From Acidobacteriaceae bacterium (lineage in GTDB: Bacteria > Acidobacteriota > Terriglobia > Terriglobales > Acidobacteriaceae), in assembly GCA_003165795.1 (NCBI GenBank), contig PMWW01000086.1:1-64000 (forward strand): a DNA stretch of 64,000 bases, read 5' to 3'. The notes under the pieces are model-generated. The model did not search any database and was not told the origin of the DNA. It saw only the letters and a list, made by a program, of their open reading frames with translations. Below, in pieces: positions 1-64,000 of this stretch. Position numbers and translations under genes: made by a program. Within the stretch, counting starts at the first letter, position 1; each line of letters begins with the position of its first letter.

Positions 1-479
1 CATTGCACCACGGGCTGCTAGGTTGGCGGAACCCTCTTCAGGCCGTACTGTGACCCGGAGTCGGCGAGATCATCGCTTGAGCAAGAGCATTGTAGTGCGA
101 GGTGATGGCCGAAAGTTGTTTAGTTCAGAAAGTTGAGCGTTCGAAGCGAGGGAGGCCGACCACTCGGTACTCGTCTTCGGGGCGCAACGTAAGACTAGTG
201 TAGTGTCCCGCAAGTTCGAGGAATAGCCGCCGGTTATCTTAACGGCACTAACTAAGGAAGGTCTGATTAAGCTAGGTGGGAGTGCTTCCGCTGCTGAAAC
301 CCCTATTTTATATCAACTCTTATATAAATATTTACGGGTGACCTAAACTAAAGGCCATCTCCTGCCAAGGAACCAGACTTAGTCAGAGCTTCTGTAGGGA
401 GTAGGTGTTGTCGATCCCGTGGACAGAGTATTGGCTAGGCTTCCTACTGCGAGCCGGAAGAGATGGCACGTGCCGGAGA
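1..479. other. Gap with no recognised gene
   Basis: No open frame here resembles a known protein and the short frames overlap one another on both strands. An AT-rich patch at about 296-345, with TATA-like runs, contrasts with the GC-rich surroundings. It could hold promoters for something outside the window, but nothing specific can be supported. Confidence 0.4.
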
Positions 480-962
480 TCAAGGAGCCTGCTTGTCGTA
501 CACCCATTTGTTCGTGGCCTTGCCTACTGGCGTTTCCTCGCTCTCAACCGCAACCAACGTTTTTCCGTCGCCAGCCAGGGTGTACTTTAGCCTGTTCGTG
601 GCCTTCGACCCGTCACCGGCCGTTATCTTCTCGTCCAGTACCAGCGCGTCTCCGTCCCAATACATCCGAATGTGCGACGTATATAGCGCCGAGTGTTGAA
701 CCACCTCTCTTGAGCTATCCGTGACGGCGTCCAGGGTCCAAGTGTCGCTCTTGCCGCCGTAGACCTGGGTCCGTGAAAGCCGGAGGTGCGGATCGTGTTG
801 CTCTATCTGGAACGTCATACTGGAAGGCGCCGGATCCTGGAGCGTGCTCTTTTGAGCGTTGAATATCCATGTGCCGGAGAAGTTAGGCTTAGAAGGTTGT
901 TGGGCAGGACTAAGAATGCTCGTGGCCAACAATAGTGGCAGCGCGACTAGCAAGCGTTTCAT
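480..962 (-). CDS. Small secreted protein of unknown function
   Basis: A 160-residue protein starting at the Met of MKRLLVALPLLLA, which begins a clear Sec signal peptide ending near the SPAQ segment. An in-frame ATG six codons upstream would put charged residues ahead of the signal, so the inner ATG is preferred. The mature part has a beta-rich pattern with the segments FSGTWIFNAQKS and LKYTLAGDGKTLV, like many short exported acidobacterial proteins that resemble lipocalin-type folds. I do not recognise a catalytic motif. It lies about 190 bp downstream of the glycosidase gene on the same strand and may be a separate unit. Function unknown; export is the only firm inference. Confidence 0.7.
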   Translation of the reverse strand: MKRLLVALPLLLATSILSPAQQPSKPNFSGTWIFNAQKSTLQDPAPSSMTFQIEQHDPHLRLSRTQVYGGKSDTWTLDAVTDSSREVVQHSALYTSHIRMYWDGDALVLDEKITAGDGSKATNRLKYTLAGDGKTLVAVESEETPVGKATNKWVYDKQAP

Positions 963-1156
963 AGACGCGCATTCTAACATCCCGGCTCTGAAAGTCAGAG
1001 CGCTTTCCGCCCAGCGATGCAGGTCTCCGGAGTGCCTCAGCGGTAGCTGGTCGTGCTTTGGAGACGCTGATGAAAAGCGGCCCCAGAAGTTCCCGCGGAC
1101 TGCCTGCCCGGCCGACCTCTAGCTGATGGTAAGAGTACCGCAGCTCTGGAATCTCC

Positions 1157-3850
1157 CTAGCGAGTAGGGCTAACGATGCGCGCCCGCCCATGCTCGGAGA
1201 TCAGGTTGGCGATAAGGCCAGTCCAGCCAGTCTGGTGATTGGCCCCCAAGCCCTGCCCGTTGTCCCCGTTAAAATACTCGTAGAACTGCAGATGGTCGCG
1301 GAAGTTGGGGTCGGTTTGCAGCTTCGGATTGTTGCCCAAGCACGCCCGTTTCCCAGCTTCGTCGCGCAAGCAAAGACGCATCAAACGGCCAGCCAGCTCT
1401 TCCGCCACTTCCCACAATGTCAGATATTTACCTGACCCTGTAGGACACTCGACTTTGAACTCATCGCCATAGTAATCGTAGAAGCGGCGAAGACTTTCCA
1501 CGATCAGGTAATTTACCGGCATCCATACCGGGCCGCGCCAGTTGGAGTTGCCGCCGTACATCCTGGATGTGGATTCCGCCGGGTCGTAGCGCAATTCATA
1601 ATGGGCCCCGTGGGCGTCAAGTATGAAGGGGTGGTCCAGGTGATAACGGGACATCGCCCGGATGCCGTAGGGAGAGAGAAACTCGTTCTCGTCGAGCATG
1701 TACTGCAGGATCTTCTTCATGCGGAAGGCGCGGGCCACCGACAGCAGGCGCCGACTCTCTGAACCAGGCTGGTGCCAACGCGAAACCAGGTTCGCCAAGT
1801 CAGGCCGCTTCTCCAGAAACCATTGCAGCCGGGCCTTGAAGTGCGGCATCTCGTCGAGCAATTCCTGCTCGATCACTTCTACTGCGAAGAGCGGAATCAA
1901 TCCCACCATGGAGCGTATCCGTATGGGAATGTTCTGTCCGTTCGGCAGGTTGAGCACGCTATAGTAGAAATTGTCTTGCTCATCCCACAGGCCTATGCCT
2001 TGTCCCGCAATGTCAGACATAGCGCGTGCGATATAGAGAAAGTGTTCGAAGAACTTGCTGGCGACATCCTGGTAGACGAAGTCCTCACGCGCCAACTCCA
2101 GCGCGATACGCATGAGGCTGAGAGCGTACATCGCCATCCACGCGGTGCCGTCGGACTGGTTTACGTAACCTCCGGTGGGTAACGGCTCAGAGCGGTCGAA
2201 GACGCCAATGTTGTCCAAGCCTAAGAAACCGCCCTGAAAAATGTTTCTTCCCTGGGCGTCAAGCCGATTCACCCACCAAGTGAAGTTGAGCATTAGCTTA
2301 TGGAAGACCCTCTCCAGGAAAGCGCGATCGCCTTTGCCGCCGTTACGCAATTGTTCTAGCCGGTAAATGCGCCAAGCCGCAACCGACTGAACAGGCGGGT
2401 TCACGTCGCCATAGTTCCACTCGTAGGCCGGCAGTTGTCCGTTGGGATGCATGTACCACTCGCGGCCCAGCAGGACAAGCTGCTGCTTGGCGAATTCGGG
2501 ATCGACCAGAGAAAGCGCGACGCAATGAAAACCGAGGTCCCACGCGGCGAACCAGGGATACTCCCACTTGTCGGGCATCGATAAGATTTCGTCGCCGTTG
2601 AGATGTGTCCAGTCGTGATTCCGGCCGCTTTGGCGCTGCCGGGGCGGGGGAGGCTGTCCCGGATCACCTTGCAACCAGTCGAAAACGTTGTAGTGATAAC
2701 ACTGGCGGTTCCACAGCATGCCGGCGAGCGCCTGCCGCTGGACGCGCCGCGCATCTTCGTTGTCGAGACCGGCGTGGACAGCGGCGTAAAACTCATCGGC
2801 CTCGCGAATCCGGTCAGCAAACACCTGCTCGAATCCGGCGAAGGCATCGGGTAGATTCTCGCCAAGTCTCATGCGCAGGTGTAGCGTCGCGCTGGCCTGC
2901 CCGGCAAGATTGAGACGATAAAGTGCGGCCGCCTTGGTGCCTCGCTGTTCGGGATTGACAGCGTCCTTGGCTCCTTCGATCACATAATCGTGGAAGGCGT
3001 CCTTGAAATACCCTGTAACGTCGCCACTTCCGAAAACGCGACGGACATTGGTTTCGTTTTCGCAGAAGAGAAATCCTTCCGGCGGATCGAAATCGAACTG
3101 GAAGGTGCCAAGCGCCGAATGGGTTGCCTGCAAACTAGTGGGACCCACCTGCGAAAGGGAAGGCTTCGCCGGACCACGCCCCCAACTCCAGGTGTTGCGA
3201 AACCAAGTCTGTGGCAGCAAGACCAGCGATGCTGCCTCGGGTCCGCGATTGTGGACAGTGATGCGCATGAGCACGTCGTTCGTGTCGGCCTTGGCGTACT
3301 CCACAAAAACGTCGAAGTAATGGTCATTGGCGAAGATGCCGGTATCGATCAACTCGAACTCGGGATCGTGCAATCCGCGCCGCTGGTTTTCCTCCAGAAG
3401 CTGTTGGTAGGGAAAGGCAGCCTGTGGATACTTGTAGAGCATCCGCGCGTAGGAGCACGTCGGAGTCGCATCAAGGTAGTAGTAAAGTTCCTTGACGTCC
3501 TCGCCATGGTTGCCTTCTCCGTTGGTCAGCCCGAAAAGGCGCTCCTTGAGGATCGCGTCCTTCCCATTCCACAGCGCGATGCCGAGGCAGAGAGTTTCTT
3601 TTTCGTCGCAGAAGCCGGCAAGGCCATCCTCGCCCCAACGATAAGCGCGGCTGCGGGAGTGCTCGTGGGGAAAATATTTCCAAGCCGAACCGTCGGCACT
3701 ATAGTCCTCGCGAACCGTACCCCACTGGCGCTCGCTAAGGTAAGTGCCCCAACAACGCCAAGGTTTGGCGTTGCGCGCGGCTTCGTCAAGACGAACTTGT
3801 TCGGCGTTGGTTATAGGTTTTGGGTCGGGTGGTCCGGTTGTGGGTGGCAT
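1157..3850 (-). CDS. GH63-like (MGH1-type) glycosidase
   Basis: An 897-residue protein with the character of the MGH1/GH63 glycoside hydrolases: an N-terminal beta domain (about 1-350) and a C-terminal (alpha/alpha)6 barrel (about 380-890). Family-like stretches include WFAAWDLGFH, LPAYEWNYGDVNPP, GGFLGLDNIGVFDRS, YGGNSNWRGPVWMPVNYL and NHQTGWTGLIA. Relatives hydrolyse alpha-glucosides or alpha-mannosides; the substrate and exact catalytic pair cannot be fixed by eye. No signal peptide is seen, so it is probably cytoplasmic. It is the last gene of the pentose-phosphate block, 31 bp after rpiA, which suggests that it releases sugar (perhaps glucose from a compatible solute or storage oligosaccharide) for the pathway. 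The ATG has no clear Shine-Dalgarno. Confidence 0.85.
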   Translation of the reverse strand: MPPTTGPPDPKPITNAEQVRLDEAARNAKPWRCWGTYLSERQWGTVREDYSADGSAWKYFPHEHSRSRAYRWGEDGLAGFCDEKETLCLGIALWNGKDAILKERLFGLTNGEGNHGEDVKELYYYLDATPTCSYARMLYKYPQAAFPYQQLLEENQRRGLHDPEFELIDTGIFANDHYFDVFVEYAKADTNDVLMRITVHNRGPEAASLVLLPQTWFRNTWSWGRGPAKPSLSQVGPTSLQATHSALGTFQFDFDPPEGFLFCENETNVRRVFGSGDVTGYFKDAFHDYVIEGAKDAVNPEQRGTKAAALYRLNLAGQASATLHLRMRLGENLPDAFAGFEQVFADRIREADEFYAAVHAGLDNEDARRVQRQALAGMLWNRQCYHYNVFDWLQGDPGQPPPPRQRQSGRNHDWTHLNGDEILSMPDKWEYPWFAAWDLGFHCVALSLVDPEFAKQQLVLLGREWYMHPNGQLPAYEWNYGDVNPPVQSVAAWRIYRLEQLRNGGKGDRAFLERVFHKLMLNFTWWVNRLDAQGRNIFQGGFLGLDNIGVFDRSEPLPTGGYVNQSDGTAWMAMYALSLMRIALELAREDFVYQDVASKFFEHFLYIARAMSDIAGQGIGLWDEQDNFYYSVLNLPNGQNIPIRIRSMVGLIPLFAVEVIEQELLDEMPHFKARLQWFLEKRPDLANLVSRWHQPGSESRRLLSVARAFRMKKILQYMLDENEFLSPYGIRAMSRYHLDHPFILDAHGAHYELRYDPAESTSRMYGGNSNWRGPVWMPVNYLIVESLRRFYDYYGDEFKVECPTGSGKYLTLWEVAEELAGRLMRLCLRDEAGKRACLGNNPKLQTDPNFRDHLQFYEYFNGDNGQGLGANHQTGWTGLIANLISEHGRARIVSPTR

Positions 3851-3881
3851 TGTTGGTTAGGAAATAAGTTGCAGCATTGAC

Positions 3882-4595
3882 TTACTTGCGCCCGAGTTCG
3901 CGAACTCCGCTTGCACTGCTGACCACGACGGAATGCGTCAAGTTTAGAAAGAGCCCATGCTCCACAATTCCAGCGCGAGCCTCGAGTTTGATTGCGAGCT
4001 CCACGGAATCGGCGATCGGGCCGAAGTCACAGTCGAGAATCATGTTGCCCTGATCGGTGCGATACTCTTTGCCATCGACGGTTTGACGAACGACGAACCT
4101 TGCGCCGAGCGACTCCAGGAATCGCGCCTGGGAACGCCATCCGAAAGGCAACACTTCGATCGGCAAGACGTGCAGCGTGCCAAGCCGGGGCGACAACTTG
4201 CTCTCATCGACCACGATGATTTCGTGGGTCGTCGCCTGCGCCACCAGCTTCTCCCGCAACAGCGCGCCGCCGCCGCCTTTGATCAGGTTGAGTTGTGGAT
4301 CGACTTCGTCAGCGCCATCGATAGTGACGTCAATCGCCTTGGGCAGATCCTCCGGCAACATAGGGATCTTAAGCTCGACTGCGGCATCCCATGAGACGCG
4401 CGAAGTCGCGAAGCCGACGATGTTTTTCAACTCGCCATTTTGCAGCATCGCCCCGATGTGACGGATAGCGAAGATGGCCGTCGATCCAGTGCCGAGCCCG
4501 ACCGTCATGCCGGACTCGACATAGCGGACGGCATACACGGCGGCAGCCTGTTTCAAGGCAGCATTTGGGTCGCGGGATGCTGTGGACAAGGCCAT
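3882..4595 (-). CDS. rpiA: Ribose-5-phosphate isomerase A
   Basis: A 237-residue enzyme interconverting ribose 5-phosphate and ribulose 5-phosphate in the non-oxidative pentose phosphate pathway. Typical motifs are VGLGTGSTA near residue 35, DGADEVDPQLNLIKGGGGALLREK in the middle (Asp and Lys of the active site) and the C-terminal GIVEHGLF. The frame stays open upstream to 4715, but those 40 codons are a translation of interspersed repeat A1, so the ATG at 4595 (MALSTASRD) is chosen. Length matches the family (about 220-235). It lies between pgi and the glycosidase gene on the same strand. Confidence 0.95.
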   Translation of the reverse strand: MALSTASRDPNAALKQAAAVYAVRYVESGMTVGLGTGSTAIFAIRHIGAMLQNGELKNIVGFATSRVSWDAAVELKIPMLPEDLPKAIDVTIDGADEVDPQLNLIKGGGGALLREKLVAQATTHEIIVVDESKLSPRLGTLHVLPIEVLPFGWRSQARFLESLGARFVVRQTVDGKEYRTDQGNMILDCDFGPIADSVELAIKLEARAGIVEHGLFLNLTHSVVVSSASGVRELGRK

Positions 4596-4607
4596 TACGT
4601 CACGTCG

Positions 4608-4712
4608 AAAAGCAGATCTCTCGCCGGCTAAAGCCGGCTCGGGATGACAAAATAAAGAGCCTTGATCGGCGCAGCTAAAGCTGCGCTCCTTCAAAATGCC
4701 TTTAAGCCGGGC
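4608..4712 (+). repeat. Interspersed repeat A, copy 1
   Basis: Composite palindromic element between rpiA and pgi. It opens with AAAGCAGATC, has a first hairpin GCCGGCTAAAGCCGGC, then GGGATGACAAAATAAA, then a second hairpin GCGCAGCTAAAGCTGCGC followed by TCCTTCAAA. The same arrangement recurs at 10825, 16455, 18986, 60968 and, inverted, at 48498. The stems differ between copies while base pairing is kept, the pattern expected of a REP-like element selected for structure. Confidence 0.85.
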
Positions 4713-4746
4713 CATTTAGTGCAATGCCGCCGAACCCATCGCAGCT

Positions 4747-6399
4747 TCAGTTTTTTCTGCCCAGCGATTTGCGATAACGGCTGATCAGCGTATTGGTCGA
4801 GCTGTCGTGCTTCAACTGCGGCGCAGCCTCGCTCTCCAGTTCGGGAATAATACGCTTGGCCAGGACCTTGCCCAACTCCACGCCCCACTGATCGAAGGAA
4901 TCGATGTTCCACACCGCGCCCTGGGTGAAGACGTTATGCTCATACAGTGCCACCAGCGTGCCCAACGTGCGCGGCGTCAGCTTGTCGGCCAGGACCGTGT
5001 TGGTCGGGCGATTGCCTTCGCAAACCCGGAACGGCGTTTGGAAATCGGGCGAGCCCTCGGCCTTCAACTCCTCAGCGGTCTTGCCGAATGCCAGCGCCTC
5101 GGCCTGCGCCAAAACGTTGGCCATCAGGTAATCGTGCTGCACGGTCAGCGGACTCAGCGGCTGGCAGAAGCCGATAAAGTCGCAGGGGATGAGTTTCGTT
5201 CCTTGGTGGATCAACTGATAGAACGAGTGCTGCCCGTCAGTACCCGGCTCGCCCCAAATAATCGGACCTGTCTGCCATTCGACGTGATTGCCTTCGAGGT
5301 CGACGTGCTTGCCATTGCTCTCCATCTGCAACTGCTGCAGATAAGCTGGGAAGCGCTTCATGTTGTCCGCGTAGGGCATGATGCCGACGGTCTGCGCGCC
5401 GAAAAAGTTGTTGTACCACACGGTCAGAAGTCCCATCAGCGCCGGCAGGTTCTTCTCCAACGGCGTGGTGCGAAAATGCTCATCCATATCGTGGAAGCCG
5501 GCGAGCAGATCTTCGTAATTCTTGGGACCAACAGCAATCATGGTTGATAGGCCGATGGCGGAATCCATGGAGTAGCGTCCGCCAACCCAGTCCCAGAAAC
5601 CGAACATGTTGGCGGTGTCGATGCCGAACTTGGAGACGCCTTCGGCGTTGGTGGACACGGCGACGAAATGCTTGGCCACCGCCGAGTCGTTCTTCAGCGC
5701 GTCAACGATCCACTTGCGGGCGGTCGCCGCATTGGTCATGGTCTCCAAGGTGGTGAAGGTCTTGGAAGAAAGAATGAAGAGCGTTTCGGAAGCATCGAGA
5801 TCGTGGGTCGCATCGACGAACGCGGCGCCATCAACGTTAGCGACGAAACGGAATGTCATCTTGGGATCGCTTAAGTCGCGCAGCGCGATGTACGCCATCT
5901 CCGGCCCCAGATACGATCCGCCAATGCCGATGTTAATGACGTTCTTGATGGCTTTGCCGGTGTGACCTTTCCACTCGCCGCTGCGCACGCGATTGGAGAA
6001 GGCCGCCATCTTGTCGAGCACTTCATGCACGTCGGCGACAACATCTTTACCGTCGACTTCGATCCTGGTGCCGCGGGGAGCACGCAATGCAATGTGCAGG
6101 ACAGCGCGCTTCTCCGTGATGTTGATCTTCTTGCCGCAAAACATGGCGTCGCGACGCTCTTCCACGCCGCGCTCGCGGGCAAGCTGGACCAGCAGGCGCA
6201 TGGTCTCGTCCGTAACGCGGTTCTTAGAGTAATCCAGGTACAAACCGGGCCCCTCGGCGGTCAGACGTGTCCCACGTTGTGGGTCATCGGCGAACAATTG
6301 CCGGAGAGGGACGTCCTTGATTTTCTCGTAGTGCGCCTGCAGTGCTTTCCAGGCTGGGGCATCGGTTGGTCGAAGTGTGGTCATCTTCGGTTCCGCCAT
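4747..6399 (-). CDS. pgi: Glucose-6-phosphate isomerase
   Basis: A 550-residue enzyme converting glucose 6-phosphate to fructose 6-phosphate, joining glycolysis to the pentose phosphate genes around it. Landmarks are the sugar-phosphate-binding [25 protein letters not shown], and the family signature around [18 protein letters not shown]. Length fits the family. The frame is open upstream into repeat B1, but the ATG at 6399 ([12 protein letters not shown]) has a GGAGAG ribosome site five to six bases away, so it is chosen. It lies between tal and rpiA, separated from each by an interspersed repeat. Confidence 0.96.
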
Positions 6400-6445
6400 T
6401 TTCCGCTCTCCTATGTGTCGTCCTTGCGGCGTCTGTGTCAATAGC

Positions 6446-6540
6446 TGGTGTCGCCGCTCTGCGGCTCGTTTCTTTTTCCCACTTGATCGGGGGCTGACGC
6501 CCCCACCTAACACCATCTCGCCGCTGCGCGGCTGGTTTTA
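6446..6540 (+). repeat. Interspersed repeat B, copy 1
   Basis: About 95 bp with three small hairpins: GCCGCTCTGCGGC, GGGGGCTGACGCCCCC and GCCGCTGCGCGGC, ending in TGGTTTTAGC. Copies with the same order and spacing lie at 30423 and 61103. It sits between tal and pgi and reads through the upstream open frame of pgi. Confidence 0.8.
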
Positions 6541-6605
6541 GCGCTTATTTGACTATTTTCAACTGACGCTTCCTTAATTCTTACTTCCTAATTCAAACTC
6601 TTTCT

Positions 6606-7682
6606 CTACCTCAATGCTTTGCTCTTGGTATCGATCGACTTCAGCAAATCTTGCCACGATTCGTCGAAAGACTTTGCGCCTTCGGATTGCAAGTCAGCGG
6701 CAAGCTTTATCAGATCGATGCCAGCTTTGGTGAACTCCGACAACACCTGCTCGCAGTCTCCGCCGTCACGCGGGATGGGCTTGGCAATGCTGCCATGTTG
6801 TCCGAAGGCCAGCAGAGTTTTTTCGGGCATGGTGTTGACCGTATTCGGCGCAGCCAAGGCTCCGATATAAAGCACATCGGACGCCTTGGGATCTTTGGTG
6901 CCGGTGCTGGCGAAGAGCAGCCGCTGCGGTCTCGCACCCAGATTTTCCAGGCGTTGCCAGCGATCGGAGTCCAGCACATCGCGATATGCCTTATAGGCCC
7001 GCTGACCGATGGCCGGCCCTAGCTTGTCGCGGAGGTCGGTTGGCACCTTGTCCAGGGTCGCCTTGTCCCAACGGCTGACGAACAGCGACGCCACGGAGCG
7101 AATGTCGGGACTGAGGCCGGCTTCTACGCGCCGTTCCAGTCCACGCATGTAAGCTTCAGCGGCACCCTGATAGTGCTCGCGACTGAAGAGTAAAGTCACA
7201 TTGACCGACACCCCAGCGAAGATTGCTTCTTCGATGGCGACTCTGCCTTCTGGAGTGCCGGGAATCTTGATGAAGAGATTTGGACGAGCGGCTTTCTGGT
7301 GCAACGCTTTCGCCACTTCCACTGTTGTCTTGGCGTCGTAGGCCAGGAGCGGAGAAACCTCCAGCGACACCCAACCGTCGACGGCCGAGGTTCGCTGGTG
7401 GATAGGAGCGAACAAGTCGGCGGCGCGCCTTAGGTCTTCGATCGCCAACTCGAAGAAGGCATTTTCACCCGACAGCCCGCTTCCCATCAAGCGGCGAATC
7501 TCGTTGTCGTAGGAATTGCTGCGAGAGATGGCCTCGTCGAAAATCGTCGGGTTCGAGGTCAGCCCCGTCACCGAAAGCTCGTCAATGTAGCGCTTCAACG
7601 TGCCACTGTCGAGCAGCTCGCGGGTGATGTTGTCGAGCCATAGGCTCTGGCCGAGATCGTGTAGTTGTTGCGTGGCTTTCAT
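6606..7682 (-). CDS. tal: Transaldolase
   Basis: A 358-residue transaldolase transferring a dihydroxyacetone unit between sedoheptulose 7-phosphate and glyceraldehyde 3-phosphate. The N-terminal LWLDNITRELLDSG and GLTSNPTIF segments and the Schiff-base lysine in LFIKIPGTPEG are those of the longer bacterial/cyanobacterial type, which runs about 360-390 residues. A very strong ribosome site, GGAGGT six bases before the ATG, fixes the start. It follows the HAD hydrolase gene by 14 bp and precedes pgi, completing the non-oxidative branch with tkt and rpiA. Confidence 0.95.
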   Translation of the reverse strand: MKATQQLHDLGQSLWLDNITRELLDSGTLKRYIDELSVTGLTSNPTIFDEAISRSNSYDNEIRRLMGSGLSGENAFFELAIEDLRRAADLFAPIHQRTSAVDGWVSLEVSPLLAYDAKTTVEVAKALHQKAARPNLFIKIPGTPEGRVAIEEAIFAGVSVNVTLLFSREHYQGAAEAYMRGLERRVEAGLSPDIRSVASLFVSRWDKATLDKVPTDLRDKLGPAIGQRAYKAYRDVLDSDRWQRLENLGARPQRLLFASTGTKDPKASDVLYIGALAAPNTVNTMPEKTLLAFGQHGSIAKPIPRDGGDCEQVLSEFTKAGIDLIKLAADLQSEGAKSFDESWQDLLKSIDTKSKALR

Positions 7683-7696
7683 CGGAACACCTCCGC

Positions 7697-8371
7697 CTAG
7701 GCGGCCATGAATTCAGTTCGTTTGTGCTCGAGTAAATCAGCGATGCGCTCGATGCTAATGTCAGCCGGGCGATACTGCGCAATGCTCTTCTTATCTTTGG
7801 CGTAGTGGCCCTGCCTGGGAAACACGGTAGTAACGCGGTCCTTCCATGCATCTTTAATGGTCTGCAGGATGCGTAGCTTGTCATCTACCATGACATAGTG
7901 CTTCGCAGGATAAAACTTTTCCACCGCGGCCAGCTCATTTTCTTTATGGATGAAGATTAGTACGTGACCGCCGAACGCCTTCCATAAGCCAGACCGTTCC
8001 ACCTTGCGAGGCTGAAACACAGCATCTCCGTCGGAGAGGATGGCTACGTTGCCCCAGCGCTTCACGCGCCGAACTACATCGAGGGCGCCGGGATAGAGGC
8101 GCGCGGCAAACGGGTAATCCACCAACCAGTTGGCCATGCGCAGCAGACGAGGATCGTGAAGATTCTCCTGCCGGTAACGCTCCAGCGCGCCCAGGTAATC
8201 GGCGTATCCCAGTTCGTTGCGCAACTCCTCGAAGATCGCCACATAGCGGCTACGCGCTTTGTCGCCGAACTCGCGAGCGAGATGGTGGAACAAATCGCTC
8301 TGCAGGCGATCATTGTCGAGCAGCGTATTGTCGACATCGAACAAAAAGACCAAGTCGCGACGCGCGCTCAT
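7697..8371 (-). CDS. HAD-family hydrolase
   Basis: A 224-residue haloacid-dehalogenase-like protein. The nucleophile motif is [13 protein letters not shown] at the N-terminus, motif II is ILSDGD in the middle, and the metal-binding VMVDDKL follows a lysine-containing segment, so the catalytic set looks complete. The start ATG at 8371 overlaps the zwf stop as ATGA, showing tight co-expression with glucose-6-phosphate dehydrogenase. A sugar-phosphate phosphatase is a reasonable inference from context, but HAD substrates cannot be read from sequence. No lactonase for 6-phosphogluconolactone is encoded here, and this protein is not one. The frame is open a few codons upstream; the overlap argues for 8371. 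Confidence 0.85.
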
Positions 8372-9756
8372 TTGTCTCCTTGCGGAGGCTGGGGGTTGAT
8401 CCACGGCCCATCCGCACCGATGAGTTGACCGGCTTCGTCCGGCCCCCAGGTGCCCGGTTCATAGGTGTACACAGGGGTGACGTTGTCGAGAATCGGCTGC
8501 ACGATACGCCACTGCGCTTCCACCAGATCCTGACGGGCGAAGAGTTCTCCGTTGCCGCGCATGGCGTCGCCCAACAGCCGTTGATACGGAGGCATGTCGT
8601 CAGTGGCATGGCTCTTCAACTTCAGCTCGACATCCTCGCCAACCATGCGCTCACCGGGAACCTTGATCCGCACGCCGAATCCGATACTGATGTCGGGGCT
8701 GACCCGCATCCGCATGTGCGAAGAACGCACCGGCACGATCTCATGAAAGGTCTCACGCGGCGGACGTTTGAATTCGACTACGGCTTCCATGCAGGTAACC
8801 GGCAGCACCTTGCCGGCGCGGATGTAGATGGGGACGTCGGCCCACCGCCAGGTATCGATGAATAGCTTGATCGCGATGAACGTTTCTACAGTAGAACCCG
8901 GCGCAACGCCCGCGACCTTCTTGTAACCATTGTACTGTCCGCGCACCACGTCTTCCGGCTTAAGCGGGCGGACCGCCTTGAGCAGCGCGGCCTTCTGATC
9001 GCGCTCTGCTTCGTGATCTTCGCCGGTCGGCGGTTCCATGGTGAGATTGCCCAGCACCTGCAGCATGTGGTTCTGAACGACATCGCGTAACGCGCCAGTC
9101 TCGTCGTAAAATTTCCCGCGATCACTCACGCCGAAACTTTCCGCCATGGTGATCTGGATGCTGCGAACATACTGACGATTCCAGATAGGCTCGAAAACGG
9201 GATTGGCGAAGCGGGTATACAGAATGTTTTGCACCGGCTCTTTGCCCAGATAGTGATCGATGCGATAGATGTTCTTCTCCGGAAAAAACTGATGCAGGAT
9301 GCGATTGAGTTCCTCGGCGGTCGGGAGGTTGTGGCCGAAGGGCTTCTCGACCACTACACGCGCATTGGTGGCGCAGCCGGATTTTGCGAGGCCCTCCGCC
9401 ACCGTTCCAAACAAGCTCGGCGGGACAGCCAAATAGTGCAGCGGACACTTGGCGTCTCCCAGTTGCTTACGAAGTTCGGTGAAGGTCGCCGCGTCACTGT
9501 AGTCGCCATCGACATAGTGCAAGAGACTGGTGAGCTTCTCAAAGGGAGCTTGCTCCAGACCGCCGTGCTGTTCAAGACTGTCTTTGGCGCGCTCTTTGAG
9601 CTGGTCCAGCGTCCAGCCGGCCTTGGCGACGCCGATGATAGGAACGTTGAATCCCTCGTCGCGAATCAAGTCTTGCAGCGACGGGAAAATCTGCTTATAG
9701 GCGAGGTCGCCGGTGGCGCCGAAAAAGACGAAGGCGTCGGAACTTTCGTTGGCCAT
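8368..9756 (-). CDS. zwf: Glucose-6-phosphate dehydrogenase
   Basis: A 462-residue enzyme catalysing the first oxidative step of the pentose phosphate pathway. It has the N-terminal dinucleotide motif [20 protein letters not shown], and the substrate-binding signature RIDHYLGKE. Where many NADP-dependent relatives read GDLAxRK, this protein reads GDLAYKQ, so an Arg used for the 2'-phosphate in some enzymes is Lys; cofactor preference may be altered (inference). The frame is open upstream by 227 codons across gnd, but the ATG at 9756 has an AGGAG site and shares one base with the gnd stop. It overlaps the HAD gene by ATGA. Confidence 0.96.
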
Positions 9757-10784
9757 TATCGTTCTCCTGCCTTGGCGTGCTTCTCCAGGTGGCCGCCGAA
9801 TTCGTAGCGCATGGCCGACATCAGCTTGTCGGCATATTCTTCGTTGCCGCGGGAAGCAAAGCGAGTGAAGAGCGCGGCGCTGATGACGGGAGCAGGAATG
9901 CCTTCGTCGATGGCGGCCTGCAGCGTCCAGCGTCCTTCGCCGGAGTCGGAAACGCGGCCTTCGAAGTCGGACAGTTCGGGATTTTCGCGCAGCGCCTGGG
10001 CAGTGAGATCGAGCAGCCACGATCCAACCACACTGCCGCGCCGCCACACCTCGGCAACTTCGGCAACGTTGATGTCGAACTGATAGAGCTCGGGATGTCG
10101 AAGCGGCGTGGTCTCGGCGTCGACTTCGCGTTTCACTTTGCCCGCGTTGGCGTTGTGGATAATGTTCAGTCCTTCGGCGAAGGCCGCCATCAAACCATAT
10201 TCGATTCCGTTGTGCACCATTTTTACGAAGTGGCCGGCGCCATTGGAGCCGCAGCGCAGGTAACCGTGCTCGGCAGTCGAGGGAGTTCCAGTGGCTCCCG
10301 GCGTACGCGGCGCCGAACCGATGCCCGGTGCGAGCGCCATGAAGATGGGATCGAGATGCTTGACGACAGCTTCGTCGCCGCCGATCATCAGGCAATAGCC
10401 GCGGTCCAGACCCCAGACTCCGCCGCTGGTTCCGCAATCGACGTAGTTGATGCCTTGGGGCTTGAGCTCGGCGGCGCGGCGAATGTCGTCATGATAGTAA
10501 GAGTTGCCGCCATCGATGACGATGTCGCCCGGTTGCAGCAGCGGCTTGAGCGAAGCCAGGACAGGATCGACCACGGCCGCGGGTACCATGAGCCAGACAG
10601 CGCGCGGCTTAGTCAGCTTCTGCACGAACTCCCCCAATGTGGGAGCTGACTTTGCACCCTTGGAGACCAAATCCTCCATGGCTTGCGGATGCGTGTCGTA
10701 AACGACGCACTCGTGCCCGGCCTTCATCAGGCGCTGCACCATGTAGGAACCCATGCGACCTAAACCGATCATCCCCAGTTGCAT
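9756..10784 (-). CDS. gnd: 6-phosphogluconate dehydrogenase, short form
   Basis: A 342-residue oxidative decarboxylase turning 6-phosphogluconate into ribulose 5-phosphate. The Rossmann motif GMIGLGRMG is followed by VVYDTHPQ: an Asp ends the second beta strand where NADP enzymes usually carry an Asn-Arg-Thr set, so NAD is the likelier cofactor (inference). The catalytic lysine is in [14 protein letters not shown]. At 342 residues it belongs to the short class rather than the usual 470-residue dimer. AAGGAGATGGAAG before the ATG fixes the start. It is one base from zwf, so the two oxidative enzymes are translationally coupled. Confidence 0.95.
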
Positions 10785-10824
10785 CTTCCATCTCCTTGGT
10801 TACGACAACCGCCGAAAACATTGC

Positions 10825-10938
10825 AAAGCAGGTCCCTCGCCGACTAGAGTCGGCTCGGGATGACAAAAATAAAATGATTTATACGGCGCACCTAAAGGTG
10901 CGCCCCTTCAAACTCTACATACCCCTTCAAGCCCTAAG
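10825..10938 (+). repeat. Interspersed repeat A, copy 2
   Basis: Full copy between tkt and gnd. Hairpin one is CCGACTAGAGTCGG, linker GGGATGACAAAAATAAAA, hairpin two GGCGCACCTAAAGGTGCGCC followed by CCTTCAAAC. It lies inside the pentose-phosphate gene block, so it would be transcribed if tkt and gnd share a message. Confidence 0.85.
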
Positions 10939-10982
10939 CCGGTAGTGACACTTCGTCGCAAGGACAGCTTGTGAGACCCGCG

Positions 10983-13085
10983 TCACTTCGAGTTTGCGAT
11001 TGCCTCTTTCGCCGCCGCGAGGACATGCTCAACCGTGAAGCCGAAATGTTCCATCACGACCTTCATGGGTGCCGACATGCCGAACGTCCGCATCCCCAGT
11101 ACGACTCCGGTGCGCCCGGCGTAGCGGTCCCATCCGATCGGCGACGCTTCTTCCACGGTCACGCGGGCACCTACTGACGGAGGCAGCACGCTGTCTCGAT
11201 ACGCTTGGTCCTGCGCATCGAAGAGCGCCCACGACGGCATGCTGACGACGCGCGTCTTGATGCCTTGAGCCGTTAGCTTCTCCCACGCCTGCACGCATAA
11301 CGCGACTTCACTGCCGCAGCCGATCAGGATCACGGCAGGCTTCGCATCGGCAGCGTCGACCATGACGTAGGCACCTTTCGCCAGCCCACTGGCCGCGGCG
11401 AACTTGCTGCGATCGTAGATAGGCAGTGCCTGGCGGCTGCAGATCAGTTCGACCGGACGCTCCTTGGAAGACAGCGCGACTCGATAGGCTTCCACCATTT
11501 CGTTGGCGTCGGCGGGGCGAATCACGATCATGCCGGGCACGGCTCGCAACGAAACCAACTGCTCGATCGGTTGATGCGTAGGACCGTCCTCTCCCAGGCT
11601 GATGGTGTCGTGCGTCCAAATGTGGAGCGCGGGAATGTCCATCAGTGAAGAGAGACGGATTGAGCCGCGAGCATAATCGGTGAAGATTAGGAATCCGGAG
11701 CCGAAGGCGCGCAGCCCGGTGAGCACCATGCCGTTGACCATGGCGCACATGGCGTGCTCGCGAATACCGAAGTGGAAATTGCGGCCCTTGTAATCGCCCA
11801 ATTCGCCCTTGGGCTGAAAGTCACCGGCAAACTCGAACTCCAGGCGCGTCTTTGTGCTGGGATACAAGTCGGCCGCGCCGCCAAGGATGTAAGGGACCTT
11901 CTGCGCCACGGCATTCAGCACCTTGCCGGACGCATCGCGCGTCGAGATGCCGCTGGCGCTCGGCGGGAAGGTGGGCAGCGCCTTCTGCCAGTCGGGCGGC
12001 AGATCGCGGGTCCTCATGCGCTCGAGATTGTCGGCCAGATCGGGATACTGAGCCTTGTAGCGCGCAAACATTCCGTCCCACTCTTTGCGCAGGCCCGAAC
12101 CGCGCGCGCCCATCTTGGCGGCGAAGCGTTCGCGCACGCCGGGAGGAACAACAAAGAACTCGTCAGGCGAGAAGCCGAAGAACTCCTTGGTGAGCCGCAC
12201 TTCTTCAGGGCCTAACGGTTCGCCGTGGGCCGCCGAGGTGTCTTGCTTGTGCGGCGCGCCATAGCCGATGTGACTGTGCACGACGATCAGCGTGGGGCGG
12301 TCCTTGGTGGCCAGATATTTATCGAGAGCACGTGCCACCAGCTCAGTGTCGTTGGGATCGGTAACGCGTTCGACATCCCAACCGTAGGCCATGAAGCGCG
12401 CGGCCACATCTTCGGTGAACGCAAGGTCGGTGTGACCCTCGATGGTGACGCGGTTGCTGTCGTAGAGCCAACACAGATTGGGAAGCTTCAGATGGGCGGC
12501 AAGCGAAGCGGCTTCGCTGGAGATGCCTTCCATCATGTCGCCGTCGCCGCAGAGCGCATACACGTTGAAATCGAAAAGATCGTAGCCGGGACGATTGTAG
12601 GTCGCCGCCAGCCACGCGCCTGCGATAGCCATACCGACGCTGGTTGAGACGCCCTGTCCAAGCGGGCCGGTCGTGCTCTCGACGCCCGAGGTCCAACCAT
12701 ATTCCGGATGACCGGGACAGCGACTGCCTTCCTGGCGGAAGGTCTTGATGTCATCGAGGGTCACGGCCAGGCGGTTGAGGTCTTTATAGCTGGGCTTGTC
12801 GGCCTTGATCCCCGCAAGATGAATCAGCGAATAGAGAAGAATGGAAGCGTGTCCGCTGGAGAGGACAAAGCGATCGCGATTGGGCCAGTCGGGTTGCTGC
12901 GGATCGTAACGAAGGACGCGCTGCCACAGCGTGTAAGCCGTAGGCGCCGCTCCCAGTGGCGTGCCGGGATGGCCGGAGTTGGCTTTCTGGACGCCATCAA
13001 TCGCAAGCGCGCGAATGGTGTTGATTGCCAGTTGATCGATATCGCTATCGTTATCAGAAATTGCACGTGCTTGCCGTGGAGTCAT
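10983..13085 (-). CDS. tkt: Transketolase
   Basis: A 700-residue thiamine-diphosphate enzyme moving two-carbon units between pentose and triose/hexose phosphates. Evidence: the N-terminal RALAIDGVQKANSGHPGTPLG, the thiamine-diphosphate motif beginning CGDGDMMEGISSEA and ending near SNRVTIEGHTD, and later GIREHAMCAMVNG. Length is typical. A GTG at 13097 is also in frame, but the ATG at 13085 (MTPRQAR) has GAGGTG at a good distance, so it is preferred. The ndh gene ends 17 bp upstream. With tal and rpiA it forms the non-oxidative branch. Confidence 0.96.
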   Translation of the reverse strand: MTPRQARAISDNDSDIDQLAINTIRALAIDGVQKANSGHPGTPLGAAPTAYTLWQRVLRYDPQQPDWPNRDRFVLSSGHASILLYSLIHLAGIKADKPSYKDLNRLAVTLDDIKTFRQEGSRCPGHPEYGWTSGVESTTGPLGQGVSTSVGMAIAGAWLAATYNRPGYDLFDFNVYALCGDGDMMEGISSEAASLAAHLKLPNLCWLYDSNRVTIEGHTDLAFTEDVAARFMAYGWDVERVTDPNDTELVARALDKYLATKDRPTLIVVHSHIGYGAPHKQDTSAAHGEPLGPEEVRLTKEFFGFSPDEFFVVPPGVRERFAAKMGARGSGLRKEWDGMFARYKAQYPDLADNLERMRTRDLPPDWQKALPTFPPSASGISTRDASGKVLNAVAQKVPYILGGAADLYPSTKTRLEFEFAGDFQPKGELGDYKGRNFHFGIREHAMCAMVNGMVLTGLRAFGSGFLIFTDYARGSIRLSSLMDIPALHIWTHDTISLGEDGPTHQPIEQLVSLRAVPGMIVIRPADANEMVEAYRVALSSKERPVELICSRQALPIYDRSKFAAASGLAKGAYVMVDAADAKPAVILIGCGSEVALCVQAWEKLTAQGIKTRVVSMPSWALFDAQDQAYRDSVLPPSVGARVTVEEASPIGWDRYAGRTGVVLGMRTFGMSAPMKVVMEHFGFTVEHVLAAAKEAIANSK

Positions 13086-13102
13086 AGCCCGAAACACCTC
13101 AT

Positions 13103-14449
13103 CTATTTTGCGGCAGTTGCGGCCGCGATAGCCGCCGTCGCTTTGTCGTCAGTTCCGTCGCCGTACCAGTCAATTCGCGCTGCATCCGAACGATCGAGCA
13201 ATTGCGGACCACGCTCTTGCAGGAAGTAGTCCCAAATCCATTCGACAAACGTTTCGACTTTAACCTGCAAAGTGGTAAGCAGCGCCAAGTGAACGCCCAG
13301 CCACATGGCATAAGCTACGGCGCCGTTCAATTCATGACGATTCTCCCCTACTTCAGCGACGGCTGCGTTCCGGCCAATCATCGCCATGATGCCTTTGTCG
13401 AGGTAATGAAATGCGCGGCGGGGCTTGCCCTCAATGTCGGCCAGGATATTCTTCGCCGCCCACTTGCCGCTCTGCAAGGCCACGGAACCAAGCTGAGGCA
13501 GAGCTTTGCCGTCGGGGCCCGCGATGTTGGCGCAGTCTCCCAGAGCGTAGACGCCGGGAAATCCAGCAACGGTAAGGTCGGGCTCAACCTGGATTCGGCC
13601 GCCGCGACCGGTCGGCAGTCCCGCGGTGTTTGCGATCGGGGCGGCCATCAGCCCGGCGCCCCAAATCACGCAGCGCGTTTTGATGATGCTTCCGTCGCCC
13701 AGAACAACGTGGCCGGGATGAACTTCAGTAACGCTGCTGTTAAGCCGCAACTGCACTCCGTCACGCTGCAAGACTTTGCTGGCGTATTCGTGCGCTCTCT
13801 GGGAAAAAGGCGCCAGCAAAGTACCGCCGCGCTCGACAATGTAAACTCGCGCAGCCGTGACGGCCAAGTCGGCGTATTCGGCGGACACGGTGGTGTGAAT
13901 CATGTCGGCCAGGCCGCCGGCCATTTCCGTGCCGGTGGGACCGGCGCCTACGATCACGAAATTCAGCGATCCTTGCTCGGCCAGCTTGGGATCGCGGTCG
14001 GTGTCTTCAAATAGCGCCAGGATGCGCGAGCGGAGCCGCTCGGCATCGGTGAGCGAATAGAGCGGAAAGGTGTTGGCATCGGCGCCGGGAATACGGAAGA
14101 AGTTGGCTTGCGAGCCGGCAGCCACGACCAGGTAATCGCCCTGATAATTTTCGTCCTCTTTGGTGTGAACACTACGGGTCTGAGGATCGACCTTGGCCAC
14201 TTCCGCCAGCTTGATATCGATATTCTTCTTGTCACAGCAAATCCGGCGCAGCGAAAAGCTGACGTCGTTGACCGAGAGCTGGGACGTGGCCAACTGGTAG
14301 AACAGCGGCTGAAACTGGTGGTAATTGTGGCGATCGATCAGAGTGACTCGCACCCGGCCGCCGCTGCGGGCCAGTTCCAAGGCACAGCCAAGGCCGGCAA
14401 AACCTCCGCCGACAATCAACACGTGTTTGGTTTCAGGAGTCGCTGTCAA
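13103..14449 (-). CDS. ndh: Type II NADH dehydrogenase (NDH-2-like)
   Basis: A flavoprotein of the NAD(P)H:quinone oxidoreductase family (NDH-2). It has the first FAD motif HVLIVGGGFAGLGCALELA, a second nucleotide motif FVIVGAGPTGTEMAGGLADM for NADH, and GVYALGDCANI near the flavin. The C-terminal hydrophobic and amphipathic stretch (VAYAMWLGVHLALLT, then WIWDYFLQER) fits membrane attachment. The frame is open to 14650, but the extra residues have no family character; a TTG at 14449 just before the conserved domain, preceded by AGAAAGAG, gives 448 residues and is my choice, with moderate certainty. It would reoxidise NADH, which fits the possibly NAD-linked Zwf and Gnd encoded downstream. Confidence 0.88.
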   Translation of the reverse strand: MTATPETKHVLIVGGGFAGLGCALELARSGGRVRVTLIDRHNYHQFQPLFYQLATSQLSVNDVSFSLRRICCDKKNIDIKLAEVAKVDPQTRSVHTKEDENYQGDYLVVAAGSQANFFRIPGADANTFPLYSLTDAERLRSRILALFEDTDRDPKLAEQGSLNFVIVGAGPTGTEMAGGLADMIHTTVSAEYADLAVTAARVYIVERGGTLLAPFSQRAHEYASKVLQRDGVQLRLNSSVTEVHPGHVVLGDGSIIKTRCVIWGAGLMAAPIANTAGLPTGRGGRIQVEPDLTVAGFPGVYALGDCANIAGPDGKALPQLGSVALQSGKWAAKNILADIEGKPRRAFHYLDKGIMAMIGRNAAVAEVGENRHELNGAVAYAMWLGVHLALLTTLQVKVETFVEWIWDYFLQERGPQLLDRSDAARIDWYGDGTDDKATAAIAAATAAK

Positions 14450-15257
14450 GAAACATTCACTCTTTCTTCTGGCACAACTGATTAGCGATAGCTGCAACGA
14501 GATCTCTCGTCTGCCGCTCGAAGCAGATCGATTGAGCAGTAAAGTAATGATCCTGAATGAAGTGCGGGACATTTTAACCCAAACCCCGCCGGAAGGAAAC
14601 AACTTCCGAAAACCAATGAAATTCCACAAGGTTAACGCGGAGAGGCCCACGCTGTGGGACAGACTGTTCGCGGTTCGCTCTCGCCCTGCGCCTACGTTCT
14701 ACGATTTCCGGGAGGCAATCTGCGCATGCTAGAGCCTGTGGTATAAACCTCGTTGCGGCTGACCAGGACCAAAGCCGCTGCTCAAAGTGGCTTCAAGGCC
14801 CGCGCTTCCACCGAAAAACTTCGAGACGAATTCATGAAACAAGCTCTAGGAGGCGCAGGAAAGCTGGCAGCAAGTCCCGGGCAAGAAGTCAGTGCGGCGA
14901 TTTGCGAAAAGCGAATCGTGAACAGCGAAGATCGTTCACGGTTTGTTCACACTCGGAAAAGCGCGCAGGAAGCGGCGAGTCAGACGTGGTGCGCGCCTCC
15001 AAATGAACTATTGCAAATCTCTCCCCATGAAGGTATAAAGCGAAACATTCTCTACTTTCCGTGGCGGTTGTGTCGCTGTGCTGCTTGGAAGACTCACGTT
15101 GAGTTGCACAGCTCAGTTTACGGGCCAGTTTTTGTTTCGTCGGCTGCCTAGACCTGCCATGCGAGTGGGCGCGTGTAGCTCGCGTGGTGGATTCACTCAG
15201 CCGTCTAGCTGGGAGACGCAACTTAACGCATAGTCTCAGTCGTCTGTTCTCATTCCC
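14450..15257. other. Divergent intergenic region
   Basis: About 800 bp between ndh (minus) and the oxidase operon (plus). Open frames at 14753-15151 (+) and 14889-15221 (-) overlap each other, have no recognisable domain, and look fortuitous. The region holds a good sigma-70-like promoter for the oxidase operon at 15011-15039. Confidence 0.5.
15011..15039 (+). promoter_or_regulatory. Sigma-70-like promoter before coxB
   Basis: TTGCAA at 15011-15016 and TATAAA at 15034-15039 are separated by exactly 17 bp. This is the best promoter match in the ndh-coxB gap and would give a leader of roughly 210 nt before the coxB ATG. It is called by eye from consensus only. Confidence 0.45.
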
Positions 15258-16364
15258 ATGTGCTCACGATCTGCTAATTGCGGAAGACAAAATTCGACAG
15301 GGCAATCGCAGCCGGTGAAAGGCCCTGCCAAGTGGGCGCTGCAGTGCGCTGCGCTGCTGTGCTTTCTCGCCATAGTCAGCGGCGCCTCCGCTTCGAGCTT
15401 CGCCGGCGGCCCGTCGTCAACGCCGTCGATCTTCAATCCCGCTTCCACTCCGGCGCATGACATCTATCATTTGTCGCTCTTCGTGATAGCAATCTGTCTG
15501 GGGATTTTCCTGGTGGTGTTCAGCCTGATCGTGTATGCCGCGGTCAAGTTTCGGGCGCGGGTTTCGGACGATGGGCGCGAGCCTCCACAGATATACGGCA
15601 GCAACCAGGTGGAGCTGGCGTGGACGGTGATCCCCATCCTGATTGTCGTGGTGCTGTTTCTGGCGGCTGCGCGGGTCATCCATGCGGTGGAAGACGCGCG
15701 CTTTCCCGCGGACGCGATCGAAGTTACGGCGGTCGGTCACCAGTTCTGGTGGGAGTTCCAATATCCCGGTTATGGCTTTATTACGGCCAACGTACTACAT
15801 GTCCCGGTGAGCGATCCCAATCATCCCCGGCCCACGCATATCACCCTGCTGTCGGCCGACACCGACCACAGTTTCTGGGTCCCGCAACTGGCAGGCAAGA
15901 TTGACCTGATTCCCAACCGCAAGAATGAGATGTGGATCGACCCGCACGACTTGGGGACGTACGTAGGACAGTGTGCCCAATACTGCGGCGTGGAGCACGC
16001 CAAGATGCTGCTGACGGTCGACGTGCAATCGCCTGAAGAATTCGAGCGCTGGACGCAACAGCAGAAGAGTCCGGCAATGGTTTCCGATCAGGTGGCCGCC
16101 GGACGGCAGGTGTTCGAGTCGAATGCCTGCGTCAACTGCCACACGGTTACGGGGACCGGGGCGAACGGAAAGTTTGGACCCGATCTGACGCACCTGATGA
16201 GCCGCACAACGATTGCCGCCGGCGCAGCGACGAACACGCAAGATAATCTGCGGCTGTGGGTAAAAGAGCCGGACGCGATCAAGCCGGGCGCACTGATGCC
16301 GGCCATGCAACTGGAAGAGCGGGACGTGGATGCGCTGGTGGCATATCTGATGAGTCTGCAGTAG
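15258..16364 (+). CDS. coxB: Cytochrome c oxidase subunit II with fused cytochrome c
   Basis: A 368-residue caa3-type subunit II that takes electrons into the oxidase. After a hydrophobic leader (about 26-46) come two membrane helices (about 70-95 and 120-140) and a periplasmic cupredoxin domain holding the CuA ligands: His204, Cys239 and Cys243 in CAQYCGVEHAKM, His247 and Met250. A cytochrome c domain follows, with haem site Cys291-Val-Asn-Cys-His295 and a candidate axial Met in ALMPAMQ. The fusion lets it accept electrons directly from the cytochrome c parts of the bc complex encoded downstream. First gene of the operon; no clear ribosome site, so the start is uncertain by up to about 20 codons. 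Confidence 0.95.
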   Translation: MCSRSANCGRQNSTGQSQPVKGPAKWALQCAALLCFLAIVSGASASSFAGGPSSTPSIFNPASTPAHDIYHLSLFVIAICLGIFLVVFSLIVYAAVKFRARVSDDGREPPQIYGSNQVELAWTVIPILIVVVLFLAAARVIHAVEDARFPADAIEVTAVGHQFWWEFQYPGYGFITANVLHVPVSDPNHPRPTHITLLSADTDHSFWVPQLAGKIDLIPNRKNEMWIDPHDLGTYVGQCAQYCGVEHAKMLLTVDVQSPEEFERWTQQQKSPAMVSDQVAAGRQVFESNACVNCHTVTGTGANGKFGPDLTHLMSRTTIAAGAATNTQDNLRLWVKEPDAIKPGALMPAMQLEERDVDALVAYLMSLQ

Positions 16365-16371
16365 GAGAGTT

Positions 16372-16412
16372 CATCCTGACCGGCGGAAGTCGGTTCGAGA
16401 TGACAAGAGTAA
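16372..16412 (+). repeat. Half copy of repeat A
   Basis: Degenerate first half of repeat A: CATCCTGACCGGCGGAAGTC then GGTTCGAGATGACAAGAG. It lies just after the coxB stop and is followed by the fuller copy at 16455. Confidence 0.55.
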
Positions 16413-16454
16413 CGCTTGTTCCAGAGCAGCTGAAGGGGCTGGGGAAAAGTCAGA

Positions 16455-16541
16455 AAAGCAGATTCCTCGTGGGCTGAAGCCCACTCGGAATGGGCAAAAT
16501 AAAAAGTTTATACGGCGCACCTGAAGGTGCGCCCCTTCAAT
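16455..16541 (+). repeat. Interspersed repeat A, copy 3
   Basis: Full copy between coxB and coxA. Hairpin one is GTGGGCTGAAGCCCAC, then CGGAATGGGCAAAATAAAAA, then hairpin two GGCGCACCTGAAGGTGCGCC followed by CCTTCAAT. A further stem-like fragment, GAAAGGTGCGCCGC, lies at about 16573-16586. An upstream open frame of coxA is simply a translation of this element. Confidence 0.85.
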
Positions 16542-16615
16542 ACATTATCGGGGACGTTTTTTTCGCCGCCTCGAAAGGTGCGCCGCTCGGGAGCACTAGG
16601 AGCCAGGAGAAGCTG

Positions 16616-18304
16616 ATGTACGATGCCCAGCCAATGTCGCGACCGATGGTAGTTTCGCCGGAGCGAGCGGGTTCGCGGCCGCTGGTCCAGGTGCTGCACG
16701 ACTGGATTGTCACGGTCGATCACAAAAAGCTTGGGGTGATGTACTTCAGCTACGGCATCCTGTTCCTGGTGATTGGCGGGGTGGAAGCCTCGATCATGCG
16801 TGCCCAGTTGGCGGTTGCGAACAATCATCTGGTCTCGCCCGAGACCTTTAACCGGTTGTTCACCATGCATGGCACGACGATGATTTTCTTCGCTGCCATG
16901 CCCATCGTTTTCGGATTTGCCAACTATCTGATGCCGCTCATGATCGGCGCGCGTGACATGGCGTTTCCGCGCTTGAACGCCTGGAGCTTCTGGATGAGCG
17001 CCCTGGGCGGCATCATTTTGTATTTCAGCTTTATCGGTGGCAGCGGACTGTACGGCGCCGGCACCGCGCCGGACGTAGGCTGGTTCGCCTACGCGCCGCT
17101 GACCTCGCCGGCGTTTTCGGTGGGCCACAGCACCGACTACTGGATCATCGGAATTCTGGTGAGCGGCTTTGGCAGCATTGGCACGGCGCTCAACGTTCTG
17201 ACGACCATTCTTTGTATGCGTTGTCCGGGCATGAAGCTGTATCGCATGCCGCTGTTCGCCTGGATGAACACGGTGATGGCCGTGCTGGTGCTGGTGGCGA
17301 TTGGGCCGTTGACCGCGGCGCAGATCATGTTGTTGATCGATCGTTACCTGGGCGGCCATTTCTTCGATACGCAAGCGGGCGGCTCGGCTGTTATCTGGAT
17401 GCACTTCTTCTGGATTTTCGGACATCCCGAGGTTTACATTCTGGTGCTGCCGGCCTTTGCGATTGTCTCCGAGGTGATTCCGGTTTTCTCGCGTAAACCA
17501 ATCTTTGGCTACTCGATCATGGTGGCGGCGACGGTTTCCATCGGCTTTATCAGCCTGGGGGTGTGGGCTCACCACATGTTCACCGTCGGAATGACGTCGT
17601 ATGCGAATGCGTTTTTTGTGGCCTCCACGGCGGCGATTGCGGTCCCGACGGGCATAAAAATCTTTAACTGGCTGGGCACGATGTGGGGCGGCAAGATCCG
17701 CTATTCGGTGGCGATGATGTTCTGCGTGGGATTTCTGTGCCAGTTCCTGATCGCGGGACTGACCGGGATCATGCTGTCGGCGGCGCCGTTCGACTGGCAA
17801 CTGGGCAACTCCTACTTTGTGGTAGCCCACTTTCACTATGTGATTCTGGGCGGCATCGTGATGGCAGTCTTCGCCGGGGTCTATTACTGGTTTCCCAAAG
17901 TTACCGGGAAAATGCTGAGCGAAACTTTGGGCAAGTGGCATTTCTGGCTGTTCGTCATAGGCTTTCATCTGACGTTCGACTTCATGCACATTCCCGGCCT
18001 GCTGGGCATGCCGCGCCGCATTTACACCTACGATGCCAGCCGCGGCTGGGAGATATGGAACCTGATCGTTTCGATCGGGGTAATCTTCCAGGTTCTCGGC
18101 ATTCTGTTCTGGGTCGTAAACCTGATCATCACGTTCTACAAGGGCAAGAAGACGGGCAACGATCCCTGGGACGCGTGGACGCTGGAGTGGTCGACGACTT
18201 CGCCGCCGCCGGACTATAACTTCGCGACGATTCCGGTGGTGCGCAGCCGGCGTCCGCTGTGGGATTCGAAGCATCCGGAAGATCCGGACTGGAAGTACGA
18301 GTAG
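16616..18304 (+). CDS. coxA: Cytochrome c oxidase subunit I
   Basis: A 562-residue core subunit of an A-type haem-copper oxidase, reducing oxygen and pumping protons. Metal ligands are visible: His85 in MHGTTM (low-spin haem), His270 and Tyr274 in GHPEVY (CuB and the cross-linked Tyr) with Glu272 of the D channel, His319-His320 in WAHHMF (CuB), and His405 and His407 in AHFHY (high-spin and low-spin haems). About twelve hydrophobic helices are present. The frame is open upstream to 16490, but those codons are repeat A; the ATG at 16616 has an AGGAGA site and begins MYDAQPMSRP. Second gene of the operon. Confidence 0.96.
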   Translation: MYDAQPMSRPMVVSPERAGSRPLVQVLHDWIVTVDHKKLGVMYFSYGILFLVIGGVEASIMRAQLAVANNHLVSPETFNRLFTMHGTTMIFFAAMPIVFGFANYLMPLMIGARDMAFPRLNAWSFWMSALGGIILYFSFIGGSGLYGAGTAPDVGWFAYAPLTSPAFSVGHSTDYWIIGILVSGFGSIGTALNVLTTILCMRCPGMKLYRMPLFAWMNTVMAVLVLVAIGPLTAAQIMLLIDRYLGGHFFDTQAGGSAVIWMHFFWIFGHPEVYILVLPAFAIVSEVIPVFSRKPIFGYSIMVAATVSIGFISLGVWAHHMFTVGMTSYANAFFVASTAAIAVPTGIKIFNWLGTMWGGKIRYSVAMMFCVGFLCQFLIAGLTGIMLSAAPFDWQLGNSYFVVAHFHYVILGGIVMAVFAGVYYWFPKVTGKMLSETLGKWHFWLFVIGFHLTFDFMHIPGLLGMPRRIYTYDASRGWEIWNLIVSIGVIFQVLGILFWVVNLIITFYKGKKTGNDPWDAWTLEWSTTSPPPDYNFATIPVVRSRRPLWDSKHPEDPDWKYE

Positions 18305-18386
18305 TCACCCCAATCTGCGCAAGAGCGGCGCAGATCGGGGGCCCCGAAAACGGAGCCCAGGATGTGGGCGCAAAAGGAGAACTAGG

Positions 18387-18983
18387 TTGGCAGCAACGAC
18401 TATGGCCGTGCCGCAAAGCGAGATGCCGCTGTCCGCGCACATGCGCGGCAAAGTCGGTATGTGGTGTTTGATCGCGGCCGAGTCGGCTATCTTCAGCATC
18501 TTCGTCGTGGCCTACCTGTATTACGCGGGCAAGAGCCTGAGTGGACCGACGCCCGCGCAGGTGCTGGAAGTCCCAATCTTCACCTCGATCTGCCTATTCT
18601 CCAGCAGCCTGACGATCCTGGTGGCGGAGAAAGCGCTGCACATCGGAAACATCAAGCGATTCGGCGCATTCTGGCTGCTGACGATTGTGCTGGGCGTGAT
18701 TTTTCTGCTGGGCACGGCGCGCGAGTGGCATGGACTGATCTATGAGAAAGGGTTGACGATCAGCACCAACCTTTTTGGCACGACATTTTACTCGCTGGTC
18801 GGACTGCACGCCTTTCACGTGATCGTGGGGGCGACGGGGTTGACCATCATCATGATTTTTACCGCCCTGGGACATGTGCGGCAGGAACATTCGGAACGGA
18901 TCGGTGTGTTTGCGATGTATTGGCATTTTGTGGACGCGATTTGGGTGGTGGTGCTGTCGGTGGTGTATTTCATTACGCGCTGA
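18387..18983 (+). CDS. coxC: Cytochrome c oxidase subunit III
   Basis: A 198-residue, five-helix membrane protein of the oxidase subunit III family, with MRGKVGMWCLIAAE, a helix with EWHGLIYEKGLT following, FYSLVGLHAFHVIVGA, and the closing HFVDAIWVVVLSVVYFI. It stabilises subunit I. It appears to use a TTG start: AGGAGA lies seven to eight bases before the TTG at 18387, whereas the first ATG (18402) is more than twenty bases from that site. It lies between coxA and the membrane protein gene at 19079. Confidence 0.93.
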   Translation: MAATTMAVPQSEMPLSAHMRGKVGMWCLIAAESAIFSIFVVAYLYYAGKSLSGPTPAQVLEVPIFTSICLFSSSLTILVAEKALHIGNIKRFGAFWLLTIVLGVIFLLGTAREWHGLIYEKGLTISTNLFGTTFYSLVGLHAFHVIVGATGLTIIMIFTALGHVRQEHSERIGVFAMYWHFVDAIWVVVLSVVYFITR

Positions 18984-18985
18984 AA

Positions 18986-19069
18986 AAGCAGATCCCTCGC
19001 GGACCGAAGTCCGTTCGGGTGATGAGGAATGGCACTTATGCGGCGCAGCTAAGGCTGTGCCCTCCAAGA
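18986..19069 (+). repeat. Interspersed repeat A, copy 4
   Basis: Copy between coxC and the next gene, ending about ten bases before that gene's ATG. It reads AAAAAGCAGATCCCTCGC, hairpin GGACCGAAGTCC, then a more degenerate second hairpin GGCGCAGCTAAGGCTGTGCC. It therefore occupies the position where a ribosome site would be expected. Confidence 0.75.
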
Positions 19070-19078
19070 AACCAATTC

Positions 19079-19939
19079 ATGAATAACAGTACGCAACCAG
19101 AACCCAACCCCGAGCGCAAGTCCATTGAGATGCCTGCACCGACGGCGTGGCCGTTCGCCATGGCGATGGGAACTTCGCTCACCTTTGCCGGACTGCTGAC
19201 TAATGCCACGGTGAGCGTCCTGGGCGCGATCCTGACCATCTTCGGCGCCGTGGGTTGGTTTCGCGAAGTGCTCCCACACGAACATCACGAGGCCATACCC
19301 GTGGGGCCCGAAGAACCGGCGGCGGTTGTGCCTCCGCGCGAGGTCATGCGGATGGAAGTAGCGCAACAGGTGCAACGTGCCTGGCTGCCCATTAGGATCT
19401 ATCCAATCTCGGCGGGCGTGAAAGGCGGACTGGCGGGTGGCGTTGCCATGGCCATACTAGCCATGATTTACGGCGTAGCTATGTACCACAGTGTCTGGTA
19501 CCCGGTTAACCTGCTGGCCGGCACTTTGTACGCTCCCTCTTCAACTCCTACGATGGAAGCGATGATGCATTTCCGCATGGACTGGTTCCTGTTCGCGCTG
19601 GCCATGCACATCACGATGTGCCTGCTTGTGGGACTTCTGTATGGCGCGATGCTGCCGTTGCTTCCGACCCGACCCATCTTGCTGGGTGGAATTATCGGGC
19701 CGCTGCTGTGGACAGGCCTGCTATACCACATCCTCGGATTCGTGAATCCCCTGCTGGACCAGCGGATTAACTGGTGGTGGTTCGCGGTGTCCCAAGTCGG
19801 TTTCGGAATGGTCGCCGGTTTCGTTGTCGCACGGCAAACCAAGGTTTTGACCGCGGAGAACATGCCGCTGGCGATGCGGGCCGGCATTGAAGCTCCCGGC
19901 CTGATGCACGAGCGTGGCGACGAGGACAAGAAGCAATGA
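19079..19939 (+). CDS. Membrane protein of the respiratory operon, unknown function
   Basis: A 286-residue integral membrane protein with about six hydrophobic helices: two near residues 20-60, one near 120-140, and three between about 165 and 270. A hydrophilic loop rich in Glu, Pro and His lies at about 62-95, and the C-terminus is polar. No haem, copper or quinone motif is obvious. The position inside the oxidase/bc cluster, with ATGA overlap to the following cytochrome c gene, says it belongs to this respiratory complex, perhaps for assembly or as an extra subunit. The start is set at the ATG just after repeat A copy 4; an upstream open frame to 18920 overlaps coxC and the repeat. Confidence 0.85.
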   Translation: MNNSTQPEPNPERKSIEMPAPTAWPFAMAMGTSLTFAGLLTNATVSVLGAILTIFGAVGWFREVLPHEHHEAIPVGPEEPAAVVPPREVMRMEVAQQVQRAWLPIRIYPISAGVKGGLAGGVAMAILAMIYGVAMYHSVWYPVNLLAGTLYAPSSTPTMEAMMHFRMDWFLFALAMHITMCLLVGLLYGAMLPLLPTRPILLGGIIGPLLWTGLLYHILGFVNPLLDQRINWWWFAVSQVGFGMVAGFVVARQTKVLTAENMPLAMRAGIEAPGLMHERGDEDKKQ

Positions 19940-20679
19940 GCGCTCGCGTCACGTTTTCCATAGGCTTGATAGCAGCGCTGCTGTCGCTGGCTGGTTGTAA
20001 CTTGCCCGGCAAGCCGACTCCATCTGACATTGTCAGACGTCCCACAGACATTCTGGATCCGGTAACGCTTTATAGCCAGAATTGCGCCGGATGCCACGGT
20101 GCGGACGGCAAATTAGGGCCGGCGCCGCCGATCGGCGACCCGGTGTATCTGGCGGTGGTGAACGATGACGCGCTGCGCGATGCCATCTCCAAAGGGAGAA
20201 AAGGAACTGCCATGTCGGCGTTCGCGCAAAGTGAAGGCGGCATGCTGACCGACAAGCAAGTCGATGCCATCATTCAGGGCATTCGTCAGCGCTGGGGACA
20301 GCCGCAGATTCTGCAGGGTGTCGCGGCTCCTCCTTATGCGGCAAAGGTTCCCGGCAATCGCCAGCAAGGAGCGGCGGCGTTTGCAACCTTCTGCGCCTCC
20401 TGTCATGGAGTGGATGGAAAAGGCGGACCCAAGGTCGGGTCCATCGTGAATCCGCACTATCTTAGCCTGATTACCGATCAGGGCCTGCGCACCATTGTCA
20501 TCGTGGGACGCCCGGACTTCAACGCGCCCGACTGGCGCAACAACGTTCCCGGGCACCCAATGAGCGACCAAGAGATATCTGACGTTGTGGCATGGCTGGC
20601 AGCGGAGCGGCCAGCCCATATGGCAGCGCCGGTTTCTTCATCGCCGACTACGACTTCTTCGCCCGGAGGACTGCATTGA
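19936..20679 (+). CDS. Dihaem cytochrome c lipoprotein
   Basis: A 247-residue protein with a lipoprotein signal (LSLAGC, lipidated Cys21) and two class-I cytochrome c domains with haem sites Cys50-Ala-Gly-Cys-His54 and Cys153-Ala-Ser-Cys-His157. Candidate axial Met residues follow each site. It should be anchored to the periplasmic face of the inner membrane and pass electrons between the Rieske/cytochrome b unit and the caa3 oxidase. The start overlaps the preceding stop as ATGA, and its own stop overlaps the TTG start of the Rieske gene, so three genes are translationally coupled. A Ser/Thr/Pro-rich tail follows the second domain. Confidence 0.93.
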   Translation: MSARVTFSIGLIAALLSLAGCNLPGKPTPSDIVRRPTDILDPVTLYSQNCAGCHGADGKLGPAPPIGDPVYLAVVNDDALRDAISKGRKGTAMSAFAQSEGGMLTDKQVDAIIQGIRQRWGQPQILQGVAAPPYAAKVPGNRQQGAAAFATFCASCHGVDGKGGPKVGSIVNPHYLSLITDQGLRTIVIVGRPDFNAPDWRNNVPGHPMSDQEISDVVAWLAAERPAHMAAPVSSSPTTTSSPGGLH

Positions 20680-21227
20680 GCGATCAGGAAAAAAGCGGAA
20701 TGTCCCGACGCGATCTGATGGCCAAGATCGGGATGCTGTTGAATGGCGCGGCTGTCGTGATCCTGGCCACTCCGGTGATTGGCTACCTGCTGGCGCCAAT
20801 CGTGCGCGGCGATGGCGGACGCTATCGCAAGTGGATTGACCTGGGCGAACTGGACGAATTTCCCGAAGGCCAGACGAGATTGGCGAAATACAAGAACCCG
20901 ATCTCGAATCCCTGGGATGGCGAGACCGATAATATTCCCTGCTGGGTACGGCGCGTCGAAGGGGAAAAGTTCCAGGTCTTCGCTATCAACTGCGCCCACT
21001 TGGGCTGCCCGGTGCGCTGGTTCCCGCAGTCAAGCCTTTTTATGTGCCCCTGTCACGGCGGGGTGTATTACCAGGACGGCTCGCGCGCCTCAGGACCACC
21101 GCCGCGCGGTCTCTTCGAGTATCCCTACAAGGTGGAAGGTGGCCGCTTAATGATCGAGGCGGGACAACTGCCAACCCTGTCGACCAGCGCTAGCCTGCGT
21201 GCGAGGAGCAACGGATGTCAAGGCTAG
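20676..21227 (+). CDS. Rieske iron-sulfur protein
   Basis: A 183-residue Rieske [2Fe-2S] protein of a bc-type complex. Cluster ligands are Cys106 and His108 in CAHLGC and Cys124 and His127 in CPCHGG, with Cys111 and Cys126 placed to form the usual disulfide. An N-terminal SRRDLMAK twin-arginine-like motif precedes one membrane helix (about 20-42). The start is a TTG at 20676, overlapping the previous stop and five bases after GGAGGA; an ATG at 20700 is the alternative. It oxidises quinol together with the cytochrome b encoded 12 bp upstream of its stop (the genes overlap). Confidence 0.94.
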   Translation: MSDQEKSGMSRRDLMAKIGMLLNGAAVVILATPVIGYLLAPIVRGDGGRYRKWIDLGELDEFPEGQTRLAKYKNPISNPWDGETDNIPCWVRRVEGEKFQVFAINCAHLGCPVRWFPQSSLFMCPCHGGVYYQDGSRASGPPPRGLFEYPYKVEGGRLMIEAGQLPTLSTSASLRARSNGCQG

Positions 21228-22675
21228 CGAAGATCGGCGAGTGGTTCGACCAGCGGCTGCAACTGGGCAGCACCATCCGCGAGACGATGGCGCATCCGGT
21301 GCCGCGCAAATCGGCCAGCTGGTTTTACGTCTTCGGCAGCGCCGCGCTCACGGTCTTCATCCTGCAGATTTTCACCGGCATCATGCTGGCGCTGATCTAC
21401 GTTCCCTCCGCCGGCGAAGCCTGGAACAGCCTGCAGTACCTGAACCACGGCGTAACCCTGGGTTGGTTCCTACGCGGCGTACACGGTTGGGGATCGAACT
21501 TCATGGTCGCCATTGTGCTGATCCACATGGTGCAGGTGGCCATGTTCGGTGCGTACAAGTTTCCGCGCGAGCTGACCTGGATCATCGGCGTCTTCCTCCT
21601 TCTGATGACGCTGGGCATGGCTTTCACCGGCCAGGTGTTGCGATTCGACCAAGACGCCTATTGGGGGTTAGGCATCGGCGCCGCCATCTGCGGACGCGTG
21701 CCGTTTGTCGGCGCCTGGGTGGTGCATTTATTGCTGGGCGGCCCCATCATTGCCGGAGACACGCTGTCGCGATTCTTCGCGATCCATGTCTTCGTCATTC
21801 CCGGCCTGCTGATCGGATTGGTCTCGCTGCACCTGCTGATGGTGTTGAAGCTGGGGATCAACGACTGGCCGATGCCCGGCCGGCTGGTGCGGCGCGCAAC
21901 GTATGTGCAGGAATATCACGAGATGACGAAGAAGGACGGCGTGCCCTTTGTGCCGGAAGCGGTATGGAAGGACATGTTCTTCTCGGCCTTCATCATCGTT
22001 TGCGTGATGGCCTGCGCAGCGTTCTTCGGTCCCTACGGCCCGAGCGGACAGCCGGATCCCACGATTGTCCAGACCGTGCCTAAGCCGGATTACTTCTTCC
22101 AGTGGCTCTATGCCTTGTTGGCTTATTTGCCGCCGGAGATGGAGACTCCTGCTCTTCTCATCGGTCCGGTCGTCATCATCGGCTTTCTGGTGTGTCTGCC
22201 GTTCTTTGCCGGTGAAGGGGAGAAGAGCTGGAAGCGGCGCCCGATCGCCGTGGTCACGATCCTGCTGACGGCGGTCGCGCTGGGCACGCTGACCCATCTT
22301 GCCGGCTACACTCCGTGGAGCCCGATCATGAATGCCTGGAGTGGCGATCCCGTCCCAGTCCAGTATCTGAATGGGCGTTCTCCACTGGAGCGTCAGGGAG
22401 CTGCTGTTTTCCAGGGCAAGCAGTGCCGGAACTGCCACTCCATCGGAGGTTCCGGCGGATTGCGAGGCCCTGACCTGGACAGCGTGGCCGTGCGCATGAC
22501 TCATGACCAACTGGTGCGGCAGGTATTGCAAGGCGGCGGCAACATGCCCGCCTATGGCAAGAACCTGAACCCGGCAGAGGTCGCGGCGCTGGTGTCGTTC
22601 CTCGATACGCTACATCCAGCGAACCAACTGCCGGCGCGAGATGCGGCGCAAGAAGACGCTTCGCCCCGCCAATAG
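21215..22675 (+). CDS. Cytochrome b fused to a C-terminal cytochrome c
   Basis: A 486-residue quinol-oxidising subunit. Residues 1-220 form the four-helix haem b part with haem ligands His90/His104 (13 residues between) and His191/His206 (14 between), the b6-type spacing. Residues 245-365 match the subunit IV part, in which the usual PEWY quinol-site motif reads PDYF at 291-294. A cytochrome c domain follows with Cys404-Arg-Asn-Cys-His408. The protein thus joins b6, subunit IV and cytochrome c in one chain. AGGAG before the ATG supports the start. Last gene of the operon, followed by a hairpin. Confidence 0.93.
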   Translation: MSRLAKIGEWFDQRLQLGSTIRETMAHPVPRKSASWFYVFGSAALTVFILQIFTGIMLALIYVPSAGEAWNSLQYLNHGVTLGWFLRGVHGWGSNFMVAIVLIHMVQVAMFGAYKFPRELTWIIGVFLLLMTLGMAFTGQVLRFDQDAYWGLGIGAAICGRVPFVGAWVVHLLLGGPIIAGDTLSRFFAIHVFVIPGLLIGLVSLHLLMVLKLGINDWPMPGRLVRRATYVQEYHEMTKKDGVPFVPEAVWKDMFFSAFIIVCVMACAAFFGPYGPSGQPDPTIVQTVPKPDYFFQWLYALLAYLPPEMETPALLIGPVVIIGFLVCLPFFAGEGEKSWKRRPIAVVTILLTAVALGTLTHLAGYTPWSPIMNAWSGDPVPVQYLNGRSPLERQGAAVFQGKQCRNCHSIGGSGGLRGPDLDSVAVRMTHDQLVRQVLQGGGNMPAYGKNLNPAEVAALVSFLDTLHPANQLPARDAAQEDASPRQ

Positions 22676-22699
22676 CCAGGCATAAAGCGCTGGAGAAAG

Positions 22700-22728
22700 A
22701 TTGGCCGTCCTCTTGCAGGACGGCCAAT
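22700..22728 (+). terminator. Hairpin terminator after the respiratory operon
   Basis: A perfect 12-bp stem, ATTGGCCGTCCT and AGGACGGCCAAT, with a five-base loop CTTGC, 24 bp after the cytochrome b stop. The downstream strand continues TTGC rather than a long T run, so termination may be only partly factor-independent. Confidence 0.75.
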
Positions 22729-23113
22729 TTGCTAGCGCATTAGCTTGGGCTCGACAGCTCCCAAAAGAAGAAAAGCCAGGAAGGAAGCGGTTCCTTATCC
22801 TGACTCCATAATCATAGGATAGCACATTAAGGGTAGTCTTGGCTGGTATTTGGCTAAGTTTATATTCCAACTAGCATCAGTAGATTACGACGATTTAGGC
22901 ATGTTTGTGGGGCTTGACAAGCTATCCCCGAAGCGGGAATTTTACCGTTCTGCTGAGTCCAGAGCCAACATACGATGCGAGCGATCTTTTTCGCAACGGC
23001 TGGGCAGGGATTTCCATCTTTCGGGATGAACAGGCATAGGTCTTGCCTCCAGTCTGACGATGGACAGTCATCCCCGCTGCTATGCGATACTGAAAAAGTT
23101 TGGAGGCTGGTGC
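22729..23113. other. Intergenic region with no gene seen
   Basis: About 385 bp between the terminator and the SLOG-like gene. A TTGACA at 22914-22919 is followed 18 bp later by only a weak AATTTT, so a promoter is possible but not convincing. No conserved frame or repeat A/B copy is present. Confidence 0.35.
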
Positions 23114-23650
23114 ATGATCATAGCTCTATCCGGAAGGAGAGTCGATGCCTTTAAGGCGGAGCAGCCACGATTTCCGCTGGAAAATGTTGCCTGCGTGAAG
23201 GACGAAGTCCGGCGGATGCTGCAGAGCCAACAAGTCACCGCAGTGGTGAGTTCGGCCGCCTGCGGAGCCGACTTGATTGTCTTGTCCGAGGCGGGCTCTC
23301 TAGGCTTGCGACGGAGAGTGGTCCTACCGTTCGAACCCAAGCGCTTCCGCGAGACCTCGGTAGTCGACCGGCCCGGAGACTGGGGCACCATCTACGATCA
23401 AGTCATCGACCAGGTCGAAACCAACGGCGATCTCGTAGTTCTCGGCAAGACCGATCAGGACGACCCTTATGCCGCGACCAATAAAGTGATCCTCAGCGAA
23501 GCTATCGCCTTGGCCGGCCAAACTAAAGAACCCGTTGGCGCGTTACTGATATGGGAGGGCGCCTCGCGAGGTAAGGAAGACTTTACCGAGTCGCTCGGTG
23601 CGGAAGCCCGCAAGCTAGCCTTACCAGTGTTCGAGATTTTGACCAAGTAG
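23114..23650 (+). CDS. Predicted SLOG/LOG-like nucleotide-binding protein
   Basis: A 178-residue soluble protein with a Rossmann-like layout: N-terminal beta strand MIIALSGRRVD, a mid segment VVSSAACGADLIVLSEA, then RRVVLPFEPKRFRETSV and GDLVVLGKTD. The 'CGAD.. EA .. G ... VVLPF' arrangement resembles SLOG-type domains (the DprA/Smf, LOG and TRPM group) found near signalling proteins; that is a judgement by eye. An upstream in-frame ATG exists at 23060, but GGAGG at 23102-23106 lies seven bases before the ATG at 23114. It stands alone between two unrelated blocks. Nucleotide or nucleotide-derivative binding is inferred; the ligand is unknown. Confidence 0.6.
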   Translation: MIIALSGRRVDAFKAEQPRFPLENVACVKDEVRRMLQSQQVTAVVSSAACGADLIVLSEAGSLGLRRRVVLPFEPKRFRETSVVDRPGDWGTIYDQVIDQVETNGDLVVLGKTDQDDPYAATNKVILSEAIALAGQTKEPVGALLIWEGASRGKEDFTESLGAEARKLALPVFEILTK

Positions 23651-23870
23651 TTCTACTTAGTTGCTTATATTGCTGCCTATAACCAACGCCGAACTATCCG
23701 TTGTTTAATATTGACGAAAGATTTCCGCAGACACATTAAATCCCGCCGGCATATTTAAATAAATGTTGTTTCAAGACTTTGACAACATCCTCACCATTTA
23801 CTGACAACTCACCCTTTCTCTAGTCGTAGCTTTGATCTCATCACGGCATGAGCCGGAGGAGGCGGTGGCA

Positions 23871-25097
23871 ATGTACAAGTGTTTACTATGTCTCGTAGTA
23901 ATTGCCGGCGCGTCCGCATCTGGCCTGCGAGCACAAGCTATCGATCCAAGTAACACCGCTCACGCTGCCGATGTCCCGGTGACAGCCGTGACCGGCGAAA
24001 GCTGGCTCAGCCACCTCCATCGCTCGTTTGGCGACACCAGTATGGGCAAGACAGGACATCTGGGACCGCCTCCGCTTGGGCCTGGAGAAGAAGGCGTCGT
24101 TCAGCAATCGGCAATACCCTTCGGCTACGCTCCTCACTCCGCGGTCCTTCACGGTTCAGACCTTTATCGCATCAACTGCCAGGGATGTCACGGCGATGCC
24201 GGCCTGGGCGCGCCCCCGGAAATCAACTCCGTCATTAACCCGGTGCGAGCGACTTCAGTGGCGCTGATCATGGAGCGAATGAAAGACCGCGGCATGGAAA
24301 TGAGCTGTGCGGACGCCGCAGAGCTTGCCAAACAATCCCAGGCTGCCTTGCTGCAGCGGTTGCACAACGGCGGTGAGAACATGCCGCCGTTTCCTCACTT
24401 GAGCGAAGCGGAGATTGCTGCCCTGGTCGCTTACTTGAACCAGCTTGCCGAAGTGCCCGGTGCAAAGCAGAAGCAAGCCACGGTGAAGGAACCGGCCATG
24501 CGCGTGGGCGAGCACATTGTGAAATCCACCTGCCACGACGCGGCCGGGCCAAACCCCACGGCGCAGCAACTGGAAGACGGCGCCATCCCGCCGCTGGAAA
24601 CGCTGGCCACTCGCGTCGGCCAGTCAGAGTTCATTCGTAAGGTTACCGCGGGAGCGCCGATCGTGATGGGCACTCCGCCTACGCCGCACCGGGGCCGGAT
24701 GCCGGTTTTCTACTACCTGAGCCAAGACGAAGCGGCCGATGTGTACCTGTACCTAACGCAGTATCCGCCATTGCAATCGGCAAGCTCCGAGTTCGTCGTT
24801 TTGGGTCGGCAAGATCCGATAAGCGATGGTGGACGGCGTTCCACGCCGGGTAGCTCCGGCAGTTCGTCGCTACCAAGCAGCCAGCGGAGCAAGGCACCAC
24901 AGGCGAACGGCAGTCCTGATCTAGAGACCACTCTTGTGCTGCTTGGCATAGGTGGGTTCGTGACCCTGCTTCTGGTGGGGGGACTGGCTTTCACGATGCA
25001 TGAGCTTAAGCGGCTAGCAGCGGAGAGCGAAATCCGAAGTCGGACTGCCGCTCGTTATCGCGTGGAAAGCGATGTCGACACGCTGGTGCCGCAGTGA
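23871..25097 (+). CDS. Membrane-anchored cytochrome c with a degenerate second haem site
   Basis: A 408-residue exported protein: signal peptide (about 1-22), a cytochrome c domain with Cys103-Gln-Gly-Cys-His107, a second cytochrome-like domain, a Ser/Pro-rich linker, and one membrane helix (about 353-373) with a charged cytoplasmic tail. The second domain has Lys218-Ser-Thr-Cys221-His222 where Cys-x-x-Cys-His is expected, so normal covalent haem attachment there is unlikely. It keeps other cytochrome features such as a following RMPVFYYLSQDEAADVYLYL helix. GGAGGAGG before the ATG at 23871 fixes the start over an ATG 13 codons upstream. It begins a periplasmic electron-transfer group with the next two genes. 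Confidence 0.85.
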   Translation: MYKCLLCLVVIAGASASGLRAQAIDPSNTAHAADVPVTAVTGESWLSHLHRSFGDTSMGKTGHLGPPPLGPGEEGVVQQSAIPFGYAPHSAVLHGSDLYRINCQGCHGDAGLGAPPEINSVINPVRATSVALIMERMKDRGMEMSCADAAELAKQSQAALLQRLHNGGENMPPFPHLSEAEIAALVAYLNQLAEVPGAKQKQATVKEPAMRVGEHIVKSTCHDAAGPNPTAQQLEDGAIPPLETLATRVGQSEFIRKVTAGAPIVMGTPPTPHRGRMPVFYYLSQDEAADVYLYLTQYPPLQSASSEFVVLGRQDPISDGGRRSTPGSSGSSSLPSSQRSKAPQANGSPDLETTLVLLGIGGFVTLLLVGGLAFTMHELKRLAAESEIRSRTAARYRVESDVDTLVPQ

Positions 25098-25149
25098 AGG
25101 CAGAAGCCCGCAGAGGCAAATCATTTTCATCGAAAAAGGCGAAATTTTG

Positions 25150-25831
25150 ATGTCACGGCAAAGCTGTGGTGTCGTCCAGAGGTCATGGCTATTCGTCATG
25201 CTGGTTCTGCTCCTGTTTGGGCTTTCGAGCAACGCCCATGCTATTCCGGCTTTCGCGCGCATGTACGGTACCAGTTGCAGCACCTGCCACATTGATTTTC
25301 CCAAGCTGAACGATTTCGGCAAGGCCTTCAAAGATGCCGGCTTCAAGTTTCCCAAAGACGATGAATCGATGCTCAAGATCCCGCCGGTCATGCTGGGCGC
25401 ACCGGCCAATGCGGAACTCTGGCCGAAGGCGATTTGGCCGGGAACCATACCGGGCATTCCGCCCATTGGCTTGCGCATGAATAACTACTTCCAATACACG
25501 GGCACCAGCAGCGGGAAGTTTGCCGCGCTGACCCCGGCGGGAACGTTGCCGCCGTTTGTCCCGACGACGGATTTCGAAACCGGGTTATTCAGTATCTTCA
25601 CCGCCGGGAACTTCGGCAGCGACATTGCGTTCTGGGTTGACGACGACATTAGCGTCAGCGGAGCGAACGCCAACGGCGACCTAGCTAGGCGATGGTTATC
25701 TGAAGTTCGTCAATATCAGTCGCCTGATGAAGCTGCCGAAGGACTCGCTTAATCTTAAAATCGGCCAGTTCGAACTCGAACTACCTTTTACGCAGGCCCG
25801 CAGCATTTGGATCAGTCCCTACGACATCTAG
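25150..25831 (+). pseudogene. Frameshifted, truncated exported cytochrome c
   Basis: Starts MSRQSCGVV, with a signal peptide ending near SNAHA and a haem site CSTCH in MYGTSCSTCHIDF. This N-terminal pattern is that of exported monohaem cytochromes, often outer-membrane linked, of about 400 residues or more. The frame breaks at a tandem CTAG duplication in CCTAGCTAGG (25680-25689). Removing four bases restores GDGYLKFVNISRLMKLPKDS and then IGQFELELPFTQARS, ending at TAG 25829-25831, and the rest of the family's C-terminal part is absent. In the present frame it stops at 25752 (200 residues). It is thus broken twice: by the duplication and by loss of the C-terminal part. Confidence 0.75.
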
Positions 25832-25884
25832 GTGTACTAACTGTTTTCTGCGTTAAGGATGCACAAACCATGAAAGGATTCGCA

Positions 25885-26460
25885 ATGACGCGCAGTTTTT
25901 TCTTCACGCTTCTTCTGATCGCAGCGGTCGCAGCCGCGGCGGTCGCAGGCACAATTGAGGGAAAAGTATCGCCGGGAAAGGCGGTCGTTTACGTTGACAC
26001 CATCCCGGGCAAGACGTTCCCGGCTCCATCGCAGAAACCCTTGCTCAGTCAGCAGGGTCTGGTGTTCAATCCCCATCTGCTGGTGGTGCAACAAGGGACA
26101 ACGGTTGAGTTCCAGAACAACGATTCGGTGCAGCACAACGTCTTCTGGCCGGCCATCAGCGGCAACAAGAAAGAAGGCCACAATCTCGGCACCTGGCCCA
26201 AGGGCGACAAGCGCTCGTTCACCTTCGATCAGCCCGGCGTGGTGCCGCTGCTCTGCAATGTTCACCCCGAGATGGCGGGCTATATCGTCGTCAGTCCCAC
26301 GCCGTACTTCGCCGAGACCGACGCCAATGGGAACTACAAGATCGAGAATGTTCCGGATGGCAAGTACAGCGTCGTCGCCTGGCATGAAGGATCGAAACTG
26401 CAGACTAAGCCGGTGGACGTCACCGGAACCGGCAAGGCGGATTTCAGCCTCGCCAAGTAG
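25885..26460 (+). CDS. Exported cupredoxin with carboxypeptidase-regulatory-like tail
   Basis: A 191-residue periplasmic blue-copper-type protein. A signal peptide (1-22) is followed by a cupredoxin fold with type-1 copper ligands His84 (VQHNVF), Cys124, His127 and Met130 in LLCNVHPEM. The C-terminal part (about 140-190) with TDANGNYKIENVPDGKYSVVAW resembles the beta-sandwich repeats called carboxypeptidase-regulatory-like. Such two-part proteins are often labelled methylamine-utilisation-like. Two ATGs (25870 and 25885) are possible; the second has AAAGGA at a good distance and begins the signal peptide directly. It probably carries electrons for the neighbouring cytochromes. Confidence 0.88.
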   Translation: MTRSFFFTLLLIAAVAAAAVAGTIEGKVSPGKAVVYVDTIPGKTFPAPSQKPLLSQQGLVFNPHLLVVQQGTTVEFQNNDSVQHNVFWPAISGNKKEGHNLGTWPKGDKRSFTFDQPGVVPLLCNVHPEMAGYIVVSPTPYFAETDANGNYKIENVPDGKYSVVAWHEGSKLQTKPVDVTGTGKADFSLAK

Positions 26461-26496
26461 GCGTGCGCCATCCTGGACACAAGAAGGGCTGCGGCA

Positions 26497-27760
26497 ATGA
26501 AATCATTACTACGACTTACGACGGTTATGTTTGCGGTGCTGGGATCGGGAATTCCCGTCTGTGCACAGGTCATGATGCCCATGGAGCTGTCCGATCCAAG
26601 GCGCAACATCTGCAGCAGAAGCATTTGAAAACGCTGATGGCGATCGGCGGCGAGATCGGAGACCACAAGTTTCCCTATCCGTTCTACTTCAGCCGCGTGC
26701 TCGACGTCGATCTTGCTAAGGGGCAAGCGGCTGACCAGCGTTCGATCCGTTTTGACAGTTACAAGAACCAAACCGTGCTGGAGATCACGGGCAATTACTA
26801 CGCTGCCTACTCGGCGGACCGCATGGATTCGTATGCCCGGCTAAAGGAAACCTCGAGCGGGTTATCACGCCCATATTGCAGGCAGAGGTTTCGCACTTTC
26901 CAGATGATTCCGAATTTTCCGCTTTCGCAATCGAAGTTTCGCACCACGTGCGGGAGCAGGTCATGGGGCTAAATTCCGAGCAGCCGGAGAATGTCACCGT
27001 CGTGGTCCCGGTGGCCGTGGCGCAGAAGTTTGTGGACGCCAAGACCGACGACCAGAAGCAGGCCGCGATCCTGGAAGCGCAGATATTCCTCAATGGTCAG
27101 CCTTATTCGCTGTGGTTGCAGGAAGGTGCTCCCAGCGAGGAATGGAAAGAGAGGAATACTCCGCAAGCGTTGGCGAACAAACCTACTGTCGTGGCGGTCA
27201 GCGCTACTGCGAATACCGCAGCGGCGGCCTCGCCTTCCGTCGCCAGCAATTTGCTGAAGACCTCACCGACGCCCATGCGGATTGTCACACCCGAGGCACT
27301 GACTGGACTGCAGCGCCAGAACCAGGATGATATCGATCGCATGATGAAAGCTCTGGACCCGGAGGCGCACTTCCTGGCTTACGCAGCGCCCACGTTCATA
27401 GGATTTCGGCAGGGTGCCTACTTACAACTTTCCTTTCGCACTTCACTGGGCGCTCCCAGCACCACCTCGCGCTACAAACTCGCGGCACTAGCTTTCGATG
27501 AGCACGTTTCCCACCTGATCCGTCCGCTGTTGACCTACTTCCCGCCCGAAGTTGAGTTTGACGGTGTCGATTTCAGCAGCACCATTCATCTTGCCGGCGA
27601 CTCGACGGCGGAGGCGGTGGAATTCTTTTTTCCCTTCCGCATGATGCACTGCTTCGCCCACTACGACTGCACCGGGCAGCAGTTGCTGGACTCAGGCACC
27701 ATCGTCATTAACGGCGAGCGGTCCGCACTCGATCTGCAAGTGGCCGAAAGCAAGAACTAG
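26497..27760 (+). pseudogene. Secreted protein gene with two frameshifts
   Basis: One gene spread over three frames. It starts MKSLLRLTTVMFAVLG with a signal peptide ending near VCAQ. After MELSDP (about 26596-26598, a CC before AAGG) the reading shifts by minus one to continue KAQHLQQKHLKTLMAIGGEI and VLDVDLAKGQAADQRS. At about 26850-26853 (ACCTCGAG) it shifts by minus one again to LERVITPILQAEVSHFPDDS and runs to 27760. Restoring one C at each site gives a continuous 421-residue product. The last third has no motif I recognise. Either a real pseudogene or two homopolymer errors in the assembly; the short product in the first frame would stop at 26628. Confidence 0.75.
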
Positions 27761-27864
27761 AAACGCGCGGTCCGTGGTGGCTGACGGCTGCAGATCGAAC
27801 CTCCAGTTAATAGGACCGGGCCCCCAACCTATTCCCGCTTCTCCCGCTTCGGTGGCATACTAGA

Positions 27865-30405
27865 ATGTTTCACCCAGTCTGGAAGATGTTCCCACCCCGA
27901 GTTAGGAAGATGGTATTTACGTTCAGGTACCGATATGTCGATTTCGGGACAGTCTTCATCGGCGCCTCTGGAATCAGGGGCGCGGAGAGCAGAGAAGAAT
28001 CTCCGGCCACGCTGTATGCGAACGAGTTGGTCACCGACGTAGGCGGGACCTGCTGGGACCGCAATGAGCCGCTGGCGATTATCGATCATCATTTTTCCCG
28101 GGATGGCCAGTTTCCCTCGGCTTCGGCCGCGGTGCTGCACAAAGCAAAACTGATTCGAGCAAAGTTTGCCGGCGGGGAGTTCGACACGATATGGCTAGTC
28201 ACGCACAAGCAGCCGGACTTCGACGCTTTTTGTTCGCTGTACCTGGCGCGCTGGACCGTGCAAGACCCCAATGCGGCGATTGATTGGGAAGCTTACGGCT
28301 TGCCCGCTGACGGCTGGATCGATTCCGCCGGCAAGCGCAAGATCGATTGGTTCGATCCCGATTTTGACCAGGGGTCCGCCGAACATCGCTGGGCGCTGCA
28401 GCTCGCCAGTTACGCCTCGATTGTCGACAACAGCCGGCATCTCTCGTGTCCCATACAACGCGCGCTGCACTCGGTGCTGTACGCCGCGCTGAAACGTGGC
28501 CGCGACTATTTGAACGACACTAGCGGCGCGTGTGAATTTTTCGACGAGGTCAAGATTGCGCTGCAAGAAAAGCGGCTGAATCCGATGGTTGATTCGGTGC
28601 TGGAAGGCAGCTCCCGATTCGCGCCGGAACTGGCGATGCTGGACCGCGAAATCGAGGCTTATCAGCGAGACATCCGGCGGGCGCGCAAGTCGATTGTGTA
28701 TTTGCCGGAATCAGAGGCACCCTTCCCGAACTTCTTCAAGAGCGTGAAGGATGTTGCTGTGCTGAAAGAAAGAGATCCCGGCAAGTCGCTGGAGACCAAC
28801 GCCGAGCATTTGCTGCTGGCGGACACTTATCGCATTCCCACCGACGGCATTTACCTGCGCGATCCGGAGTGTTTGCTGTTTAGAGAATGGGCGCGCCTCG
28901 ACCTGGAACATTCGTCCCTCGGCGCGGGCTTCGAATTCACCGCCATCGCGCATTCCCGCGGCCGTCCTGGGGGAGCCATCAATAAGAGCGATTACGTTTT
29001 CTCGATCGATCCCGAGCGCGCTAACGGACGGCACCTGTATACGGTTTGGTCCCGGCTGCAGACCAAAGAAGTGCAGGCGCTGAATGCACGGGAGCAGGGC
29101 CACGCTAGCTCGCCAGAAGCCAGTCGCTCGCTAGAAAAACGCGCGGGAGATCTGGGTCGTCTGTTCACCGATCCCTGGTTCGACGGGCAAAATTGCTTTG
29201 GGACCATCGTGGCTGCTCCCCATCGGGGAAGCATGATCGGCCGCCCCGGCGTGCGCAGCGACTTGCGTGACGACCCTGTAGCCGAAGCGGTGCGGACGGA
29301 TGTCGAGGATTCGATTTACTCGGCAGAATCGCTGGTGTCGGGTCCGCAGGTTGTGGTCACCGATTTTTCCAGCTCGCAGAATGAGGCGGACGCTTCTCCG
29401 CGGCAATTCGACCTGAACGCTCTGCAACAAATTCCGGCGCCTCACGAACAGCATTTCCGCTTCGGCAGCATCTGCCTACGGGCGGACGTTCCCATCGTCC
29501 CCGGAGGCACTTCGCGGCACAGCCTGGCAGGACAGATTGCGGAGACGCTTTGGCAAGTGCTCTACCCGGATCTTTTCGACGCCAAGCCGCTGGACTTCGT
29601 CGAGCACCATCTGATTGTTACCGCCGATTGCGTCGGGGTGTGGGGCCGGCGGGGCATCGTCATCGCAAGCAAGCGTAAAGTCGCCAGCGATACCAGTCAA
29701 GTGGGCTTTTACCGGGCGAATGAAACTGACGGAGGGCTGCGCGACGAATTCGCCAGGGTTGTTGCTCTGGCTCGAGATATCGATCAGCTGATTGCGGATG
29801 GCGAACATCTCGCCCAGCAAACGCCAACGACAACGTCGGTGGGCGAGCACCATAAACCCGCCGCAGAAGAATCGTTGCCGCGGATCGTTGCCAAAGGCGA
29901 GGGCTTGGCGCGGCGCGCGGCCCAAGTGAAACACAATCTGACTTTGCCCAACCGCGATTTGCTGCGGCGCTTTTGCGAGGCAATTGGAATCGACGAATTA
30001 CTCGGGGCTTTGGGCGGGCTAAATCAGTTGGCTGGGGAACACCTGCTCCGCGAAAAGTTGGACGATCAAAGCGTAATTCTTAAGAGTAATGCGGATCTCG
30101 CCGCCGGGTTAAAGAACAAGCTCGAATGGCTCGAAGTATTTGTTGTCGGCTTCTACGCCACCTCGGTACTTTCGCTGATCTCCACCCACGTTCCGGCTGC
30201 GGGCGGGAGTTGGGGAGCGCCCGTTACTCTGCTTGGCGGTCTCTTCTTCGTCCTGTTTGCGGCGTGGATACTGAAGCCATGGGACCATTCGCCAGAGAAA
30301 ATAAAGCGGAGCGGTAGCCGGAGCCTGTGGCTGCTGGGCGTGCTTGTTCTGTCTTACATTGTCGGACTGCTTCTTTGGATCTGGCTTCGAGGGTCGGCAG
30401 GTTAG
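27865..30405 (+). CDS. Membrane-anchored DHH/MYG1-like protein with permuted motifs
   Basis: An 846-residue protein that I cannot assign to a characterised family. Residues about 58-77 read TDVGGTCW then IIDHHF, like the DVGG...DHH part of MYG1-type DHH hydrolases, followed by FPSASAAVLH. Only afterwards (about 113-122) comes THKQPDFDAF, which resembles the first metal-binding motif (H..PD.DA) that normally precedes DHH; YASIVDNSRH near 187-196 could be the next Asp motif. A long middle part (about 250-650) is soluble and unassigned. Three membrane helices lie at about 755-775, 782-802 and 821-843. Metal-dependent phosphoester hydrolysis is inferred, the substrate unknown. The start is uncertain: 27865, or 27910 with AGGA close by. 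Confidence 0.75.
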   Translation: MFHPVWKMFPPRVRKMVFTFRYRYVDFGTVFIGASGIRGAESREESPATLYANELVTDVGGTCWDRNEPLAIIDHHFSRDGQFPSASAAVLHKAKLIRAKFAGGEFDTIWLVTHKQPDFDAFCSLYLARWTVQDPNAAIDWEAYGLPADGWIDSAGKRKIDWFDPDFDQGSAEHRWALQLASYASIVDNSRHLSCPIQRALHSVLYAALKRGRDYLNDTSGACEFFDEVKIALQEKRLNPMVDSVLEGSSRFAPELAMLDREIEAYQRDIRRARKSIVYLPESEAPFPNFFKSVKDVAVLKERDPGKSLETNAEHLLLADTYRIPTDGIYLRDPECLLFREWARLDLEHSSLGAGFEFTAIAHSRGRPGGAINKSDYVFSIDPERANGRHLYTVWSRLQTKEVQALNAREQGHASSPEASRSLEKRAGDLGRLFTDPWFDGQNCFGTIVAAPHRGSMIGRPGVRSDLRDDPVAEAVRTDVEDSIYSAESLVSGPQVVVTDFSSSQNEADASPRQFDLNALQQIPAPHEQHFRFGSICLRADVPIVPGGTSRHSLAGQIAETLWQVLYPDLFDAKPLDFVEHHLIVTADCVGVWGRRGIVIASKRKVASDTSQVGFYRANETDGGLRDEFARVVALARDIDQLIADGEHLAQQTPTTTSVGEHHKPAAEESLPRIVAKGEGLARRAAQVKHNLTLPNRDLLRRFCEAIGIDELLGALGGLNQLAGEHLLREKLDDQSVILKSNADLAAGLKNKLEWLEVFVVGFYATSVLSLISTHVPAAGGSWGAPVTLLGGLFFVLFAAWILKPWDHSPEKIKRSGSRSLWLLGVLVLSYIVGLLLWIWLRGSAG

Positions 30406-30422
30406 AGCGTCCGGTCTGCCAA

Positions 30423-30510
30423 AGGTGTCGCCGCCCCGCGGCTCTGGACAATTCCCTACTGGACCCGGGGCTAGACTAACTTCATAGCCGCCGCTGCGCG
30501 GCTGGTTTCC
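30423..30510 (+). repeat. Interspersed repeat B, copy 2
   Basis: Copy between the convergent DHH-like and glgP genes. It keeps GGTGTCGCCGCCCCGCGGC, a middle hairpin reduced to GGACCCGGGGCTAGACTAAC, and GCCGCCGCTGCGCGGCTGG. Its location between converging genes would suit an attenuator or terminator. Confidence 0.75.
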
Positions 30511-30609
30511 TGCAAACTCCGCAGCTCACACCGTCGATCCAGCAACGGCCCCAGCGGCGTCTTTCATCACCATCGTGGTCCGCGCCAATTCTGAAAACAT
30601 CCCCGACTA

Positions 30610-33111
30610 TTACGCCCCTTGCGCTTTGGCGGCTGGCGCCAGGCTCACGGACCAGACGTTCTTGCAGTACTCATGGATCGAGCGGTCAGAAGAGAACTTG
30701 CCCATCCGAGCTGCATTCAAGATCGACATCCTGGACCACTGCTCCTGATCGCGATGGGCCTGCGCCGCGCGGTCCTGGCAGTCGATGTAGGATTGATAGT
30801 CGGCGAACAGCAGATAGGGATCGTGATACATCAACGAGTCGAGGAGCGGACGAAACAGATCGCGATCGCCGTGCGAAAACTGTCCCGACGAAATCCCGTC
30901 GATCACTTCGCGCAGCACTGGACTTGACTGGTAGACCTGGTAAGGATGATATCCGGCGGCTTGGGCGGACTGGACCTGCTCGGCCGAGAGCCCGAACAGG
31001 AAAAAGTTTTCGTGTCCCACGGCATCCCTGATTTCAATGTTGGCGCCGTCGAGCGTACCGATGGTGAGCGCGCCGTTCATGGCAAACTTCATGTTTCCGG
31101 TACCAGAAGCTTCCTTGCCCGCCGTCGAGATCTGCTCGCTCAGGTCGGCTGCAGGATAGACTTTCTGTCCCAGGGTGACACTATAGTCGGGAAGAAAAAC
31201 AACCTTCAGCCGGTGCTTGATGTCGGCATCGTTGTTCACCACATCGCCCACCGAGTTGATGAATTTGATGATGAGCTTGGCCATGAAATATCCGGGCGCA
31301 GCCTTGCCGCCGAAGATGAAGGTCCGCGGCGTGATCTCCAGGTTGGGATTGTTTTTCAGGCGCTGGTAGAGCGTAATGATGTGAAGCACGTTCAGGTGTT
31401 GCCGCTTGTATTCGTGAATGCGCTTCACCTGGCTGTCGAACATGGAGTCGGGATCGACAGTCAAGCCGGTATCCGTTTTGATATAGCGTGCCAACCGCAC
31501 TTTCACGTCGCGCTGTACCTTGCGCCAGTCGGCGCGAAACGCGGCGTCGCCGGCATAGGCTTCCAGTTGATGCAGTTGGTCCAAATCGCAGATCCAGCCG
31601 TCGCCAATCTTGCTGGTCACCAGCGCCGACTGCTCGGGATTGCTAACCGCAATCCACCGCCGCGGCGTGACGCCGTTGGTAACGTTGATGAACTTATCCG
31701 GCCACAGCTCATAGAAATCGTGGAACAACTCCTTCTTCAGCAACTCGGTGTGCAGTTCGGCGACGCCGTTGATGGTATGGCTTCCCACGCAGGCCAGGTA
31801 GGCCATGCGCACGTACTTCTGATCATGCTCGTCGATCAATGACAGGCGCGCGACCTTGGCTTCGTCGCCCGGATACTTCGCGCGGACCTCGTCCAAGAAC
31901 CGCCGATTGATTTCGTAGATGATCTCGAGGTGGCGCGGTAGCAATGAGCCGAACATGGCTAACGGCCAGCGCTCCAGCGCTTCGGGCAACAGGGTGTGAT
32001 TGGTGAAGCTGAATGTGTGGGTGGTAATGTTCCAGGCCTGGTCCCAACCCATGCCGTGCTCGTCGATCAGCAGGCGCATCAGTTCGGCGACGCCAATTGA
32101 GGGATGCGTGTCGTTGAGTTGAATGGCCCACTTCTCGTGAAAATTCTCCAGCGGTCTGCCGAAGCGAAGGTGCAAGCGGATCATGTCCTGCAGCGAGCAG
32201 GAGGTGAAGAAGTATTGTTGCTGCAGGCGCAGTTCTTTTCCTTGAATTTCTTCGTCGTTGGGATAAAGGACCTTGGTGATGTTCTCCGCAAATACTTTGT
32301 CGGCCACCGCACCCTGGTAGTCACCACTGTTGAAGCGTCCAAAGTAGAACGACTCGGTCGCTTCCGATCGCCAGAGCCGCATATCGTTCACCACTCCCGA
32401 GCGATATCCCAGAACCGGCGTGTCATACGGAACTCCTCGGACAACCGAGCGGGGAATCCAGCGAACTTTGTAGGCGCCGTTGGAGTCGGCCGAGGCTTCG
32501 GTATGTCCGAAGTAGCCGACGTCAACCGACGCCTGCGGCCGGCGGATCTCCCAGGGATTGCCGTAGCGCAACCAGTAGTCGGTTAGCTCTACTTGCCAGC
32601 CATCTTGAATTATCTGATGGAAGATGCCGTACTGATAGCGAATCCCATAGCCGATGGCGGGCACGCCCAAGGTCGACATGGATTCCAGATAGCACGCCGC
32701 TAGACGTCCCAGTCCGCCGTTGCCCAGGCCGGGCTCACTCTCCTGATCGATGATGCGGTCGAGGTCGAGTTTGAGTTCCTTGATAGCCTGCCGGAAAGGC
32801 GCTTCGACCCCGAGGTTCAGCAGGCTGTTGGCCAGGTGAGGACCAACTAGAAACTCCGCCGACAGGTAGGAGACGATCCGCACTTCGTGTTTCGCATAGC
32901 TCTCCAGCGTTGCAATCCATCGCGCCAGAATACGATCGCGCACGGTATAGGCTACGGCCGTGAAGTGGTCGATGTCTGTCGCCGTCTCCAGCGTTTTGGC
33001 TGCAATGTAGTAGAGATTGTCGAGGATGGCGCGCTTCAAGGTTTCGACGCTGGTTCCGGTACGATCGTCTTCCACCTGCACAACCGGATCTGGGGACGGC
33101 CTTGGATTCAT
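30610..33111 (-). CDS. glgP: Glycogen/starch phosphorylase
   Basis: An 833-residue GT35 phosphorylase releasing glucose 1-phosphate from alpha-1,4-glucans. The pyridoxal-phosphate lysine lies at about residue 674 in EASGTGNMKFAMNG; other hallmarks are GLGNGGLGRLAACYLES, YGIRYQYGIF, RIHEYKRQHLN and TNGVTPRRW. Length is typical of the bacterial enzyme. The frame is open to 33210, but the ATG at 33111 (MNPRPSPDP) has AGAGGT at the proper distance. The gene stands alone between the repeat and the efflux genes; with the glycosidase at 1157 it points to storage or compatible-solute sugar use. Confidence 0.96.
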   Translation of the reverse strand: MNPRPSPDPVVQVEDDRTGTSVETLKRAILDNLYYIAAKTLETATDIDHFTAVAYTVRDRILARWIATLESYAKHEVRIVSYLSAEFLVGPHLANSLLNLGVEAPFRQAIKELKLDLDRIIDQESEPGLGNGGLGRLAACYLESMSTLGVPAIGYGIRYQYGIFHQIIQDGWQVELTDYWLRYGNPWEIRRPQASVDVGYFGHTEASADSNGAYKVRWIPRSVVRGVPYDTPVLGYRSGVVNDMRLWRSEATESFYFGRFNSGDYQGAVADKVFAENITKVLYPNDEEIQGKELRLQQQYFFTSCSLQDMIRLHLRFGRPLENFHEKWAIQLNDTHPSIGVAELMRLLIDEHGMGWDQAWNITTHTFSFTNHTLLPEALERWPLAMFGSLLPRHLEIIYEINRRFLDEVRAKYPGDEAKVARLSLIDEHDQKYVRMAYLACVGSHTINGVAELHTELLKKELFHDFYELWPDKFINVTNGVTPRRWIAVSNPEQSALVTSKIGDGWICDLDQLHQLEAYAGDAAFRADWRKVQRDVKVRLARYIKTDTGLTVDPDSMFDSQVKRIHEYKRQHLNVLHIITLYQRLKNNPNLEITPRTFIFGGKAAPGYFMAKLIIKFINSVGDVVNNDADIKHRLKVVFLPDYSVTLGQKVYPAADLSEQISTAGKEASGTGNMKFAMNGALTIGTLDGANIEIRDAVGHENFFLFGLSAEQVQSAQAAGYHPYQVYQSSPVLREVIDGISSGQFSHGDRDLFRPLLDSLMYHDPYLLFADYQSYIDCQDRAAQAHRDQEQWSRMSILNAARMGKFSSDRSIHEYCKNVWSVSLAPAAKAQGA

Positions 33112-33240
33112 GGATACCTCTCTCCCGGAGCTCTCGCAGGAGCAGCAAGAAGAGAATGCTAGGCGGAGTAGGGGGGAAAAACAAGGGGCGCGAGCGGAAT
33201 CGGCAAGCAAACGGGTGTGTTTTAACCCAAAGTTAATCTC

Positions 33241-34893
33241 TCACCACAAGTGAAATCGCGCTAGGGCTTCGACTCTGCTAATGCGCGCAATCGCCAGCAG
33301 GACCAGACCGAAGACGCAGAGCACGCCCAGGCAAAAGTAGACGTCGATGTAGGAAAGCAGTTGGCTCTGGGTGACTACTTGCCCCTGAAAAATCTGCAGT
33401 GCACCTAGCGCAGGATTGCTGTTGGCTCCTGCCCGATGCGCAATCAGGTTGGCGTATTGCGACAGTGTCGCATGTACGGTGGGATCTAGCCGGTTGGCCC
33501 TATCCAGCAAGCGCGAAGAGTGGAAGGTCATGCGCCGGTCGAAGATAACGGTTGCGGCCGTTACTCCTAAAGTATTTCCCAACTGCCGGACGAAGAAGTA
33601 CGTGGTGTCAACTTCGCTTAGGTCGGCCAGGGCGGCGGTCGAGGTCGCTACATTCGACGCTCCTACCAGCACCGGTGCCACCGAGAATCCCTGCAAGAAA
33701 AGTAGCGGGCCCAGAATGATTCCCGGCGTGTCGGGTGTCCAAATGTAGAGAAACGTGACGCAGGTTGCGACCAGCAGAAGCATTCCCACGGCGACGGTGT
33801 TGCGGCCTCCCCAGCGAGGCACCAGGATGCGGAGCGCGATGGGTAGACCTATGCCCAGTCCGCCGCAATAGAGGGAGATGAACACCCCAGTCTGCGCCGC
33901 GTTGTAGTCCTGCACGTGGCGAAGATATTGCGGGACGACATACAGCCCCGCTCCCATGATGGCGCCCAGGATCATGATGATCGAGAACGAGGTTCGCAGC
34001 GGTATCTGACGCCACATGGTGCGCAGATGAAGGACTGCATCCGGATTTTCCTCACGGCTGTCCCACCACACGAAGAGAACGGCGAAGACAACGGCGCCTG
34101 CCAGACACCCATCGATCAAAGGCGACTGCAGCCAGAGATCGCGCTCCCCGCGGCTCATGGCAATCTGAAACAGGATGAGAGCAGAGATCAGAAAGCCAGC
34201 GCCCCAAAGATCCAGACCGGCTCTTCCTTTCGGACGCACGAGGCGTCCTCCAGGCAGGAACTTCCAGATCAGAATGACGCCCAGGATCAGGAAAGGAAAA
34301 TCGAGCAGGAAGGCAACGTTCCAGTGAAAAGCATCGTCGATCGCTCCCATCAGTACCGGGTAAGCGAGCTGGAAGATGACCAGCTCACCATAAAGCCAGG
34401 TCACGGCGATCAGCCGCGATCGACCGGGGAACATCAATCCCGCCAGGATCACTGTGCGCACCAGAAATGCTCCCCCGCCAAAGCCCATCACCACGCGAGC
34501 GATTAACAGGGTTGCCAGGCTGTGTGGACTGAGGAAGCAGCCGATGGCCCCTAACGAATAAAGTCCGATGCACAACAGGAAATGGCGGCGCGCGCCAAAA
34601 ACCCGCGTCAACCAGGCGGTGAGCGCTATGGAGCAGAGGAATCCCAGATTGTAGAGAATGAGGACCCAGCTGACAGTGTCGGAACTGGCGGCCACGTTGC
34701 CTTGCAGGTCGGGCAGGATGACGTTGATGGAAAGACGGTTGGAGATCTCGATGGCGGTGACCAGACCCACGCTCATCAAGATCGCCATTCTCTGATAATG
34801 CGTCAGCCGCGCCAAGCCCTGGGTAACGTACTGGCCGTATTCTTTTTCCCATTCTTCCAGGTCCCCGGGAACAACACCACCCATATAGGCCAT
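33241..34893 (-). CDS. MFS drug/proton antiporter, DHA2 family
   Basis: A 550-residue inner-membrane transporter with about fourteen hydrophobic helices and a short charged N-terminus. The segments WVLILYNLGFLCSIALTAWL, RVVMGFGGGAFLVRTVILA and VDTTYFFVRQLGNTLGV are like those of EmrB-type DHA2 exporters, with changes in the canonical motifs. It probably expels hydrophobic or amphipathic compounds using the proton gradient, through the HlyD-type adaptor whose gene ends 18 bp upstream and the TolC-like channel. An ATG four codons in is an alternative start. Confidence 0.9.
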   Translation of the reverse strand: MAYMGGVVPGDLEEWEKEYGQYVTQGLARLTHYQRMAILMSVGLVTAIEISNRLSINVILPDLQGNVAASSDTVSWVLILYNLGFLCSIALTAWLTRVFGARRHFLLCIGLYSLGAIGCFLSPHSLATLLIARVVMGFGGGAFLVRTVILAGLMFPGRSRLIAVTWLYGELVIFQLAYPVLMGAIDDAFHWNVAFLLDFPFLILGVILIWKFLPGGRLVRPKGRAGLDLWGAGFLISALILFQIAMSRGERDLWLQSPLIDGCLAGAVVFAVLFVWWDSREENPDAVLHLRTMWRQIPLRTSFSIIMILGAIMGAGLYVVPQYLRHVQDYNAAQTGVFISLYCGGLGIGLPIALRILVPRWGGRNTVAVGMLLLVATCVTFLYIWTPDTPGIILGPLLFLQGFSVAPVLVGASNVATSTAALADLSEVDTTYFFVRQLGNTLGVTAATVIFDRRMTFHSSRLLDRANRLDPTVHATLSQYANLIAHRAGANSNPALGALQIFQGQVVTQSQLLSYIDVYFCLGVLCVFGLVLLAIARISRVEALARFHLW

Positions 34894-34911
34894 GCGCGAC
34901 TCTTCTCCCGA

Positions 34912-36210
34912 CTACCGCGTATAAATCGTTGCCTCAACATTCATGCCCGGACGCAACACCATGTGCGGGTCTTTGGATTGATCGACCAGGATCTTCACTG
35001 GAATGCGCTGTACCACCTTGATGAAGTTGCCGGTCGCGTTCTGCGGAGGCAGCAGCGCCTGCTGCGAGCCCGTAGCTCCCGCTATCGAATCGACGATCCC
35101 TTCGACATCTTTGCCGTAGGTATCGATGTGAATTCGCGCGTGCTGGCCGGAACGGACTCTGGCCAACTGTGTCTCCTTGAAATTCGCTGTGACGAATACC
35201 TTGTCGAGTGGAACGATAGTAAACAGGAGCTGTCCGGGCGAGACGTACTGGCCTAGGTCGACGCTCTTCTGGGTCAGCTGTCCGCTGATAGGAGCCGCAA
35301 TGGTGGTGTAAGCCAGGTTGAGTTCGGCTTGCTCCAGACTGGCCTTCGCGCGCTCGACATTGGCGAGAGCCGACTTGTACGCGGCCTCGGTAATCGGCAC
35401 CTGGCGCTCTTTCGCCTTGGTGCTCAGCAGAGAAGATTGCGATCGCGCCAGTCGCGCTTTGAAGGAACTTGCGTTAGCGCGCGCAATATTCACCGCCTGC
35501 TGGGCCGCGGCCAGCTGCTGCTGCGCGGCTTCCAAATCGCTGGCCGCGACGCGCGCCGTAGCTTCCACCGCGTCGTATTGAAATTTCGACACGTCATCGG
35601 TGGCCACCAGCGGACGGTAGCGCTCCAAGTCCTGTTGGGCGCGAACGTTGGTCGCTTGCTTGGCGGCCAGGTTCGCCTTGGCCTGCAGCAGATTGGCGGT
35701 GGCGGCCTGCTCCAGTTGCGCTTGCGAGCTGGCATAGTCGGCGGCGTCGGATTCTTTCTGCGCCGTGGCGCTGCCGGTATCGTTGGTGGTGGTGCCGCGC
35801 GTTAGATCAATCTGCAGCTCGGCGGAGTTGGCCTCGGCTTTAGTGACATCCAGCAACGCCCGCGCCTGGTCCACTTCCGCTTTGTATTCGCGAGGATCGA
35901 TCTGCAGCAGCACCTGCCCCTGCACCACCGGAATGTTGTCATTGATCATCAGCTGCACAACATACCCTGGCACTTGCGGTGCGACCGAGGTGATGTGACA
36001 GTCCACTTGCGCATCGTCGGTGCTGACATGCCCCATCCAGATCCAGCACGCGATAAGCAGCACGATCAGCACCACTGCCAGAATGCCCTTGGTCAGCGGA
36101 CTGAGGCTGACGAAGTTGGCCCACAGCCGCTGCGGCGGATTGAGTGTCGGGGCTGCCGCCGGTGGAGTCGCTTGCGCGTCGGTCGTCGGTATTGTTGGAG
36201 GAGAGCCCAT
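34912..36210 (-). CDS. HlyD/EmrA-family membrane fusion protein
   Basis: A 432-residue periplasmic adaptor. A Pro/Ala-rich cytoplasmic start leads to one membrane helix (about 42-60, GILAVVLIVLLIACWIW), then HVSTDDAQVDCHITSVAPQV, a lipoyl-like half with VVQGQVLLQIDPREY, a long alpha-helical hairpin rich in Ala and Gln (about 115-285), the second lipoyl half LAYTTIAAPISGQL, and a beta-barrel domain. The hairpin is the part that meets TolC. It bridges the MFS transporter and outer-membrane channel encoded on either side. Confidence 0.93.
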   Translation of the reverse strand: MGSPPTIPTTDAQATPPAAAPTLNPPQRLWANFVSLSPLTKGILAVVLIVLLIACWIWMGHVSTDDAQVDCHITSVAPQVPGYVVQLMINDNIPVVQGQVLLQIDPREYKAEVDQARALLDVTKAEANSAELQIDLTRGTTTNDTGSATAQKESDAADYASSQAQLEQAATANLLQAKANLAAKQATNVRAQQDLERYRPLVATDDVSKFQYDAVEATARVAASDLEAAQQQLAAAQQAVNIARANASSFKARLARSQSSLLSTKAKERQVPITEAAYKSALANVERAKASLEQAELNLAYTTIAAPISGQLTQKSVDLGQYVSPGQLLFTIVPLDKVFVTANFKETQLARVRSGQHARIHIDTYGKDVEGIVDSIAGATGSQQALLPPQNATGNFIKVVQRIPVKILVDQSKDPHMVLRPGMNVEATIYTR

Positions 36211-36358
36211 AAGTGTGCTTCTTCCCTGAACCTTATTTCAAATTCGCTTTGTATTTCGCGGTGGAAGCGCGGCCCTTTAGGCCAAGCGAAAATCGCAGAT
36301 CCCACAAAAGGCTTTGCAGCAAAGTGTCCAGCCCGGTCGAATTTGCGATAACACTTCC

Positions 36359-37693
36359 TTACTGCGAATACGTGTCCTCGATGTTGCCCATGGCACGCGC
36401 CAGGTTCGCCCGCGATTGATTGAAACGATACAGCGCTTCGATCTGGTTATCGCTGGCGCGGGCGAATTCATCCTGCGCCGTGATCACTTCGATGTTGGTG
36501 GTCACGCCCGCCTGGAAGCGGCGCTGCGCCTGGGCAACTTCATCATTGGCCAGCGTCATACCTATGTTGGCAACCTCGACCGAGCTGCGCGCCGATTCCA
36601 GCTCGTCAAGCGCCGATTTCACTTCGCGAATGATGCGCGCCTCCACCTGGCGCCGGTTCTCGTCGATGCGCTGCTGCTCCAGCGTGGTCCTGGCGGCCTC
36701 GGCCTGAATTCTACCTCCGGTGAAAAGCGGCAGGGTCAAGCCCAAGGCGTAGGTGTAAGCGGGAAGGCCCTCGCTGAAATGCTCTCCCTGGTAATACCAG
36801 AAGCCGGAGAAATCCAGTTGCGGCAGACGCTGCTCCACGGCGGCTTTGTGGTCGAGCTCCGCAATGCGCTGCTGCGAGGCAATCGACTTCATCTCTGGAC
36901 GACTGGCCAGCGCCTCACTCAACATCGCCGCGCGATCATACGCAGGCAGCGCGAAAAACTCCATATGGTCGGCGACCTCCGGCTCCTGCTCGCGGGGAAG
37001 GTCCAGCAGTTCAGCCAGAACATAAGCCGTAGTTCGGGTCGCCGTCTCCGCATCGATCAAGCCCTGCTTCTCATTTTGTAGCTCGACGTTGGCGCGCAGG
37101 GTGTCGATCTTTAAGCCGACGCCGGTCTTCTGCAGCTCTTCGGCCTGATGGAAAAGCCGCTCGGCCAGCGCCACGCGAGCTTTCGCCGCATCGTAGGTGG
37201 CTTGCGCTCGCAGCACTAGAAGATACTGGCTGACAACAGACAGCGAGACCGCCTCGCGATCGACGCTTTCTTCCGCCCGCGCCTCCTTCACGCCTTCGCG
37301 GCCAACTTGGAAGGCGCGAATCTGCGGCATGTCGAAGATGGTTTGCGAAAAGCCAGGCCCCGCTTCGATGTACTGGTAGGGGCCGGCAGCCTTGGGCTGG
37401 GCCTTCTCGAAGCTCTGAATGTTGTAATTGTTTAGCGACGTATTGCCGATCAGGCCGGCCTGCGGCAGCAACGCCGCGCGCGCGATCTGGCGGTCGCGTT
37501 CGCTTTCCAGCGTAAGAAGGTGGGCCGCAATGCGCTGCGGATTTTGCTTCAACGCCAGTTGGACCGCCTCCTTCAATGTCAGACGCAGCAATGGGGACGA
37601 AGATGGTGGACTGGCTTGCGCAGCGCAGAACTGACAGAGCAGCGCCAGCCAAACCAGCACACTGCTTGGCCATCGCGGTAGCTTCATCACCAT
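36359..37693 (-). CDS. TolC-family outer-membrane efflux channel
   Basis: A 444-residue outer-membrane channel subunit with a signal peptide (about 1-27) and two OEP repeats: LTLKEAVQLALKQNPQR near 40, and LEQQRIDENRRQVEARIIRE and VTTNIEVITAQDEFA in the second half. Coiled-coil helices with many Ala and Gln fit the periplasmic barrel. AAGGA seven bases before the ATG at 37693 fixes the start. First gene of the three-gene efflux operon; no divergent regulator is present in this window. Confidence 0.93.
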   Translation of the reverse strand: MVMKLPRWPSSVLVWLALLCQFCAAQASPPSSSPLLRLTLKEAVQLALKQNPQRIAAHLLTLESERDRQIARAALLPQAGLIGNTSLNNYNIQSFEKAQPKAAGPYQYIEAGPGFSQTIFDMPQIRAFQVGREGVKEARAEESVDREAVSLSVVSQYLLVLRAQATYDAAKARVALAERLFHQAEELQKTGVGLKIDTLRANVELQNEKQGLIDAETATRTTAYVLAELLDLPREQEPEVADHMEFFALPAYDRAAMLSEALASRPEMKSIASQQRIAELDHKAAVEQRLPQLDFSGFWYYQGEHFSEGLPAYTYALGLTLPLFTGGRIQAEAARTTLEQQRIDENRRQVEARIIREVKSALDELESARSSVEVANIGMTLANDEVAQAQRRFQAGVTTNIEVITAQDEFARASDNQIEALYRFNQSRANLARAMGNIEDTYSQ

Positions 37694-37852
37694 TGTTCAA
37701 TCCTTAGCTTGGTCGCACTTGGGCGCGGCTCCCGATCGGACACAGGAGCAGTTCGGGCGCTCTTCTTTAGCAGCAGAAGTGCAGGGGAATTCTAACCGGA
37801 ACGCGGGGGATTACAACTGCCTTGAAGGTCACTTCTGTTGGGGAGTGTCGGC

Positions 37853-37918
37853 GACGGGTGGAGCACGCCTTTTCAGGCGTGGCGGAACGCAATCGACATT
37901 CGGCGCTGCAGCGCCTGT
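37853..37918. repeat. Paired hairpins between tolC and the 37948 gene
   Basis: Hairpin CACGCC-TTTTCA-GGCGTG at 37864-37881 is followed by the perfect palindrome GGCGCTGCAGCGCC at about 37902-37915. The pairing style resembles the interspersed repeats elsewhere, but the sequence is not repeat A or B and only this copy is present. It lies downstream of the 37948 gene and could terminate it. Confidence 0.45.
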
Positions 37919-37947
37919 GGTTGGGGTCTATTACTCCGCGGCCAATT

Positions 37948-38334
37948 TCAGGCGTAATCAATCGGATGGCGATCCAGCCAGTGTTCATCGCGCACAACTG
38001 TCATTTGCTTCGCGGCGGAGCGAGCCATGCTTTCGGTGAGGTCGCGGTTCTTCCAGGCGAATCCGGCAACAAATCCGATGGCGCTGCCCACGATGCCGCA
38101 AGCAACCGTCTTTGCGACCCGGCCGCGGCGCGCCGGCAAGTAGTACCGCAAAAGTCCGGCACATGCTCCCAGGGTGGCCAGCCCGAGCGAGGCCCGCGCC
38201 GACTGCGCCAAGGCCTTCGAAAGAGGCTGCCCTTGAAGATGAGCTTCCCGTCCGCTGGACAGTCCCGACACGCCGGACTTCACCAGCTTCCGGCCATAGC
38301 GAAGGTTCGATCTGAATGACTTCTGTGGCTGCAT
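37948..38334 (-). CDS. Small membrane protein of unknown function
   Basis: A 128-residue basic protein with two hydrophobic segments: about 50-66 (SLGLATLGACAGLLRYYL) and 76-94 (TVACGIVGSAIGFVAGFAW). The N-terminus is rich in Ser, Arg and Lys. No family is recognised. AAGGAG five bases before the ATG at 38334 fixes the start; an ATG six codons upstream lacks a ribosome site. It is read divergently from the molybdoenzyme gene at 38652, so the two may share a control region. Confidence 0.75.
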   Translation of the reverse strand: MQPQKSFRSNLRYGRKLVKSGVSGLSSGREAHLQGQPLSKALAQSARASLGLATLGACAGLLRYYLPARRGRVAKTVACGIVGSAIGFVAGFAWKNRDLTESMARSAAKQMTVVRDEHWLDRHPIDYA

Positions 38335-38651
38335 ACAAACTCCTTGCGTCACGATTCGCCGATGGCGACACCTGCCTTAAGGGTGAAACGGGGGTTCGCA
38401 TCCCTACTATAAAAATCGCACGGCTATGTACCTTGCGTCTGTGTCCTACGTCACAACTTGGTTGGCAAGGTCTTGCCGGCGCCGCCGATGTTGCAATCCG
38501 AGCGGTGCCTTGCAACGTAACAATCGTAAGGGATTTGTGGCGGTTGTGGATTACAGCCCTGTCAATTCCTCGTCGTAAGCCACGGCACGATCTGTTGTAA
38601 CTTTTCTCCGTTTTGGTGATCTCATCCACAATGGTAGCTCTGAGGTGAAGG
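38335..38651. other. Divergent intergenic region
   Basis: 317 bp between the small membrane protein gene (minus) and the molybdoenzyme gene (plus). No gene, repeat A or B copy, or strong paired -35/-10 boxes were found. It must carry the promoters of both. Confidence 0.35.
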
Positions 38652-39551
38652 ATGTCGGAAGAGCACTCTGAAGAACCGCAATCAAAGCACGAGGGCGAGC
38701 AGGACACCCCGCAAGAAGGTGACCGCCAGGCTTCGCCCGCGGAAGAGGCTTCGGCCCGGGAAGAAGATGCCCAGGAGCAACCTGTCGCGCCGCGGGCCGC
38801 ACGGCGCGCAGGTCCCGCCGGCGAAGAAGTTCGCGACGTAACGCCGCGCGAGCGCAAGCGCATGAATCGCCGGGAACTGTTGAAACTAGTCCCCGTCATC
38901 GCCATTGGCGCCTTCGCCATCCCCAAGCTGCAGGAGCCGCTGCTGATGCAGGGCCTGCACTTCAGCGATTGGGCTTCGGGCAAGCTCTTCGGACGTCATC
39001 GGCTGGCGCAAACTTTCCGTAATAATGACGTCGTTCCCTTCCAGCGCTTTCCCTACAACTACTACGACGTTGCCGATCCCGAAGTCGATCTCGACAAGTG
39101 GACACTGACGGTTGAAGGGAGGGTGCAGCGTCCGGGCGACTATAAGCTGGAGCAGATTCAGGCGTTTCCCAAGGTCGTGCAAAACACGCGGCACGTTTGC
39201 GTTGAGGGCTGGGACGTGATCGGCAACTTTGGCGGCACGCGCGCTTCCGAGTTTCTCCGCTGGATTGGCGCTGACACCGGCGCACGATTTCTGGAAGTCG
39301 AGTGCGTCGACGAATACTACGAATCCATCGACATGGCGACCGTGCTCCATCCGCAAACTCTTTTCTGCTACGAGATGTACGGCAATCCGCTCGACCGCGG
39401 ACATGGCGCGCCGCTTCGGCTGCAGATGCCTACCAAACTCGGCTACAAGCAAGCCAAGTATCTCGATACCATTCGAGTGACGAATGTTCTGCAGGCCGAC
39501 AAGCGCGGCTACTGGGAAGACCAGGGCTATAGCTGGTACGGAGGACTGTGA
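38652..39551 (+). CDS. Sulfite-oxidase-family molybdopterin oxidoreductase
   Basis: A 299-residue enzyme of the sulfite oxidase/MsrP fold. The molybdenum-ligating cysteine is probably Cys183 in RHVCVEGW; later family-like parts include SIDMATVLHPQTLFCYEMYGNPLDRGHGAPLR and VPTKLGYK-like MPTKLGYKQAKYL. The first 70 residues are an acidic, Glu/Ala/Pro-rich low-complexity extension ahead of MNRRELLKLVPVIAIGAFAI, a twin-arginine-type signal or anchor. GAGG before the ATG at 38652 supports the long form; an ATG at 38862 right at the signal is the alternative. Two bases separate it from the cytochrome b gene, so it probably exchanges electrons with the membrane. Substrate unknown; MsrP-like repair of methionine sulfoxide is one possibility. 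Confidence 0.87.
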   Translation: MSEEHSEEPQSKHEGEQDTPQEGDRQASPAEEASAREEDAQEQPVAPRAARRAGPAGEEVRDVTPRERKRMNRRELLKLVPVIAIGAFAIPKLQEPLLMQGLHFSDWASGKLFGRHRLAQTFRNNDVVPFQRFPYNYYDVADPEVDLDKWTLTVEGRVQRPGDYKLEQIQAFPKVVQNTRHVCVEGWDVIGNFGGTRASEFLRWIGADTGARFLEVECVDEYYESIDMATVLHPQTLFCYEMYGNPLDRGHGAPLRLQMPTKLGYKQAKYLDTIRVTNVLQADKRGYWEDQGYSWYGGL

Positions 39552-39553
39552 CG

Positions 39554-40243
39554 ATGGCGACGAATGCGAGTGCAATCGACAGTAAGAACGCGGCGCCGAT
39601 CACCGTTGCCTATGAACATCCGTGGGTAGTGCGCGTGGCGCATTGGCTGAATGCGGTCGCCGTCTTTGTGCTGATTGGCAGCGGGCTGCAAGTCTTTCGC
39701 GCCTTCCCCAGTTTTGGCCCCAAGATTCCGCAGAAGAACTTTATCGACATTCCCAAGCTGATCGCCCTGGGCGGCTGGCTGGGCGGGGCGCTGCAATGGC
39801 ACTTCACGTTTATGTGGATCTTCATCGGTAGCGGGCTGATGTATGTGATCTACCAGCTCGCGACCGGCCACTGGCGGCAGGTACTGTTCCTGCCGCGCGA
39901 CATCAAGGGCGTGTGGCCGATGGCACGTCACTATTTTCTTTTCGGCCCGAAGCCCGCGAGCGCCGCCGCCTACAATCCGCTGCAGAAGCTGGCCTACACT
40001 TCAACAATTTTCTTTGGGGCGATGTCCATGCTGACCGGCCTGGTGATGTACAAGCCGGCGCAGTTCTGGTGGCTGGCCTGGCCGATGGGCGGATATCACT
40101 TCGCTCGCATCTGGCATTTCATCTCGATGTGCGGATTCGTGGCCTTCATCCCCGGCCATCTCATCATGGTGCTGCTGCACGGCTGGAACAATTTCTATTC
40201 CATGATCACGGGATGGAAACGCGATCCTGAGTATCTGGACTGA
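39554..40243 (+). CDS. Membrane cytochrome b for the molybdoenzyme
   Basis: A 229-residue cytochrome b561/hydrogenase-type haem b membrane subunit with about five hydrophobic helices. Histidines suited to haem binding lie in VVRVAHWLNA (about 30), QWHFTFMW (about 82), FARIWHFISM and PGHLIMVLLHGW (about 185-210). A GTG at 39548 overlaps the preceding stop, but GGAGG is better spaced for the ATG at 39554. It should link the quinone pool to the molybdoenzyme encoded immediately upstream. Confidence 0.88.
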   Translation: MATNASAIDSKNAAPITVAYEHPWVVRVAHWLNAVAVFVLIGSGLQVFRAFPSFGPKIPQKNFIDIPKLIALGGWLGGALQWHFTFMWIFIGSGLMYVIYQLATGHWRQVLFLPRDIKGVWPMARHYFLFGPKPASAAAYNPLQKLAYTSTIFFGAMSMLTGLVMYKPAQFWWLAWPMGGYHFARIWHFISMCGFVAFIPGHLIMVLLHGWNNFYSMITGWKRDPEYLD

Positions 40244-40565
40244 CAAATCCCTTTACACCACGGAAACACGGCTTTGGATGTGAATTAAAGCACTTCTGAG
40301 GAGCGTCTCTTCCGTAAGCTCCCGACGAATTATCATCTCGACCGGAGCGAAGCGATCTGCGGTTCGACCCAGAAACTGCCAAGCAGATTTGCAACAAAAT
40401 CTTGACTCACGACACGTAGAAACTCTGTGTCCTCGATGGTGCAATACCCTCCGCACTACTTCCCTATTTCCATTCGTGCGGCCATGACTCTTCCACATGG
40501 ACAAGGGCAGTGGCCGGGGATCGCCCCGTCCATTCTGCCCGATCTTAACCAAGGCCCCTCTGGAA
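40244..40565. other. Intergenic region with repeat-like fragments
   Basis: 322 bp between convergent genes. CACCACGGAAACACGG near 40257 and its imperfect complement CTGTGTCCTCGATGGTG near 40427 could pair over about 180 bp. Between them lies CTCGACCGGAGCGAAGCGAT, which looks like a fragment of another interspersed element seen only once here. No gene is evident. Confidence 0.4.
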
Positions 40566-40868
40566 TCAATGCTTCATCTGATCTTGCTGGTCACCCTTCG
40601 TGTTGTCGTTCTTCATGCTGTCATTTTTCATGTTGTCGTTCGACGTGTTGCTCGGCTGCGTGGTCTTCTTTTTCTTCGATGACGACTTCTTGCTGGTGCT
40701 GGTGGCGCTACCGCTCTTCATGTTGTCATTGGACATGTTGTCGTGTTTCATGGTGTCACTGGACTGCGACTGGTCTTTGCTGTCCTGCTTCATGTTGTCC
40801 TGGGCGTAGACGCCCAACGATCCGGCCAGCATACACATGGCCATCAGGCTTAGAATTTTGCGCTTCAT
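40566..40868 (-). CDS. Exported MXKDX-repeat low-complexity protein
   Basis: A 100-residue protein with a signal peptide (1-22, ending VYAQ) and a mature part of repeated Met-Lys-x-Asp units (DNMKQDSKD, DTMKHDNMSNDNMKSG, DNMKNDSMKNDN) around a Ser/Lys block SKKSSSKKKK. This matches the described 'pentapeptide MXKDX repeat' proteins, whose function is not known. GAGGAAATT before the ATG gives a clear start. The Met, His and Asp spacing could bind metals, but that is speculation. It stands alone, convergent with the cytochrome b gene. Confidence 0.8.
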   Translation of the reverse strand: MKRKILSLMAMCMLAGSLGVYAQDNMKQDSKDQSQSSDTMKHDNMSNDNMKSGSATSTSKKSSSKKKKTTQPSNTSNDNMKNDSMKNDNTKGDQQDQMKH

Positions 40869-41102
40869 AATTTCCTCGTGATTTGGATTACAGCGATCTT
40901 TGTCGCTGCCAAAGATGAGAATCGGAACTTACGCAAAAGTTACAGGCGAATCAGGGCTGCGGCACTCAGGGGTGCTATCAAGCGATCGCCGATCGCGCCC
41001 CGAAATTCTTCGTTGTCGCGATCTGAGCACAGGCTCAGTTGTAACTTCTGTCCAGCTGGCGAATCCGAAACCTGATACGTGTAGAATTTCGTCGCTGATC
41101 TC

Positions 41103-41798
41103 TTGACGGTGAAGTTTGACTTGACGGCACCAGCACAAAGCGCGAAACCGGCCTCAGGCGACTCGGCAGCCGCTCGCGATGCGGCATTGATCGCGCGCAT
41201 CCTCGGCGGCGAACGCGAGCTCTTTCACGAACTGGTGCGGCCGTACGAGAAGAGTGTGTACTTCGCCACCTTCTCCATCTTGCAGAATGAGCAGGACGCC
41301 GAGGACGCGGCCCAGGAAACCATGCTGAAGGCGCTGAAGAACCTGCACAACTTTCGCGCTGAGTCGAAATTCAGCACCTGGCTAATCTCCATCGCCGTCA
41401 ATGAGGCCCGCGCCCGAATGCGTCATGCCCGCGTGCTCAAGTTCGAATCGGTGGACCAGCCGGCGGAAGACGAAGAAGGCAGTTTTACGCCCGCCGTCAT
41501 CACCGACTGGCGCGAGGTCCCGCTGCAAGCGCTGGAGCGGAAGGAACTGCGTGAACAACTGCAGCGCGCGATCGCGAGCTTGCCGGAAATTTATCGTGAG
41601 GTGCTGTTGCTGCGCGATGTGGAGGAGTTCAATATCGCCGAGACCGCGGCCGCATTGGGCGTGAGCGAGGGCGTGGTGAAGACCCGACTGCTGCGCGCTC
41701 GGCTGATGATGCAGAAGATCCTGGCGCCGCAATTGCAATCGAAGAAGAGCGGCTTGTTTGGATTGTTCCGGAGCAAAGCAGGTGGATCATGGTTCTGA
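41103..41798 (+). CDS. ECF RNA polymerase sigma factor
   Basis: A 231-residue group-4 sigma factor. Region 2 lies at about 35-105 (LVRPYEKSVYFATFSIL, DAEDAAQETMLKAL, STWLISIAVNEAR) and region 4 at about 155-210 (LPEIYREVLLLRDVEEF, AALGVSEGVVKTRLLRAR). The start shown is a TTG; a GTG two codons later and other near starts are possible because no ribosome site is obvious. Its end overlaps by ten bases the gene for a zinc-binding anti-sigma factor, which identifies its control partner. Target promoters are not identifiable here. Confidence 0.92.
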   Translation: MTVKFDLTAPAQSAKPASGDSAAARDAALIARILGGERELFHELVRPYEKSVYFATFSILQNEQDAEDAAQETMLKALKNLHNFRAESKFSTWLISIAVNEARARMRHARVLKFESVDQPAEDEEGSFTPAVITDWREVPLQALERKELREQLQRAIASLPEIYREVLLLRDVEEFNIAETAAALGVSEGVVKTRLLRARLMMQKILAPQLQSKKSGLFGLFRSKAGGSWF

Positions 41799-42031
41799 AT
41801 TGCAAGCATGTGTGGGCGCAGATTTCTGACTACATCGAGGGCGATGTCGGGCCCGAGCTGCGCGAAGCCATTGAAGAACATCTTGCCCACTGCCGCCACT
41901 GCGCCGCCGTGCTGGATTCGACGCGGAACATTCTTTATCTCATCGCCGACGATCGCACCTTCGAAATACCCGTTGGCTACAGCGATCGATTGCACGCCCG
42001 TTTGCAAGACGAGATCGCCGGCGGCGAGTAG
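41789..42031 (+). CDS. Zinc-finger anti-sigma factor
   Basis: An 80-residue soluble protein with the ZAS motif His-x3-Cys-x2-Cys in EEHLAHCRHCAAVL near residues 30-43, and an upstream Cys/His pair in LNCKHVW. Such domains bind and silence ECF sigma factors and release them on thiol oxidation or another signal. There is no membrane helix, so it acts in the cytoplasm. The start lies inside the end of the sigma gene, so the pair is translationally coupled. Confidence 0.88.
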   Translation: MVLNCKHVWAQISDYIEGDVGPELREAIEEHLAHCRHCAAVLDSTRNILYLIADDRTFEIPVGYSDRLHARLQDEIAGGE

Positions 42032-42138
42032 GACACCTGGCGCTCGGCCTCCACGTTTGTCGCAGGCATCTCCTGGCAGCGTAAACGTGTGGCGTGAAAA
42101 CTAGGTTTGAGATTCCGCAGACGCGGAACCTGGAACCT

Positions 42139-43032
42139 CTACCTTAGCTCCGCCCGCAACGCTTCCAGCAATTCTCTATGTACGAAGCGATACCCCGCCG
42201 CGCTCAGCTTCGCCGGCATCACGCGTGCCGAGGTCAACAGCAGTTCCTCTCCCATTTCGCCGAGCAGAGCTTTCACCACCCACTCCGGCAGAGGAAAGAT
42301 AGTGGGACGATGTAATGCCTTGCCCAGGGCGCGCACGAACTCAGCGTTGCGCACCGGAGCCGGACCAACGGCGTTCACCGGCCCGTGAAGGCTGTCATTC
42401 TGCAAGATGAACAGCATCGCTCCGATTTCGTCAGCGAGCGCGATCCAGCTCCAATACTGTTGGCCGCTGCCGACACGGCCGCCCAGTCCCAACTTGAACG
42501 GCGGCAACATCGGCTTGAGCGCCCCGCCGTGGCGCGCGAGCACGACTCCGGTGCGAAGATTCACCACGCGTATTCCAGCCTCGCTCGCCGCAGCCGTCGC
42601 TGCCTCCCACTGCCGGCAGACTTCGGCCAGAAATCCTTGGCCGGCCGGGCTGTCTTCGCTCAGCAACTCGTCGCCGCGATTTCCGTAGTAGCCGGCTCCG
42701 GAGGCGCAGAGAAATACTCGCGGATGTCCGTTCTGGCGATAGCTCTGGGCAGCCGCGGTAGCCAAGGTCAGAGTGCCGCGCACGCGGCTCTGCAAGACCT
42801 CTCGTTTGAACTGTTCCGTCCATCGGCCCGCGATGTTCTTTCCTGCCAGATGTACAAGCGCATCGCAGTCCGCGAGTTTGGCGGGATCGAGCGGCCGATT
42901 CGAGTCCCACTGCACTTCACCCGCCCGCGGCGCCCCACGCACCAGTGCAATTGGCTCGTAGCCTATTGTCCGCAACCCGCAGGTCAGCGCACTCCCCAGC
43001 AATCCCGATGCTCCGCTGATCAGTACGCGCAT
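42139..43032 (-). CDS. TIGR01777-type epimerase (SDR family)
   Basis: A 297-residue NAD(P)-binding protein of the YfcH/SDR39U1 group. The nucleotide motif is ISGASGLLGSAL at the N-terminus; DALVHLAGKNIAGRWTEQFK and FLCASGAGYYGNRGDELLSE follow, with the C-terminal GVVLARHGGALKPMLPPFKLGLGGRVGSGQQ-type region and GPVNAVGP. The reaction of this family is not established. It is read convergently to the sigma pair and divergently from rel. Confidence 0.92.
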   Translation of the reverse strand: MRVLISGASGLLGSALTCGLRTIGYEPIALVRGAPRAGEVQWDSNRPLDPAKLADCDALVHLAGKNIAGRWTEQFKREVLQSRVRGTLTLATAAAQSYRQNGHPRVFLCASGAGYYGNRGDELLSEDSPAGQGFLAEVCRQWEAATAAASEAGIRVVNLRTGVVLARHGGALKPMLPPFKLGLGGRVGSGQQYWSWIALADEIGAMLFILQNDSLHGPVNAVGPAPVRNAEFVRALGKALHRPTIFPLPEWVVKALLGEMGEELLLTSARVMPAKLSAAGYRFVHRELLEALRAELR

Positions 43033-43138
43033 GATTCACTCTTGCAATGAACGCTGGTAGCTAGGTTTAACACACCGTTGGCAACTTGGCGAAGGTCGGC
43101 TTCTCTCAGCCTCGCCCAGCTTCGTCGTATAATCGGAC

Positions 43139-45367
43139 ATGGCGACTTTGCGCCAACAGATCGCGACCAATGTTCTGACGGTCACCCGCTTTCGCGATCT
43201 CCTGCGCAAGGTCCGCGCCTATCGCCCCGACGACGATCTGGCGCCGATCAAGAAAGCCTACGAATTCTCTCTCGAACATCACAAAGGACAGGCGCGCGAA
43301 TCGGGTGAGCCCTACCTGGTGCATCCGCTGCAAGTGGCAACGCTGCTGGCGGAAATGCGCCTCGATACCACGGCGATCACTGCCGGCCTGCTGCACGACG
43401 CGGTCGAAGACACCTCGGTAACCATCGACGAGATTAATACGGAGTTCGGCGAGCAGGTTGCCCACATCGTCGAAGGCGTCACCAAGATCAGCAAAATCGA
43501 TTTCGCCTCGTCCGAAGAAGCCCAGGCCGAGAACGTCCGCAAGATGGTTTTGGCCATGATGGACGACATTCGCGTGGTGCTCATCAAGCTGGCTGACCGC
43601 TTGCACAACATGCGCACGCTGAAGTTCCTCTCGCCCGAACGGCAGCAGAAAATTGCGCGCGAGACGCTGGACATCTACGCTCCCATCGCGCATCGGCTGG
43701 GCATGGGCAAGATCCGCGGCGAACTCGAAGACCTCGCCTTCCAGTACGTCGATCCTATCTCCTATAACCAAGTCAAAGATGCCATCGAATCTCGCCGCAA
43801 GGAGGGCGAAGCGTTTCTCGCGGAGGTGCAGGGGACCATTGAGCAGAAGCTGCGCGAGAACAAAATTCAGGCGCGCGTGGAAGCCCGCATCAAGCGCTTT
43901 TATAGCATCTGGCAAAAACTGCAGAGGCAGCGCATCTCGGTCGACCAGATTTATGACATGCTGGCGCTGCGCATCATCACTCAATCGGAAAGCGATTGCT
44001 ACGCGGTGCTGGGCATCATTCACAACCAATGGCGGCCGGTGCCGGGGCGCATCAAAGACTTCATTGCCATCCCGCGCAACAATTTCTACAAGTCGCTGCA
44101 CACCACGGTCATCTCCGAAAAAGGGCATGCCTTCGAAGTGCAGATCCGCACCGAGGAAATGCACAAGATGGCCGAGGAGGGCATTGCCGCGCACTGGAAG
44201 TACAAGGACGGTCCGGTGTCGGCGCGCGATGAGCAGCGGCTGGCGTGGCTGCGGCAGGTGGTCGAGTGGCAACGCGACATCAAGAATTCGGGCGAGTTCC
44301 TGGCCACGCTGAAGATCGATCTCTATCCGGAAGAGGTTTACACCTTCACCCCCAAGGGCAAGATCGTGATTCTGCCACGAGACGCCACCCCCGTGGACTT
44401 CGCCTATACCGTGCACACCGAGGTGGGACACACTTGCATTGGCGCGAAAGTAAACGGACGGATCGTCGCTTTGCGTTACAAGCTGCGTTCCGGCGACATC
44501 ATCGAAATTCTTACCCAGCCGGGACATCATCCCAGCCGCGACTGGCTGCAATTTGCCAAGTCCCAGCGCGCGCGGCAGAAGATCAAGCATTGGCTCAACG
44601 TTCATCAGCGCGAGCGCGCCATCGAAATCGGCCGCAAGCTGATCGAGAAGGAAGCGCGCAAGTATCGCATTGCGATGAAGACCATTAGCGATACGGAGTT
44701 GATGCGGGTCTCCAGCGAGAATGGCCTGGCCAAGCCTGACGATCTGTTGGCCGCCATCGGCTATGGCAAGTTTTCCGCGCGCAGCATTTTGGCACGGCTG
44801 GTTCCTCCGGATGAAGCCCACACCGTGTCCGGCCAGAATCCGCCTCCGGAAGATGGCGGATCGAACGGACTCACCAGCGTGGTGCGACGCGTTTTCGGCA
44901 GCGACACCTCAGCCATCAAGGTCAAAGACCATGACGATCTGCTGGTCTATCGGGCGCGATGTTGTAACCCGATTCGCGGCGAGGAAATTGAAGGTTATGT
45001 TACCCGCGGCAAGGGCGTGGCGGTGCACTCCAGGTCCTGCAGCAATGTGGTGAACCTGATGTTCGAACCGGAGCGGCGCATTGCCGTAGAGTGGGGACGC
45101 GACGCCGCGACGCCCAACTGGCAGGCTGGCTATCCGGTGAAGCTGGCCGTGTATTGCGATAACCGTCCCGGCATGTTGAAGCAGATTGCCACCGTCATCA
45201 GCGACGCCAACACCAACATCCGCAACATCGAAGCCAAGACCGCCGAAGATCAAGCCACCGTCGAAATCATTGCCGACATCGCCGACCTCAAGCACCTGGA
45301 CCGCATCGTCACCGGCGTGCGCAAGATTCCCGGCGTTCGCGACGTGCGAAGATTGCAGAAGCTATAG
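43139..45367 (+). CDS. rel: Bifunctional (p)ppGpp synthetase/hydrolase
   Basis: A 742-residue RelA/SpoT-family protein controlling the stringent response. The HD hydrolase domain (about 25-180) is intact, with GLLHDAVEDT; the synthetase domain (about 230-350) has NNFYKSLHTTV and the GRIKDFIA segment of the RxKD type, typical of bifunctional enzymes. A TGS domain (about 385-450, with EVYTFTPKGK) and a C-terminal ACT domain (about 665-740) follow. The ATG at 43139 starts 106 bp from the divergent epimerase gene. It is followed by a repeat fragment and nadC. Confidence 0.96.
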   Translation: MATLRQQIATNVLTVTRFRDLLRKVRAYRPDDDLAPIKKAYEFSLEHHKGQARESGEPYLVHPLQVATLLAEMRLDTTAITAGLLHDAVEDTSVTIDEINTEFGEQVAHIVEGVTKISKIDFASSEEAQAENVRKMVLAMMDDIRVVLIKLADRLHNMRTLKFLSPERQQKIARETLDIYAPIAHRLGMGKIRGELEDLAFQYVDPISYNQVKDAIESRRKEGEAFLAEVQGTIEQKLRENKIQARVEARIKRFYSIWQKLQRQRISVDQIYDMLALRIITQSESDCYAVLGIIHNQWRPVPGRIKDFIAIPRNNFYKSLHTTVISEKGHAFEVQIRTEEMHKMAEEGIAAHWKYKDGPVSARDEQRLAWLRQVVEWQRDIKNSGEFLATLKIDLYPEEVYTFTPKGKIVILPRDATPVDFAYTVHTEVGHTCIGAKVNGRIVALRYKLRSGDIIEILTQPGHHPSRDWLQFAKSQRARQKIKHWLNVHQRERAIEIGRKLIEKEARKYRIAMKTISDTELMRVSSENGLAKPDDLLAAIGYGKFSARSILARLVPPDEAHTVSGQNPPPEDGGSNGLTSVVRRVFGSDTSAIKVKDHDDLLVYRARCCNPIRGEEIEGYVTRGKGVAVHSRSCSNVVNLMFEPERRIAVEWGRDAATPNWQAGYPVKLAVYCDNRPGMLKQIATVISDANTNIRNIEAKTAEDQATVEIIADIADLKHLDRIVTGVRKIPGVRDVRRLQKL

Positions 45368-45520
45368 AACGATTTCAGAGTAGCTGTACTTGGATAGAGC
45401 GGGCCTGCAGAGCTTGCCCAGAGTGCCGTATGGTCTGCCGCCGGGCCGCAGTTCTGCGCTGCTAGAATGACACAGTGGCAGACCCTTCCATTGCGCCAAG
45501 GGCACCGCGTTAAGCCCCCT

Positions 45521-45568
45521 TTGTTTTGTCATCAAGAGGGGCCTTTAGGCGCGAGAGACCTGCTGTTA
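45521..45568 (-). repeat. Inverted half copy of repeat A
   Basis: Read on the minus strand: AACAGCAGGTCTCTCGCGCC, then TAAAGG, then GATGACAAAACAAA. This is the first half of repeat A with a degraded hairpin and no second stem. It lies in the 240-bp gap between rel and nadC, about 40 bp before the nadC start. Confidence 0.6.
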
Positions 45569-45607
45569 AGACTATTATCGTGAAGTTTCGAGTGGGGAGA
45601 CCGGATC

Positions 45608-46486
45608 GTGGACTGGACAAGCCGCAGAATCACGGCAATTCTGGAAAATGCGTTGCTAGAGGACCGCGCCACCCGCGATGCTACTTCGTACGCGTGTATC
45701 GATGTGAACCAGCGCGCTTCGGCTACCATCCTCGCCAAGCAGGACTGCGTACTCTCAGGCTTGGGTTGCATTCATCGCATCCTGGATGTTTTCGCCATGC
45801 TCGACGGTACCGTCACCTCGCATCCCGAAGTCACCAGCCACACTGAAATCTTCGATGGCGTTCGCTTAAGTAAGGGACAGTCGATTGCGGTGATCGTTCA
45901 TAATGCGCGCGTCGTCCTTTCCTGCGAGCGCGTGATCTTGAATATCATGCAGCGGATGAGCGGCATCGCCACGCTCACGCGGCGCTACGTCGACGAAGTG
46001 GAAGGGACCAAGGCCATAATCCTGGATACGCGCAAGACCGTTCCCGGGCTGCGTCTGCTCGACAAGTACGCGGTGACGTGTGGCGGCGGCCATAATCATC
46101 GCCTCGATCTCAGCGACGGTGTGCTGATCAAGAACAATCACATTGCTCTGGCGGGGGGCGCGGTCGAGGCCATCGAACGAGCACTGCACAATCGGCGCGG
46201 CTCGCAGCAAGTTGAAATAGAGGTCCGCTCGCTGGAGGAACTCGATGGGGTATTGGAACATGGCGCCGAGGCGGTGCTGCTGGACAACATGGCGCCGGAC
46301 CAGGTTCGTCAGGCGGTCGAGCGGGTCGGCAAACTCGATTTCCCCGTGCCGCTGGAAGCCTCGGGCGGAATCACGCTGGAGAACATACGCGCCTACGCTG
46401 AAACCGGCGTGAACTTCATTTCGGTGGGGGCGTTGACCCATTCCGTTTCGGCGGTCGATCTGAGTATGCGTATCGGACCGGCGTAA
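45608..46486 (+). CDS. nadC: Nicotinate-nucleotide pyrophosphorylase (carboxylating)
   Basis: A 292-residue enzyme making nicotinate mononucleotide from quinolinate in NAD synthesis. Family motifs include the early ALLEDRATRDATS, DTRKTVPGLRLLDKYAV, CGGGHNHRLDLSDGVLIKNNH and the C-terminal LEASGGITLENI. Length fits. The start is a GTG at 45608 with GGGGAGA seven to eight bases upstream. It leads a cofactor group with birA and coaX, the three genes for NAD, biotin attachment and CoA. Confidence 0.95.
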   Translation: MDWTSRRITAILENALLEDRATRDATSYACIDVNQRASATILAKQDCVLSGLGCIHRILDVFAMLDGTVTSHPEVTSHTEIFDGVRLSKGQSIAVIVHNARVVLSCERVILNIMQRMSGIATLTRRYVDEVEGTKAIILDTRKTVPGLRLLDKYAVTCGGGHNHRLDLSDGVLIKNNHIALAGGAVEAIERALHNRRGSQQVEIEVRSLEELDGVLEHGAEAVLLDNMAPDQVRQAVERVGKLDFPVPLEASGGITLENIRAYAETGVNFISVGALTHSVSAVDLSMRIGPA

Positions 46487-46509
46487 GTAGTACCTTCAAG
46501 GAGGCCCCC

Positions 46510-47520
46510 ATGGATGTCCCGCCTGACAATCCCACGGATGCGCGGCTCAGCCGTATCGTACGGCTGCTCAGCGACAACGCGACGGTGTTGATTAGCGGCA
46601 CTCGTGTGGCCGAGGAACTTGGTACCACGCGCTCTGAAGTCTGGCGTGCCGTGCAACAGCTCCGCGACTTGGGCGTGCAAATTACCGGGCATCCTTCTAC
46701 CGGATATCAACTGGAATCCGTTCCCGATCTTCTGCTTCCCGAGGTCCTGGGTCCCATGCTAAGCGGGACAATTTTTGCCCCTCACATCCATCATTACTTT
46801 CGTCTTGGGTCGACGAACATGACCGCCATGCAGTCCGCGGCAACGGGCGAGCCGGAGGGCGCGGTCTTTCTCGCCGAGCAGCAAATCGCAGGTCGCGGTC
46901 GCGGCGCGAACTCCTGGGAGTCGGCGCAGTCGCTCGGTATTTATTGTTCGGTCGTGTTACGGCCAAACTGTTCTCCCGGAGACGCCCTGCTTCTGTCGCT
47001 GATCGCGGGCATCGCGGTCGCCGAAGCGGTCGAGCAGACCACCGGCTTGCATCCCGATCTGCGCTGGCCCAACGACGTTCTGCTGGACGGCCGCAAGTTT
47101 TGCGGCATTTTGACGGAGATGAACGCCGAGGCAACGCGAGTCCGCTACGTCGTAATCGGCATCGGCATCAACGTGAACCACCCATCGTTTTCCGGCGAGC
47201 TTGAACCCATCGCCACTTCGTTGCGCATGGAGAGCGGTCGCGAGTGGTCGCGCGTCGAGTTGACGGCCGCTCTGCTAAGATCGCTCGGCAACGAGTACCG
47301 CAAACTTGCCGAAGGCGGTGGACCTGCGCGATCCAGCATCTTGCAAAGATTCGCAGAGCGCTCGTCCTTCGTTCGCTCGCGTCACGTCCACGTTGATGAG
47401 GGCGGCGGCTATGAGGGAGTCACCGAAGGCCTAGATGATCGAGGGTTCTTGCTGGTGCGAACCAAAGCGGGCCTGCGCACCGTGTTTTCTGGAATGGTTC
47501 GCGCGCTCGACGGGAAATAG
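46510..47520 (+). CDS. birA: Biotin-protein ligase, possibly also a repressor
   Basis: A 336-residue enzyme attaching biotin to acetyl-CoA carboxylase. An N-terminal winged-helix domain (about 10-70, with VAEELGTTRSEVWRAVQQL) suggests BirA-type transcription control. The catalytic domain has FRLGSTNMTAMQ, the biotinyl-adenylate loop GRGRGANSW and LRWPNDVLLDGRKFCGIL. AAGGAGG before the ATG fixes the start. Three bases separate it from coaX. Its operator cannot be identified here. Confidence 0.94.
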   Translation: MDVPPDNPTDARLSRIVRLLSDNATVLISGTRVAEELGTTRSEVWRAVQQLRDLGVQITGHPSTGYQLESVPDLLLPEVLGPMLSGTIFAPHIHHYFRLGSTNMTAMQSAATGEPEGAVFLAEQQIAGRGRGANSWESAQSLGIYCSVVLRPNCSPGDALLLSLIAGIAVAEAVEQTTGLHPDLRWPNDVLLDGRKFCGILTEMNAEATRVRYVVIGIGINVNHPSFSGELEPIATSLRMESGREWSRVELTAALLRSLGNEYRKLAEGGGPARSSILQRFAERSSFVRSRHVHVDEGGGYEGVTEGLDDRGFLLVRTKAGLRTVFSGMVRALDGK

Positions 47521-47523
47521 ACC

Positions 47524-48417
47524 ATGCTCTTAGTTCTCGATGTTGGAAACACGAACACGGTTCTTGGGGTCTTCGAGCCCAAATCCGCCGAGCATGGCGC
47601 GGTACATTACGGCCGGCTCATTGCCAACTGGCGCGTCTCCACCAACAAGACCCAGACGGTGGACGAGTACGGAGTTCTCTTTCGCAACCTCTTTGCCATG
47701 AGCGGACTCGACTTTGGTTCCGTGCAGGGCGCAGTCGTGTCTTCGGTGGTGCCTCCACTGGATTCCACCCTGCGTGAAGTCTGCGAGCGCTACTTCCATT
47801 CCCGCCCACTGTTTATCGAGCCCGGCGTGAAGACTGGCATGCCGGTGCACTATGACAATCCGGCGGAAGTAGGTGCCGACCGCATCGTTAACAGCGTGGC
47901 GGCTTTCGAAAAGTTTGGTGGCCCGTGCATTGTGGTCGACTTCGGCACGGCGACGACTTTCGACGTGGTTTCGCGCAAGGGCGAATACCTGGGTGGGGTG
48001 ATTACGCCGGGGATCGGCGTCTCAGCCGATGCTTTGTTCGAACGCACGGCCCGTCTGCCCCGCGTGGACATTCGCAAGCCGCCGCGCGTGCTCGCAACCA
48101 ACACCGTCAACAGTGTTCAATCCGGCCTCTATTATGGATACCTCGGATTGATCGACGGCATTCTCGAAAGGCTGATCGCCGAGCTCGGCGACGACGTCAC
48201 GGTTGTTGCCACCGGCGGGTTGGCTTCGCTAATGGGCGGCGGCTCCAAATACATTCGCGAGATCGACGATTTGCTCACACTCGACGGTCTGCGCATCATC
48301 TATGAACGTAACCTCCCGCATGTTCGGCGGCGAGCCGACTCTGCTGCCGGCAACAGCGAGAATGCAGGGCCCTCTGCCGTCCCCGACGTTGGAAGCAACA
48401 CTCCGAAACACGATTGA
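47524..48417 (+). CDS. coaX: Type III pantothenate kinase
   Basis: A 297-residue ASKHA-fold kinase phosphorylating pantothenate, the first step of CoA synthesis. It shows the phosphate motif LVLDVGNTNTVLGVF, YDNPAEVGADRIVN, VVDFGTATTFDVV and GGVITPGIGVS, as in CoaX enzymes. A Pro/Asn-rich tail of about 30 residues follows the conserved fold. It is three bases after birA, so the two genes form one unit with nadC upstream. Confidence 0.95.
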   Translation: MLLVLDVGNTNTVLGVFEPKSAEHGAVHYGRLIANWRVSTNKTQTVDEYGVLFRNLFAMSGLDFGSVQGAVVSSVVPPLDSTLREVCERYFHSRPLFIEPGVKTGMPVHYDNPAEVGADRIVNSVAAFEKFGGPCIVVDFGTATTFDVVSRKGEYLGGVITPGIGVSADALFERTARLPRVDIRKPPRVLATNTVNSVQSGLYYGYLGLIDGILERLIAELGDDVTVVATGGLASLMGGGSKYIREIDDLLTLDGLRIIYERNLPHVRRRADSAAGNSENAGPSAVPDVGSNTPKHD

Positions 48418-48497
48418 CGCTACACTGAAGTGGGACGGTTTACCAGGCTGCGGAAAATCGACATTCGGGGCAGCTTGCTAGAAAGTTTGGTTCTTGG

Positions 48498-48595
48498 TCT
48501 TGAAAGGGCGCAGCTTTAGCTGCGCCGTAGAGAGCCTCCATTCTTGTCATTCCGTCAAACCGGCTTTAGCCGGTGAGGGACCTGCTGTTCGGAGC
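48498..48595 (-). repeat. Interspersed repeat A, copy 5 (inverted)
   Basis: On the minus strand: GAACAGCAGGTCCCTC, hairpin ACCGGCTAAAGCCGGT, then GGAATGACAAGAATGG, hairpin GGCGCAGCTAAAGCTGCGCC followed by CTTTCAAGACC. It is the only full copy in this orientation and runs into the annotated start of the 48573 gene. Confidence 0.85.
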
Positions 48596-49331
48596 GTTCC
48601 AGCAAATTGTTCATCCGGCCCCACCGCATCTCGCACCCACTATTGTGGAAACCTACTTCAACTACTTCACGGAAATCGAAGAGCACTTTCAGCGCCGGCG
48701 GGGCACGCTGCTGCTCATGTCGCCGCTCGACTGGGCCTTGATGGAGACGTGGAAGGATGCCGGCATTCCGCTGGAAGCGGTATTGCGCGGTATCGATGCG
48801 ACGTTCGACAAATGGGAGCGGCGTCCGCGCAAGACACGCAAAGTGAACGGGCTGGCTTTTTGTGCACAAGAGGTACTGGCGGCAGTGGAGGAGTTGAAGG
48901 AAGCCGCGGTGGGCGCGGCACCCAAGCAGCCGCGGGATACCGGCCTGGAACAATCGTTGGTGGCGGGATTTCTCGAACGTAACGCCGAACAACTTGACCA
49001 GCTTCAGTTGCCGGCTACGGCGCAGACGCTGGCGCGGGAAACAGCTGCGAACCTGCGGAGCTTGGCGGAGTCCCTGTCGCAAACCGCCCCGATGCAGATG
49101 GAAGACCTGGAGCGCCGGCTGACGATCGCCGAGGAGAAACTATTTGCTGCGCTTCTGGCCGCGACGCCGGACGAGGCGTTATTCCAGGTGCGCTCCGATG
49201 CCGACCGCGACCTGGCGCCCTACCGGCGGAAGATGACCGCTCCACAAATCGAGCAACTGCAGAAGCAGTACGTCCACAAGCGTTTGCTGGAGCAATATCA
49301 CGTACCGCGCTTGAGCCTCTTTTACATGTAA
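48573..49331 (+). CDS. Conserved protein of unknown function
   Basis: A protein of up to 252 residues, helical and soluble, with segments IVETYFNYFTEIEEHFQRRRG, SPLDWALMETWKDAGIPLEAVLRGID, KVNGLAFCAQEVLAAVEE and a long amphipathic second half. No catalytic motif is seen. The first codons from the GTG at 48573 (MRDLLFGAF) are the outer arm of repeat A, so either the repeat supplies the start or translation begins later; a GTG at 48645 (before ETYFNYF) is an alternative. It lies 36 bp before the rRNA methyltransferase gene, so a link to RNA or translation is possible but unproven. Confidence 0.75.
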   Translation: MRDLLFGAFQQIVHPAPPHLAPTIVETYFNYFTEIEEHFQRRRGTLLLMSPLDWALMETWKDAGIPLEAVLRGIDATFDKWERRPRKTRKVNGLAFCAQEVLAAVEELKEAAVGAAPKQPRDTGLEQSLVAGFLERNAEQLDQLQLPATAQTLARETAANLRSLAESLSQTAPMQMEDLERRLTIAEEKLFAALLAATPDEALFQVRSDADRDLAPYRRKMTAPQIEQLQKQYVHKRLLEQYHVPRLSLFYM

Positions 49332-49366
49332 CCGGTGTTCCGGCCGCGGAAAGAATTGGAGAGTCC

Positions 49367-50689
49367 TTGCAACTTGAAATCGAAAAGCTGGTCTATGGTG
49401 GAGACGGGCTGGCGCGGCTTCCGGCCGACGAACATGGTCGCGGCAAGACCGTCTTTGTGCCGTTCGTGTTGCCGGCCGAGAAGATCGAAGCCTCAGTCGT
49501 TGAAAGCCGCCCTGGCTTTGTCCGCGCCAAGCTCGATAGCGTGATTGCGCCCTCGCCTGAGCGGGTCGGTCCCCGATGCTCATACTTCGGCGATTGCGGC
49601 GGTTGTGATTACCAGCACATGGACTACCCGGCGCAGCTTCGCCACAAGGCGGAGATTTTGCGCGAGACGCTGCGCCGTACCGCCAAGTTCGAGCTTCAGC
49701 ATGAGCTCGAAGTGCATTCCGCCGAGCCATGGGGCTATCGCAATCGCACCCGGATGCACGTGCATCGTCAGCCTCAGTTCGCGCTGGGCTACTTCCGCTA
49801 CAACTCACACGACTTGCTGCCAGTGGAGGCATGTCCCATAAGCTCCCCACTGATTAACCAGGCGATTGCCGAAGTCTGGAAGCTGGGCCGCGCGGGCACG
49901 GTCCCTGAAATTCTCCACGGCTTACAGTTTTTCTCCAACCACGACGACACGAAGATTCTGCTAGAGGCCTATGTTCGTCCCGGCAGCGACGCCAAGGAAT
50001 GCCAGCCGTTCGCCGCTGCGCTGCACGATTTTCTGCCCGCCATAAGCGGTGTCGTGATATTCCCCACCTCCACGGTGGAAGACGAGACCCGCCAACGCGC
50101 CCCGCTGGCGGCGACTCCCGCCGGACCCTCGCAGGCCATCGGAAAGGGTTCTCTGCTATACCACACTGCGGGACATGACTATCAGGTGAGCGGGGGCTCC
50201 TTCTTTCAGACGAACCGTTACTTGATCGACAAACTGGTGGAGGTTGTCATCGGCCGGCAGACGGGACGAACAGCGCTCGATCTTTATGCCGGTGCCGGCC
50301 TGTTCACTCATCACCTGGCGCGCAATTTCGATCAGGTGCTGGCAGTAGAACCCTCGCCGCATTCCTTCGCCGACCTGCGCCCCAACGTTCCGCCCAATGT
50401 AAACTGCATTCGCAGCACAACGGAGGCTTTCCTCGCCGCACGCGGTTCCAAGCTCGCACCTGACAGGATCGTCGTCGATCCGCCGCGCTTTGGGCTGGGA
50501 GAGAAAGCTGCTACAGCCTTGGGCCGCATGTCCGCCTCGCATGTGACGTACGTCTCATGTGATCCGGCCACGCTCTCGCGCGACCTGCGCGTGCTGTTAG
50601 AATTCGGCTATCGGGTCGAGCAGGCGCACCTGGTGGACATGTTTCCGCAGACCTATCACATGGAAACCGTCCTGCATCTGGCGCGCTAG
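49367..50689 (+). CDS. RlmD/TrmA-family RNA uracil-5-methyltransferase
   Basis: A 440-residue SAM-dependent enzyme that methylates uracil C5 in rRNA or tRNA. A TRAM-like N-terminal domain (1-60) is followed by cysteines 71, 77 and 80 in CSYFGDCGGC for a [4Fe-4S] cluster, the SAM-binding ALDLYAGAGLFTHHLA, DRIVVDPPRFGL and the catalytic Cys398 in VSCDPATLSRDLR. The start is a TTG at 49367 after GGAGAG. RlmD (23S rRNA) is likelier than TrmA because of the cluster cysteines, but the exact target is not certain. Confidence 0.9.
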   Translation: MQLEIEKLVYGGDGLARLPADEHGRGKTVFVPFVLPAEKIEASVVESRPGFVRAKLDSVIAPSPERVGPRCSYFGDCGGCDYQHMDYPAQLRHKAEILRETLRRTAKFELQHELEVHSAEPWGYRNRTRMHVHRQPQFALGYFRYNSHDLLPVEACPISSPLINQAIAEVWKLGRAGTVPEILHGLQFFSNHDDTKILLEAYVRPGSDAKECQPFAAALHDFLPAISGVVIFPTSTVEDETRQRAPLAATPAGPSQAIGKGSLLYHTAGHDYQVSGGSFFQTNRYLIDKLVEVVIGRQTGRTALDLYAGAGLFTHHLARNFDQVLAVEPSPHSFADLRPNVPPNVNCIRSTTEAFLAARGSKLAPDRIVVDPPRFGLGEKAATALGRMSASHVTYVSCDPATLSRDLRVLLEFGYRVEQAHLVDMFPQTYHMETVLHLAR

Positions 50690-50715
50690 CCCGATGACCC
50701 TCGCCCGGAGGCTCT

Positions 50716-51009
50716 ATGTACGCGATCGCCATTATTCGATATCGGAAACCGCTGGAGGACGTGCTGAAGCACGTCGACTCGCATCGCGCCTATCTCCAGG
50801 GCCTGAAGCAGGAGGGACTGCTCCTGGCTGGCGGGCCACTGGTGCCGCGCCATGGCGGTGCGCTGCTGTTGCGGGTTCCCGATGATGAAGCTCAGGCGAC
50901 GCTGGACAGTATTCGCGACAACGATCCTTACACCCGGTTCGGACTCGCGCAATACGAAATGTGGCCCTGGGCCCCTGCTTTCGGCGCAGAGGACCTGGAC
51001 CGCTTGTAA
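50716..51009 (+). CDS. YciI-like protein
   Basis: A 97-residue YCII-family protein with the typical small alpha/beta fold: MYAIAIIRYRKP, HVDSHRAYLQGLKQEG (conserved His and Arg), LLAGGPLVPRHG, and PDDEAQATLDSIRDNDPYTRFGLAQYE (conserved Asp and Pro). Members are linked to dehydrochlorination or unknown reactions. It lies 26 bp after the methyltransferase gene and before comEC. Confidence 0.88.
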   Translation: MYAIAIIRYRKPLEDVLKHVDSHRAYLQGLKQEGLLLAGGPLVPRHGGALLLRVPDDEAQATLDSIRDNDPYTRFGLAQYEMWPWAPAFGAEDLDRL

Positions 51010-51069
51010 CCACCCAATCCACGCCACGTCCTCCGAGAAGCGGCGCGTATTGGGAGCCTCGGCGGCAGT

Positions 51070-53709
51070 GTGTCCACAACTTTACCGGCGAAGAACAGCG
51101 CGCTGACTCCTCCACCTACGGGGTCGAGGCTGTACTGCGGAGGACAAGAGCCCATCTTCCTGGCCGCTCTGGCCTTTTCCGCGGGAACCCTGGCCGCCAA
51201 CTATTTCTGGCGATCGCCCCACGCCTGGCTGATCGCCTTCCTGTTAAGTGCGGCTGGAGCGGCGTTCTTCCTTCGACGATCTCCTCAGGTTGCCTTCTCT
51301 CTGGGCTTGGTCGCGATCATCCCTCTCGGCGGTTTCTACCTTCAGGCCAGGGATGCAGCGCAGCCGACGATCATCGCGAACCTGCAGCCTTTCGCGGCGG
51401 GCGATAACGGTATTGATGTTACTGCTTACGTCATTCGCGAAGGGTTGTTGCGCGACAGCCCTTACGGCGGCAAGCAGGAATCAGTCGACGTGGAAACCGA
51501 GCAGCTTCGAATCGGCGAACAGTCGATCGATACCGCAGTTGGCATCCGGCTGACTATCTACAGCAAACAGACCGAAGAAGACGAAGCCCGTGACGGAGGA
51601 GTCGAGTCACCGCTTCGCATTTACACCTACGGACAGCGGCTGCACTTGGTCGCCAAACTGCGCATGCCGCGGGACTACAGAAATCCGGGCGCGATGGACA
51701 TGGCGGGCTATCTCAGCTCACAGGGAATTCGCCTGACGGGTTCGGCGCGCGCCAGCACCGTGGAGGTGTTGCCCGGCTGCGTGGGCAGCCGCATCGGCCG
51801 GTTGCGAAGCACCGCTCGACGCAGTGTCCTGACGCATATCATGCTGCTCTGGCCGGGCGAGCGCGGCGCCCTGATGCAGGCAGCGCTGATCGGCGGCCGG
51901 GCGTTTGTTGGCCGTGATATCAAGACCGAATTTCAACGCACCGGCACCTACCACATTCTGGTTGTGTCCGGGATCAACGTCGGCATACTGGCGTTCGCCG
52001 TGTTCTGGGGGTTGCGCAAGTTGCCCTTCGGCGAGACGTGGGCCACCATCGTCACCATCCTGCTCTCCTGGGGATACGCCTTCATCGCCGACCTGGGCTC
52101 GCCCATTGTGCGGGCAACCATCACCTTGAGCATCTACCTGGTCACGCGGTTACTGTTTCGCGATCGTGCCGCGCTCAATGCTTTGGGAATCGCCGCGCTG
52201 GGTATTTTGCTGGTGGACCCCCGGACCTTATTCGAAGCCAGCTTCCAGCTCACGTTTCTGTCCGTCATCGCGGTTGCCGGCATCGCCGTTCCAATCCTGC
52301 GGCGCACCATCTATCCCCTGCAGAGCGGGCTCCGGAACATCGACTCGCCCGAATATGACTTCTCCGCTCCGACTCGGGCGGCGGAGTTTCGGGTTGAGTT
52401 GCGCCTGGTACGCGGAACGTTGCAGGACTTGATCGGCCGCCGGATGGCAAACTTCCTGGTGGTTCGCATCACCGGCGTTGTGTTGGCTGCCGCGGAACTA
52501 CTTTTCCTATCGACGGTAATCCAGCTCGCCCTGGCGTTGCCGATGGCATGGTATTTCCATCGCGCCACCACCATGGCTCTGCCGGCTAACGCGCTGGTAA
52601 TTCCGCTCGCGGGAGTGCTGTTGCCCAGCGCGGCCCTGGCCGTTGCTCTTTCCTATCTGGCGCACTGGCTCGCGTTAATCCCAGCCGCGATTGCCGGATA
52701 CGCGCTGGATGCCCTTACCGGCACCATACGCATCATAGGCCACCTGCGAATTTCAGACGTGCGTGTGTCCACCCCGACGCTAGCCGTCTCTATTGCCGCG
52801 GCGCTTACATTTGGACTGGCCCTCCTGCTCGCGAGACGGCGAGTTTGGGCCGGAATCGGCGTGGCTGGCCTGCTGGCTTCTGCCGTTTGGATCGTGCTGT
52901 TGCCGCCGAAGCCGCAATGGCGTCCCGGCGTCTTCGAAGTGACGGCGATCGACGTCGGCCAGGGAGATTCTTTGTTGCTGATCACGCCGGAAGGCAAGAC
53001 CCTGCTGCTGGATTCCGGCGGCCTGACAGGCAATGTGCGCTCCGACTTCGATGTTGGGGAGGAAGTGGTTTCGCCGTATCTCTGGTCACGCGGAATTCGC
53101 CGGCTGGATGCGGTTGCCATTTCCCACGCGCACAGCGACCACATGGGAGGAATGCGCAGCGTCATCGAGAACTTTCGCCCGCATGAACTCTGGTACGGGG
53201 TGGAGTCTCCGAGTCCGGGATTTATCGATGTGGAGCGGGCCGCCCGCACCTTTCACGTGCAGTTGATGCCGTGGGTGGCCGGCCAATCGTTCGACTTCGG
53301 AGGGGTTCACGTACGCGTGTTAAATCCTCCAGCGGGGTGGCAGTCGAGCAATCCGGATGACGAATCTCTAGTTCTGCACATGCAGTATGGCGAGACTTCC
53401 GCCTTGCTAGTGGGAGACGCGCACAAGCGAATCGAGAAACTACTGATAGAAGAGTCCCCCCAAGCGGATCTGCTTAAGGTTGGACACCACGGAAGCGCGA
53501 CTTCCAGCTCGCCCGAGTTCCTGGCCGCCGTCAAACCGCACTACTCAGTCGTCTCAGTGGGATTCTACAACTCGTTTGGACATCCCCGGTCCGAGGTGAT
53601 GCAGCGTTTTGCCGAAGCCCATATTCCGACTTACCGCACCGACCTCGCCGGAGCCGTTTCGTTTTATCTAGACGGAAAGAACGTCACCGCTAAGCCGGTT
53701 CCTCGCTGA
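51070..53709 (+). CDS. comEC: ComEC/Rec2 DNA-uptake channel
   Basis: An 879-residue inner-membrane protein of natural transformation. An N-terminal membrane/OB region (1-200) is followed by the competence domain with many helices (about 260-590, with TGTYHILVVSGINVGILA and GDLGSPIVRATITLSIYLVTRL-like text) and a C-terminal metallo-beta-lactamase domain with ISHAHSDHMGGM near 685-696, LVGDAHKRIE and LKVGHHGSATSSSPEFL. The metal-binding set looks intact, so the nuclease-like domain may be active. The start is a GTG without a good ribosome site and could be internal. Its last 20 bases overlap the convergent DUF2007 gene. Confidence 0.94.
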   Translation: MSTTLPAKNSALTPPPTGSRLYCGGQEPIFLAALAFSAGTLAANYFWRSPHAWLIAFLLSAAGAAFFLRRSPQVAFSLGLVAIIPLGGFYLQARDAAQPTIIANLQPFAAGDNGIDVTAYVIREGLLRDSPYGGKQESVDVETEQLRIGEQSIDTAVGIRLTIYSKQTEEDEARDGGVESPLRIYTYGQRLHLVAKLRMPRDYRNPGAMDMAGYLSSQGIRLTGSARASTVEVLPGCVGSRIGRLRSTARRSVLTHIMLLWPGERGALMQAALIGGRAFVGRDIKTEFQRTGTYHILVVSGINVGILAFAVFWGLRKLPFGETWATIVTILLSWGYAFIADLGSPIVRATITLSIYLVTRLLFRDRAALNALGIAALGILLVDPRTLFEASFQLTFLSVIAVAGIAVPILRRTIYPLQSGLRNIDSPEYDFSAPTRAAEFRVELRLVRGTLQDLIGRRMANFLVVRITGVVLAAAELLFLSTVIQLALALPMAWYFHRATTMALPANALVIPLAGVLLPSAALAVALSYLAHWLALIPAAIAGYALDALTGTIRIIGHLRISDVRVSTPTLAVSIAAALTFGLALLLARRRVWAGIGVAGLLASAVWIVLLPPKPQWRPGVFEVTAIDVGQGDSLLLITPEGKTLLLDSGGLTGNVRSDFDVGEEVVSPYLWSRGIRRLDAVAISHAHSDHMGGMRSVIENFRPHELWYGVESPSPGFIDVERAARTFHVQLMPWVAGQSFDFGGVHVRVLNPPAGWQSSNPDDESLVLHMQYGETSALLVGDAHKRIEKLLIEESPQADLLKVGHHGSATSSSPEFLAAVKPHYSVVSVGFYNSFGHPRSEVMQRFAEAHIPTYRTDLAGAVSFYLDGKNVTAKPVPR

Positions 53710-53965
53710 CGGCCTCGTCCTCATCGGTTGTGGGATGATTACGATACTCCTCGATGGTCTGCAGTGCTTCCTCCGCCTGGTCCGGCCGCACCATCACGAC
53801 TACACCACCCACGCCGGGCAGTATGTCCTGTGGAGCTTCACGGTTTTGGGTCATGGCCTCGATGCCTGCCGATTCCAGCAAACCGCGCACCACCATTGCT
53901 TCTGACTCTTCGTCGGTATCGAAAACCTTTACCAACTCCTCGTGCCCATCTGCTTTCTCTGCCAT
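53690..53965 (-). CDS. DUF2007-domain protein
   Basis: A 91-residue acidic protein matching the DUF2007 (putative signal-transducing) family: ELVKVFDTDEESEAMVVRGLLESAGIEA, a mid PGVGGVVVMVRPDQAEEALQTIEEYR. The family's role is unknown. GGAGGAGCT before the ATG fixes the start. It converges on comEC and overlaps its end by 20 bp, so mutual interference is possible. Confidence 0.85.
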   Translation of the reverse strand: MAEKADGHEELVKVFDTDEESEAMVVRGLLESAGIEAMTQNREAPQDILPGVGGVVVMVRPDQAEEALQTIEEYRNHPTTDEDEAVSEEPA

Positions 53966-54052
53966 AGCTCCTCCATCGGATTCGATGCAAAAGGCAGGTC
54001 TGGCGCCGTTTGCAATATTCCTGGTTTGCGGCTGAAATCTTGCCGTTTCGGT

Positions 54053-54222
54053 GTATGATGCGCCCCAACAAGCCCAAGAGCGGGCCTTGGTGGGGGACCC
54101 TGTTCGCCCCCCCCACGATGCTGCGCAACGGTAGGGTGACGGCGCACATCAAATTGTAGCGAAAAGTAGCCGGCACGACTTGACCGGCTGTCCTAGGTGG
54201 CTGGTTTCGCCGGAGGGTATCC
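54053..54222 (+). ncRNA. Structured leader or small RNA of unknown class
   Basis: A TATGAT at 54053-54058 begins a 170-nt stretch before the next ATG. TGATGCGCC (from 54056) can pair with GGCGCACATCA near 54145-54155, allowing a two-base bulge, enclosing GTGGGGG...CCCCCAC. A second hairpin, AGCCGG...CCGGCT, lies at about 54168-54189. This looks like a folded RNA, either an attenuating leader or an independent small RNA; parts recall 6S RNA but I could not establish that. Confidence 0.4.
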
Positions 54223-54510
54223 ATGGGGCTGTCGGAACGCAAGGAAGTTGTTGCACCGCGGACCGCAAGTAGCGAACAGCTTGAGCAGGAAGAAGAACGT
54301 CGCAAGCTGCGCCGGTTGCAGATCATGATGAACATGGTGATGTCGGTGATCGGCCAGGACCCGGGCCTCACCGTGGAAGAGGCGGCGGAACTGGCAGCGA
54401 ATGCCAAGCGAGCTGCCTTGGCCATGTTTCCCGACAAGGAATTCGCCTACGACATTCTTTACAAGCCGCGTCTGCAGCGGCTGATGGCCGAGCGGTTCCA
54501 TCTGCAATGA
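54223..54510 (+). CDS. Small acidic/helical protein of unknown function
   Basis: A 95-residue soluble protein: a charged N-terminal helix (EQLEQEEERRKLRRLQIMMN) and a helical remainder (DPGLTVEEAAELAANAKRAALAMFP and DKEFAYDILYKPRLQRLMAER). No known motif. GGAGGG five bases before the ATG gives a strong translation signal, and a long structured leader precedes it, which suggests regulated or abundant expression. It converges on the DUF3108 gene four bases beyond its stop. Confidence 0.75.
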   Translation: MGLSERKEVVAPRTASSEQLEQEEERRKLRRLQIMMNMVMSVIGQDPGLTVEEAAELAANAKRAALAMFPDKEFAYDILYKPRLQRLMAERFHLQ

Positions 54511-54514
54511 GGCC

Positions 54515-55348
54515 CTATTTGCTGAGGCTGGTCAGGTAAACCGTCAAGGTTCCCCAGAATAGCTTGGCCCGCATCTGGACTGGCAGGTGCCGGTCGTCAT
54601 CGGTGTACCAAATCCAAATGCGGCCCTTGTTCTTCAGCAGCGTTCCCGAGTCACCCTCGGGACCAACCCGGATCGTCTGAAACGTTCCCGCCGGAGTTTT
54701 TATCTGTTCTTTGCCTTCGACGTGTGCCTGTACCTTTACGGTCTGGCCGCCGTCGTTGAGAGGAAACGTGTAGGTCGCCCCCGGTTGTAGAGGCAGACTG
54801 GCAAGGTAAAGAACTCCGGAAACGACGTCGGTGACACATCCCGGGATGTCGTTTTCCGTTCTCTTCTGCTGATTGGTTTGCAGGTTGTGTTCTTCCAAAA
54901 CGGCTTTCCCGCGGCTGTAGTCGTAAGTAATGACCGTATCGCGGCGATGGGATCCCTCCTCCGTGTGCTTCATCAGCCGGGAGGAGCAAAGGCTCTTGCT
55001 GTCAAGATAAGCGTTGAAGCGGTCTTGCACGCGATACAGCAGCGCAACCACTCCGCTGGAATCGGCCGTCGCCGCGACGTGTTCCTGCGAACCGGAGCGT
55101 TCGATACGAAGGGTTGCAACTCCAGCCGTCCAAAACCGCCACTCGCCCTCGTAGTGCAACGTCTGACCGTAGGGAAATTGAAATCCTGGCCTTAGGGGCT
55201 GGATATGCGACGCCGAGCCGATTTTCGCTTCCGGCTGCCCTTGCGAAGGAGAGTGCGCCGTTTGCGGAAGCAGGTCTGCCGGCGCGACGAAACCTGTCAG
55301 CAAAATAGCCAGCACCAGAAAAGAGCGCGTGATAGAAGTCACCTTCAC
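54515..55348 (-). CDS. Exported DUF3108 protein
   Basis: A 277-residue protein with a signal peptide (about 1-30) and a beta-rich DUF3108 domain: FPYGQTLHYEGEWRFWTAGVATL, DRFNAYLDSKSL, VITYDYSRGKAVLEEHN, GCVTDVVSGVLYLASLPLQPG, and RIWIWYTDDDRHLPVQMRAKLFWGT. The family is periplasmic, of unknown role. The start is a GTG at 55348 overlapping the upstream stop as GTGA. Its place at the end of the LPS operon suggests an envelope function. Confidence 0.88.
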   Translation of the reverse strand: MKVTSITRSFLVLAILLTGFVAPADLLPQTAHSPSQGQPEAKIGSASHIQPLRPGFQFPYGQTLHYEGEWRFWTAGVATLRIERSGSQEHVAATADSSGVVALLYRVQDRFNAYLDSKSLCSSRLMKHTEEGSHRRDTVITYDYSRGKAVLEEHNLQTNQQKRTENDIPGCVTDVVSGVLYLASLPLQPGATYTFPLNDGGQTVKVQAHVEGKEQIKTPAGTFQTIRVGPEGDSGTLLKNKGRIWIWYTDDDRHLPVQMRAKLFWGTLTVYLTSLSK

Positions 55349-55917
55349 CCGGGAAGCCAGAGGATTTTCGCAATGAGGACGGCCAGCATCGCGGCGGTGC
55401 CGAGCAGGGCATTGTACTCGCGATGACGGAAGTATAACTCACCGGAGAAACCGGCTGTCACTCCGCGAAACCACAGAGTACGCGGCAGCAGGCTGGGCAC
55501 GCTGCGGAGGTATTCGGCATAGCCGGGAAATTCGCCACGGAGATAGACCTGCTCGGCGCGGATGACAGGAACATAGACCGCGACAAAATAGAGAAGTAGC
55601 GCAACCGCAATCCACGTATCGCGAGCTGCGATGACAAATCCCAGTCCGATGATGATCGAGCCGAGATATAGCGGATTGCGCACGTAAGTATACGGTCCGG
55701 TTGTTGTGAGTTCGCGGTCCTTCTTCACCTGTCCCGAAGCGAGACCACGAATCAGCAGACCGAGACCCGCCAGCGCCAGGCCGACCCACACCGATTGCCA
55801 AGTTGGTTTTGCTCGCCAGATGTAGAAAGCCGCAAAGAGAAATCCCAACGGCACTCGAATGCGGCGAGCCACCCGGCTCCAGGTCAAGGGAGGCTTGCCA
55901 AGTTGGCGGTCAGCCAC
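55345..55917 (-). CDS. Isoprenylcysteine-methyltransferase-like membrane protein
   Basis: A 190-residue membrane protein with about four helices and the ICMT/PEMT signature GPYTYVRNPLYLG at 74-86, followed by Glu (EQVYLRGEFPGYAEYLRSV), the SAM-binding pattern of this fold. The bacterial proteins methylate unknown lipids or small molecules. The start is a GTG at 55917, eight bases inside the waaC stop region, and its stop overlaps the DUF3108 start, so it is translated with both. Confidence 0.87.
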   Translation of the reverse strand: MADRQLGKPPLTWSRVARRIRVPLGFLFAAFYIWRAKPTWQSVWVGLALAGLGLLIRGLASGQVKKDRELTTTGPYTYVRNPLYLGSIIIGLGFVIAARDTWIAVALLLYFVAVYVPVIRAEQVYLRGEFPGYAEYLRSVPSLLPRTLWFRGVTAGFSGELYFRHREYNALLGTAAMLAVLIAKILWLPG

Positions 55918-57040
55918 GGTCCTCCCCGCGCAACTGGTCAGCAGCGGCGATCACGGCCTGCGGATCGATCGATACCAGCCCCTCGTCCGGACGGTCCGTG
56001 TGGGTTGTGTTGTCCACGCTTTCGGGATTGCGTAGGACCACGCTTCGCGTGCCGTAAGGACCGTTGCGATCAGGCCGGGTGGGTCCAAACAAAGCGACTA
56101 CGGGAACGCGCAGAGCGGCCGCCAGATGCATGGGGCCGGTGTCACCCCCGACAAATAGACTGGCACGCCGGGTGAGCGCGATCAATTCTGTAATGCTGCA
56201 CTTGACCGGGCAGGCAATCTGGCCACTCGACTCGCGAACCGCTTCGGCGAGCGCTTCTTCTCCCGGCCCATGGTTCACCACGACCGCAATTCCACGCTCT
56301 GCTAGTGCGCGAGCTACTACACCAAACGATTCCGCTGGCCAGCACTTCGCTCCCCAACCCGCGCCCGGATTCAGAATTGCCAGCGGCTTGCCACTGACGG
56401 TTCCACCGAACTGATCTGCCCAGCATTCTGCGGTGGGGTCCAGTGGGAAGGGAGGCTCCGCATACAGCAGCTCCTGGCGGGCGACAGCTGAGACGATCGC
56501 CAGCCCTTGATCCACGACATGCGTCCCACGGGGATCGACCGGTCGTGTGTAGAACATACTGGCCGGTCCCTCTCGCGGTTGGGAAGACCCTATGCGAATT
56601 TTCGCGCCTGTGGCTCTGGCCGCCAGTGCCGAGCGGAGCGCACCTTGAAGATCGAGCGCCAGATCGTACTGCATATTCTTGACTTCGCGCCGGAGGGCCC
56701 TAATCTCCCGCCACGTATCCTGCGCCAATAACTCTCGGCGCCAGGTCTTGAAGTTCGCGACATGCACCCAGTCGGCCAGCGGTTTTAGCGGCGATCGCGA
56801 CGCCGCGTACTCACTTGGGCGTGAGCACAGCAATTCCGCCCATCGCTCTTCGATCAGCCATCCGACCTTGATGCCAGGCTTTGCGTTTCGCAACGCTGCG
56901 ATTGCCGGCATCGCATGGATGACATCCCCCATCGCACTCAAACGGACCACCAGGATGCGATCGGAAAGCGGGATTGCAGGGCGACCCCCTGCCGCTGGGG
57001 AAGATCGGCTCTGGTCCTGCGGGAATACGGGAGCGCTCAC
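55910..57040 (-). CDS. waaC: Heptosyltransferase I (GT9)
   Basis: A 376-residue GT9 glycosyltransferase adding heptose to the Kdo of lipopolysaccharide. Evidence: RILVVRLSAMGDVIHAMPAIAALR at about 28-51, IGWLIEERW-like VGWLIEERWAELL, AILNPGAGWGAKCWPAESFG and FVGGDTGPMHLAAALRVPVVALFG (the ADP-heptose site). Of the GT9 enzymes, the WaaC-like order of motifs and the neighbouring heptose genes favour heptosyltransferase I. The start is a GTG overlapping the hldE2 stop as GTGA. Confidence 0.88.
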   Translation of the reverse strand: MSAPVFPQDQSRSSPAAGGRPAIPLSDRILVVRLSAMGDVIHAMPAIAALRNAKPGIKVGWLIEERWAELLCSRPSEYAASRSPLKPLADWVHVANFKTWRRELLAQDTWREIRALRREVKNMQYDLALDLQGALRSALAARATGAKIRIGSSQPREGPASMFYTRPVDPRGTHVVDQGLAIVSAVARQELLYAEPPFPLDPTAECWADQFGGTVSGKPLAILNPGAGWGAKCWPAESFGVVARALAERGIAVVVNHGPGEEALAEAVRESSGQIACPVKCSITELIALTRRASLFVGGDTGPMHLAAALRVPVVALFGPTRPDRNGPYGTRSVVLRNPESVDNTTHTDRPDEGLVSIDPQAVIAAADQLRGEDRG

Positions 57041-57540
57041 CGTAAAGTGCGCCCTCCGCCTCCGCGCCGTAGTTGGGTCAGAAAGTTCGTTGTGGAATGG
57101 TCTTTAGGATCGCCCACAATCTCGATGCGGCCGCCATAGGCCAACACCTCGTCGCGTTCGGGAACGTTTTCGCGGGTGTAGTCGGTACCCTTGGCTTGAA
57201 TGTCGGGATGAATTTCGCGAATCAACCCACGCACGTCGGGCCCATCAAATATCACCACCGCATCGACATCAGACAATGCCGCGATAATCTCCGCTCGCTC
57301 TGCCGCAGGCATGAACGGACGTCCTTCTCCCTTGATCTGCTGGACGCTCTCATCGGAATTCATGGCCACCACAAGTTTCCCGCCCAGCGCCTTCGCTCCC
57401 CGCAAATAGCGGATATGTCCGACGTGCAGCAGGTCGAAACAGCCGTTCGTCAACACGATCTGCTGGCCGCCACGGCGCCATTCAGCCACGCGATCGCGCA
57501 AGGCTTCAGGCGAGAGAATTTTTGTGTCGCTTGCACTCAC
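57037..57540 (-). CDS. hldE2: Heptose 1-phosphate adenylyltransferase
   Basis: A 167-residue nucleotidyltransferase making ADP-heptose from heptose 1-phosphate and ATP. Signature VLTNGCFDLLHVGHIRYLRGA (HxGH-type motif) at about 29-49 and the later EIVGDPKDHSTTNF. In enterobacteria this is the C-terminal half of HldE; here it is a separate gene following the kinase gene by a GTGA overlap. Confidence 0.93.
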   Translation of the reverse strand: MSASDTKILSPEALRDRVAEWRRGGQQIVLTNGCFDLLHVGHIRYLRGAKALGGKLVVAMNSDESVQQIKGEGRPFMPAAERAEIIAALSDVDAVVIFDGPDVRGLIREIHPDIQAKGTDYTRENVPERDEVLAYGGRIEIVGDPKDHSTTNFLTQLRRGGGGRTLR

Positions 57541-58571
57541 GCAGATACCGTCGCAGAATACTGATCGATCGCAGCCAGCAACTCTTTGCGGGAAACGGTT
57601 GCCGTGCCGCGCTTCATTACCACGATGCCGCCGGCGAAATTTGCCAGCCTGGCTGCGGAAGCAGTGTCAGCGCCCGCTGCCAAAGCAGCAGTAAAAGTTG
57701 CAATGACGGTATCGCCTGCGCCCGTCACATCGACCACTTGATCGGAGCCATAAATTGGGATCGTAAGCGGAGCGGCGTCCTTCTCAAATGCCACCATGCC
57801 ATCGCGGCCTCGCGTGATGACCAGCGACTCCAGCGCCATCTCTGTCATCATTCTCTTCGCTGCGGAAAAGAGCTTCTCATCGTCGTGACCGATCCTGATT
57901 CCCAACGCCTCTTCCACTTCGGGCTCATTGGGCGTCGCTGCCGTCGCTCCTTCGTACTGCAGAATGCGATAGCGGGAATCGACTGTGATGGGCTTGTTCT
58001 CCAGGCAGCCATTCGATTTTACAAAGGCCAGCAACCGCGGTGTGGCAGCGCCGTATCCATAGTCGGAAATGAGAAGGGCGTCCGAAGCCGTGGCGTATTC
58101 ACGGGCGGTGTTCACCAGGTTAAGCAGTGCGGGATGCATGTCGTCCAACGGCTCCGCTTCACGGTCCACGCGTACCACTTGCTGGCGGCTGGTGTGCGAC
58201 ATGCCGGCAAGGATGCGGGACTTGGTGGTGGTTATGTGTCCCTTGAGTCTTTGGATGCCGCTGGTGGAGACTTTCTTTTCGCGCATCCGTTCCAGCAACA
58301 GGCTGCCAACTTCGTCATCCCCTACCACTCCGACGGGCAAGACATTGACGCCCAGGGACGCCAGGTTCATTACCGCATTGGCGCCGCCACCAGGGAGCAC
58401 GGTGCTCTCCCGGTGTTTCAGGATCAGGACCGGCGCTTCCCGCGACACCCGAGCAATCTCGCCAAAAACGAATTCGTCGGCAACCAAGTCTGCAAGCACC
58501 GTGATGGAAACTTCGGAGAATGACTGGACAATCTTCTTCCAGCGTTCGCTGTTTTTAGGATGCCTATTCAT
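57537..58571 (-). CDS. hldE1: Heptose 7-phosphate kinase
   Basis: A 344-residue PfkB-family sugar kinase phosphorylating D-glycero-D-manno-heptose 7-phosphate. Motifs: VLPGGGANAVMNLASLGVNV near 75, and the PfkB end signature VDVTGAGDTVIATFTAALAAG near 295-315 with the catalytic Asp. It corresponds to the N-terminal half of HldE. The ATG at 58571 (MNRHPKNSERW) is preferred to a longer frame running to 58622, although the ribosome site is weak. The lpxK gene ends 64 bp upstream. Confidence 0.92.
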   Translation of the reverse strand: MNRHPKNSERWKKIVQSFSEVSITVLADLVADEFVFGEIARVSREAPVLILKHRESTVLPGGGANAVMNLASLGVNVLPVGVVGDDEVGSLLLERMREKKVSTSGIQRLKGHITTTKSRILAGMSHTSRQQVVRVDREAEPLDDMHPALLNLVNTAREYATASDALLISDYGYGAATPRLLAFVKSNGCLENKPITVDSRYRILQYEGATAATPNEPEVEEALGIRIGHDDEKLFSAAKRMMTEMALESLVITRGRDGMVAFEKDAAPLTIPIYGSDQVVDVTGAGDTVIATFTAALAAGADTASAARLANFAGGIVVMKRGTATVSRKELLAAIDQYSATVSA

Positions 58572-58634
58572 GAACTCAAATGAACGCCCGGTGCATGGAT
58601 AGGGCCACCGGGCGCTGCACAACCCTCGATTGTC

Positions 58635-59582
58635 TCACGCAGGCCGGGGATTGCGCTCTCGAATCGTCGCCAGGAGCGCATCGACAACCGCCGCAGAATC
58701 TTCCAACCGCATTTTGACGGGCACGATATACAACGGCTGCAGAGCGGCAACTTGCACGCCGAGGTTGATTGCATCTTTCTCGGTAGTGACCAAGCAGGTT
58801 GCACCCGACTGCCCGCGAAGTTTCAACAACCGGCGCAAATCGGAATCGCGATAGAAATAATGGTCGCGAAAGCTGCGAGTGCCAGCCAGCACGACACCCG
58901 CTGCTCGCAACTGATCGAAGAAAATTTGCGGCCGCGCGATCCCACAGAACGCGAAGCACGCCTCTTTCGTGGCGGGAGGAACAATGCCTCGCTGCACTCT
59001 CCAGACAAGCTGCTTTGCGAGCCGAAGTTCCGCGCTGGACGTATCATTGGTCAGCACAACAGCGTCGGCCCGCGACAGCGAAGACAATGGCTCACGGAGT
59101 CTTCCACCCGGCAGCAACGAATCTTTCGCATCAGCTGACGTGATCAAAACGATGTCGAAGTCGCGCGCCAGTCGGCGATGCTGGAGGCCGTCATCCAGCA
59201 GGTGCAACTGTGGACCGAACTTCGCCTCGGCGAACTGCCCTGCGGCATAACGGTCCTCGCCCACCACGACCGGAACCTGCAGCTTGCGAGCCATCAGCAA
59301 CGGCTCGTCGCCGAAGTCCCGCGGCGAGCCGCCAGGATCAACCAGAGCCACACCTCTCGTGGCACGACCATAGCCGCGGGAAAGCACATCGAACGGGATG
59401 CCACGTTGCTTCAGCAGTTCGCCCAGCGTGATCAGGAGTGGCGTTTTGCCCGAGCCGCCGACGGTCAGGTTCCCGATGCTCACCACCGGTCCTTGCAGCC
59501 TGTGAATGGTTAAGGAGCCGCGGTCGTAGAGTCGATTCCGCGCGCGCACTACCGCGCCGTAGAGCGCAGAAAGCGGATTCAC
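58635..59582 (-). CDS. lpxK: Tetraacyldisaccharide 4'-kinase
   Basis: A 315-residue inner-membrane kinase making lipid IVA. It has the P-loop VVSIGNLTVGGSGKTPL near 31-47, DVLSRGYGR, LLDDGLQHRRLARDFDIVL and VTTEKDAINL. The first 25 residues with LSALYGAVVRARNRLYDRG form the membrane-associated N-terminus. The start is a GTG overlapping the waaA stop as GTGA. Confidence 0.94.
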   Translation of the reverse strand: MNPLSALYGAVVRARNRLYDRGSLTIHRLQGPVVSIGNLTVGGSGKTPLLITLGELLKQRGIPFDVLSRGYGRATRGVALVDPGGSPRDFGDEPLLMARKLQVPVVVGEDRYAAGQFAEAKFGPQLHLLDDGLQHRRLARDFDIVLITSADAKDSLLPGGRLREPLSSLSRADAVVLTNDTSSAELRLAKQLVWRVQRGIVPPATKEACFAFCGIARPQIFFDQLRAAGVVLAGTRSFRDHYFYRDSDLRRLLKLRGQSGATCLVTTEKDAINLGVQVAALQPLYIVPVKMRLEDSAAVVDALLATIRERNPRPA

Positions 59583-60901
59583 GCGCGCTTCTCCGACGAA
59601 ACTCTTGCCGTGGCCGCAGACGCGTGTTCCAGCAGCAGGCTGAGCAGCGCGCTCACCGTTCTTTCCGTGGCGCCCCGCTGGGAGTTCACCACCTCAAAGG
59701 CGCGTCGGCCGAGAGCCGCCCGTTCGTCGTGATTTTCGAGCAATTGGAGAACCGCCGTCGTCAACGATTGTGGCGTAACGACTCGCAAAGCGTCGGCCTG
59801 GCGAAAGACTTCGACGATGTCACGAAAGTTTTCCGTGTACGGACCAACCAGAATGGCCGCTCCAAATTGCGCGGCCTCCAGAACGTTGTGTCCGCCGCGC
59901 GGTACCAGGCTGCCGCCGATGAAAGCGAGATCAGCAAATTGGTACAAACTGGCCAACTCGCCAATGGTGTCGAGAAGAAACACGCCGCCAGCGATCGGTT
60001 TCGTTCCGTCCCACTGCGAGCGCCTCTGCGACCTGAGTCCCGACGAAGCCAGCAAAGACGCCACTACATCAAAGCGTTCGGGATGGCGCGGCGCGAACAC
60101 CACCAACGCGCCGGGATATCTTGACACGACCTGCCGGAACGTCTCCAGCAACATCGGCTCTTCACCTTCGAGAGTGCTGCCTGCTACAAGCACCGGACCG
60201 ACCTCTTCGCGTTGTAAAGCCGCGGCAAATGATGACACGATCGCAGGCTCCGCTGGAGGTTTCGCCTCGAACTTCAGATTCCCGCTGACGTGGACGCGTT
60301 CAGCCAGCGCTCCGATCTGAATCAGACGCCGCGCGTCCTCGTCGCTCTGCGCCAGAAACAGATCAACATTCTTCATCACGCGCACCAGTAGCCCATGAAA
60401 CCGCAAATAGCCAGGGAGCGAGCGGTCGGAAACGCGGGCGTTCACCACGGCGACCGCGGCTCCCGACAGTTTCGCCCACCGCAGCAGATTGGGCCAGAAC
60501 TCGCTTTCCGCCAGCACCAGCAGCTTGGGACGCAGCGCTTGCAAGTACGCTCGCACAGCAAAGGGCAAGTCCAGCGGAAAGTAGAAAACGTTATTTTCGC
60601 CGAAGCGCTGGCGCGCCAGCTTCTGCCCCGTGTCGGTGGTGGTCGAGACGACGATGCGCCATCCTGGAAGCTGCCCTTTCAGTTGTTCGATGACCTGCAA
60701 ACTCGCCAGCACCTCACCGACGGAGACAGCATGAATCCAAATTGTATTGGGAGAAACATCGTGGAAGAGCCGGTCGGGAACCGTACCCAGCCGCTCGCTC
60801 CATCCGGTGCGATACTTGCCGTGACGCAACATCTGCAGCAGCCACCACGGCGTGCTGAGAATCAGCACGCCGAACAATAGGACGCTATAGAGCGAATACA
60901 C
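59579..60901 (-). CDS. waaA: Kdo transferase
   Basis: A 440-residue GT30 enzyme adding 3-deoxy-D-manno-octulosonic acid to lipid IVA. N-terminal membrane segment (1-20), then TIWIHAVSVGEVLASLQVIEQL near 53-74, a mid segment PLDLPFAVRAYLQALRPKLLVLAESEFWPNLL (acceptor site Glu), and VFAPRHPERFD with AFIGGSLVPRGGHNVLEAAQFG in the C-terminal half. The start is a GTG at 60901 with no clear ribosome site. It heads the LPS operon: waaA, lpxK, hldE1, hldE2, waaC, ICMT-like, DUF3108. Confidence 0.94.
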   Translation of the reverse strand: MYSLYSVLLFGVLILSTPWWLLQMLRHGKYRTGWSERLGTVPDRLFHDVSPNTIWIHAVSVGEVLASLQVIEQLKGQLPGWRIVVSTTTDTGQKLARQRFGENNVFYFPLDLPFAVRAYLQALRPKLLVLAESEFWPNLLRWAKLSGAAVAVVNARVSDRSLPGYLRFHGLLVRVMKNVDLFLAQSDEDARRLIQIGALAERVHVSGNLKFEAKPPAEPAIVSSFAAALQREEVGPVLVAGSTLEGEEPMLLETFRQVVSRYPGALVVFAPRHPERFDVVASLLASSGLRSQRRSQWDGTKPIAGGVFLLDTIGELASLYQFADLAFIGGSLVPRGGHNVLEAAQFGAAILVGPYTENFRDIVEVFRQADALRVVTPQSLTTAVLQLLENHDERAALGRRAFEVVNSQRGATERTVSALLSLLLEHASAATARVSSEKRA

Positions 60902-60967
60902 GTTGCGATTGTAAAGCTTTGGCGAAGGGAGAGCGCCCGCTGCGGGCAGTTGCTGAGAAACCTGTTA

Positions 60968-61056
60968 AGACCAGGCCCCTCGCCGACTAAGAGTCGGCTC
61001 GCGATGACTAAAACGAAGACTTAACGGCGCACCTGAAGGTGCACCCCTTCAAAACC
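60968..61056 (+). repeat. Interspersed repeat A, copy 6
   Basis: Copy in the waaA-lpdA gap. It reads GACCAGGCCCCTCGC, hairpin CCGACTAAGAGTCGG, CTCGCGATGACTAAAACG, then hairpin two GGCGCACCTGAAGGTGCACC followed by CCTTCAAAACC. Repeat B copy 3 follows 47 bp later. Confidence 0.8.
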
Positions 61057-61102
61057 GACTGTGATCGGGCCTTATGGACGGCCTGAAGAGACTGTGTCGC
61101 GA

Positions 61103-61197
61103 CCGGTGGCGCCGCTCTGCGGCTTAGACTAATTTCCCACTTGACCGGGGGCTTACCCCACCCGGCTAACTTCATCCCGCCGCTGCGCGGCTAGTTT
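61103..61197 (+). repeat. Interspersed repeat B, copy 3
   Basis: Reads GGTGGCGCCGCTCTGCGGC, TTCCCACTTGACCGGGGGCT, CCGGCTAACTTCATCC and GCCGCTGCGCGGC, then TAGTTTATT. The order of its three hairpins matches copy 1. Together with repeat A copy 6 it fills the 399-bp gap between waaA and lpdA; no gene is seen there. Confidence 0.8.
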
Positions 61198-61300
61198 ATT
61201 CGGTTTTTCTAGCACTTTGTTCCACCACAAACTTTCTTTTCCAGTTGCGACACAGTATCTAAAGGCCGTCGCCTTCAAAGACCTCACCAAAAAGTTTGCC

Positions 61301-62713
61301 CTACGCATTAATTGCCATACCGAAAACAGCGTTGGCGGCATCCAGCATCGCCTCCGAGAGCGTAGGATGCGCATGGATGATACTCGCCAGCTCTTCCGCG
61401 GTGCATTCCATCTCCAGCGCCACCACGGACTCGGCAATCAGCTCCGTCGCGTTCGGCCCGATAATGTGTACGCCCAGAATCTCTCCATACTTGGCGTCGG
61501 TAACAATTTTGATGAAGCCTTCGTGCTGGCCCACGATGCTGGCGCGCGAGTTGGCAGTGAAGGGGAACTTGCCAATCTTGACGTCGTAACCCTTTTCCTT
61601 GGCCTTGGCTTCGGTCAGACCGACGCTGCCGATTTCCGGATGGCAGTATGTTGCATTGGGAATTCGCTCTGGCTTGATCGTCTTGGTTGGTTTGCCTGCG
61701 ATGTGCGTGACCGCGACGATGCCTTCCATCGCGCCCGAATGCGCCAGTTGCGGATAGCCGACCACGATGTCACCGACGGCGTAAATGCCGGGCTCATCGG
61801 TACGCATGTACTGGTCAATCTTGACGAACCCGCGCTCCAGTTGGATTTTGGTCTTCTCGATGCCGACGCCTTCCGTGCGCGGCGCGCGGCCAACCGCGAC
61901 CAGCACCTTCTCGGCTTCCAGCTTCTGCTGTTTACCGTCGACAGAGAACGTGACCGCCACGCCGTCCGTCGTCTTCTCCACCTTCTCGACCTTGGCGTTG
62001 ACGAATCCGTTGATGCCGCGCTTGCGGTACACCCGCATCAACTCCTTCGAGACTTCTTCGTCTTCCACCGGAACATAACGCGGCAACATTTCCAGGATGG
62101 TCACGTCCGCACCGAAAGACTTGTAAATGCTGGCGAATTCCACGCCCACCGCACCTGAGCCGATCACGATCAGCGACTTGGGAATGTCGTTGAGGCTCAA
62201 CACTTCGATGTTGGTCAGGATGCGGGAGTCGGGCTCCATCCCAGGCAGCATCCGCGCCACCGAGCCGGTCGAAAGAATGACGTTCTTCGCTTTGATAGAT
62301 TTCTGCTCGCCGCCTTCGAGGGCAACGGTATGAATCCCATCTTTCGCCGGCCCCGTCAGCTTGCCGTAGCCGCGGACGACGTCGACCTTGTTCTTTTTCA
62401 TCAAGAACTGCAGGCCCTTGGCGTGCTTGTCTACAATGCCCTGCTTGCGCTTCTGGATCGCGCCCCAGTTCAGGGTGACGCCGGACGTGTTCTCCAGCCC
62501 AAGTTCCGCGCCTTCCTTCACGTGGTCGTAGACCTCGGCGTTAAACAGCAGCGCCTTGGTGGGAATGCATCCGACGTGCAGGCAAGTTCCGCCCAGCTTG
62601 TCGGCCTTCTCGATGAGAGCTGCCTTGAGTCCTAACTGTCCGGCGCGAATGGCCGCAGTATATCCGGCAGGCCCGCTGCCGATGATAGCTACGTCGTAGA
62701 TTGTCTCTGGCAA
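61301..62713 (-). CDS. lpdA: Dihydrolipoyl dehydrogenase
   Basis: A 470-residue E3 flavoprotein of 2-oxo-acid dehydrogenase complexes or glycine cleavage. FAD motif VAIIGSGPAGYTAAIRAGQ, redox pair Cys44 and Cys49 in GGTCLHVGCIPTK, NAD motif VIGSGAVGVEFASIY, AVGDIV near 320, and the C-terminal HAHPTLSEAM with the catalytic His-Glu. The start is a TTG at 62713 with GGAG seven bases upstream. No E1 or E2 gene lies in this window. Confidence 0.95.
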   Translation of the reverse strand: MPETIYDVAIIGSGPAGYTAAIRAGQLGLKAALIEKADKLGGTCLHVGCIPTKALLFNAEVYDHVKEGAELGLENTSGVTLNWGAIQKRKQGIVDKHAKGLQFLMKKNKVDVVRGYGKLTGPAKDGIHTVALEGGEQKSIKAKNVILSTGSVARMLPGMEPDSRILTNIEVLSLNDIPKSLIVIGSGAVGVEFASIYKSFGADVTILEMLPRYVPVEDEEVSKELMRVYRKRGINGFVNAKVEKVEKTTDGVAVTFSVDGKQQKLEAEKVLVAVGRAPRTEGVGIEKTKIQLERGFVKIDQYMRTDEPGIYAVGDIVVGYPQLAHSGAMEGIVAVTHIAGKPTKTIKPERIPNATYCHPEIGSVGLTEAKAKEKGYDVKIGKFPFTANSRASIVGQHEGFIKIVTDAKYGEILGVHIIGPNATELIAESVVALEMECTAEELASIIHAHPTLSEAMLDAANAVFGMAINA

Positions 62714-62964
62714 GTTCGTGCTCCAGTTCTAGGGGGATGATTTCGAGATTCGTCCGTTCAATCGCGCGAAACAACGGCGCTCGAAATTCCGGACTGCCTT
62801 CTAGTTGGGAATAATGGCGACAAGCGAATAGATGATTGTAAATCACGGGAAGAAGCAACGCCCCGGACGCGGGCAGGGTAGGTTCTTGATCCGCAGCAGG
62901 TTATACGCCTCTCGCACGGCGCTCGGGCCGCCGTTTTCAATGCTATGCTGGGCAGAGTCAAGCC

Positions 62965-64000
62965 ATGAAACGCGTTGTCGAAGAACCTGCTGTCACGGCC
63001 GATATGGCAGCCGAGCCGCGCCGGGCCGGGCTAAAGCTGGTCGGCAACGCCCTGTTCGTTCTGCTGATTGTGATTGTCGCCGCCGCGGGCGCAATCTCCG
63101 GCCTGTTGCTGGTCTACTCCACCGACCTCCCACAAGTTACCGAGCTGGAGCACTATCGCCCCAGCACCATAACTCAGCTGTATGACGATCAGAATCGCGT
63201 GATTGGACAGTTTGCGTTGCAGCGGCGCGTCATCGACAGCTACAATGATTTTCCCAAGGTGCTGCGCGACGCGCTGATCTCCACCGAAGACAAAGAATTT
63301 GAGAGGCACTGGGGCGTGGATGTTTGGCGCGTGTTTGGCGCGGCCTGGCGCGACGTGATCCTGGACAGCCGAGCCCAGGGTGCTTCGACGCTCACCATGC
63401 AACTGGCGCGCAACCTGTTTCTTTCGCCCGACCGCAATTTCCGGCGAAAGATGCAGGAGGTGATGCTGTCCATCCAGATCGAGCGCCGCTTTACCAAGCC
63501 GCAGATTTTTACGCTGTACGCCAACCAGATTTATCTGGGCCACGGGGTTTACGGATTCGAAGCGGGCGCCAATTTCTATTTCAGCAAGAAGGCCAAAGAC
63601 CTCACGCTGGAAGAAGCCGCCGTCCTGGCTGGGCTGCCCAAGGCGCCGAACTACTACTCGCCGATCAACAATCCGGAGCGCGCTCTGCGCCGCCGCAACC
63701 TGGTCATCAACAATATGCTGGAGGATGGCAAGATCACGGCCGCGGAGGCGCTGCGAGCCAAGGATGCCCCTTTAAAACTCAATCTGCAGGCTGAGCCTAA
63801 CGACATTGCCCCGTACTTTGTGGAGGAAATCCGGCAGTATCTTGAGAAAAAATACGGCGCCGAGGAAGTGCACGAGGCTGGACTGCGGGTTTATACCTCG
63901 CTCAATCTGGAAATGCAGCGCGCCGCCCAACAGGCGGTACGTGACGGCCTGGCGGCTTACGAACGCCGTCACGGGTGGAAGGGCAACCTGCTGAACATCG
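62965..64000 (+). CDS. Penicillin-binding protein 1A, partial
   Basis: The first 345 codons of a class A penicillin-binding protein, cut by the window edge. A short cytoplasmic start leads to one membrane helix (about 24-49) and a GT51 transglycosylase domain: catalytic Glu108 in ISTEDKEFERHWG, GASTLTMQLARNLFLS near 140-155, RKMQEVMLSIQIE and NQIYLGHGVYGFEAG. The transpeptidase domain would follow beyond the end. Glycan polymerisation at the periplasmic face is the expected role. It is read away from lpdA. Confidence 0.93.
   Translation, partial: MKRVVEEPAVTADMAAEPRRAGLKLVGNALFVLLIVIVAAAGAISGLLLVYSTDLPQVTELEHYRPSTITQLYDDQNRVIGQFALQRRVIDSYNDFPKVLRDALISTEDKEFERHWGVDVWRVFGAAWRDVILDSRAQGASTLTMQLARNLFLSPDRNFRRKMQEVMLSIQIERRFTKPQIFTLYANQIYLGHGVYGFEAGANFYFSKKAKDLTLEEAAVLAGLPKAPNYYSPINNPERALRRRNLVINNMLEDGKITAAEALRAKDAPLKLNLQAEPNDIAPYFVEEIRQYLEKKYGAEEVHEAGLRVYTSLNLEMQRAAQQAVRDGLAAYERRHGWKGNLLNI

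Follow-up and report, generated by a model that had tools for sequence, protein, structure and literature searches.

An Acidobacteriaceae protein that joins a DHH-superfamily core of rearranged metal-motif order to a putative CorA-like membrane region

Can the metal-binding core of a DHH enzyme be assembled from its segments in another order, and what might such a protein do at a membrane? The question is raised by an open reading frame of an Acidobacteriaceae bacterium (contig PMWW01000086.1), found in the 64,000-nucleotide stretch of DNA that was analysed as a whole (the window). Canonical DHH proteins carry their motifs in the order I-II-III-IV. In the protein encoded here, DVGG (residue 58) and IIDHHF (72) precede THKQPDFDAF (113), and SIVDN (185, containing Asp188) comes last. 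DHH and H..PD.D co-occurred in 5 of 20,000 shuffles of this protein. The reading frame is intact and spans 846 amino acids, but translation more likely starts at Met16, because its nearest relative, the 54%-identical homologue L004, begins at the equivalent Met. The GC content of the gene is that of the window (0.588), and its GC3 (0.68) is below that of three neighbours (0.74-0.78). The features discussed below are the following.

27865-30405, + strand: whole open reading frame, with a rearranged DHH core, a C-terminal domain and a probable CorA-like membrane region (homologues L004, L057, L058)
27910-27912, + strand: probable true start, Met16
27910-28176, + strand: block II-III, residues 16-104, with strand FRYRYVDFG, motif II DVGG and motif III DHH (family alignments, hhalign block tests)
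28036-28047, + strand: motif II DVGG, residues 58-61, Asp58 being a predicted metal ligand (neither D nor G varies in 44 sequences)
28084-28092, + strand: motif III, D74-H75-H76 (invariant in 44 sequences, lost in pseudoenzyme members)
28177-28272, + strand: motif I block, residues 105-136, which comes first in canonical DHH proteins (placing it in front restores the canonical DHH match)
28204-28227, + strand: motif I, H114-KQ-P-D118-F-D120-A (H, P, D and D invariant; sub-threshold PF01368 match)
28426-28428, + strand: putative motif IV, Asp188 (invariant; reordering is needed to pair it with the TDTG or LQDSAG Asp of canonical relatives)
28684-29229, + strand: core C-terminal domain, residues ~274-455, with WARLD (342-346) and DPWFDGQ (436-442) (conserved across the family)
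29332-30402, + strand: putative CorA-like region, residues ~490-846, with an alpha/beta part, long helices and membrane helices (Foldseek, full model)
30127-30192, + strand: hydrophobic segment 1, residues 755-776 (hydropathy, helix prediction)
30214-30276, + strand: hydrophobic segment 2, residues 784-804 (hydropathy, helix prediction)
30316-30399, + strand: hydrophobic segment 3, residues 818-845 (hydropathy, helix prediction)

Relatives were gathered by searching the phylum and by scanning GTDB genomes; the scan gave 44 loci, to which others were added. Ten residues, equivalent to D58, G60, D74, H75, H76, H114, P117, D118, D120 and D188, are invariant in 44 aligned relatives, and all active members have the order II-III-I-IV. 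The succession DVGG, DHH, HKQPDFDA, Asp given in the original prediction was borne out, and it belongs to a recurring family, not to one protein. The commonest form is ~350 amino acids long and comes mostly from Aminicenantes. It carries DVG, PGVIDHHHPEAE, ITHRLPDFDA and LVDSA, followed by a C-terminal domain with WARRD, GVDP.GVNL.GL, WYDGN and DSPQDG. The membrane part is absent from most family members (Aminicenantes). No model for the core was found in Pfam, NCBIfam or PADLOC. Pfam searches reached the DHH family (PF01368), with matches that start at motif I and stay under the cut-off of 28.1 bits, both for the window protein (12.5 bits, E=0.18) and for the best family member (20.1 bits; L011, E=8e-4). 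A BFVD search gave no significant match, and literature searches on a permuted DHH family returned nothing. Plasmids, phages and viral contigs held no relatives, and a phage or plasmid origin was dropped.

We then compared the family with canonical proteins by block reordering in hhalign. The family alignment was divided into block 1 (motifs II-III, residues 1-72 in L016 numbering), block 2 (motif I, 73-104), block 3 (motif IV and helices) and block 4 (C-terminal). In native order the match to the NrnA profile scored 32.3 (probability 14.5%), with motif I alone aligned; in the order 2-1-3-4 it scored 49.5 (84.9%), with motifs I through IV aligned. The order 3-2-1-4 was equally good, with coverage of I-III only. 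Orders in which block 2 did not stand directly before block 1 gave 10-15%, and the column-shuffle control reached a maximum score of 20.1. When a 32-residue segment was moved from every eighth position, a single peak was obtained, exactly at residues 73-104. In the reciprocal test, block-swapped NrnA matched the native family at 83.6% and unswapped NrnA at 9.5%. As a control, comparisons among canonical families gave their highest scores with the canonical order kept.

The same shift was seen when the window protein itself supplied the frame (13% to 79%) and with an independent template, the planctomycete relative L074 (31% in native order, 80% reordered). The latter (L074:1468-3021) is a 518-residue DHH relative of canonical order (HEYPDLDA, VDLGGGKFDTHP, LQDSAG) with no Pfam match. 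The N-terminal strand of the family, FVPYGE, aligned with the L074 strand that follows motif I, and the junction could therefore be located. The profiles of PpaC and RecJ could not tell the orders apart and were uninformative as templates, and the test was powerless with only the three closest sequences.

Because of these block-reordering tests we read the order as II-III-I-IV, and a rearranged DHH fold is well supported and very probable. The rise against NrnA, for example, upholds the earlier proposal of a DHH-superfamily core with a non-canonical order of metal motifs. That proposal also called the core circularly permuted, which holds in part. Rotating I-II-III-IV gives II-III-IV-I, whereas motif IV is still last in the observed order; a strict circular permutation of the whole four-motif set was rejected. 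Judged from the alignments, circular permutation is confined to the I-II-III core, in which II-III has been exchanged with I. The motif-I strand-helix unit has shifted from its place ahead of motifs II-III to one behind them, and the Asp of motif IV has remained last. The equivalence of motif IV is suggested by its alignment after reordering, though motif IV itself does not raise the score. By motifs I (HxxPDxDA), II (D), III (DHH) and IV (D) together with the reordering tests, the family is kin to DHH proteins at the level of the superfamily.

We used structure prediction to compare the core with known folds. The model of the short member L016 was confident (pLDDT 95.8, pTM 0.93), and in accordance with the original prediction its best-matching PDB entries included DHH enzymes. 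Rank 1 was yeast exopolyphosphatase PPX1 (2qb6; probability 0.87, 340 alignment columns, with a weak E of 1.4e-3); other top matches were an unnamed Helicobacter pylori protein and, at rank 4, Borrelia DhhP (9r7o). Both 2qb6 and 9r7o are DHH enzymes, and their global superposition with L016 was poor (TM ~0.2-0.3), a value that would fit a reordered fold under a sequential aligner and, alone, would also be compatible with an unrelated fold. The profile search matched DhhP with motif I and DHH paired in the opposite order; its lipase and coiled-coil PDB matches were taken as chance. From the conservation and the confident fold prediction, we predict that the conserved Asp and His residues re-form the usual two-metal site. 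All catalytic residues are kept in the window protein and in the membrane-fused relatives L004, L057 and L058, and the core is likely to be an active hydrolase that would bind metal.

Among known DHH proteins, NrnA and other DHH-DHHA1 enzymes share motifs I, II, III and probably IV with the family and align once motif I is put first. They differ in motif order and in the C-terminal domain, which had no DHHA1 profile match (0.3% probability for the C-terminal block against NrnA). PPX1, the best fold match, differs in motif order, and no significant sequence similarity to it was found. The likeness to MYG1 that had been proposed is local: the DVGG...DHH segment resembles VDVGG...YDHHQ of MYG1 (PF03690), as seen in L084, but motif I is of the NrnA/PPase type (HxxPDxDA, against HGGPAHRDE in L084) and the order differs. 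Pfam scans found no MYG1_exonuc match in the window protein or its relatives, nor in its own genome, and membership in MYG1 was rejected.

The rest of the protein, put down as about 550 unassigned residues in the original prediction, turned out to be largely assignable, as the conserved C-terminal domain and, by predicted fold and with moderate confidence, a CorA-like region. The expected three C-terminal helices of a membrane anchor were recovered as the three hydrophobic segments listed above. The model of the whole protein had a mean pLDDT of 71.8; values were ~80-90 over much of the core and 60-70 in the helical tail. A Foldseek search of this model against the PDB returned CorA channels (probability 0.99, lowest E 2.3e-5, TM ~0.1-0.2 on a model of pLDDT 72). 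In the clostridial relative L058, the equivalent tail matched the PADLOC CRISPR-CorA models at 2e-18, and the tail of L078 gave a weak match to CorA-like models. No CorA sequence match was found for the window tail with HMM or hhalign, nor a profile alignment to the L058 tail; CorA by sequence was given up for this protein and the assignment kept by fold alone. Unlike CorA magnesium channels (PF01544, with no match in the window's own genome), it has no GMN motif and has an extra hydrophobic segment. Taken together, we consider the C-terminal region to be probably a divergent CorA-like membrane region. In a further Bacillota gene, L083 (G835, 5674-7670), the core is degenerate and lacks the DHH motifs, and a CorA-like tail follows it, the whole spread over two overlapping frames; its downstream neighbours are unidentified.

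What would such a combination do? In SAM-AMP signalling by type III-B CRISPR systems, CorA is paired with the DHH phosphodiesterase NrN, adjacent or fused (PMC10600005). NrN-type enzymes hydrolyse the SAM-AMP messenger (PMC10600005), and in Aliarcobacter butzleri NrN and CorA are encoded as a fusion (Chi et al. 2023, PMC10600005). The window protein combines its parts likewise, with a DHH phosphodiesterase-like core joined to a putative divergent CorA-family membrane protein, and it is a relative of this protein, L058, that matches CRISPR-CorA models. It differs in its rearranged core and in a tail that matches CorA by fold alone. A role as a CRISPR effector in the window genome was rejected, as the Cmr2 palm domain of Cas10 was not detected there (one Pfam family searched); no cas genes were noted among the ORFs of the window.

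From the NrN-CorA pairing of parts we infer a signal-removing phosphoesterase. By analogy, the CorA-like membrane part would be acted on by a small phosphodiester signal, which the fused metal-dependent phosphoesterase would hydrolyse, switching the membrane part off. As the original prediction had proposed, the protein plausibly acts on a nucleotide signal. We give about an even chance to the explanation as a whole, a rearranged DHH phosphoesterase that removes a signal acting on its own CorA-like part. That the enzyme degrades a signal and is coupled to a pore of its own, with signal and gating both deduced by analogy, we put forward more tentatively. No adjoining synthase gene, conserved or otherwise, was recognised. 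Nor was a conserved operon partner found for the membrane-fused form. Directly upstream, the gene at 26876-27760 (+) gave a Pfam SAVED sensor domain match at E=0.019 only and nothing in PADLOC or the PDB; a SAVED-like partner was set aside. At 23060-23650 (+) lies a 196-residue protein that matched nothing in Pfam or PADLOC; on a sequence impression, it may be a nucleotide-binding protein of the SLOG type.

The family also occurs in other contexts. Active cores are fused to membrane tails (window protein, L004, L057, L058), to class III cyclases (L064, L065) and to a kinase plus TIR (L006). The standalone genes of Aminicenantes have a conserved neighbourhood, often beside a MutY or GAF-GGDEF gene. 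The latter was seen at L029:4858-5946 and, as similar genes, at other Aminicenantes loci; the L029 gene has GQNEF in place of the GGDEF signature, and the cyclase may be inactive. This neighbourhood suggests a general cellular role and agrees with a membrane-tethered housekeeping phosphoesterase or phosphatase, acting on short oligonucleotides, pAp, polyphosphate or pyrophosphate, whose CorA-like part would be an anchor or an ion-responsive regulator. Such a reading also accords with PPX1 as the best structural neighbour and with the link of CorA channels to magnesium. We nevertheless regard it as rather unlikely, since in its lineage the gene is rare and has a patchy distribution (2 of the 61 genomes searched, its own and those of relatives) and fusions to signalling or cell-death domains recur among the relatives.

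Planctomycete members that carry a fused caspase or cyclase domain have lost the DHH block, the His and first Asp of motif I and the motif IV Asp. They retain the C-terminal R, mostly as RxD, and the W-F/Y-DG region. In L066, L067, L069-L073, L076 and L077 the dead core is joined through a hydrophobic stretch to a caspase-like peptidase, which was confirmed as Pfam Peptidase_C14 in L077. In L068 and L075 it is fused to class III cyclases, and the same genome (G716) holds the caspase-fused L077. This retention without metal motifs would suit a ligand sensor, in which the C-terminal half binds a nucleotide and signals to the output domain, with catalysis secondary or a timer only; for the window protein we think this improbable, because it retains every catalytic residue, as do L004, L057 and L058.

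The preferred reading is thus a rearranged phosphoesterase that would remove a signal acting on its own CorA-like part. A wider reading, of somewhat less than even likelihood, is that the family is an undescribed non-CRISPR one of defence or stress signalling. Its DHH active site would have been rebuilt by segment exchange, and messenger-removing or, where dead, messenger-reading modules would sit on CorA-like pores and on TIR, caspase and cyclase domains. If this is true, a two-metal DHH active site survives the exchange of core segments, and a family with no entry in Pfam or NCBIfam gains a fold and a likely activity. It would also suggest that the enzyme-plus-CorA pairing of SAM-AMP CRISPR signalling exists outside CRISPR, and the caspase-fused pseudoenzyme branch would connect nucleotide recognition with bacterial cell death in a way that can be tested.
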